Source: an uncultured Prevotella sp. (GTDB lineage: Bacteria; Bacteroidota; Bacteroidia; Bacteroidales; Bacteroidaceae). Taken from it: a stretch of DNA of 34,235 bases. The position numbers were made by a program, and so were the translations under genes. Location: NCBI GenBank assembly GCA_934217675.1, contig CAKQCV010000022.1:1-34235 (forward strand), read 5' to 3'. Within the stretch, counting starts at the first letter, position 1; each line of letters starts with the position of its first letter. Below the pieces are notes generated by a model. The model saw only the letters and a program-made list of their open reading frames with translations, had not been told where the DNA came from and did no database searches. Positions 1 through 34,235 of the stretch are shown one piece after another.

Positions 1-36
1 GTTGCTTTCATATCGTAGGCCGTTGGCTATATTGAT

Positions 37-95
37 AAAACAAAGCCTGCTGGCTGTTTATTCAATTTTGAATAAATCCAGCAGGCAGGCTTTGT
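37..95 (-). terminator. Rho-independent terminator of clpC
   Basis: A long hairpin lies just beyond the clpC stop. The outer arms CAAAGCCTGCTGG (41-53) and CCAGCAGG...CTTTG (78-94) pair with a four-base bulge. The inner arms TTTATTCAA (57-65) and TTGAATAAA (68-76) pair perfectly around two bases. On the minus strand the hairpin is followed by TTTT, from bases 40-37. Bases 1-36 hold nothing I recognise. Confidence 0.75.
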
Positions 96-102
96 TGTTC
101 TG

Positions 103-2685
103 TTATTGGGCTTTTTCAGTTTTGTTGTTCTTGTTGATACTGAATGTCAGTTTGTCGTTAGCTGAGCTTTTGCCAATAGATATTGTATCGCCTTTTGATA
201 CTTTTTCTGCAAGTATTATCTCGCAGATTCCATCTTCTATATATGTTTGTATCGCTCTTTTCAGCGGACGTGCTCCAAACTGAATGTCGTAGCCTTTAGA
301 CGCGACAAATTCTTTAGCCTTGTCGCTCAAGGTTATTCTGTATCCCATCTCCTCTATGCGTTTGTATAATCCGCGCAGCTCTATATCTATAATCTTTTTT
401 ATAGCGTTGATATCAAGCTGGTCGAAGGTTATGATTTCATCGAGACGGTTCAAGAATTCCGGACTGAATTGTTTGCTCAAGCTTTTTTGTATTATGCTTC
501 GTGCATATTCTTTGTCAGCCTCTTTCATGTTCTCGGACACTTTACTTGCCGTGAAACCAATGCCTCGGCTAAACTCTTTCAGTTGGCGTGTACCGGCATT
601 GCTCGTCATGATTATTACAGTATTTCTGAAGTCTATGAGCCTTCCGTTACCATCTGTAAGTCGACCCTCGTCAAGCACCTGCAGCAACATGTTGAATACG
701 TTGCCGTGAGCTTTCTCTATTTCGTCAAGCAACACGATAGAGTAGGGGTGACGCCTTATCTTTTCAGTGAGCTGTCCGCCTTCTTCATATCCTACGTATC
801 CTGGAGGTGCACCGACAAGTCTTGAGGTGTTGAAGCTCTCGCTGTATTCGCTCATATCTATTCTGACCAAGGCGTTTGCATCACCGAACATGTATTCGGC
901 AAGCTTCTTTGCCAAATATGTCTTTCCTACTCCTGTTGGTCCAAGGAACATGAATGCACCGATTGGATGCTTGGGGTCTCTTAGTCCGACTCTGTTTCTC
1001 TGTATTGCCTTTACCATCTTCTCAATGGCTGAATCTTGGGCTACTACATCATTCTTTAACTTATCTGCCATGGTTCTCAGACGCGAACCTTCTGACTCTG
1101 TCATTCGTTGCACTGGCACTCCAGACATAGTGGATATTACTTCAGCTACATCGTTTTCAGTAACAGTGGCATAATCTCCGATGAATCCGTTTTCGAATTG
1201 CTCTTTCAGTTTGTTGAGTTTGTCTTGAAGCTCGGTTTGCTTGTCACGGAAACTTGCTGCAAGTTCAAAGTTCTGGTTCTTTACAGCTTTTTGTTTCTTC
1301 TGTACAACTTCGCCAATTTCATTTTTAAGCTCAGTAATCTCTGGTGGCATATGTGTATGTTCCAGTTTTACTTTTGAACCAACCTCGTCTAGTGCATCAA
1401 TTGCCTTGTCTGGGAATTGTCTGTCTGTTATATATCTGGAAGTGTATTTCACGCATGCTTCAAGAACATCGTTTGGATATCTCACATGGTGATGCTCTTC
1501 GTATCTTTCTTTTATATTTTTCAATATTTGCAGAGTCTGTTTCTCATCGGTCGCTTCAATTATTACCTTTTGGAATCTTCTTTCCAGGGCCCCGTCTTTT
1601 TCGATAGAGTTTCTGTATTCATTGAGAGTCGTTGCTCCGATACACTGTATTGTACCTCTTGCCAATGCAGGCTTCAGCATGTTTGCAGCATCCATAGAAC
1701 CAGGAGTTGAGCCAGCTCCTACCATTGTGTGAATCTCATCAATAAACAATATAATGTCTGGGTTGTTTTCTATTTCCTTAATAAGAGCCTTGACTCTTTC
1801 TTCAAATTGTCCTCTGTATTTTGTTCCTGCCACGATGGAACTCATATCGAGAGCTATGACTCTTTTGTCAAACAGGATAGGAGAAGTTTCTTTTTTTGTT
1901 ATAAGTAGAGCAAGCCCTTCAACTATTGCGCTTTTACCTACTCCTGGTTCTCCTATTAATATAGGATTGTTCTTTTTCCTGCGGCATAGAATCTCGATAA
2001 CCCTTTTTATCTCGTTTTCTCTTCCCACTACGGGGTCGAGCTTTCCGTCGCGTGCAGCTTTTGTCATGTCTGTACCGAAATTGTCGAGGATAGGGGTTTT
2101 GCTGTTTTGCGACTTTGTGTTTACCGTTGTTCTTGCCTGTTGCGCATTGTTGTCGTTGTCTGCCTTTCCGCCTGTTATTAGATCATCATCGTCGTCATCG
2201 GTAAGGTCAAGTCCACTTTTCGTTTCCTCGCGACTATTGTTTGACATTAAATCCAATATGTCATCATAATTTATGTTGAAATCATTGAAAATCCTTTTTG
2301 GATAGCTGTCGTGAGGGTCACGTAGCATGGCGAGCAATAAGTGTGTATCTTCAACAAATTCTGAAGACATCTTTCTTGCTTCAAGTACGGAGAGTTTTAA
2401 TATATTGCTTGTTTCTTCACTTAGGGTGACATCTTGATTGTTTGTCACTTCTGCGCTATCTAAACTGCTTTTATTTTCGTTTCTTAGATCGTTTTTTGTT
2501 TTTCTTATAATTGTTTCACAATCAAAGTTGAAATGTTCTAAGAGCTCGTTGATAGCTTTGTCTCTTCTTCGCAGTAATCCAAGCAGAAGATGTTCAGGGC
2601 AAATAACATGGCTATTTAATGATATTGCCTCTTCTTTGCTATATGCCAGAATCTCTGATACCTTTTGTGAGAATTGACTTGTCAT
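103..2685 (-). CDS. clpC: ATP-dependent Clp protease ATP-binding subunit ClpC
   Basis: This is an 860-residue Hsp100/ClpC unfoldase. It unfolds substrates in the cytoplasm and is expected to feed them to ClpP, which is not in the window. Double Clp-N repeats span about 1-150. An acidic linker with six consecutive Asp lies near 163-168. The first AAA+ domain has Walker A GEPGVGKS (245-252) and Walker B ILFIDE (312-317). A UVR-like coiled M-domain lies near 450-497. The second AAA+ domain has Walker A GPTGVGKT (582-589) and Walker B VLLDE. GIGF at 708-711 fits the ClpP-docking loop. The ATG at 2685 is preferred: the reading frame stays open 44 codons further upstream, but that extension is not Clp-like and runs through the promoter. 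It appears to be a single-gene unit with its own promoter and terminator. Confidence 0.96.
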
Positions 2686-2745
2686 ATTTTGTATCCGCCT
2701 TTCTTCTTTATTGTTAATAATAATTTGTTGACTGATAATTCCATG

Positions 2746-2778
2746 CAAATATAATAATTTTAGATAGAATATCGTCAA
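2746..2778 (-). promoter_or_regulatory. Putative clpC promoter
   Basis: On the minus strand a perfect Bacteroidetes -7 box, TATATTTG (2753-2746), is preceded 22 bases upstream by TTG (2778-2776). It lies about 60 bases before the clpC start. The 22-base spacing is slightly longer than the usual 19-21. Confidence 0.55.
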
Positions 2779-2839
2779 GCTGTTGCTGTAAAGTGATTTT
2801 TTATGTGTAAAATACAAAAATCATGCCATTTTATCGCTT

Positions 2840-3439
2840 CTACTGCTTTTTGAAAGAAATGTCGTGTCTCATGCTGAATTCACAACCGCAATATTGCTGA
2901 TTATAGAAATTGTATTCTTTGATGATTGCAATGCGTCTTTCGCTAAGTCCGCCCTTGCGCCAGTTCTGTTCCCACCAAGTAACATCTTTGTAAGGTCCTA
3001 CAGCAAAATGTCCAGCTTCGTTAATCTGGTTTAAGTCTTTCCATCTCGACGATGCAAGTGTTGTGGTTATTACTTTTATTCCGTTTTCGTGTGCATACCA
3101 TGCAGCGCGTTGTAGTCTGTATTTAAAGCATTCAAGGCATCTCTTTCCGCGTTCTGGTTCTGTTTCAAGACCTTTAACCTTTGACAGCCATTCTTTGTGG
3201 TTGTAGTCATCATCAACGATTGTAAGACCGAGAGCCTCTGCATATCTTGTGCATTCGTTCTTTCGTATTTGATACTCTTTTTCTGGATATATATTGGGAT
3301 TACTATAGTATATAATAGGTTTTATCCCATGATTCATCATACATTCGATGATTGCAGATGAGCATGGAGCGCAGCAGGTGTGTAACAATACTGTTGTCTC
3401 ATTTCCTGGTACAATAACCTCGTATTTCTTTTTTGACAT
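2840..3439 (-). CDS. queH: Epoxyqueuosine reductase QueH
   Basis: This 199-residue protein belongs to the QueH (DUF208) family. QueH reduces epoxyqueuosine to queuosine in tRNA anticodons, replacing the unrelated cobalamin-dependent QueG. The metal-binding cysteines are visible: CCAPC with Cys22, Cys23 and Cys26, CLEC with Cys101 and Cys104, and YCGC with Cys184 and Cys186. The length matches short QueH proteins. The ATG at 3439 has an AAGGAAAG ribosome binding site. The longer upstream frame overlaps cls and looks unrelated. It starts 14 bases after the cls stop, so the two are probably co-transcribed. No other queuosine gene is in the window. Confidence 0.92.
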   Translation of the reverse strand: MSKKKYEVIVPGNETTVLLHTCCAPCSSAIIECMMNHGIKPIIYYSNPNIYPEKEYQIRKNECTRYAEALGLTIVDDDYNHKEWLSKVKGLETEPERGKRCLECFKYRLQRAAWYAHENGIKVITTTLASSRWKDLNQINEAGHFAVGPYKDVTWWEQNWRKGGLSERRIAIIKEYNFYNQQYCGCEFSMRHDISFKKQ

Positions 3440-3453
3440 ATTCTTTCCTTCTT

Positions 3454-4743
3454 TTATAAAAATGGTGTAAGCAGATGTGCAAACCACCCTACGAATTTTT
3501 TCCATGGCGTGCGCCATTCGTTCCATCTTTCCTGTGTGAGCTTGAATGATGCTTTCTTGTCCGTGTCGAACATTTTGCAAAGTTGACTTGTTGTGCAGGG
3601 GTCAATAATCACGGCATTCTCTTCATAGTCAAAGTTTAAACTCCTTGAGTTGAGATTCGCACTTCCTACAGTGCAGAAACGCCCGTCGACCATGATGACC
3701 TTTGTATGATGAAAGCCCTCCTCATATATCCACACGTCAACGCCGTGTTTCATCAGCTTGTGTACATTGTAGAATACACAGTCTGGTGTCAATGGTATGT
3801 CGCTGTGTGACGATACCATTATTTCAACTTTGACTCCTCGTTTTACAGCATTGCGTAAAGCCTTCTTTAGATTGTTGTTAAGTGTGAGATATGGGTTCAC
3901 GAGCTTTATGCTGTCTTGTGCATCGTTTATCGCGTCAATATAGAATTTTCTTATAATCTTGTTTGTGCTGCGTGGTTCGCGGTTTATTATGCCAACCATC
4001 TTTTTGTCGCACGAACTGCAGCTGTCTTGTTTCAGTCCATCTATATAGCCTGCGTTATGAAAACCACGGTAATACTTTGCCCCATGAATATCTTGCCCTG
4101 TAACTTTTTTCCACATTTTGAGGAAAATCCTTTGCAGTGTGTTTACTTCCGTACCTTCAATTCTGCAATGCATGTCGCGCCATTTCCCAACTTGTTTTGT
4201 TCCTTTTATATAATAGTCGGCAACATTCATTCCTCCAGTGTAAGCCACTTTTCCGTCGATGACAACAATTTTACGGTGATCACGGTGGAATATATGGTTA
4301 AGCCATGGAAAGTTTAGAGGGTCAAACTCATAAATTTCTATTCCGCGTTTTCTAAGTTCGCATAGATGCTTTTTCTTTAGTGGCTTGTTGTTAGAATCAT
4401 TACCAAATCCGTCAAACATCGCCCTTACTTCAACTCCTTCTTTTGCTTTTTCTGCAAGAATATCGAAAAGTAGTGATGCTATAGAGTCGTTTCTGAAGTT
4501 GAAATATTCAAGATGCACGCTGTTTCTTGCCTGTCGTATAGCTTTAAACATATCGTCGAATTTCTCTTGACCGTTCATGAGCAATACGACAGAATTATCT
4601 TTGGAGAAACTTATTCCCTCTGCTCTCATCTGTGATACTATCAGAGAATCTGCTGTTTGTGCAAATGAAGTTGAAATAGATAATATTATTGCAATAATGA
4701 TGCATTTAGTCCTGCTTGCTTCAAATGATAAATTATGTCGCAT
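3454..4743 (-). CDS. cls: Cardiolipin synthase (phospholipase D family)
   Basis: This 429-residue member of the phospholipase D superfamily is expected to make cardiolipin at the membrane. Two HKD motifs are intact: His156, Lys158 and Asp163 in HRDHRKIVVIDG, and His346, Lys348 and Asp353 in HHTKVIMVDG. The second is followed by GSANLNSRS. Unlike ClsA-type enzymes, which begin with two membrane helices, this one begins with one hydrophobic segment (about 14-28) ending in SFAQT. It resembles a cleavable signal peptide, so the catalytic part may face the periplasm. The C-terminus (414-429) is amphipathic and aromatic. ClsB-like transfer or another PLD-type phosphatidyltransfer cannot be excluded. 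It is the first gene of the cls-queH pair. Confidence 0.88.
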   Translation of the reverse strand: MRHNLSFEASRTKCIIIAIILSISTSFAQTADSLIVSQMRAEGISFSKDNSVVLLMNGQEKFDDMFKAIRQARNSVHLEYFNFRNDSIASLLFDILAEKAKEGVEVRAMFDGFGNDSNNKPLKKKHLCELRKRGIEIYEFDPLNFPWLNHIFHRDHRKIVVIDGKVAYTGGMNVADYYIKGTKQVGKWRDMHCRIEGTEVNTLQRIFLKMWKKVTGQDIHGAKYYRGFHNAGYIDGLKQDSCSSCDKKMVGIINREPRSTNKIIRKFYIDAINDAQDSIKLVNPYLTLNNNLKKALRNAVKRGVKVEIMVSSHSDIPLTPDCVFYNVHKLMKHGVDVWIYEEGFHHTKVIMVDGRFCTVGSANLNSRSLNFDYEENAVIIDPCTTSQLCKMFDTDKKASFKLTQERWNEWRTPWKKFVGWFAHLLTPFL

Positions 4744-4841
4744 AATTGTATTGTATGCCTATAATAAGCATATTCTTTTATTCTATGTGTATAGTGGCAA
4801 TGATATGCCAAATTCTTTTTTGTTTGTTATATAAATATGTG

Positions 4842-4873
4842 CAAAGTTAAACATATTGTTCTATATTTCCAAA
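4842..4873 (-). promoter_or_regulatory. Putative promoter of cls-queH
   Basis: On the minus strand TTTG (4873-4870) is followed after exactly 20 bases by TAACTTTG (4849-4842). This is a full match to the Bacteroidetes -33/-7 pattern and lies about 100 bases before the cls start. Confidence 0.65.
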
Positions 4874-4920
4874 AAATAAATTATTATAGCGAAATTATGG
4901 AAAAAAATAGGGGAAAAATG

Positions 4921-4951
4921 TTGTAGTTTTGCTGCAAAACTCTCACCTTTG
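4921..4951 (+). promoter_or_regulatory. Possible promoter of the outer-membrane protein gene
   Basis: TTG (4921-4923) is followed after 20 bases by CACCTTTG (4944-4951), one mismatch from TAnnTTTG. A competing perfect -7 box, TAGTTTTG (4924-4931), has no -33 element. Either choice leaves a leader of about 100 bases or more before the start at 5059. Confidence 0.35.
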
Positions 4952-5058
4952 CAACGTGAAAAGCAATTCAAGTCTGTTTGATTCTAATGAAGATAAAGAA
5001 ATATGATAGGCTTTTTGCTTGATAATTGTTTAACAAAAAGAAGAAAGGATTAAAAAAA

Positions 5059-5598
5059 ATGAAAAAGTTTTACATGACAATCGTTGCTATGTTTATTGCA
5101 GTAGCAGCAAGCGCACAGGTCTATGTAGGTGGAAATGTTGGTATAGCAAGTACTGACGATGGTGGTGACGATGATGTTACAACTTACAAGTTCTTGCCGG
5201 AGATTGGATATAACATTAATGATGAATGGGCTATTGGTGCGTCATTTGGTTGGGCTAAAGGTGCATTGACTCTTGAAGAAGCTTCGTCATCAGCTCGTAC
5301 TTTCGAGGTTAATCCATACGTTCGTTATACATTTGTTAAGGGTAAACTTGTTGACGTATTCTGTGATGGTGGCTTTGGTTATAAGCACTATGATGCTGAT
5401 AAGGCAGAAGCAGATAAATGGTCGGTAGGTTTCAAACCTGGTGTTGCATTGAAGCTTGACAAGTTTAGTCTTGTAGCTCATGTAGGTTTCATTGGTTGGG
5501 AGCAGCTCAAGGCTAAGCACACTGATGACAAAATTACAACTTGGGGTGTAAGTTTCAATAGTACAAACTTGTCTCTCGGTCTTCTTTATAACTTCTAA
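5059..5598 (+). CDS. Small outer-membrane beta-barrel protein
   Basis: This 179-residue exported protein has a signal peptide (MKKFYMTIVAMFIAVAASA, cleavage before QVYVGG). It is followed by alternating hydrophobic and polar strands typical of an eight-stranded OmpA/OMP_b-brl barrel. It ends NLSLGLLYNF, and a terminal Phe is the usual outer-membrane assembly signal. The ATG at 5059 is chosen because it directly precedes the signal peptide and follows AGAAAGGA. It is flanked by its own leader and a bidirectional terminator, so it is probably monocistronic. The role is not evident; porin-like, adhesive or structural functions are all possible. Confidence 0.8.
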   Translation: MKKFYMTIVAMFIAVAASAQVYVGGNVGIASTDDGGDDDVTTYKFLPEIGYNINDEWAIGASFGWAKGALTLEEASSSARTFEVNPYVRYTFVKGKLVDVFCDGGFGYKHYDADKAEADKWSVGFKPGVALKLDKFSLVAHVGFIGWEQLKAKHTDDKITTWGVSFNSTNLSLGLLYNF

Positions 5599-5621
5599 TC
5601 AGAGTTATAAAGACATAATAT

Positions 5622-5669
5622 AAAAAAACAGCCACGTCAGAAGCATTTCTTTGATGTGGCTGTTTTTAT
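5622..5669. terminator. Bidirectional terminator between barrel protein and ferritin
   Basis: AACAGCCACGTCA (5627-5639) pairs with TGATGTGGCTGTT (5652-5664) with one wobble. The hairpin is flanked by an A-run on the left and a T-run on the right, so it can stop both convergent genes. Confidence 0.85.
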
Positions 5670-5678
5670 TTGTTTGTA

Positions 5679-6203
5679 TTACAGAGTAGAATTTGCAAGA
5701 GGTGCAGCTTCAGTATATGTTCTTGCACCAAGCTCTTTGTCAAGCATATATATACCGTAGCCGTTGTCCTTGATCATCTTTAAGTTGTCAATGATGTTTT
5801 GAGCATTTTCCTCTTCTTCTACTTGCTCGTCAATAAACCATTTTAGCATGCTCTGAGTAGCATAATCATTTTCTTCGTGTGTAAGCGCAAACAGATTGTT
5901 TATAAGGCTTGTCACCTTCTGTTCATGTTCCAAAGTGCTTTCAAAAACATTCAAGATAGAGTTCCACTCAGTAGGAACAGCATCAATAGCTTTCAATTCA
6001 ACGATACCGTTGCGCTGAACAACATAGTTGAACAGAATTTTAGCATGGTCCTGTTCTTCTTTGAATTGCACTTCAAACCATTTTGCCATTCCTGGCTGTC
6101 CATTTTTATGGCAGTAGGCTGCCATTGACAGATACAAATAAGCTGACCACATCTCAGCATTGATTTGCTCGTTAAGAGCTTTTTCGATTTTTTTGTTTAA
6201 CAT
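5679..6203 (-). CDS. ftn: Bacterial non-heme ferritin
   Basis: This 174-residue FtnA-type ferritin forms a 24-subunit iron-storage cage and oxidises Fe(II) in the cytoplasm. The ferroxidase residues fall at the same numbers as in E. coli FtnA: Glu17, Glu50, His53, Glu94, Gln127 and Glu130. There is no heme-ligand signature that would suggest bacterioferritin. It starts 37 bases after the stop of the thioesterase gene on the same strand, so it may share that promoter, although an own promoter inside the upstream gene cannot be excluded. It ends at the bidirectional terminator. Confidence 0.95.
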   Translation of the reverse strand: MLNKKIEKALNEQINAEMWSAYLYLSMAAYCHKNGQPGMAKWFEVQFKEEQDHAKILFNYVVQRNGIVELKAIDAVPTEWNSILNVFESTLEHEQKVTSLINNLFALTHEENDYATQSMLKWFIDEQVEEEENAQNIIDNLKMIKDNGYGIYMLDKELGARTYTEAAPLANSTL

Positions 6204-6240
6204 AGTTCTTTATATTTAATTATAATATGAATTTTATATA

Positions 6241-6630
6241 TTATTCTACATCCAACTTTGAATTGGCTTTCAATTGGAACTTCTTCTCGTTTATTATGAA
6301 TCTTTCATGTGTTCCGAGTCCTACTTCGCCTTTATCATCGCTAACGCTGACATCGAAAACAAGTTTTCTACCGTCAACTTCTATTAATTCAGTATTGCAT
6401 GTAACCTTCATTCCAACTGGGGTAGGAGCAATATGTTTTATCTTTAGATTTGTACCAACAGTTGCTTGCCCATCGTCCAAATGATTTGACACACTCTTCC
6501 ATGCCGTTTCTTCAATCAGTGCTATCATTGCAGGAGTAGCAAACACGTCAAGAGTTCCGCTGCCCATAACACGAGCTGTCATTTCTGGAGTAACAGTTCT
6601 TTCTATCGAGAATTTTATTCCTTTTTCCAT
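6241..6630 (-). CDS. FlK-like hotdog thioesterase
   Basis: This 129-residue hotdog-fold protein is of the fluoroacetyl-CoA thioesterase (FlK) type. Thr32, Glu40 and His66 keep the spacing recalled for the FlK catalytic triad (Thr42, Glu50, His76). Gly59 and Arg110 also sit where FlK has Gly69 and Arg120. It probably hydrolyses a short acyl-CoA. The FlK family in gut anaerobes has no proven link to fluoroacetate, so the substrate is unknown. It lies upstream of ferritin on the same strand and has a good promoter. Confidence 0.75.
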   Translation of the reverse strand: MEKGIKFSIERTVTPEMTARVMGSGTLDVFATPAMIALIEETAWKSVSNHLDDGQATVGTNLKIKHIAPTPVGMKVTCNTELIEVDGRKLVFDVSVSDDKGEVGLGTHERFIINEKKFQLKANSKLDVE

Positions 6631-6679
6631 TTATATATTTTTTAGTTAATATATTGTAGCTTTTTGGGTATTTCAGATA

Positions 6680-6711
6680 CGAAGGTAGTTCAAAAAAATT
6701 AAAACCACAAA
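6680..6711 (-). promoter_or_regulatory. Putative promoter of thioesterase-ferritin
   Basis: On the minus strand TTTG (6711-6708) is followed after 20 bases by TACCTTCG (6687-6680), one mismatch from TAnnTTTG. It lies about 50 bases before the thioesterase start. Confidence 0.6.
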
Positions 6712-6749
6712 TTAGGAACTGATGTTTTTAACTTTTTTATGTATGAATG

Positions 6750-6780
6750 TTGCTTATATCGCACAATTAAAGTAATTTTG
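6750..6780 (+). promoter_or_regulatory. Putative promoter of the HAD phosphatase
   Basis: TTG (6750-6752) is followed after 20 bases by TAATTTTG (6773-6780), a perfect -7 box. It is divergent from the thioesterase promoter about 40 bases away. Confidence 0.65.
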
Positions 6781-6828
6781 CAAAACAAAAATTGAAATGT
6801 TATTTTGTATTTAGGATAGATATAAATT

Positions 6829-7479
6829 ATGGACAATAGAAAATTTCGTGCTGCATTGTTTGATTTGGATGGAGTAGTATTTGATACAGAAACACAGTAT
6901 ACAGTGTTTTGGGGTAAACAGTTCCGTAAATATTACCCGGAGAATCCAGGTATGGAACAGTTGATAAAGGGTATGACGCTTGTAGAGATTTACGATAAAT
7001 ATTTTCAAAATGCAGAAACACAGCAGCATATAACCATGGAGCTTGATGCATTTGAGAAAAATATGAAGTTCGAATATGTGAATGGCTTTGAGAAATTTGT
7101 TGAAGACATCCGTTCTAAAGGTGTGAAAACAGCTGTAGTGACAAGCTCAAATGTTGTGAAGATGAATAATGTGTATTCAAAACATTCAGAGTTTAAGTCT
7201 TACTTTGATGAAATTCTGACTTCTGAAGATTTTGACGAGAGTAAACCTTCGCCAGACTGCTATCAGAAAGCATCACAAAGCTTTGGTTTTGACGCTTCTG
7301 ATTGTGTGGTTTTTGAAGATAGCTTTAACGGTCTTAAATCAGGAAGAGCTGCCGACATGTATGTTGTTGGGCTTTCGACCACAAATTCTCCTACCGACAT
7401 TGCTCCGTTGTCAGATACCGTAATTGCTGATTACGAAGACATGAGTTATGAAAAAATGTATGCTTTGGTTGTATCGTAA
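6829..7479 (+). CDS. HAD-superfamily phosphatase (beta-phosphoglucomutase-like)
   Basis: This 216-residue HAD hydrolase of subfamily IA has all four motifs. The nucleophile and acid are Asp12 and Asp14 in FDLDGVVFDTE. Motif II is TSS at 105-107, motif III is Lys139 in SKPSPDCY, and the metal-binding acids are Glu163 and Asp164 in VFEDS. A helical cap lies between about 16 and 80. These features fit a small-molecule phosphatase or beta-phosphoglucomutase, and the substrate cannot be told from sequence. It has its own promoter, and panB follows 63 bases downstream with another promoter overlapping the end of this gene. Confidence 0.88.
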   Translation: MDNRKFRAALFDLDGVVFDTETQYTVFWGKQFRKYYPENPGMEQLIKGMTLVEIYDKYFQNAETQQHITMELDAFEKNMKFEYVNGFEKFVEDIRSKGVKTAVVTSSNVVKMNNVYSKHSEFKSYFDEILTSEDFDESKPSPDCYQKASQSFGFDASDCVVFEDSFNGLKSGRAADMYVVGLSTTNSPTDIAPLSDTVIADYEDMSYEKMYALVVS

Positions 7480-7500
7480 CGAAAAAAAATATTACTTTTG
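7469..7500 (+). promoter_or_regulatory. Putative panB promoter
   Basis: TTG (7469-7471), inside the last codons of the HAD gene, is followed after 21 bases by TACTTTTG (7493-7500). The leader is short, about 35 bases, with AAAGGAAA before the panB start. Confidence 0.65.
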
Positions 7501-7542
7501 CATAAATATTACAATACTTAAACTTATATAAAGGAAATAAAA

Positions 7543-8364
7543 ATGTCAGGTTATTTAGTAACAGATAACAGAAAAGTAACGACTCACCGCTTCATAGAAA
7601 TGAAGGAACGTGGCGAGAAAATCTCAATGCTTACGTCTTATGACTTTACTACAGCAGGCATTGTTGACGGTGCTGGAATTGACGGTATCCTCGTTGGAGA
7701 TTCTGCATCAAATGTAATGGCAGGAAATGGGACAACTCTTCCAATAACTGTTGATCAAATGATCTATCATGCAAAGTCTGTTGTGAGAGGTGTAAAAAGA
7801 GCTCTTGTAGTATGCGATATGCCTTTCGGCAGTTATCAGGTAGATCGTAAAGAGGGAGTTAAGAATGCTGTTAAGATAATGAAAGAAAGTGGTTGCGATG
7901 CTTTGAAGCTTGAGGGCGGTATAGAGATAATCGATACTGTGAAAGGCATCCTTGATGCAGGTATTCCTGTTATGGGGCATCTCGGACTAACACCTCAGAG
8001 TATAAACAAATTTGGAACCTATGCCGTGCGTGCAAAGGCTGAGGCTGAGGCTGAAAAATTGATAAGTGATGCAAAACTTCTTTCCGAGACAGGATGCTTT
8101 TCAGTTGTCTTGGAGAAAGTTCCTGCTGCTCTTGCTGCCAAAGTTAGTAAGGAGATAAGTATTCCAACAATAGGTATTGGCGCAGGAAATGGCACAGACG
8201 GACAGATACTTGTTGTTGATGATATGCTTGGAATGACAAATGGATTTAGTCCGCGCTTCTTGCGCAGATACGCTGATTTGAACACAGTAATCACGGATGC
8301 CATAGGTAATTATATCACAGACGTGAAAAACTCTGATTTTCCTAACGAAAAAGAATCTTACTAA
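7543..8364 (+). CDS. panB: 3-methyl-2-oxobutanoate hydroxymethyltransferase
   Basis: This 273-residue TIM-barrel enzyme transfers a hydroxymethyl group from methylene-tetrahydrofolate to alpha-ketoisovalerate, giving ketopantoate, the first step of pantothenate synthesis. Visible motifs are Asp53-Ser54 in [11 protein letters not shown], Asp92 in [10 protein letters not shown], Lys122 and Glu124 in [15 protein letters not shown] (145-153), and Glu191 in LEKVP, which is the likely catalytic acid. [11 protein letters not shown] (211-221) matches the family. The length is normal. The partner genes panC and panD lie about 22 kb away, and an MFS transporter begins 9 bases after the stop. panE is not in the window. 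Confidence 0.97.
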
Positions 8365-8373
8365 ATAACGGAT

Positions 8374-9561
8374 ATGGCAAAACAAGTAAACACATCACAT
8401 CACATAGAAGTTTGGCATGATGATTTTTGGAAATTGAATGTTGCCAATTTCTTTATAACATTGCCTGTATACATGCTTGTTGCAGTATTGCCGGTTTGGC
8501 TATTGAAATATGTAGAACTGTCTGATATGCAAGTAGCTTCTACTATGGGCATATATGGTTGTGGAGTGTTCTTGTTTGGAGCTGTCTGTTCTTATCTTAT
8601 TCAGCGATACAGACGTAATAAAGTATGTATAATATCCATGTTGCTTATGGTGGCATGTATATTAAGTATTGCTTATTTATCGGAAAACCTGGCGGAGTAC
8701 AATCTCGTCCGCTGGGTTTTTCCTATAGTTTTAGTGCTACGTGCTTTGCTTGGAGCTTTTTTCGGATTGTCTTTTATGATACTGAACAGCACACTTATTG
8801 TAGATTGCTGTGATACGTCAAAAAGAACGCTTGCTAATGTTGTTTCGGCATGGTCTTACAGGCTTGCCATTGTTGTGGGAATGTTTTTAGGACTTTGGCT
8901 TGAAAAAGAATTTGGCTTTTTGAATACAATTTATCTTTCTGCCTTCTTCTCAATGTTGTCTGTAGGTATATTGTCGAGTGTTTCATTTCCTTTCAAGGCT
9001 CCTGATGAATCCTTGCATGTTTTTTCATTGGATCGCTTCTTTCGGCTCTCAAGTATGAGGCTCGTTACTTCAACGTTCATGATAGCAGCATTGTTGGGTG
9101 TTACTGTCGTTGTTTTCCAAGGTATTGCCTCTTATTTGGGATTATTGTTTGGAGTGTTGCTTTCTTTACTTGTTCAAAAGATTCCTTTTGTTGCGTACAA
9201 AAAGCGTGGCATGGTTTTGTTTTGCTATTTATTGTTGGCTTTGTCTGTATTGTGCCAATGGTGTAGCTATTTGCCGTGGTTATCCGTAGCTTCATGTGTT
9301 CTCACAGGTTTTTCTTTGTCAGCAGTGCTTACAGTTTTCCATCGGGAATTTATTGATACGGCAGACCATTGTCAGCGTGGAACATCACAAAGCACTTTTA
9401 TGCTTTCTTTTGAATCAGGTTTCTCTTTGGGTATATTTGTGTCAACATTATCAACTGTAGAATTGCATACGTTATTCATTTCGTATGTTTTTTTGTTGCT
9501 GTCTGTTGCTTGCTATTTCTATAGATCAAAAATAATCGTCTTCGATAAACCTGGAAAATAG
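8374..9561 (+). CDS. MFS transporter, substrate unknown
   Basis: This 395-residue protein of about 12 hydrophobic helices looks like a Major Facilitator Superfamily permease. A basic loop after the second helix (YLIQRYRRNK) stands where the family A-motif is expected. The N-terminus is short and cytoplasmic. It starts 9 bases after panB and is almost certainly translated from the same mRNA, which makes export or import of pantothenate, a precursor or a related acid possible, though this is inference only. It ends 7 bases from the convergent nrdG with no obvious hairpin between them. Confidence 0.82.
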   Translation: MAKQVNTSHHIEVWHDDFWKLNVANFFITLPVYMLVAVLPVWLLKYVELSDMQVASTMGIYGCGVFLFGAVCSYLIQRYRRNKVCIISMLLMVACILSIAYLSENLAEYNLVRWVFPIVLVLRALLGAFFGLSFMILNSTLIVDCCDTSKRTLANVVSAWSYRLAIVVGMFLGLWLEKEFGFLNTIYLSAFFSMLSVGILSSVSFPFKAPDESLHVFSLDRFFRLSSMRLVTSTFMIAALLGVTVVVFQGIASYLGLLFGVLLSLLVQKIPFVAYKKRGMVLFCYLLLALSVLCQWCSYLPWLSVASCVLTGFSLSAVLTVFHREFIDTADHCQRGTSQSTFMLSFESGFSLGIFVSTLSTVELHTLFISYVFLLLSVACYFYRSKIIVFDKPGK

Positions 9562-9568
9562 TCCTTTC

Positions 9569-10036
9569 TTACTTTTTCCAGAACCTTTGTGTTATATCTT
9601 CAAAAGAATTGTTTGCAAGCTTTTTGTATAGCCTTTGGTTTGTAGTCTTGTCTTTTAATGCACCAAATTCTTTTATATATGGACCAATTTTGATATAGTC
9701 AAAATCTTCCTTACGTATATTCTTGGCAATCTCTTGTCTTCCGCTGTACCATCCAACCTTTATGATAGTATATTTCTTGTGGATATAACGGCACAGTCTG
9801 TTTACTTCTTCAGGTTCCGCATCGCCACCCATAAAGCATATGCAAGTTATGTCTTCTCCATATTTGTTGAGGAAAGAGTCTAATGTTCTTTCATTCAATG
9901 GTGTGCCAATATCTTCCCATAGATAGCTGCTGTGGCATCCCTTGCAGTGGCACGGACAGTTAGAAATGTTTATAGACAAAGTTACCTCGTCTGGTATTTC
10001 CTGAAAAACTATACCACAGTTTACATATTTCAGCAT
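9569..10036 (-). CDS. nrdG: Anaerobic ribonucleotide reductase activating protein
   Basis: This 155-residue radical SAM activase uses S-adenosylmethionine to place the glycyl radical on NrdD. The cluster motif CxxxCxxC is seen as CPCHCKGC with Cys27, Cys31 and Cys34, and FMGGDAEPEE follows. The ATG at 10036 is chosen because the protein then begins MLKYVNCGIVFQE, as expected for the family. A GTG at 10060 in frame lies inside the inverted repeat and is less likely. It follows nrdD on the same strand after 140 bases, an unusually large gap occupied by the inverted-repeat element. Confidence 0.94.
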   Translation of the reverse strand: MLKYVNCGIVFQEIPDEVTLSINISNCPCHCKGCHSSYLWEDIGTPLNERTLDSFLNKYGEDITCICFMGGDAEPEEVNRLCRYIHKKYTIIKVGWYSGRQEIAKNIRKEDFDYIKIGPYIKEFGALKDKTTNQRLYKKLANNSFEDITQRFWKK

Positions 10037-10057
10037 TTTCTTGTTTTTTATATTTAG

Positions 10058-10161
10058 CACACGTATCCCATTGATTTCACTCTTGCCTCAAGAATCTCTG
10101 CCTATATTGCGCTGATATATTCAGAGCTGTTGCGCTAAGTGAAATTAATATGACACGTGTG
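10058..10161. repeat. 104-bp inverted-repeat element between nrdD and nrdG
   Basis: The arms at 10058-10080 and 10139-10161 match in 19 of 23 positions when one is reversed and complemented. Both begin CACACGT and end in ATTTCAC. The 58-base interior on the minus strand holds CTCTG/CAGAG arms with an AU-rich extension, a small CTTG/CAAG hairpin, and the direct repeat AGCGCAA. The transcript could fold as a closed multi-branched structure just before nrdG. It could be an RNA processing or regulatory element, or a small palindromic mobile element. No flanking duplication is evident. Confidence 0.7.
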
Positions 10162-10176
10162 CCGATAATTCCTATG

Positions 10177-12294
10177 TTATTGTACAGTAGCTTCAACAAG
10201 TTTGTCTTTACTTGCATAATAGCGTCTGTGAGCCTCTTCCTGTCTTGGTGCAGAGAAGTTGCTGACTCTCTTCAAGTATCCGATAATCCTCGTCATGTAG
10301 TCAATATTCTTGCTATGGCAGTGTGGACATTCTTTCAAGTATCTTTTGTCAATATAACCACAGTCGTTGCATATAGTATTAGGAATATTGAATGTGAAAT
10401 AGTTGCATCCCTCCTTTGCTGCCACACGTAACAGTTGTCTGTACTGAGGCTTTGACAGATGCTCGTCAAGATTCATGTGCAGTGCAGAACCACCGGTTAG
10501 ATGTTCAATATATGGAGCTCCATGCAATTTGAATTTGTCAATTATGTTCAGAGAATCATCCTCAACAACATAGAAGTAGCTGTTATAACAATCTCTTGGC
10601 ACGAAGTATCCGTCTTCTCTGTCCCATTTTGCATGTTTTACTCCAACATTCTCTGCTGGAATCATCTCACAATTGAACAACACGTCTTTTGTTCTGTATT
10701 TCTTGTTGTAGTGCTCTACGATACCCAAAACTCCCTGAACGAAATTTTTATATTCTTCATTGTCGTTTATCTTCATGCCGAGGAATTCTGCAGCCTCAAC
10801 CAATCCGTTGACTCCAATAGTAAGATATTGTCTACCCATGTTTATATATCCAGCATCAAACAGAGGTAGCATTCCGTGCTTTTGCAGCTCTTTCAAATTC
10901 TCGTTATATGCAAGTTGTACCTTGTGTACCAAATCTACTATGCCAGAGAGAAATTCTTTATAGTCAACATCATTGTTCTTGGCATACTGTATACATCTGT
11001 TTAAGTTGATTGTCAGTACACTCTTCGAACCTGTAGACACGCCTCCAGCTCCGAGTGTGTAGCTAAAGCCATTGTCTTGAATTTCGTTTCTCAGTCGGCA
11101 GCAAGAACTAAGAGAATCAGCATTGTCACTCATATATGTAAAGAATGAATGTCCTTCCGAATACATTTCTGCCGTGAAGTCACCCCATTCTTTGTCGATA
11201 ACATCCCCATTCTTTGCCAAAAGAGCCATTGTCTCTACAGGGAAAGTCAATACAGTTTTAGTTCTTTCCTTGTTGAACCATTTCATGAATCTCTTTTGTA
11301 GCCAGCTCAAGCTGTTCCAGTCCGGTTGACTTCCGTCAGGGAAATAGAATTCTCCAAATAGACTCTCAAAATATGGTTTGTCGTAATATGCAATATTCCA
11401 GAACACAGCTTGATAGTTTCTTGCTCCAGTTGGCTGGTTTATTGAATATACGATTTGTTCAAAGCAATCGGTGATGATTTTGTCTATAGTGCGTTGCTTT
11501 GCCGAAAGGTCTACAACCTTGTCAGCATGCTTCCAATATTCTTTTCCATATTCTATACCGATGAAATAATTAAGATACATCAGGAACTCTGGCGTAGCAC
11601 AAGCTCCGCTCAGCATACTTGAAACCATGAATACCATATTCACGAAACCTCCACAGAATGATTTCAAGTTTGTTGGTGCTGTAGAATTTCCTCCGATAGA
11701 AGTAGTTCCTCCAATAAGCCATGGATACATTGTTATAGAAGCACAATAGTTTGCAAGGCTTGTCTCATCATTCTTATAGATGAAATGATGTGTCAAAAGA
11801 TAAATGTATTTGTCAGAAAGTTCCTTTCCGTACATTTTCTTTATTCTGTCAGTGAGCAACCGCCTGTTTAGTCTGATGAAACTTGATTTTGGCAATTCGC
11901 CTATAAGTGTAGCGATGTTTTTATGCTCAACATTAGCGTTTGCATCATATTTTGAGCCTGTTGCAGCATTAGATGCTTGACAATAGTCAGATAGAAATTT
12001 CAATTTCTCCATCGTTTCCCTGTCTTCGGTATGGCGTTGGCGATACAACATGAAGCTTTTCGATACCTTATAATATCCTTCACGCATCAAAGCTTCTTCA
12101 ACCTGATTCTGTATGTCCTCAACAGTAATGCCCTCATGGATATTGAGGTGACTTATTATTTTTGAGATGCAGCCCAAATCGGTTGGCTCGCCAACAGAAT
12201 TGAAAGCCTTCATAATTGCATTCATTATCTTGTCCAAACTGAAACGATCCTTTGATCCATCTCGTTTCGTGATGGTGAAATCTTTAATCTCCAT
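10177..12294 (-). CDS. nrdD: Anaerobic (class III) ribonucleoside-triphosphate reductase
   Basis: This 705-residue oxygen-sensitive glycyl-radical enzyme reduces ribonucleotides to deoxyribonucleotides during anaerobic growth. An ATP-cone for allosteric control occupies about 1-95. A central SSCCRLRNE motif holds active-site cysteines. The C-terminal zinc site has Cys642, Cys645, Cys656 and Cys659. The radical site is Gly672 in RIIGYLKRVSNF. The length is close to E. coli NrdD (712). It is followed by its activase nrdG, and has a well-formed promoter with a leader of about 130 bases that can form a hairpin. No NrdR-type box was recognised. Confidence 0.97.
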   Translation of the reverse strand: MEIKDFTITKRDGSKDRFSLDKIMNAIMKAFNSVGEPTDLGCISKIISHLNIHEGITVEDIQNQVEEALMREGYYKVSKSFMLYRQRHTEDRETMEKLKFLSDYCQASNAATGSKYDANANVEHKNIATLIGELPKSSFIRLNRRLLTDRIKKMYGKELSDKYIYLLTHHFIYKNDETSLANYCASITMYPWLIGGTTSIGGNSTAPTNLKSFCGGFVNMVFMVSSMLSGACATPEFLMYLNYFIGIEYGKEYWKHADKVVDLSAKQRTIDKIITDCFEQIVYSINQPTGARNYQAVFWNIAYYDKPYFESLFGEFYFPDGSQPDWNSLSWLQKRFMKWFNKERTKTVLTFPVETMALLAKNGDVIDKEWGDFTAEMYSEGHSFFTYMSDNADSLSSCCRLRNEIQDNGFSYTLGAGGVSTGSKSVLTINLNRCIQYAKNNDVDYKEFLSGIVDLVHKVQLAYNENLKELQKHGMLPLFDAGYINMGRQYLTIGVNGLVEAAEFLGMKINDNEEYKNFVQGVLGIVEHYNKKYRTKDVLFNCEMIPAENVGVKHAKWDREDGYFVPRDCYNSYFYVVEDDSLNIIDKFKLHGAPYIEHLTGGSALHMNLDEHLSKPQYRQLLRVAAKEGCNYFTFNIPNTICNDCGYIDKRYLKECPHCHSKNIDYMTRIIGYLKRVSNFSAPRQEEAHRRYYASKDKLVEATVQ

Positions 12295-12354
12295 GGCTAA
12301 TATTAAAATGTTTTTAGAAATGTATCTTGATTTATTTTGTTGTTTATTGAACTT

Positions 12355-12405
12355 AAAAAGTTTTCCATTTTGGATAACTTTTTAGATTTTTTATTTGGAA
12401 AAGTT
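12355..12405 (-). promoter_or_regulatory. Leader hairpins upstream of nrdD
   Basis: AAAAAGTT (12355-12362) and AACTTTTT (12376-12383) form a stem around an inner CCA/TGG pairing. A second segment, TGGAAAA at 12396-12402, can instead pair with TTTTCCA at 12361-12367, so two mutually exclusive folds are possible. The region lies between the predicted promoter and the nrdD start. It could be an operator, a transcript element or chance in AT-rich DNA. Confidence 0.4.
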
Positions 12406-12431
12406 TACCGTTATCGTTCCTTTTCTTGGTG

Positions 12432-12463
12432 CAAAGATATGAAAAAAAACTTCATTAATCAAA
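12432..12463 (-). promoter_or_regulatory. Putative nrdD promoter
   Basis: On the minus strand TTTG (12463-12460) is followed after 20 bases by TATCTTTG (12439-12432), a full match to the Bacteroidetes pattern. The expected transcript start gives a leader of about 130 bases. Confidence 0.7.
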
Positions 12464-12723
12464 GACTTGTATGTTAAAACAAAGGAAAAAATATGCGATG
12501 TTTTTTATTCTGCAAGCATCTTAATACTTATGCGTATTTGTTAAACAATAACTATTGTTCTATTGGTGCTAATGTGTTAATTGATAGTATGTTATCATTA
12601 AAGTAAATACTCGTGTAATGCTATATGTGTAAATCTTTTTATATCTTTTTCTTTGGTTCATTGCTTATATTGAACCTTTATGTCCGTCAGGTTTAGTCAA
12701 GTGTTACATCGTTGTCTGTAGTA
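12464..12723. other. Intergenic stretch without a recognised gene
   Basis: This is AT-rich DNA between the nrdD promoter and the terminator of the membrane-protein gene. The only structure I see is GGTTCA (12655-12660) and TGAACC (12671-12676) around ten bases, without a T-run. The longest ATG-started frame I noticed codes for only 17 residues. No tRNA fold was recognised. Confidence 0.5.
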
Positions 12724-12783
12724 TAAAAAGCAAGCGCCATGTTTATCCGTTTTGTGGAAATATATAGCGCTTGTAAATTTTAT
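12724..12783 (-). terminator. Terminator of the polytopic membrane protein gene
   Basis: CAAGCGC (12731-12737) and GCGCTTG (12777-12783) pair perfectly. A weaker inner pairing and a large loop lie between. On the minus strand the hairpin runs into CTTTTTATAC. It separates this gene from nrdD. Confidence 0.7.
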
Positions 12784-12818
12784 TTTTATAAATCGGGTGT
12801 AGTTTAAAGTCTAAATTT

Positions 12819-13691
12819 TTAGAGCCCTTTGTCTTTTATTTTGCACTCTATTGTCTGATACATATAGTATACAACATAAGTATAGAAAACAACCGTATAT
12901 ATTCTTACCATACTGCCCCATGTAGATGCAATGAAGTTTATTGCTGGTAGGTAAGACGGTAGTCCCAAGGGGTCACCATTTGCAGCAGAGCTGTAGGCGG
13001 CAATATTCTGAATAATCGCGAGTACATATTCTGGTAAACATAATACAAGTGTAAATAACATGATGCACAATGTCGACAGGAATATTGTTATAAACATGAA
13101 TCCCCAACTTCTGAATCCGTTGATATATGAACGGAAGAAATTCCTTCTCAGCTTTATTTTTGGTTCAACCATATACTTGCAGTAGACAAACGTCAGAGGA
13201 ATTGTGATAATCATAAGTATAGGCAATATCAAGCATGCAATGACTATAAGATTGATTATCGGAATATTTGCAGGATCTTTGCTTGAAAGAATATAAACAT
13301 ACGCGACAATTGCAGCAATTATGAGATATATGGCAACGAACAAGATGCTTGTTGGCAAAGTCTTCACAAATCTTTTGATGTTCCACCATATTCCTTTGCC
13401 GTTTATCAGAGTGAATATGCTTCCGTATAAAGCAATGAATGTAGCAAGCTGCAATATTGTGCATATAGACAGTTGAAAGCCCTTGAAATCAAATCCTACA
13501 TACATTGCGCCTGCTGTTAATGTACTCATCCAAGCCGACAACAAACCTTGTATGACAGCCACAACTGCAAAGAGCTTCCAATGTCCTTGTGTTATACTCC
13601 ACAAATTGTTTTTCACTTCCCTATATGCCGAGGATATACACGAGCGATAACTCCTCCTTTTCATATTGTTTTTGATTTCTTCCTTTTCCAT
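12819..13691 (-). CDS. Polytopic membrane protein of unknown function
   Basis: This 290-residue protein is one I do not recognise. It has a basic N-terminus of about 35 residues (KNNMKRRSYRS), then roughly six hydrophobic segments near 39-58, 74-94, 113-134, 146-170, 197-219 and 262-278. A basic loop KIKLRRNFF lies at 178-186, and the basic tail IECKIKDKGL follows the last helix. The layout recalls DUF975-like or other small integral proteins of Bacteroidales, but no motif supports a named family. It has its own terminator and a -7 box, so it appears to be transcribed alone. Confidence 0.7.
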   Translation of the reverse strand: MEKEEIKNNMKRRSYRSCISSAYREVKNNLWSITQGHWKLFAVVAVIQGLLSAWMSTLTAGAMYVGFDFKGFQLSICTILQLATFIALYGSIFTLINGKGIWWNIKRFVKTLPTSILFVAIYLIIAAIVAYVYILSSKDPANIPIINLIVIACLILPILMIITIPLTFVYCKYMVEPKIKLRRNFFRSYINGFRSWGFMFITIFLSTLCIMLFTLVLCLPEYVLAIIQNIAAYSSAANGDPLGLPSYLPAINFIASTWGSMVRIYTVVFYTYVVYYMYQTIECKIKDKGL

Positions 13692-13714
13692 TATTTGCTT
13701 TATATTAATATTTG

Positions 13715-13722
13715 CAAAGGTA
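13715..13722 (-). promoter_or_regulatory. Putative -7 box of the membrane protein gene
   Basis: TACCTTTG on the minus strand is a perfect -7 box 24 bases before the start codon. No TTG is found at the expected distance; the nearest TTTG is 26 bases away. Confidence 0.4.
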
Positions 13723-13767
13723 ATAATATTACTGATATACTATCATCTCAAACTCGATAAAAAATGC

Positions 13768-13775
13768 TAACTTTG
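13768..13775 (+). promoter_or_regulatory. Putative -7 box of the oxidoreductase operon
   Basis: TAACTTTG is a perfect -7 box, about 50 bases before the oxidoreductase ATG and divergent from the membrane-protein promoter. No clear -33 element precedes it. Confidence 0.45.
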
Positions 13776-13826
13776 CATAGAATTTGCATTTATGCAATAA
13801 TATTTGTAAAGATTGACATTAAAGGT

Positions 13827-14810
13827 ATGAAGACAATTAAATGGGGATTTATTGGTTGCGGAGAAGTAGTTGAGAAGAAATCAGGTCCTGCCTTCAATGA
13901 GATTGAAGGGTCTGAGGTCGTTGCCGTTATGAGTCGCATTGCATCAAAAGCTCGTTCGTATGCTCAGCAACATGGCATAAAACGATGGTATACGGATGCT
14001 ATGGAGCTTATCGGTGATCCTGACGTTAATGCTATATATGTTGCTACCCCGCCTTCAAGTCATGCTACGTATGCCATAATGGCAATGCATGCAGGGAAGC
14101 CTGTATATGTTGAAAAGCCATTGGCAGCCAGTTATGACGACTGTGCCAGAGTTAACCGCGTTAGTGAGCAAACTGGCATCCCATGTTTCGTGGCATATTA
14201 TAGAAGATACTTGCCTTATTTCATAAAAGTGAAAAGTATCATCGAGAGTGGAGAGATTGGCAAGATAATAAATGTTCAGATAAGATATTCCAGTCCAGCA
14301 CGTGAATCTGATTCAGAAAAGGGCGACAAACAGCCGTGGCGTATACGTAAAGACATTGCCGGTGGCGGATATTTCTATGATATGGCTCCACACCAGCTTG
14401 ACCTTTTACAAGATTTGTTTGGCGTTATCGTCGAGGCTAATGGCATTTGTGCCAACAGGGGTGGTTTGTACGAAGTTGAAGATAGTGTAAGTGCATGTTT
14501 CAAGTTTGAGAACGGTTTGCCTGGAAGCGGTTCTTGGTGTTTCGTAGGGCATGAGTCAGCACGCGAAGACCGCATAGAGATTATTGGCGACAGAGGTTCT
14601 TTGAGCTTCTCTGTATTCAATTATGAACCCATACTGCTTGTCACGAGCACAGGCAAGGCAAAGATAGCTGTGACAAATCCTGAATATGTTCAGATGCCAA
14701 CAATTCAAGCTGTAGTGGATGATTTGCGAGGAAAGTCAAAATGCAGCTGCACAAGCGTTTCGGCAACCCCCGACAATTGGGTAATGGATAGAATACTTGG
14801 CAAGTTCTGA
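13827..14810 (+). CDS. Gfo/Idh/MocA family oxidoreductase
   Basis: This 327-residue NAD(P)-dependent oxidoreductase probably acts on a sugar or sugar derivative in the cytoplasm. A Rossmann nucleotide-binding loop, GFIGCGEVVEKK, is at 7-18. The family signature EKP is at 96-98 in YVEKPLAAS, and the catalytic-region pattern GGGYFYDMAPHQLDLL keeps the Asp and His of the family. The ATG at 13827 is preferred because it directly precedes the Rossmann strand; an in-frame ATG at 13764 overlaps the -7 box. It is first of three close plus-strand genes, with 16 bases to the next. The substrate cannot be assigned. Confidence 0.88.
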   Translation: MKTIKWGFIGCGEVVEKKSGPAFNEIEGSEVVAVMSRIASKARSYAQQHGIKRWYTDAMELIGDPDVNAIYVATPPSSHATYAIMAMHAGKPVYVEKPLAASYDDCARVNRVSEQTGIPCFVAYYRRYLPYFIKVKSIIESGEIGKIINVQIRYSSPARESDSEKGDKQPWRIRKDIAGGGYFYDMAPHQLDLLQDLFGVIVEANGICANRGGLYEVEDSVSACFKFENGLPGSGSWCFVGHESAREDRIEIIGDRGSLSFSVFNYEPILLVTSTGKAKIAVTNPEYVQMPTIQAVVDDLRGKSKCSCTSVSATPDNWVMDRILGKF

Positions 14811-14826
14811 TGTTGTGTATAGTCGG

Positions 14827-15972
14827 ATGAAACCATTTTTGAAAATCTTTATTAGTATATTGTCATTGATGGCATTTATACCTGCTGGTGTGTTTGCTCA
14901 CGATACCGACTCCTTACCTGTGAAAAAGAAAACCGACATTTTCCATTCCATAGGAAAGGCATTTACCAAGGTATTTCGTGGGTTCAATGATATTGATACC
15001 AATTATATCGAACCTCAGCATTATAACTACACTGTGATGCTTCAAAACACCAACACGTATGAAGCATACAAGATAAAGAGCAAGTCAGGACAGAGTTTTA
15101 CCTTCGCTCCGCGTACAAGTGTAAAGCTTGGTCCGTATGTGGGATGGCGCTGGCTGTTTCTTGGATACACGTTTGATGTCAAGCATTTTGAAAGTTCGAA
15201 AAAGAAGAGCGAGTTCGATCTCAGTCTGTATAGTTCAATGTTAGGCATAGACTTGTATTATCGCAAAACAGGCGATGATTACCGCATACAGAGTGCTGAA
15301 CTGAAAGATGGGGTAGGGAAACATATATTGAAAGGTGTTCCGTTTTCTGGTTTAAATGTAGGTATCAAGGGTTTCGATCTTTATTATATCTTTAACCACC
15401 GCAAGTTCTCATATCCCGCAGCCTTCAGTCAGAGCACTCGTCAGAAGCATAGTTGTGGTTCACCGCTTGTTGGCATTGGTTACACCTCACATTCGCTCTC
15501 GCTCGATTATGATGCCTTGAGGGATGTTATAGCCAGTAACATCAAGAATAGTCATGATATCATTACTGATGAAGTGGACATCGACAACGATTTCAACTTC
15601 AATAGTTTGAAGTATCGTTCTTATTCTGTGTCGGGAGGATATGCCTATAATTGGGTTTTTGCACGCAATTTCCTCTTCTCCGCCTCTTTATCGATGGCAC
15701 TGGCATACAAGACCTCAAAGGGAGAAGTTTCAAAGCATGCTGACTTTCCGTTCAACGATTTCAATTTCAAAAATTTCAATATTGACGGCATCGGTCGTTT
15801 TGGTGTGGTTTGGAACAACGATAACTTCTATGCCGGTGCAAGTTCTGTGCTACATTCATATAATTACAAGAAAAGCCGATTTTCAACAAGCAGCTACTTT
15901 GGTTCATTGAATATATATATGGGCATGAACTTCGGATTGAAACGCGAATACAAGAGGAACAAAAACAAATAG
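14827..15972 (+). CDS. DUF4421 outer-membrane barrel-like protein
   Basis: This 381-residue exported protein resembles the DUF4421 family of Bacteroidetes. A signal peptide covers about 1-24 (ISILSLMAFIPAGVFA). The body has many aromatic alternating strands (for example LGPYVGWRWLFLGYTFDV), and the end FGSLNIYMGMNFGLKREYKR is consistent with an outer-membrane barrel followed by a basic tail. The function of the family is unknown to me. It begins 16 bases after the oxidoreductase stop. A TTG in frame at 14797 overlaps the upstream gene and is not preferred. Confidence 0.72.
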   Translation: MKPFLKIFISILSLMAFIPAGVFAHDTDSLPVKKKTDIFHSIGKAFTKVFRGFNDIDTNYIEPQHYNYTVMLQNTNTYEAYKIKSKSGQSFTFAPRTSVKLGPYVGWRWLFLGYTFDVKHFESSKKKSEFDLSLYSSMLGIDLYYRKTGDDYRIQSAELKDGVGKHILKGVPFSGLNVGIKGFDLYYIFNHRKFSYPAAFSQSTRQKHSCGSPLVGIGYTSHSLSLDYDALRDVIASNIKNSHDIITDEVDIDNDFNFNSLKYRSYSVSGGYAYNWVFARNFLFSASLSMALAYKTSKGEVSKHADFPFNDFNFKNFNIDGIGRFGVVWNNDNFYAGASSVLHSYNYKKSRFSTSSYFGSLNIYMGMNFGLKREYKRNKNK

Positions 15973-16020
15973 TGAGTAGATAAGAGAATTTTGTAAATGA
16001 AACTAAATGATATAAACGCA

Positions 16021-16878
16021 ATGAGAAAATTATTCATCACGCTTGTTTGTCTTGTTGCCTTCAGCATAAATGCATGTGCAGTGCAGTATTCAAAGGCAGA
16101 CAGTATGAAAGTGGTAAGCTTGTTAAAGGAAGCACGTCAGAAGAAACTCAGCAAGCCACAGGAGTGTGTTATGTTCTTCACAAAAAAATTCTATGGTATT
16201 CCATACGTGGCGAGCACTCTCGAAGTAAACAAGAAAGAGCAACTTGTGGTAAACCTCAGGCAGCTCGACTGCACAACGTATGTTGAGAATGTCATAGCTC
16301 TCACCTTATGTGTGAAAAACAGAAAATACTCCTTTTCTGACTTCTGCAAGTATCTCAGTCTGATTCGCTACAGCAAGAACACTCCCATAAGCTATCCTGC
16401 TCGTCTCCACTACTATACAGCATGGATAGAGAGTAACAGTGCTGCTGGAATCTGCCACGATATACATTCTCCCAATCCTCCGTTCTCTGCAACTCAGAAA
16501 ATCCATGTAGACTTCATGTCAAAGCATACTGTGAAATATCCAATGCTCTACGGTAATGCCGACAATATAGCGAAGATAAAACAGATGGAGAAAAGTCTTG
16601 AAGGGAAGAGCTATAAATACATTCCTAAAGGTAAGATAGTAAACACAAAGCTATTGCGTCAAACCATTCACAATGGCGACATTATTGTGATACTCACAAA
16701 TATCAACGGACTTGACACTCAGCATCTTGGTTTTGCTGTATGGCATAAAGACGGATTGCATCTCATCAACGCCTCGTCGATACACAAGAAAGTTGTTGAG
16801 GAACCAATGCTTTTGTACACGTATTTGCAAAAGAAGAAAACGATGACAGGTATAAGGGTAGTAAGACTCAATGAGTGA
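16021..16878 (+). CDS. DUF1460 NlpC/P60-like cell-wall hydrolase
   Basis: This 285-residue exported protein belongs to DUF1460, a family with an NlpC/P60-like cysteine peptidase fold often annotated as N-acetylmuramoyl-L-alanine amidase-like. The candidate nucleophile is Cys84 in LRQLDCTTYVENVIAL. Candidate histidines are His235 in TQHLGFAVW and His247 in LHLINASS. The N-terminus MRKLFITLVCLVAFSINACA could be a cleaved signal peptide or, with Cys19, a weak lipobox. A second in-frame ATG at 15997 would add eight residues. It likely cleaves peptidoglycan peptides in the periplasm. It follows DUF4421 after 48 bases and ends at a strong terminator. Confidence 0.8.
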   Translation: MRKLFITLVCLVAFSINACAVQYSKADSMKVVSLLKEARQKKLSKPQECVMFFTKKFYGIPYVASTLEVNKKEQLVVNLRQLDCTTYVENVIALTLCVKNRKYSFSDFCKYLSLIRYSKNTPISYPARLHYYTAWIESNSAAGICHDIHSPNPPFSATQKIHVDFMSKHTVKYPMLYGNADNIAKIKQMEKSLEGKSYKYIPKGKIVNTKLLRQTIHNGDIIVILTNINGLDTQHLGFAVWHKDGLHLINASSIHKKVVEEPMLLYTYLQKKKTMTGIRVVRLNE

Positions 16879-16915
16879 TTATCGTTCTATCTGCATCTTA
16901 TTTTTACATACATAA

Positions 16916-16971
16916 AAAGCCCTTCATATAGATGTGTACATGCGTTGTATGTCTTCTATACGAAGGGCTTT
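16916..16971. terminator. Bidirectional terminator between DUF1460 gene and LRR gene
   Basis: Two 17-base arms (16916-16932 and 16955-16971) pair with a single mismatch; both share AAAGCCCTTC and TATAGA. The hairpin is flanked by an A-run on the left and T-rich sequence on the right, serving both convergent genes. Confidence 0.85.
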
Positions 16972-17022
16972 CTTTGTTATTATAAAATATACAAGTAGTT
17001 TCTGCTTGTAATTTTCTCTATT

Positions 17023-18714
17023 TTATTTTGTCACCTTAACGGATCTTCCGTCAGAATATTTGATTATCTGCAAACCATTATAGCTGCGTCCCACACTTTG
17101 ACCTGCAATGTTGTATCTTTCCGTTTCATTGCCTGTATTTTTCAAGCTGTTGTTGATTCCAGTTGTGCCGTTCTCCTTTATGTTTGTGAAGTTACTCCAT
17201 GTGTCAGCATTGGCATAAGCATCCTTTGAACCTTTTGGAACATACAGCACACAATCCTCAGGAACATCAGCAAAAACACTGCGTCCACATGTAGGAGGTG
17301 TTACAGCGTTGCAATATATCTCTTCAAGAGCCTCTTCGCCTCCAAATACAGAACTTGACATACTTGTCAGAGTTGAAGGCAAAGTCAGTTTCGTAATAGA
17401 CTCACAATACATAAAAGCCATATCGCCAATGGTTTCAACACCTTCAGGAATGTCAATCTCGGTTACAGAAGAGCAGAACCCGAATGCATCTCTCGGAATC
17501 TCTTTCAAAGCAGGTGACAATTGTATTGTAGTAGCATTCTCACAACCGTCGAAACAGCTTATGCCGATGCTCTCCACTGTCGAAGGCAACTTAATCTCCG
17601 TAAAGCTACTGCAATCTTTAAATGCACTCTTACCGATTGTCGTCAGTCCCTCAGGCAGTTTCAAGTCTTTCAAACTTGAATTGTTCTGGAAAGCCATCGA
17701 ACCAATACTTGTTACACCCTCTGGAATATTCACTTCTTCAAGTTTTGGACAGCGTGTAAACATGCTTCCTTCTATAGTTGTCAGTCCTTCGGGAAGGTGA
17801 ACTTTAGTGAGTTTGTCGCATACTCCGAACGCTCCTCCCATAGTTTTCACGCTATTAGGCACGTCAGCCTCGGTAAGACTGCAGTATGTGAATGCGCTCT
17901 TTCCTATTTCTTCCAGCTTCGAGTTGAACTTCACTTCAGCCAGTTGCTTGCATCGTGCAAAGGCATTGTCCTTTATAGAAATTAAATCCTCAGGACATTC
18001 CAGGCTTGTCAACATAGACCCAGAGAAAGCTTCGCTTCCGATGGTTTTAAGTTTCGACGGCAATTTAATTGTTGTTATTCCAGTTCCCGAGAAAGCCTCA
18101 TCTGAAATCTCCGTAACATCGTCCGGGATTATAATCTCTGTCATTTCAGAGCATCCCGACAGTACATGACTTGCGATAGCCATACCCTTGGCAAATTCAA
18201 ACCTTGGCAGTGCAGTGTATGACAGGGCATAGCTGCGTATCTCCTTTACAGCCTCAGGGATAGTGATATCTTCAAGAGCATTGCATTTATAGAAGCAACT
18301 GTCGCCAATGGCAGTCACACTTATAGGCAGTTTCACGCTCTTCAGCTTTCCGCAGTTAAAGAACATTGCATTGCTCATCTCATTGTCGGTGGTATAATAT
18401 TCAATATCTTTGCTTCCGCTGTAGGAAACATAATAAGGATCTCCACCTTTCACTATTGTGGCGTTTGTCAAGTCAAGCTTTTCAAGCTTTCCTTCTGAAA
18501 CATTGTTTTCCTGATCCTGTCCTGCCATATCTCTGAGCAATATGATGTCAGTACCGTTAAGTGGTCCGGATATCTTCAGTTCTGTAATATTGTATTTTTC
18601 TGCAGAGGATATCTTCTCTGCCAATGTTCCAGCCTTGTCCAGGCTTACAGCCGTTTGTCCTTGTGCTGCAGCTACAGACAGCACCAATGCCGTTGTAAGT
18701 AATAAATTCCTCAT
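17023..18714 (-). CDS. BspA-like leucine-rich repeat surface protein
   Basis: This 563-residue exported protein has a signal peptide (TTALVLSVAAAQG, about 1-20). A long array of LRR_5 repeats of about 23 residues runs from near 110 to 460, with the pattern TxIGxxAFxxCxxLxxVxIP. A capping segment at 464-514 includes LYVPKGSKDAYANADTW. The C-terminal tail (533-563) has the form YNIAGQSV...NGLQIIKYSDGRSVKV, which resembles sorting or anchoring tails of Bacteroidetes. BspA-type proteins bind host proteins or other bacteria; that role is inferred here. It lies 37 bases after the gene at 18752 and probably shares its transcript. Confidence 0.87.
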   Translation of the reverse strand: MRNLLLTTALVLSVAAAQGQTAVSLDKAGTLAEKISSAEKYNITELKISGPLNGTDIILLRDMAGQDQENNVSEGKLEKLDLTNATIVKGGDPYYVSYSGSKDIEYYTTDNEMSNAMFFNCGKLKSVKLPISVTAIGDSCFYKCNALEDITIPEAVKEIRSYALSYTALPRFEFAKGMAIASHVLSGCSEMTEIIIPDDVTEISDEAFSGTGITTIKLPSKLKTIGSEAFSGSMLTSLECPEDLISIKDNAFARCKQLAEVKFNSKLEEIGKSAFTYCSLTEADVPNSVKTMGGAFGVCDKLTKVHLPEGLTTIEGSMFTRCPKLEEVNIPEGVTSIGSMAFQNNSSLKDLKLPEGLTTIGKSAFKDCSSFTEIKLPSTVESIGISCFDGCENATTIQLSPALKEIPRDAFGFCSSVTEIDIPEGVETIGDMAFMYCESITKLTLPSTLTSMSSSVFGGEEALEEIYCNAVTPPTCGRSVFADVPEDCVLYVPKGSKDAYANADTWSNFTNIKENGTTGINNSLKNTGNETERYNIAGQSVGRSYNGLQIIKYSDGRSVKVTK

Positions 18715-18751
18715 AACTCATGAATTTTATTTAGTAAAACATGTAGATTCT

Positions 18752-20299
18752 TTATTTGGCAACCTTAATTGTCTTTCCGTCTTTACATCTTATGATGTTG
18801 ACTCCCTTTTCCTGCTTTATTCTCTGCACTCCATCGATAGAGTAGAATATTTCTGCCTTGCCATCTGCTGCATTCTTTTCCACAGAGCCAATGCCAGAAG
18901 TAGTGCCAGCGTCAACTCCTTGCATATATAGAGTATATTTTGACGACTGTTTCTCATCCCATGCAGTAATGAATTTCTTGTTTCCTGTTTCTTCAGATAC
19001 CCAAAGCTCCACCTTGTTATTATCGGATGTGGTAAATTTCTTTGGTTCTTCAGCTTTTCCGTCTTTATCGAAAATAGTCATCATTCCATCCACTCCATAC
19101 GTATTGTTGTCGTAGCACAGAAAGAACACAGCTGAAGCTCCATTTCCAAGATCACGCACTTTGAAATAAGAATACTGCTTGTCAGTTTGCAGTGGCACAT
19201 ATTCTTTTCCACCATTCTCCCACACCGGTGTTCCGTCCATGTTTAGCTTTTGGAAATAAACAGCTTGTCTGTTCTTATTTTCCTTGTCAAAACTCTTGTA
19301 GAAACAAGACAGTGTGTTGTCATCGGCACTGTAAGCCACGGCTGGAGCTGTTGAAGCATAGTCATAATTTGCAGTCTCGTCAAGCTTCACTCCTGCTGTT
19401 TCTTCGTCAAGTCCTAACGACAAGTCTTTCTTCACATAAACCAGCCTTCCTTGTTTGTTTCCGTCAACAACAGATATAAACACCCCATTATCGGGTCCCT
19501 GTTTGATATCTATCACTTCCATAACCTTTGATGATGCGAATCCGTTGCTGTATACCACCTTTGGCTTGTCGAGTAGCATTTCTCCAGTCTGTGTGTCTAT
19601 GATATTAGCGTCAATATTTCCGTTGTCAACCCACATCACGAATGCCTTGTCTTCACCAGCACTCAGAACAAACGGATATGGGTTCGAGTTTCTTGCTGTA
19701 TTGAATATTTCTTTTTTCCATACGGACTTCCCGTCTTTGTCAAGCTTTTCCACATGCACTTTGTCTTTGCTTTCTTCTGTATCCGTAAAGCAGTATGCAC
19801 AAACCACACCATTGTCGGTTGTTGTGGTCATCGACAATCCTGCTTCTATAGAATGTCCCACACTGTTGTTCAGCGTTGTTCCTTCCCACAGCTGCTCTCC
19901 GCTTTCTGAATATTTTGATATGGTATAGTTCAGATTTTGATCGTCTATTCTATAGTCCTGTATGCCCACAAATGCATTTCCGTCATTGTCGGTCTGCAGA
20001 TACTGGTTCCATGTTGTCCATGTCCTATTGGGTTTGGCTGAGATTACTTTTCCTCCTCTTCCCAATGTTTTGTTCCCGTCAGCATCCATTATCTGCAATC
20101 TGTACGACAATCCGCAGTCTGACGATGGACAAACCGTCAAAATGTATGTTATCCCTTTGATGTTTGTCGTTATGTCTTTTTCATAATAGTTTAAGCCAGT
20201 CGGCGTAATCTGAACATTTTTTGATAAATCTGTGTTCCATTCTGCTCGCCCATATATGCTGCAAGCAATAAGGGCAAAAATAAGTAGAAATCTTTTCAT
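18752..20299 (-). CDS. Exported protein with propeller-like repeats, function unknown
   Basis: This 515-residue protein has a signal peptide (MKRFLLIFALIACSIYGRA) followed by repeated beta-rich modules of the form DxDGKxxW (for example LDKDGKSVWKK and LNMDGTPVWENG), suggesting a beta-propeller. The C-terminal tail FYSIDGVQRI...GVNIIRCKDGKTIKV resembles the tail of the downstream LRR protein. I do not recognise the family. The two genes are close, on the same strand, and served by one promoter, so they may be secreted by the same route or act together at the surface. Confidence 0.72.
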   Translation of the reverse strand: MKRFLLIFALIACSIYGRAEWNTDLSKNVQITPTGLNYYEKDITTNIKGITYILTVCPSSDCGLSYRLQIMDADGNKTLGRGGKVISAKPNRTWTTWNQYLQTDNDGNAFVGIQDYRIDDQNLNYTISKYSESGEQLWEGTTLNNSVGHSIEAGLSMTTTTDNGVVCAYCFTDTEESKDKVHVEKLDKDGKSVWKKEIFNTARNSNPYPFVLSAGEDKAFVMWVDNGNIDANIIDTQTGEMLLDKPKVVYSNGFASSKVMEVIDIKQGPDNGVFISVVDGNKQGRLVYVKKDLSLGLDEETAGVKLDETANYDYASTAPAVAYSADDNTLSCFYKSFDKENKNRQAVYFQKLNMDGTPVWENGGKEYVPLQTDKQYSYFKVRDLGNGASAVFFLCYDNNTYGVDGMMTIFDKDGKAEEPKKFTTSDNNKVELWVSEETGNKKFITAWDEKQSSKYTLYMQGVDAGTTSGIGSVEKNAADGKAEIFYSIDGVQRIKQEKGVNIIRCKDGKTIKVAK

Positions 20300-20339
20300 A
20301 AGCTTTTCCTTTTTTTTGTTGCGTTTGTTATTTTAGTTG

Positions 20340-20371
20340 CAAAAGAACATATATTTTTTTGAAATGTGCAA
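20340..20371 (-). promoter_or_regulatory. Putative promoter of the two secreted-protein genes
   Basis: On the minus strand TTG (20371-20369) is followed after 21 bases by TTCTTTTG (20347-20340), one mismatch from TAnnTTTG. It lies about 40 bases before the start at 20299. The rest of the gap between here and the htpG hairpins (20372-20498) shows nothing I recognise. Confidence 0.5.
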
Positions 20372-20498
20372 CATATTATGGCTTTTATGTTGCTTTTTTT
20401 GTGAAAACGTATTCATTCTTTGACTAAATGTAAACACAATCCTTTCATTCTTTAATTTATATCAAGCAATTATACTATGATGTTATAGAATAAGAAAA

Positions 20499-20533
20499 GG
20501 ATGATGCACCTCCTTATTATAGGTACATCATCC
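20499..20533 (-). terminator. Terminator downstream of htpG
   Basis: GGATGATG (20499-20506) pairs with CATCATCC (20526-20533), and ACCT/AGGT pair inside after one mismatch. On the minus strand it is followed by the T-rich CCTTTTCTTATTC. It lies about 85 bases past the htpG stop. Confidence 0.7.
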
Positions 20534-20577
20534 CTACGAAAATCTATCTCTTCTTAGTTTCTTATTTATAGGAGAAT

Positions 20578-20614
20578 GTTCTTATAACAGTAAAATCTAC
20601 CTTTACATAAGAAC
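20578..20614 (-). terminator. Hairpin immediately after the htpG stop
   Basis: GTTCTTAT (20578-20585) pairs with ATAAGAAC (20607-20614), and GTAAA/TTTAC (20590-20594, 20602-20606) pair inside. No T-run follows on the minus strand. It may protect the 3' end of the mRNA rather than terminate. Confidence 0.45.
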
Positions 20615-20618
20615 ACTT

Positions 20619-22673
20619 CTATTTAATCAAGTCAACAGAACGCTGTATGAACGAGTTTAGAGCAGCTCCGCGCAACATGCCGTTTTGCAGCAGTGCCAAG
20701 TCGATAAGCTGATGAACAACCTTGTTGTCTTTTGCATGTCCGGCAATCACCTGTTCTTTCTTTGTGCGCTGCTCGCTCAAGCTCTTCTCCGTGTTCTGCA
20801 TGTCGTCCTTCTCATCCTTGGTAATCTCTTCAGGCTTCTTGTCTTTGCGGTTCTGGTTCAATATAGCAAGGCGAGCCTGCAAACCCTTAATCTCGCTCAA
20901 TATCGGTTTCAGTTCCTCTGTGCATTCCTTTTCGCTTTCAGAGAGCACCTCTTTAACAAGGCGGTGGTCAGAATTGAGCACAAGGCTATAGCTGTCAGGC
21001 ATCTGTGAGTAGAAGCTCATACCGCTCTGATAGCGGCTGATATCCTTCATGCGTCGCATATACTCGCTCTGTGTGATGAGCACAGGCTGATTGCTTTCGC
21101 CTAAAGGCTGCACTTCAACGTTAAACTCAATGTGGTCGAGGGTAGGGAGCTGAGTGCGGAATGTAGCTGACAGAATGTCAGTCTTGTCAGCATCAAGATC
21201 ATTCTTTTTCACATCCTCCTTTACGATAAGCCTATCTATGATATCACTGTCCACACGTGTGAAGCGAGACTTCTCGAATTTCTGTTCAAACATGTTCACG
21301 CATGGAGTGTCAAGCTGTCCGTCGAGCAGCAACACGCTGTATCCCTTAGCCTTTGCAGCCTCTATATAAGAATACTGCTCTTCCTTGTTGTTGGCATACA
21401 GATAGATCAGTGTGCCGTCCTTGTCTGTCTGATTGTCCTTTATCAGAGTCTTATACTCATCAAAGGTGAAATGCTTTCCGTCCACATCCTTGAACAGTGC
21501 AAAATCCTTAGCCCTGTCATAGAAGTCCTCTTGTGACAACATTCCATAATTAATAAAGAGTTTCAAGTCATCCCATTTCTCTTCAAACTCCTTGCGGTTC
21601 TCCTTGAAGAGTGAGTTCAGTCTGTCGGCAACCTTCTTAGTGATATATGTAGAAATCTTCTTCACGTTGCTGTCGCTCTGCAGATAGCTACGACTCACGT
21701 TCAGCGGTATATCCGGTGAATCAATGACTCCATGCAACAGTGTGAGGAATTCTGGAACGATACCCTCCACTTGGTCTGTCACGAACACCTGATTGCAATA
21801 CAACTGAATCTTGTTGCGCTGCAAATCTATATTCGATTTTATCTTAGGGAAATACAGCACACCGGTCAAGTTGAATGGATAGTCCACATTTAGGTGAATC
21901 CAAAACAGCGGTTCGTCCTGCATAGGATAAAGCTCGCGATAGAACTTTTTGTAGTCCTCGTCCTTCAACGAGCTTGGGGTCTTTGTCCAGATTGGTTCCA
22001 TATCGTTGATCACGTTGTCCTCTTCTGTGTCAACCTGTTTTCCGTCTTTCCATTCAGTTTTCTTGCCGAAAGCCACTGGCACAGGCAAGAACTTGCAGTA
22101 TTTGTTAAGCAGCGTCTCTATTCGGCTCTTCTCCAAGAACTCCTTGCAGTCATCATCAATATACAGTATGATGTCAGAGCCTCTGCTGTCGCGTTCAGCC
22201 TCTGAAATCTCAAACTCCGGACTTCCGTCGCAGCTCCATTTAACAGCCTTTGCTCCGTCTTTGTAGCTCTTTGTTATGATTTCCACCTTTTTGCTCACCA
22301 TGAACGAACTGTAGAAACCAAGTCCGAAGTGTCCGATAATGGCATTTGCATTATCTTTGTATTTATCCAGGAAGTCGTTAACACCCGAAAATGCAATCTG
22401 GTTGATATATTTGTCAATCTCCTCCTCGGTCATTCCGATACCACGGTCGCTGATAGTCAGTGTACCTTTATCGGTGTCGAGAGCCACACGCACAGTCAAG
22501 TCACCGAGTTCACCCTTGAACTCTCCTCTTTCAGCAAGAGTTTTCATCTTCTGTGTTGCATCCACAGCGTTGCTCACCATTTCACGAAGGAAAATCTCAT
22601 GATCAGAATACAAGAATTTTTTGATCACAGGGAAGATATTCTCTGTAGTAACTCCAATATTACCTTTCTGCAT
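20619..22673 (-). CDS. htpG: Chaperone HtpG (Hsp90)
   Basis: This 684-residue cytoplasmic Hsp90 chaperone remodels client proteins with ATP. The N-terminal GHKL ATPase domain shows Glu31, Asn35 and Asp38 in FLREMVSNAVDAT, DRGIGM (76-81) and GHFGLGFYSSFMV (114-126). The charged linker is short, as in bacterial forms. The middle and C-terminal dimerisation domains follow at normal length. It is about 170 bases downstream of tamB on the same strand. A hairpin of 16-base arms lies in this gap and may regulate it or separate it from tamB. I found no CIRCE element and no convincing promoter. Confidence 0.97.
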   Translation of the reverse strand: MQKGNIGVTTENIFPVIKKFLYSDHEIFLREMVSNAVDATQKMKTLAERGEFKGELGDLTVRVALDTDKGTLTISDRGIGMTEEEIDKYINQIAFSGVNDFLDKYKDNANAIIGHFGLGFYSSFMVSKKVEIITKSYKDGAKAVKWSCDGSPEFEISEAERDSRGSDIILYIDDDCKEFLEKSRIETLLNKYCKFLPVPVAFGKKTEWKDGKQVDTEEDNVINDMEPIWTKTPSSLKDEDYKKFYRELYPMQDEPLFWIHLNVDYPFNLTGVLYFPKIKSNIDLQRNKIQLYCNQVFVTDQVEGIVPEFLTLLHGVIDSPDIPLNVSRSYLQSDSNVKKISTYITKKVADRLNSLFKENRKEFEEKWDDLKLFINYGMLSQEDFYDRAKDFALFKDVDGKHFTFDEYKTLIKDNQTDKDGTLIYLYANNKEEQYSYIEAAKAKGYSVLLLDGQLDTPCVNMFEQKFEKSRFTRVDSDIIDRLIVKEDVKKNDLDADKTDILSATFRTQLPTLDHIEFNVEVQPLGESNQPVLITQSEYMRRMKDISRYQSGMSFYSQMPDSYSLVLNSDHRLVKEVLSESEKECTEELKPILSEIKGLQARLAILNQNRKDKKPEEITKDEKDDMQNTEKSLSEQRTKKEQVIAGHAKDNKVVHQLIDLALLQNGMLRGAALNSFIQRSVDLIK

Positions 22674-22696
22674 AGTATTTTTTGTTTTAGTTTATA

Positions 22697-22746
22697 TATT
22701 CAATGTTTCCGTGCAACCAACATAGCTGCTACGGTAACACTGAATA
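22697..22746. repeat. Inverted repeat upstream of htpG
   Basis: Arms at 22697-22712 (TATTCAATGTTTCCGT) and 22731-22746 match in 14 of 16 positions, separated by 18 bases. It ends about 24 bases before the htpG start. It could be an operator, a leader RNA hairpin or an imperfect terminator for tamB; no T-run follows on the minus strand. Confidence 0.6.
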
Positions 22747-22842
22747 CAAAAACCGTGCCATTTCTCTTTTGTCAGTCTTTTGCGTTTGGCTTTATGAAAT
22801 AAAAAAATTCCTGTTCGGGCAATATCTATGCTTCACAACTTC

Positions 22843-25800
22843 TCATTGTGCCCGTTTAATCTTTTTCTTTTTCCTGAAGTTCCACAAGTCTTTCCAGTTC
22901 TTGAAGTCTCGTCTGAAGATCAGTCCCAGTCCCTGTGTGTTCAGCGATGACTTTGTGAAGTATCTGTCGTTTGTCTGGTTATACACCTTTATCGCCATGT
23001 TACCGTTAGGTGTGAGCAGATACTTCACGTCGAAGTCTCCGATAAACGATGTTGTAGTGTTCGGGTTGTCACGATATCCAAACTGTCCGTTTATCAGCAA
23101 CCTGTTGCTGAACAAGCTTCCCGATAGCAGTCCTTCATATTCTGCATTGTTGAAACCCTCTGTTCCGGTACTGATGTTCGTTCCGAAATTCCAGTTTCTG
23201 TTTTTCACCACCGAGCCTAAAATATTGTTCATCTGCTGACTTATTGTTCCGCTCAGCAAACTCTGCATGGCAAGACTCGTTTGGCTTTGCTGTGCATCCT
23301 CCTGTGTCGAGTTGTTCTTGTCGTCAACCATAAACCGTCCTATGGCGAGAAGATACACCACCTGCTGGTTCATCTCCTCCTCACTGTTTATCAGCGAGCG
23401 CACCATCTGTTTCGCATCATTGTTAACGGTAGGCATGTCGAAGTCGAAGTCAACCTTTATCGATTCCGGTGTACCACCGATATTCATTATGCAGTCCACC
23501 CTCACATTGTTGCTACTGAAGCTGTTTCCTATCTTCAGGTCAGCGAGTGGCACTCCATTCACCTGATACACCGCCTTCAGATTGAGCAACGCATTAAATG
23601 GGTTTCCTCCGAACACGATGGTGCTTCCCTGCTGGAACTTGAAATCTTTCTTTATGAAATTCTGTATTGTCAAGTTATACGCCCCGTGGTTAATGAGATA
23701 AGTTCCAAACATGTCAAAACTTCCCTTGTTGAAGTATGAAGCCTTCAGAGCACCGTTTCCGTTCAGCGAAATCTTGTCGCCAGTAGCCTTGTCCATTAGT
23801 ACTCTTAGTGTGAAATCCGGTGTAACATTCATGTTGAAGTTTATATGTATATCCGATGCGTCATTCAAGTCATCCTCCAGGTTCTCGGCAACGTGTGCCA
23901 CTTCCGTGGAATCCTCGTCGCTGTGGTTTATCCATTTTATGAAATTCTGGTCAGCGATGGCATCAGGACTTGATGCGTCATACTCAATGAACGAGTTGCT
24001 GTGTGGAGTCATGTTGATGTTGAAGTCAATTTCGTGCGCTCTTCCCGTTATGCTACATGAACCGCTGCCAAACACCGTTCCGTAGAAAGTGTTGTCGTTG
24101 TAGTCCTTGAAGTCATAACACAAGAAGTGGTCAGCCATTATGTCAAGGTCAAAAGTCAGCCTTGTCAGGTTCTTATGGTGCAAAGCCCCCTTCACAATAG
24201 CAATGTTTCCATTCTTGTCAGTCACGGTGTCTCCAGTAAATATTATCTCGTTTGGCACCATCAGTATGGTGTCGTTCTTCAGGTTATACACCGTGTTCAG
24301 CGTCTTTATCTTCAAGTTTCCGTCAGCCACGAGTTTTCCCTGCAGGTTCACGGCATCCAGATCTCCCACCACCTGTGCAAATCCGTTTGCCCTTGCGTTA
24401 ACATCCGACATGAAAGATCCGCAGAAGCTCTGTAAGAACTCCACGTTGGTGTTCTTTGCCGTTATCCCTAAGTCAATATAGTTTTTAGCTGGCGACACAT
24501 ATCCTTTTATTATTGTTTGCGCTCCATTTTCCTCGTCGGCGTGCGCGTCGATGTTTATCTGTTTCTCGTTCTTGTCGAACATCACGTTGGCGAACAGCGT
24601 TCCCATTCTTCCATCCTGAAATCTGAAGTTGCCCACTGTGATATTGGCATATGCGTCGGGATTGTTGAGCACCGACTTCAGGTAAGCCTTTCCCGATGCC
24701 TGTCCGCTGAACTCTACGGAGTGGAAATTCACGAGGTCGAGAATATATTTCACGTTCACATCGTGCAGGTCAACACATATCGAGTCATCAGCACTCTTTG
24801 TTGCCGTTCCGTCAATTTTTATGTGTTGTCCATCATGCTCTATGGCAAAGTGCTCCACATCGATTTTCTTCTCGTTGTATGTAATGTTGGCAGGTCTCAC
24901 GTTCCACACCGTATCCTTCACAGCCACCTGCGATGGTCTGATGTTCACTCTCATCGTGTTCATTCCGTAAAAGTCTTTGTAGAACTGTGTCTCTGCCTTT
25001 ATCGTCCCCTTTATCCTTGTCGGTGTGTTATAGTCGATATATATGTCGCTGTTCAGCTTGTTGTCAGCCGCATACGCATTCAGACTGAGCAGAATGTCGT
25101 TATCTCCTTTAAGCATTTTTCTGAGCTTCACGTTGGCTTGCAGCGTATCGTTCCCTGTTGTAAGCGTCAGTTTCCCTGAGTGGTATTTGCCCCCATCATA
25201 CGAAAACTCTGGCATATTGATATTTGCCGTTATACTTTTGTTTTTGTCGTCCACACCAGCCATTATGCTTATCGGCTTCTCTGTGTGGAACGGAATGCCC
25301 AACAGAGCTTCCAGCCATTCTGTGTCGGTAAGTTCAGCCTGCAGCTGGAATTTGTTTTCTGTCGTTGTCTTTCCGTTTTCTATGCCTGGTAGGGTGGGGA
25401 GTCTTCTCCTCACTATGCTCTTCATGCTCTCTGCCAATGTGGCAAAGTCATATCTTCCGTCAATTGTAATATGTCCGAAGTCAGCCACCACGCTCAGTTG
25501 TTCTGGTTTGATGCTTGCAGCAAGCGAGTTCAAGCTGTATTGCCTGTTGGCGGTAGTCATATTGAAATCGCTCATCTCCATTTCTCCGCGCATTCCTGCA
25601 AAGTTCTTTCCTGTAAAATTTGCGTTTATCTTTGCCGAGAATGTGGCGTCACCCCATTGTCTGGTCAGATTAATCCTTTGCGTACACAGTTTCTCTATCG
25701 TTGCTGTCAGTGAAGTTTCCGGTGTGGCATTTATGTTCCTCACCTGTCCGTCAACCGTTACTGAGCAGTTCTGGTCGTTCACGGCAATCTGTGCAGCAGC

Positions 25801-27294
25801 CGTATTCCCCACATATCTTCCGTTCAGCGCAATATTCTTGAACGAATATCCGTTATAGTCAATTCTGTTTACGTTTCCTTTCACGTCAAGTCTGCTCAGT
25901 TTGCCGTTTCCCAATATTCCCGTTGCCGTGATATCAGCACTCAGCCTGTTCAGCTTCTCCTCGTCTAAAATTTCCCCGATACGGAAATTCGGAATCGTTA
26001 TACCAGCTTTTATCTTGTTGCCCGTCTTTTCAGCCTTCACCGACAAGTCTCCGAGAGCCGTTCTCACGTTCATCCTTGCGTTCACGTTTTCACCTTGTCC
26101 GTAAGCCATGCCGCTTGCCGCAACACTCTTCAGTTTCATCACCTGTTCCGGTATCACCACCTTGAGCTGCGTCAGCTGCTTGGCCGTTCTTTCCATAGCC
26201 TCATTGCTCACAGAAAGCTCTTTCAGCCGCACGTTCCAGTCATGCTTCCTTCCCGAAAATCTTGCTGCCGCCACAGCCAGCAGCTTCATGTCGTTGTTGG
26301 CAGAAGCCAGTGCAATTCTGTCTGCGTTCACCCTTCCGTTGTTGCACCGTGCCTCCACGTCGAAGTTGAGGTTTGTGCTGATACCTTTCAGCTTTGGCAC
26401 CAGAAAGGCAAAGTCAGCAGCTGCAACATTCTTCCCCTTCACGTTTCCTTTAGCCATGAGCGAGTTCCAGTCAATCTTCCCGTCCTTTGTTCCATACTCC
26501 GCTTTTATTGAGTCAGAGCAAATTTCCGTACTGTTCAGTTTCAAGTCCAGTTTGCGTAGCTCCACCGTTTCCTTGTCAGCCTTGAGCAATAGCGACAGAT
26601 TTTTCAACACCATCCCCGATGCCTCCCTCGCCGAGAGCTTTTTTATATTCAGGTTGATGCAGTTGTCAGTAAGATGCTTCAGAATGATATGTGAGCTGAT
26701 ATCCTTTAAGTCAATGTGGTTCGGGTTTATTTTTCCGTTGGTGTATGGCATGTCCAATTGGTCATACCTTATAGCACCACGCCTTACGATAAATGAGTTT
26801 ATCCTCAGATCGAGTGGAGTGCTTTTCGTGTCGTCTTCCGTCGACAGCGAGTCTATCACGAACTGGCAGTTTAGTTTAGCCGTTGCGTTCGCCTTGTAGA
26901 TATTTGCCGAGAGTCCGAAAATCTGTGCCGACGATACAACGATTTTCCCATTTGCAAGCTCCAGTAGATTTATATTCACCGACAGCCGCGCTGCCCGTAT
27001 CATTTGCTTTCCGCTTTTGTCGAGCATATCCAGGTCGTCAACAATCAGCCTGTTTAGGAATCCCAGGTTCACGTTTCCTACATGAACCTTAGTTCCGAAC
27101 TTTTCACAAAGCACCTTAGCCACACATTCCCCCGTGAATCTTTGTATTGCAGGGATGTGCAGCATTATAGACAGCAGCATGTATATGCCTATTGCCGACC
27201 AAAGTAAAGTGTTGAATATGTTGCGAAGTATTCTCAAGATACCAGTTGCTTGTTTTTCAAAATGACACACAGAGAAATGAACTGCAATAGTCAT
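22843..27294 (-). CDS. tamB: TamB-like translocation/assembly module protein
   Basis: This 1483-residue AsmA/TamB-type protein is expected to span the periplasm and take part in outer-membrane assembly or lipid transport. An N-terminal anchor lies at about 28-46 (LLWSAIGIYMLLSIM). A long body of beta-strands follows, and a C-terminal TamB (DUF490) domain includes VNGVPLADLKIGNSF and NNDAKQMVRSLIN. The length is normal for Bacteroidetes. It starts 31 bases after a 43-residue gene and is last of a four-gene minus-strand series that begins with the GT5-like gene. No TamA or Omp85 partner is in the window. Confidence 0.92.
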   Translation of the reverse strand: MTIAVHFSVCHFEKQATGILRILRNIFNTLLWSAIGIYMLLSIMLHIPAIQRFTGECVAKVLCEKFGTKVHVGNVNLGFLNRLIVDDLDMLDKSGKQMIRAARLSVNINLLELANGKIVVSSAQIFGLSANIYKANATAKLNCQFVIDSLSTEDDTKSTPLDLRINSFIVRRGAIRYDQLDMPYTNGKINPNHIDLKDISSHIILKHLTDNCINLNIKKLSAREASGMVLKNLSLLLKADKETVELRKLDLKLNSTEICSDSIKAEYGTKDGKIDWNSLMAKGNVKGKNVAAADFAFLVPKLKGISTNLNFDVEARCNNGRVNADRIALASANNDMKLLAVAAARFSGRKHDWNVRLKELSVSNEAMERTAKQLTQLKVVIPEQVMKLKSVAASGMAYGQGENVNARMNVRTALGDLSVKAEKTGNKIKAGITIPNFRIGEILDEEKLNRLSADITATGILGNGKLSRLDVKGNVNRIDYNGYSFKNIALNGRYVGNTAAAQIAVNDQNCSVTVDGQVRNINATPETSLTATIEKLCTQRINLTRQWGDATFSAKINANFTGKNFAGMRGEMEMSDFNMTTANRQYSLNSLAASIKPEQLSVVADFGHITIDGRYDFATLAESMKSIVRRRLPTLPGIENGKTTTENKFQLQAELTDTEWLEALLGIPFHTEKPISIMAGVDDKNKSITANINMPEFSYDGGKYHSGKLTLTTGNDTLQANVKLRKMLKGDNDILLSLNAYAADNKLNSDIYIDYNTPTRIKGTIKAETQFYKDFYGMNTMRVNIRPSQVAVKDTVWNVRPANITYNEKKIDVEHFAIEHDGQHIKIDGTATKSADDSICVDLHDVNVKYILDLVNFHSVEFSGQASGKAYLKSVLNNPDAYANITVGNFRFQDGRMGTLFANVMFDKNEKQINIDAHADEENGAQTIIKGYVSPAKNYIDLGITAKNTNVEFLQSFCGSFMSDVNARANGFAQVVGDLDAVNLQGKLVADGNLKIKTLNTVYNLKNDTILMVPNEIIFTGDTVTDKNGNIAIVKGALHHKNLTRLTFDLDIMADHFLCYDFKDYNDNTFYGTVFGSGSCSITGRAHEIDFNINMTPHSNSFIEYDASSPDAIADQNFIKWINHSDEDSTEVAHVAENLEDDLNDASDIHINFNMNVTPDFTLRVLMDKATGDKISLNGNGALKASYFNKGSFDMFGTYLINHGAYNLTIQNFIKKDFKFQQGSTIVFGGNPFNALLNLKAVYQVNGVPLADLKIGNSFSSNNVRVDCIMNIGGTPESIKVDFDFDMPTVNNDAKQMVRSLINSEEEMNQQVVYLLAIGRFMVDDKNNSTQEDAQQSQTSLAMQSLLSGTISQQMNNILGSVVKNRNWNFGTNISTGTEGFNNAEYEGLLSGSLFSNRLLINGQFGYRDNPNTTTSFIGDFDVKYLLTPNGNMAIKVYNQTNDRYFTKSSLNTQGLGLIFRRDFKNWKDLWNFRKKKKIKRAQ

Positions 27295-27325
27295 CCCTCT
27301 GTGTGATTGCTGTATTTAGCTATAG

Positions 27326-27457
27326 TTAAAGAGCATCGTCTTCCGGCTTTTCGATTTTTCTTGTTGTTTTCTTTCCCAGGTGCTTCTTTTTTGCAATCCA
27401 GGCAGCCTTGCGCTCCTCATAGTCTCGCATGTGCCTCTCCAAGAAATTATCTGCCAT
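27326..27457 (-). CDS. Small basic protein of 43 residues
   Basis: A complete frame runs from ATG at 27457 to TAA at 27326, encoding a charged 43-residue protein that begins MADNFLERHMRDYEERKAAW and ends EKPEDDAL. A basic stretch of Lys and Arg lies at 23-34. It has no signal peptide or membrane segment. Very similar MADNFLE-type small proteins are, as I recall, common in Bacteroidales, but no function is known to me. It fits tightly between DUF4270 (10 bases) and tamB (31 bases) on the same strand, which supports real expression. Confidence 0.75.
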   Translation of the reverse strand: MADNFLERHMRDYEERKAAWIAKKKHLGKKTTRKIEKPEDDAL

Positions 27458-27467
27458 AGCCGTTGTT

Positions 27468-29063
27468 CTATTTCTTATTGAATTTACTGTAAACCACGTT
27501 TATTTTCACCTTGCTGTTCTCTGTGCCGTCTCCACGCACAAATTTCGTTTCAGCAATGCTCATATCGTTCTCCACCTTCACGAGCTGCTGCGTAGTGCTT
27601 ATAGTAACATACGTAGCTGTAACAGGCACGATGAGTACCTTGTTCCAGTTCGGGTGTAGCTCCTCCCATTGCTCGCGCTTTATGTCCCAAGCTCGCCATT
27701 CATCCGATTCCATATCGGCAGGTTCCTCTCCGATATCCTTTTTCCTGATGTTGCTCATATACGAAATCAGATTGGAGATATTGTTGAACGAGTAAGCGTT
27801 TGTTGCTGTAGACTCAGAACTTGAGCTTGATGTCATCGTTGCAAGATATGTGATTTTGTCATCAGAAATCTTGTTCCCCTCAAAGAAACTTTTCAGGCTG
27901 TCTTTTGGCAACATGAGCAGAGTGGTTGGCTTGCTCAAGTTGTAGTCGCTGTGTACAGAGTTGTTGATTCTCGTCAGCGACACCTTTGCCGAGTTTATGG
28001 TGTCGTTCTCGTGACCGTCCATTATATCGTCCACCGGTATTGTCATCTCTGTGTATATTCCTGCAGGCGACTTCACGTAGGTGCATGAGTTGTCTTTGTT
28101 CACAAGATTTGCAATCACGCTGTTGTCGTTAGATATGCTCGAAGCCTGTATAACCTCTTCTGTTCCGGCAAAGGTGCTTACCACATTCACAGTGGTGTCC
28201 TTCTTTGAACCATCGTCGGCAGTCTTCTCATACTTATATTTATAGTACACCAACATCTGGCTGATGTTTATATAAGCCATAGACCCCAGTCCGTCGGTGG
28301 TCTTGAAATAGAACCCCGGACAAACGTTGTGTATGAACGTGTATGCGTTCTTGTAGTTCTTTGGATTTTCAAAATATTTCTGCATCAGATACGAACCATA
28401 GTTGTAGAACTTTCGTCCGTCTCTTGCCGTATACACCGCGTTCTCTTCCTTCAGCGTTCCGTCGCTTTCCAGTCGAGAGTTAGGCAACTTTATTCTGATT
28501 TTCTTTTGCACCGTGTCGGCAGCTATGTCATACAGGGTGTAGGTTTTGTTCACGTTAACCATTCCCTTGTCTGTTCTGCAGTAGTTGTCTGTGCTGCTCT
28601 CCGGGTTGAAGTCAGAATAATACTTTATGCTTTCCTCCATAGGTTTCTGCAGCTCTATAGCCTTCACCTTCATTGTGGCAAGAGAATCACCGAAGTAGTT
28701 GTCGTAGTATAGATATATTATACACGAGTCTGCGATAATCGTCCCGTCAGCGAGTCGGCTCTGTATTGATTCCTCTTCAGGCAACTGTGTACCCTCAAGA
28801 GTGTAGAACTGTGCGAGGAAGTTTCCCCTCACGAACGCTCCCGTTTCCGGATCTTTTATTTTCCCCAAATATCCGGTGGAAGTTCTCGAATAAACGGCTC
28901 CCGCTTCTACCGATTTTGTGCTCAGCGGGAAAGTTTCGGCAGTCACCTTCACGTTGTCCAGGTTGTCGATAATCGAGCCACCCAAATCCCCTGTATTGTC
29001 ATCACATGAGCACAGGCATGCTACAAGCATTGCGATGCAAAAAAATGCGCTTTTCAGTTTCAT
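27468..29063 (-). CDS. DUF4270 lipoprotein
   Basis: This 531-residue protein belongs to the DUF4270 family of Bacteroidetes. The N-terminus ends in a lipobox with Cys20 (CLCSCDDNTGDLGG), so it should be lipid-anchored in the envelope. The conserved front LGKIKDPETGAFVRGNFLAQFY follows. The remainder is beta-rich with Ser- and Thr-rich linkers. The role of the family is unknown to me. It is second in the minus-strand series after the GT5-like gene, with 53 bases between them. Confidence 0.88.
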   Translation of the reverse strand: MKLKSAFFCIAMLVACLCSCDDNTGDLGGSIIDNLDNVKVTAETFPLSTKSVEAGAVYSRTSTGYLGKIKDPETGAFVRGNFLAQFYTLEGTQLPEEESIQSRLADGTIIADSCIIYLYYDNYFGDSLATMKVKAIELQKPMEESIKYYSDFNPESSTDNYCRTDKGMVNVNKTYTLYDIAADTVQKKIRIKLPNSRLESDGTLKEENAVYTARDGRKFYNYGSYLMQKYFENPKNYKNAYTFIHNVCPGFYFKTTDGLGSMAYINISQMLVYYKYKYEKTADDGSKKDTTVNVVSTFAGTEEVIQASSISNDNSVIANLVNKDNSCTYVKSPAGIYTEMTIPVDDIMDGHENDTINSAKVSLTRINNSVHSDYNLSKPTTLLMLPKDSLKSFFEGNKISDDKITYLATMTSSSSSESTATNAYSFNNISNLISYMSNIRKKDIGEEPADMESDEWRAWDIKREQWEELHPNWNKVLIVPVTATYVTISTTQQLVKVENDMSIAETKFVRGDGTENSKVKINVVYSKFNKK

Positions 29064-29116
29064 TAAAACGATGTATTATGTTTGCATTATATAATGTATG
29101 AGCGAGTCATCCGTTT

Positions 29117-29935
29117 TTACTTACCCTCGTATACATCATCATAGAACTTGTCGTAAGCTTCCATGTTGATGTCTTTGGCATCAGCCTGCGATAGGAACGG
29201 TATGCCCTTCTCCTGAGCATATTTCACGAGTTCCGGATTCACTCCCGGTCCTGCCTCTACCACACCATCGGAGTAGTCGATGGCGAATTTCTCAAACTCG
29301 GTGAAGTCAAACTTCGCGTTGTAGTTGTCGAGCACATCGCTGTGTGCATCCTTGAATTCCAGACACTGGCGGAAAGTAGGCTCAATGTCGTTCTTCAGTC
29401 CGTTGCCGAACAGTGATGTCACGATTTTTGCATCAGCAAACGACGGTTCATCCTTGTAAGCCGTTTTTACATAATACGGTATAATGTTTGCCATCCATCC
29501 CTGACAGTGTATGATGTCTGGAGTCCAGTGCAGCTTCTTTATCGTTTCGAGCACACCCCTTGCAAAGAAAATCGACCTCTCGCCGTTGTCGCCATATTCG
29601 TTTCCGTCGGCATCGTTTGCCATGAGTCTCTTTGTGAAGTAGTCGTCGTTGTCAATAAAGTAAACCTGTATTCTTGTTGACGGAATCGAAGCCACCTTGA
29701 TAATCAATGGATGGTCAGTCTCGTCGAATATAATCATCATTCTCGACAGCCTTATCACCTCGTGCAACTGTCCTCTTCTCTCGTTGATGTTTCCCCATTT
29801 AGGCATGAAAGTGCGTATCTCGTATCCTTTCTCTATAGCAGCCTGAGGTAAATTACGCCCGATGTTCGAAAGCTCGCTTTCCGGAACATACGGTTTTATT
29901 TCTTGATTGATAAATAGAATTTTTTTTGCCTTCAT
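29117..29935 (-). CDS. Glycogen synthase-like protein, N-terminal (GT5) domain only
   Basis: This 272-residue protein matches the N-terminal catalytic Rossmann domain of glycogen/starch synthase (GlgA, GT5): MKAKKILFINQEIKPYVPESE, then PDIIHCQGWMANIIPYYVK where GlgA has its HxHDW-type segment. The C-terminal GT1-like domain that binds the nucleotide is absent; full GlgA proteins are about 480 residues. The ADP-glucose motif KxGGLgDV is replaced by SELSNIGRNLP. It is therefore probably not an active synthase by itself. It heads the DUF4270-43aa-tamB series, divergent from panC. Similar short proteins are recalled from other Bacteroidales, so it is unlikely to be a recent truncation. Confidence 0.82.
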   Translation of the reverse strand: MKAKKILFINQEIKPYVPESELSNIGRNLPQAAIEKGYEIRTFMPKWGNINERRGQLHEVIRLSRMMIIFDETDHPLIIKVASIPSTRIQVYFIDNDDYFTKRLMANDADGNEYGDNGERSIFFARGVLETIKKLHWTPDIIHCQGWMANIIPYYVKTAYKDEPSFADAKIVTSLFGNGLKNDIEPTFRQCLEFKDAHSDVLDNYNAKFDFTEFEKFAIDYSDGVVEAGPGVNPELVKYAQEKGIPFLSQADAKDINMEAYDKFYDDVYEGK

Positions 29936-29961
29936 TTTTCTCTATAAGCTTTATTCACGTG

Positions 29962-29969
29962 CAAAGGTA
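29962..29969 (-). promoter_or_regulatory. Putative -7 box of the GT5-DUF4270-tamB unit
   Basis: TACCTTTG on the minus strand is a perfect -7 box 26 bases before the start codon. No convincing -33 TTG lies at the usual distance. Confidence 0.5.
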
Positions 29970-30075
29970 CTAAAAAAAACTTACTAAACCTTCCGCCGGA
30001 AGCAAAAAGGATATAAATTTCACCTTTTATTGGCATTTTTTTAAACAATTTCTTTCTTGTTTAAGAAAAAAGTTG

Positions 30076-30148
30076 TTATTTTGCACCGATTTTCAGAAAC
30101 AGCCAAGCTTTGTCGTGTTGCGACACGAGAGCGTTTCAGTGAAAAATC
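30076..30148 (+). promoter_or_regulatory. Candidate panC promoter and leader hairpin
   Basis: TTATTTTG (30076-30083) is one mismatch from the -7 box; the -33 element is not clear. From 30088 to 30148 a long stem-loop is possible. GATTTTCAGAAAC (30088-30100) faces GTTTCAGTGAAAAATC (30133-30148), and a perfect inner hairpin TCGTGT-TGCG-ACACGA lies at 30113-30128. A transcript started by this -7 box would begin almost exactly at the foot of the stem. It ends 25 bases before the panC ATG and could be a regulatory leader. Confidence 0.55.
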
Positions 30149-30173
30149 CGAAAAGTTAAAAATAAAATATATA

Positions 30174-31028
30174 ATGAAAGTATTTCATAAGATTGTAGAC
30201 CTGCAGAACGAATTGTTCGCTGCTCGCAAAGCCGGCAAGACGGTGGGTCTCGTCCCTACGATGGGGGCTCTTCATGAGGGGCACGCATCCTTGGTAACGC
30301 GCTGCGTAAAGGAGAACGATGTGACCGTAGTTTCTGTTTTCGTGAACCCTACTCAGTTTAACGACAAAACTGATTTGAATACATATCCGCGCACCCTTGA
30401 TGCCGACTGCAAGCTGCTTGAAAGCGCAGGTGCCGACTTTGTGCTGGCTCCGGCAGTAGAGGAGATGTATCCAGTGCCGGACAAACGCCACTTCGAGTTT
30501 CCACCGGTAACAACCGTGATGGAGGGAGCACATCGTCCGGGTCATTTCAACGGAGTTTGTCAGGTGGTGAGCCGCCTGTTCTATATCGTGAGACCGGACA
30601 GGGCATACTTCGGTGAGAAAGACTGGCAGCAGATTGCAGTAATCAAGGCTCTGGTGAAATATCTCGAACTGAATGTGAAGATTGTGGAGTGCCCGATCGT
30701 GAGAGAGGCTGACGGACTTGCCAAGTCGTCGCGAAACACTCTTCTCGCTCCCGATGAGAGGGCAATAGCTCCAAACATATACAAATACTTGAAGGAGAGC
30801 CTTGACTATGCCAAGACCCACACCTTGAAGGAAACCCACGACTGGGTGGTGAGCCAGATAAATGCCGTTGACGGACTTGAGGTGGAATATTTTGCCATCG
30901 TAGACGGCGACACGCTGCTTGATGCCAACAACTGGGAGGACACTCCAAACATCGTGGGCTGTATCACCGTGTATTGCGGAAAGAAACCGATAAGACTTAT
31001 CGACCATATTAAATATAATAGAAAATAA
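30174..31028 (+). CDS. panC: Pantothenate synthetase (pantoate-beta-alanine ligase)
   Basis: This 284-residue enzyme joins pantoate and beta-alanine using ATP, the last step of pantothenate synthesis. The nucleotidyltransferase HxGH is His34-His37 in [30 protein letters not shown] (147-153) and KSSRN (184-188) are also present. The length is typical. The ATG at 30174 directly precedes the family N-terminus [11 protein letters not shown]; the longer open frame upstream runs through the leader hairpin. panD follows after 16 bases in the same operon. Confidence 0.97.
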
Positions 31029-31044
31029 CGGAACGAAAGGAATC

Positions 31045-31389
31045 ATGTTAATTGAGGTTTTAAAGAGCAAGCTGCATTGCGTAAAAGTAACTCAGGCGAA
31101 CTTGAACTATATGGGTAGCATCACCATTGATGAGGATTTGATGGACGCTGCCAATCTCATAGCAGGAGAGAAAGTACAGATTGTAGACAACAATAACGGT
31201 GAACGCTTTGAGACGTATATCATAAAAGGCGAGCGTGGCAGTGGCTGTATCTGTCTTAACGGTGCAGCAGCACGCAAATGCTTGGTGGGCGACACGGTGA
31301 TAATCATTGCCTACGCTTTGATGGACTTTGAAGAGGCAAAGACTTTCAAGCCGGTGGTGGTATTCCCTGTTGACAACAAGCTTGCATAA
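31045..31389 (+). CDS. panD: Aspartate 1-decarboxylase
   Basis: This 114-residue pyruvoyl enzyme makes beta-alanine from aspartate for PanC. The self-cleavage site is Gly24-Ser25 in YMGSITID; Ser25 becomes the pyruvoyl group. Lys9 and the Tyr58 region ([13 protein letters not shown]) match the family, and the C-terminus is the normal length. No PanM/PanZ-like factor is in the window. It is second in the panC-panD operon and ends before a strong terminator. Confidence 0.96.
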
Positions 31390-31439
31390 AAAAATTATTT
31401 ACGGCGAAAAATAAAATTAAATACTAAGAAATTAGTTGG

Positions 31440-31475
31440 AGTGTCCGGTTGCGTGAGCAAGTGGGCACTTTTTTT
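31440..31475 (+). terminator. Rho-independent terminator of panCD
   Basis: AGTGTCC (31440-31446) pairs with GGGCACT (31463-31469), and TTGC/GCAA pair inside around a GTGA tetraloop. A run of seven T follows at 31469-31475. Confidence 0.9.
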
Positions 31476-31531
31476 ATCCCCATCGGCAACACTCGTCTCA
31501 GTGCCAGCCACACACACTCTCTCTATCTGTT

Positions 31532-31600
31532 AAAAAACGCGCCATACTCTGTATATGCACGGTCAAGACAATTTGCTCCGTTGTTACAAAGTATGGCGCG
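31532..31600 (-). terminator. Terminator of the HU-HIG gene
   Basis: CGCGCCATACT (31538-31548) and AGTATGGCGCG (31590-31600) pair perfectly over 11 bases around a 41-base loop. On the minus strand the hairpin is followed by TTTTTT (31537-31532). It lies six bases past the stop. Confidence 0.8.
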
Positions 31601-31605
31601 ATTTT

Positions 31606-32082
31606 CTATTCAGCGTCCTGCTGTTCCTTCTTCTCAGAGTTGTTCTCGTCGATACCGGCAAGTTCAAAGCTCATTCTCGCTTTTCGTGCAGCGGCAGCAT
31701 TGTTGAATTTACCGTTGAGCACCTTGGTGCGGTTAGGCAGGAACCTCAGGTTAACCCCCTTTATATGCTTTTCTGGGTCAAACTCCTTCGGGTCTAAAAC
31801 TCCTTCAGAGCAGAGCGTGTTGTAGAAGGTGCCAAGTTCTCCCAGCTTCACTTTGTAGCTCTGTGCAAGCAGCTCCGTGATGCAATCCACGAGCTTCATT
31901 ATCACTCCTTGCACAGTGGCGCGGTCGTAGAGCGAACCGTGGTTAGAGATATGCTCACACAGCTCATCTATCCCCACTGTGCCGTGGGTCAGGTTTTGGG
32001 CATAATACTTGCCATTGTTGGTGGCGTCAGGGTTGTTCACTTTTTTCAGTTGATACTTGATGGTGTTAAGTACATTTGCCAT
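31606..32082 (-). CDS. HU-family DNA-binding protein (HU-HIG type)
   Basis: This 158-residue HU-related protein is of the Bacteroidetes HU-HIG kind. An N-terminal extension (NVLNTIKYQLKKVNNPD) precedes the HU core. The beta-arm pattern VKLGELGTFY is at 78-87, and the tail is charged (ENNSEKKEQQDAE). It should bind DNA. The ATG at 32082 gives the family-like MANVLNTIKYQLKKV start; a frame open 14 codons further is not favoured. It is downstream of DUF4248 on the same strand but separated by a terminator and 323 bases, so it probably has its own promoter. Confidence 0.87.
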   Translation of the reverse strand: MANVLNTIKYQLKKVNNPDATNNGKYYAQNLTHGTVGIDELCEHISNHGSLYDRATVQGVIMKLVDCITELLAQSYKVKLGELGTFYNTLCSEGVLDPKEFDPEKHIKGVNLRFLPNRTKVLNGKFNNAAAARKARMSFELAGIDENNSEKKEQQDAE

Positions 32083-32157
32083 AATTCTGATAAATTTTAA
32101 AAGTTTGAAAATTTTAGAAAACATTTTTTATAACTCTTTTGTCATTCATTGACGATG

Positions 32158-32221
32158 CAAAGATACTAAACCACCGTTGCCATGTTGTCTGCATACTGCA
32201 CGATTGCGCACGATAGTGCAG
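32158..32221 (-). promoter_or_regulatory. Putative promoter and operator-like site of the HU-HIG gene
   Basis: TATCTTTG (32165-32158, minus strand) is a perfect -7 box about 75 bases before the ATG, with no clear -33. About 30-55 bases upstream, CTGCAC (32196-32201) and GTGCAG (32216-32221) form an inverted repeat. Inside lie two direct copies of GCACGAT (32198-32204 and 32207-32213) and the palindrome TGCGCA. The arrangement resembles a protein-binding site. Confidence 0.45.
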
Positions 32222-32303
32222 CATTACGGATGGTTAAGTGGTTTTTCGTTCCTGTTTTTCTGTGGTAAACCAAAATCAGCCCAGTAGCTTAAAATGTGTA
32301 TTC

Positions 32304-32342
32304 AAAAAAAATCCCTCGCCCTGCATGTCTGCAGGATGAGGG
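32304..32342 (-). terminator. Rho-independent terminator after DUF4248
   Basis: CCCTC (32313-32317) pairs with GAGGG (32338-32342), and CCTGCA/TGCAGG (32320-32325, 32330-32335) pair around a four-base loop. A run of eight T follows on the minus strand (32311-32304). A further 7-bp stem, AGGGCAA/TTGCCCT (32372-32378, 32399-32405), lies directly after the DUF4248 stop. Confidence 0.9.
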
Positions 32343-32405
32343 AAACTGACGGTTGTAGGATGGCTGTCGGTAGGGCAAGCAGCAGATACCTGCCGCCTTT
32401 GCCCT

Positions 32406-32630
32406 TTAAGGCTCGCCAAGCATGCCTACAATTATTTCTACCTGGCGTGGGGTGAGATACTTGCTGCGCTTGTCGTATCCAGCTTCAAGCAAGCTGTCGG
32501 ACAGTCCGCGACAGTTTCTGATCCAGTTAGACAGCCGGCGGAGAGCTGCTGCAGGCATAGCCTCTGGGAAATACATCAGGGCAAGTTCCGACTTGCCGTA
32601 TGCCTTTATCTTGAATTCTTCCATGTGCAT
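32406..32630 (-). CDS. DUF4248 small protein
   Basis: This 74-residue protein matches the DUF4248 family of Bacteroidetes: FKIKAYGKSELALMYFP near the front, a Trp-Ile helix LRRLSNWIRNC in the middle, and LTPRQVEIIVGMLGEP at the end. The last part reads like a small helix-turn-helix, so DNA binding is possible but unproven. A second ATG three codons... two residues in (32624) is an equally good start. It begins 33 bases after the DUF3987 stop and is probably co-transcribed. DUF4248, DUF3987 and HU-HIG are, as I recall, frequent neighbours in Bacteroidales. Confidence 0.85.
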   Translation of the reverse strand: MHMEEFKIKAYGKSELALMYFPEAMPAAALRRLSNWIRNCRGLSDSLLEAGYDKRSKYLTPRQVEIIVGMLGEP

Positions 32631-32663
32631 ATACGGTTTTTAGAGTTATATATTTGTTTAGCG

Positions 32664-34154
32664 TCATTCTATCTCGTTGATGGATATAGAAGCCTTGCGG
32701 TAAACACCTCGCCTCAGTGGCACCAAGATGCAGTACACGTTGCAGAACTGGCTCAGCAGACGGGTGGCAGAGCGTTTGGAGAATCCGAACTTCTGGGCGG
32801 TGTCGGTAAACGTAACAGTTCTGAACTCGGTGTCGGGCAGATTGTTGAATATTTCCAGTTCATCTCTCTTCAGATTTATGCCACACTGCGCAAAGGGGTT
32901 TTCGTTATCCTTTGCCAAAATGGCATACACGCGTGCCGTGTGGTTGACCAGGCAACCCACGATGGTCATCGCCGTGTGGAAGTCGCGCTCATCGCATACG
33001 AGCGCATTCTCCGTCTCCCTGAATATCCATTCTTCCTTCTGCTCCACGCTTATTGCCGTCCACTCCGACAGTCGGCGCAGCGTGGTAAGAATCATGGCAT
33101 ATCTGAAACACTGCAGGGCAAGACGGAAGATGAAAGCCGAAATGCCATTGCCGAGCATAGAGAACTGCTCCTTGAGCAGCTGCTGGTAGGTATCAACAAA
33201 TTCATGCTGCTGACTGTTGCTCATCACAAACTGTATGGGGTGGTTCACTCTTGCTTGCAGCTCGTGGTAGAGCGGCATGAAGCTGTCGCCCATCTTGCGG
33301 TAGGTGTCTTCAAGCGGTGTGTTTGTCATGGCAAACACATTGTGGAAATTCACGCTGTTGCTCGGCATGCTGTAGAAGAGGAAGCGGCTGCCCAGTCCGT
33401 TTTCAAACGATGGGAAGAGAGCCTGAAGCTGTCCCGGTGTGCATGTGAGGAACACCGAGAGCCTCGGTTCCTCGATGTCGATGTGCAGCTTCTCGCTCAC
33501 TCGGTTCATGGATATCGTTTCGTGGTGGTGCGCCTTTCTCATCATGTCGGAGTAATTGCCGTAGTCGGAGCTTATCATGTTCGACACGGTGTCGGCTTCG
33601 GTCTCAAACATCATCCCCCATCCGCCGTTGGCATCAATAGCCCTGTAGACCGCTGCCGACGAGCTGTTTCCCGGAACGAAGGGGTCTTTATATAGCGGTT
33701 CCTTTGGTGGGTTTCCCGTTTCCGTCTTTTTCTTTCCCTTTTGCAGCGCCTCATATTCAGCAAGCTCCTTCTCGTATTCCGCCTTCTGCGCCTCGTATGT
33801 TCGCCTCATCTCGTTTTTCACCGGTTTTGCAACGAGTTTGCAGAAAGCCATCTCTCCCTTCGACGATCCGGCAACGCCAAACGCAATGTTGTAGAGTGGG
33901 GCATAGATGCGCCTTCCGTCGTATAGTCCATAGATACCGCTCTTGGCTTCGTAACTGCCGTTGGCACCTCCCATCAGTCCCGACACCACGTTAAGCACTC
34001 CGAGCATCATTTTGTCGCGGTCGGTGATGCTTTTGTGTACTTCCAGAATGGGGAGCAGAAACTGTGGCAAATCTTCAATTTTTAGTTTGTCGGAGAAGGT
34101 GTATCCCGAACAGTCCTTTTTTTGAGTTTGCGCCACTTGCGCCACTTGCGCCAT
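32664..34154 (-). CDS. DUF3987 P-loop NTPase, possible primase-helicase (start uncertain)
   Basis: From the ATG at 34154 this is a 496-residue DUF3987 protein. A variant P-loop GVAGSSKGE is at 93-101. A Lys/Glu-rich coiled segment lies at 113-142. An acidic FETEAD (183-188) fits Walker B, LSVFLTCTP (232-240) fits sensor 1, and GLGSRFLFY (253-261) holds a candidate arginine finger. DUF3987 proteins are thought to be replicative or primase-associated helicases of mobile elements. The first residues MAQVAQVAQ are coded by the GCGC iterons. The frame remains open for 27 more codons to the window edge, so the true start may lie outside. The gene looks richer in G+C than the first half of the window. 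Confidence 0.8.
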   Translation of the reverse strand: MAQVAQVAQTQKKDCSGYTFSDKLKIEDLPQFLLPILEVHKSITDRDKMMLGVLNVVSGLMGGANGSYEAKSGIYGLYDGRRIYAPLYNIAFGVAGSSKGEMAFCKLVAKPVKNEMRRTYEAQKAEYEKELAEYEALQKGKKKTETGNPPKEPLYKDPFVPGNSSSAAVYRAIDANGGWGMMFETEADTVSNMISSDYGNYSDMMRKAHHHETISMNRVSEKLHIDIEEPRLSVFLTCTPGQLQALFPSFENGLGSRFLFYSMPSNSVNFHNVFAMTNTPLEDTYRKMGDSFMPLYHELQARVNHPIQFVMSNSQQHEFVDTYQQLLKEQFSMLGNGISAFIFRLALQCFRYAMILTTLRRLSEWTAISVEQKEEWIFRETENALVCDERDFHTAMTIVGCLVNHTARVYAILAKDNENPFAQCGINLKRDELEIFNNLPDTEFRTVTFTDTAQKFGFSKRSATRLLSQFCNVYCILVPLRRGVYRKASISINEIE

Positions 34155-34235
34155 TGCGCCATTTGCGCCAAAATAGCTAAAAATGGGGGTTTTTACTGTA
34201 TTTTCTGTATTTGGCGCAATGGCGCAAGTGGCGCA
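34130..34235. repeat. Mirrored GCGCCA iteron clusters at the start of the DUF3987 gene
   Basis: On the plus strand, five GCGCCA units start at 34130, 34139, 34148, 34156 and 34165, spaced 9, 9, 8 and 9 bases. Three TGGCGC units in the opposite sense start at 34212, 34220 and 34229, spaced 8 and 9. The segment 34138-34161 is an exact 24-base reverse complement of 34212-34235, with 50 AT-rich bases between. The right cluster reaches the window edge and may continue. The left cluster is partly coding (MAQVAQVAQ). Confidence 0.85.

Follow-up and report, generated by a model that had tools for sequence, protein, structure and literature searches.

Closest described systems

The iterons of lambda are all to one side of its AT-rich tract. 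Lambdoid phages are described in PMC7466680 as carrying iterons and an AT-rich tract in the middle of the initiator gene O, where they code for residues and where extra iterons add residues. SaPI and SCCmec elements are integrating islands that, according to PMC7581432, combine helicase and primase genes with short repeats as origin; the (putative) origin lies downstream of the helicase gene, and Cch2 requires AAGTG iterons, three of which are in the site. Archaeal oriC1, according to PMC12141716, has inverted ORB elements flanking an AT-rich potential unwinding element.

The locus described here ends the window, that is, the whole stretch of DNA analysed (34,235 nucleotides, uncultured Prevotella sp.). 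It is a mirrored array of short units around an AT-rich centre, within the gene of a PriCT_2 + DUF3987 protein. Iterons and an AT-rich tract within a gene are shared with lambdoid gene O, the DUF3987 gene being the putative initiator. Unlike in lambda O, the array is mirrored, the host is a PriCT_2 plus MCM-like protein, and the unit varies among near-identical proteins. The kit of helicase, primase and short iterons is that of SaPI and SCCmec. The site, however, is not directly downstream of the helicase gene but inside it or, in a second layout (type II), in the linker and the stop-codon region, and there is no constant integrase. The replicative helicase of archaea is MCM. Likeness to archaeal oriC1 lies in inverted sites around an AT-rich stretch and in the MCM-like model of DUF3987; in contrast to it, no Orc1 homologue is seen in the cluster, the units are tandem and locus-specific, and the host is bacterial. 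MITEs are miniature inverted-repeat elements. They are resembled by gene-less stretches of 0.1–0.8 kb whose inverted ends are like those around part of the resident gene, but here variable tandem units and a CACACACGCG run make up the ends, and we know of no transposase for the gene-less arm pairs. No description of the array was found in the open-licence literature, as judged by titles and with most subscription papers outside the scope.

Description of the mirrored array

Features of the window are as follows.

34128..34170, no strand: arm A, five GCGCCA cores; 3' arm in the direction of the gene; codes FGANGAMAQVAQVAQ.
34162..34211, no strand: AT-rich centre of 50 bp that separates the exact arms; reading frame open in the direction of the gene.
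34212..34235, no strand: arm B, three TGGCGC cores, mirrored; 5' arm in the direction of the gene; cut by the window end.
32664..34235, minus strand: gene of the PriCT_2 + DUF3987 protein; ORF open at the window end, PriCT_2 part beyond the window.
32406..32630, minus strand: DUF4248 gene, neighbour within the recurring cluster.
31606..32124, minus strand: HU-HIG (HU-type DNA-binding) gene, neighbour within the recurring cluster.
31533..31605, no strand: second inverted repeat with GCGCCATA, directly past the HU-HIG stop; 21-nt arms, 90%.

Cores start at 34130, 34139, 34148, 34156 and 34165 in arm A (steps of 9, 9, 8 and 9) and at 34212, 34220 and 34229 in arm B. Positions 34138–34161 and 34212–34235 form an exact 24-bp inverted repeat with 50 bp between; as the window stops inside the array, the full repeat has at least 24 bp. 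The 50-bp centre is 68% A+T, against 48% for 32664–34154. Coordinates and base counts thus bear out the initial annotation in its opposed clusters of a 6-base core, exact 24-bp inverted repeat and AT-rich 50-bp centre. The spacers between units are also mirrored, in the window and in several relatives. The inverted-repeat score of the window's linker is 24; codon shuffles (n = 50) reach at most 10 and other segments of the gene at most 8. GCGCCAYW occurs 11 times in the window, 6 of the 11 inside the array (100 shuffles: mean 2.8, maximum 8). The predicted fold of the array region as single-stranded DNA has −39.9 kcal/mol, z = −7.6. Rfam families were not matched in 31000–34235.

Description of the host gene and its cluster

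The minus-strand ORF is without a stop through base 34235 and matches the DUF3987 profile (PF13148) with 154.5 bits, against a curated cut-off of 27. Protein P0001 has 678 aa and a longest listed contig of 2,751 bases; it agrees with the window protein at all but 1 of 523 shared residues and reads on through the array into a PriCT_2 domain. Its domains are PriCT_2 at 64–131 and DUF3987 at 262–593; the arms encode residues 153–164 and 177–191, and the array is about 450 bases past the gene start. Because PriCT_2 lies upstream of the array in P0001, the repeat codes the linker between the PriCT_2 and DUF3987 domains. The repeat had been placed at the gene head, and the site at the protein's own N-terminus. 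Neither placement stands: the open ORF and its extension in P0001 put the array inside the gene, where it encodes the interdomain linker instead, and also exclude a gene-head or promoter site. Arm B codes CATCAIAP, longer in P0001 (SATCATCAIAP). Residues 148–198 of P0001 have very low model confidence (block means 26–41); the linker coded by the array is probably disordered. The DUF3987 region appears, with modest confidence, to resemble an MCM-like AAA+ fold; the mean pLDDT of the model is 63.5, and no TM-score among the Foldseek matches listed exceeds 0.29.

The gene order recurs: a BT4734-like_N (PF08800) gene upstream, then PriCT_2-DUF3987, DUF4248, HU-HIG and sometimes an amidase, which matches a phage lysis family. 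BLAST counts in 21 stretches, as lower bounds, are at least 14 for the BT4734-like_N family, at least 12 for HU-HIG and at least 6 for DUF4248. An integrase family is present in 4 of the 21 (stretches of 6.6–34 kb, beyond which a recombinase may lie), which falls short of the constant own recombinase of an integrating island of the SaPI/SCC type. On the BT4734-like_N gene, the Prim-Pol profile gives no more than a sub-threshold match (19.2 bits, cut-off 22.8), seen with one protein of the two tested, and PADLOC labels the product of this gene PrimPol. The upstream neighbour of the window's own copy lies past the window end. Matches of six proteins to PADLOC were confined to the PrimPol (CRISPR-associated) and RTasVirE-PriCT2 (DRT) models, on which ground a known defence system was rejected. 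The second inverted repeat, 31533–31605, sits between the converging panD and HU-HIG genes. It is perhaps a two-way terminator between them, or an extra site, its link to the iterons being conjectural. In L090 the DUF3987 module stands beside a relaxase and in L103 beside an integrase; their units differ (TTTATCCA and TTTTACCA).

No relative was found in viral contigs scanned with P0001 and P0004, a search that finds close relatives only. Distant matches came from 35 phage records, none of which reaches 60% identity; in one the match extends over 80% of the query. A phage origin was rejected on these two results. Plasmids gave 6 records below 60% identity, and the DNA of 31390–34235 gave no match against plasmids.

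Arrays in related genes

The comparison set is 67 distinct genes including that of the window, obtained from L001–L085 by dropping duplicate and near-duplicate loci; the fragments L003 and L004 were retained. The linker inverted repeat lies above all 50 codon shuffles in 45 of the 67 genes and scores 15 or more in 25. In 464 control segments, taken from 65 of the 67 genes, the score is never above 12. Iterons missing from other DUF3987 loci, the outcome that the initial annotation had named against itself, are thus not what is found, 45/67 carrying a significant mirrored linker repeat. Among the 25 strong cases, a linker's own partner arm ranks first, alone or tied, in 23, with a mean score of 20.9 against 6.5 for other loci (at most 23, because some loci share a unit); arms were chosen for their own match, which favours this result, and such choosing alone gave at most 12 in the control segments. 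The A+T of the centre exceeds that of the gene in 24 of the 25.

Relatives hold mirrored arrays of an 8–9-nt unit in the linker. This unit varies from locus to locus, with the two arms in agreement. Units in the window (TTGCGCCA) and in relatives include TTCCGCCA, TTCCGACA, TTGTGCCA, TTCGGCCA, TTTCCCTCA, ACCTCA and TTTGCGCA. Judged from the sequences, the layout is conserved and the letters are not: of what was to be looked for in relatives, the mirrored arrangement is kept and the GCGCCA core is not. Linkers without a significant mirrored repeat inside the linker number 22 of 67; some have a partner arm near the stop codon. Those lacking an explanation are L014, L016, L018, L057 and L083; L014, L016 and L083 have direct repeats alone, and L057 has no visible repeat. 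In ten Prevotella-type genomes the pattern CCACTTNNGCCA, which is too loose, gave counts resembling the backwards control in most; TCACN{0,3}CACACRCGYRYG was too strict to be useful.

In G001 the units of the full gene read CCGCCA and those of a truncated second copy CCGACA, in each case on both arms; the flanks are near-identical, and one TGTCGG is common to both copies. The unit difference is a concerted change, in one direction or the other. Two truncated copies, L004 1511–1770 and L097 6154–6639 (G001), retain little beyond the mirrored array, and each has a unit of its own. L097 also retains the tandem arrays that adjoin the full copy in L096.

Unit class and protein sequence

A group of near-identical proteins has 71 members, of which 68 were compared, with the first 94 residues excluded and unit classes inferred from protein. 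Pairs identical over 95–186 and 240–720 carry different unit classes (P0008/P0027, P0003/P0010). P0003 and P0012 (longest listed contigs 13.9 and 142 kb) have 1 difference in 569 columns and a swapped unit. P0073 has, at protein level, a left arm of one unit class and a right arm of another. Unit copy number is unequal between the two arms in P0012 and P0065.

Because identical pairs carry different unit classes, the helicase body is not the sole reader of the unit. The strongest non-linker link to unit class is in C-terminal positions 657–687 (normalised information 0.33–0.45, with exceptions). A reader in the helicase body was rejected on these exceptions and on the identical pairs that cross unit classes. 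Different units on near-identical proteins speak against simple co-evolution of reader and site; the reader of the unit is then another gene, unless the site acts by pairing or recombination. Positions 657–687 of P0004 and its near-identical group occur as two haplotypes, which track unit class with exceptions.

Second layout in Bacteroides-like genomes

In type II, units and a CTCACACACACGCGCG-like run occupy the linker, the mirror arm is near the stop codon, and the helicase part lies in between. The second arm is placed from about 95 bases before to 80 after the stop codon; the arms span about 1.5–1.6 kb (pattern searches). Counted over 45 loci, after removal of 6 re-fetched duplicates, a second arm near the stop codon is present in 25 of 31 loci with a CACAC run in the linker, against 0 of 14 without. 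In 17 of these 25 loci the whole second arm is downstream of the first stop-codon base; arm pairing is therefore not a by-product of the peptide. The arms of L091 share a 50-bp perfect match.

Arm pairs without a gene

Pattern searches of genomes holding module genes yielded 21 inverted arm pairs without a gene, spanning 119–832 bp, with a longest ATG frame of 78 aa; all 21 are short gene-less elements with terminal inverted repeats, as MITEs are. Pairs of CTTGCAANCTTGCA below 1 kb number 8, in 5 of 12 genomes with a gene of that unit and in none of 10 without. Those of GGTACANNNGGTACA number 13, in 10 of 14 genomes with the gene and in neither of 2 without. Genomes with a matching gene thus hold pairs in 15/26 cases, those without in 0/12 (Fisher p = 8e-4, an optimistic value given the kinship of the genomes and the common descent of some sites). 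For the first search, genomes were picked for a CTTGCAA-type gene; two later pattern searches served as the reverse controls, and in the last of them the backwards pattern gave 0 or 1 match per strand. Left out of the count are a 3.6-kb pair in G298 (L137) and unpaired matches (one in G706). A 3.2-kb pair in G738 was counted as the gene of that genome, not as a gene-less pair, and G713 and G695 were scored as holders of a GGTACA gene, though only one arm of each fits the exact pattern.

In 12 comparisons of a pair or single arm with the gene of the same genome, genes of other genomes fail to outscore that gene in 5 and outscore it in 7, owing to the sharing of units inside the genus. The degenerate L156 (G713) has no match to the gene of its genome. 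Agreement between a gene-less pair and the resident gene is one of unit class only. Several pairs are old residents common to several species. No target-site duplication was seen by eye in the flanks of the displayed gene-less pairs and arms.

A tandem array with a period of 22–23 nt adjoins many pairs, and its unit differs by genome among the matches listed. Such an array also lies, among the matches listed, just downstream of genes L100, L101, L102, L104, L150 and L155. These tandem arrays could be a second cis site. Arrays of 22-nt period are seen at L100 10046–10108, L101 10473–10524, L102 10068–10143, L139 158–224 and L157 598–658. In G764, three similar stretches (L163, L164, L165) have a CACACGTGCGCG run and CACCTTATTATA, with no iterons seen; they are perhaps worn-out relatives of arms.

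Chromosomal position and breakpoints

Ten genomes of many were inspected at one chromosomal spot, large inserts being covered by their first 9–14 kb and last 4–5 kb. Five genomes (G706, G764, G403, G800, G784) have an insert of 34–45 kb there. Its first part carries NusG, polysaccharide-export, PrimPol and DUF3987 relatives in 5/5 genomes and HU-HIG and DUF4248 in 4/5, missed in G764; Pfam names for the insert genes are taken from G403 only. In G725, G698, G767 and G814 the same spot is occupied by about 0.4–0.6 kb with an arm pair (worn in G814), and in G769 by 0.9 kb with no arms by eye. Loci at the shared spot are L197, L199, L201, L203 and L205 for the 34–45 kb stretch, and L157, L193, L194 and L195 for the gene-less pair. 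Breakpoints fall at arms in two cases. In G395, a 728-bp stretch of flank plus arm is 99% alike in two loci, which diverge just inside the arm, and G439 has a matching arm pair split between two loci. In G738 the break of a second copy falls some 100 bp past the arm, and in L004 the match with the gene starts, by eye, at the outer arm end.

Interpretation

The array is a widely kept, fast-changing, mirrored cis site in a gene of primase-helicase type, of origin-like design and with gene-less derivatives. It is no artefact, and it is out of the ordinary. The end of the window within the repeat and the repetitive linker peptide could suggest chance, a low-complexity coding linker or faulty assembly at a contig end, and this is given next to no probability: P0001 continues through the repeat, codon shuffles and control segments exclude chance, and arms also occur in stretches without long frames. 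A contig-end inversion in particular is unlikely, because P0001 and relatives carry the array.

With about even confidence, resting on sequence comparison, the array is proposed as the cis-acting start site, most likely a replication origin, of a Bacteroidales primase-helicase module, placed inside the module's own helicase gene. Module proteins (PrimPol, PriCT_2-DUF3987, and DUF4248 or HU-HIG) would bind the units; the AT-rich stretch would open, and two helicase rings would load head to head, with each arm taking one. Because many peptides may be tolerated in the linker, the DNA site would be free to change. Against an origin, type II arms, about 1.5–1.6 kb apart, do not flank one AT-rich centre. 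An origin, an operator and the site of an integrating element had all been named in the initial annotation. Among these the origin-like reading is the best fit, with primase- and helicase-like domains, mirrored units, an AT-rich centre and a conserved place; a tie to mobility is supported in part, by the gene-less pairs and two breakpoint cases.

It is rather unlikely that the arms are ends of a mobile element, or recombination sites, with gene-less pairs as MITE-like copies moved in trans. Such movement would suit the 21 pairs of 0.1–0.8 kb, the L004 similarity that starts at the outer arm end (by eye), the G395 loci that part just inside the arm and the G439 pair split over two loci. It is harder to reconcile with the lack of a transposase or constant integrase in the 21 stretches, with flanks in which no target-site duplication is seen by eye, with PriCT_2 and PrimPol outside the arms, with the G738 copy that breaks beyond its arm, and with pairs long resident in several species. 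An improbable alternative is that base pairing is what counts, as a DNA cruciform or an mRNA hairpin of any sequence, with arm-to-arm copying keeping the likeness. Pairing does not require units to be alike within one arm, nor does it account for unequal copy numbers in P0012 and P0065, for the distance between type II arms or for the resident unit class of gene-less pairs; mirrored spacers, the strong predicted single-stranded DNA fold and unit swaps with little or no protein change speak for it. An autoregulatory operator, bound by a cluster protein that controls transcription of the module, is very doubtful. HU-HIG and DUF4248 do adjoin the array gene, but the site is inside that gene, well past its start in P0001, one type II arm is near the stop codon, and gene-less copies would not control the module.

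The origin reading has a wider form, held as possible but doubtful: Bacteroidales would harbour a family of replicative elements that lack an integrase. Their origin would lie in the linker of their own MCM-like helicase gene and change its letters blockwise, faster than the protein, and they would leave gene-less origin cassettes, including at the chromosomal spot that has polysaccharide loci in sister species. The cassettes could be exchange points for these loci.

If the origin reading is right, the PrimPol, PriCT_2-DUF3987, DUF4248 and HU-HIG cluster of Bacteroidales would gain a function and a testable origin, and a bacterial MCM-like helicase would have a nested, mirrored one. The many natural site variants in near-identical proteins would offer a way to learn how sites are read, and the arms would mark cassettes at a place where sister species have polysaccharide islands.
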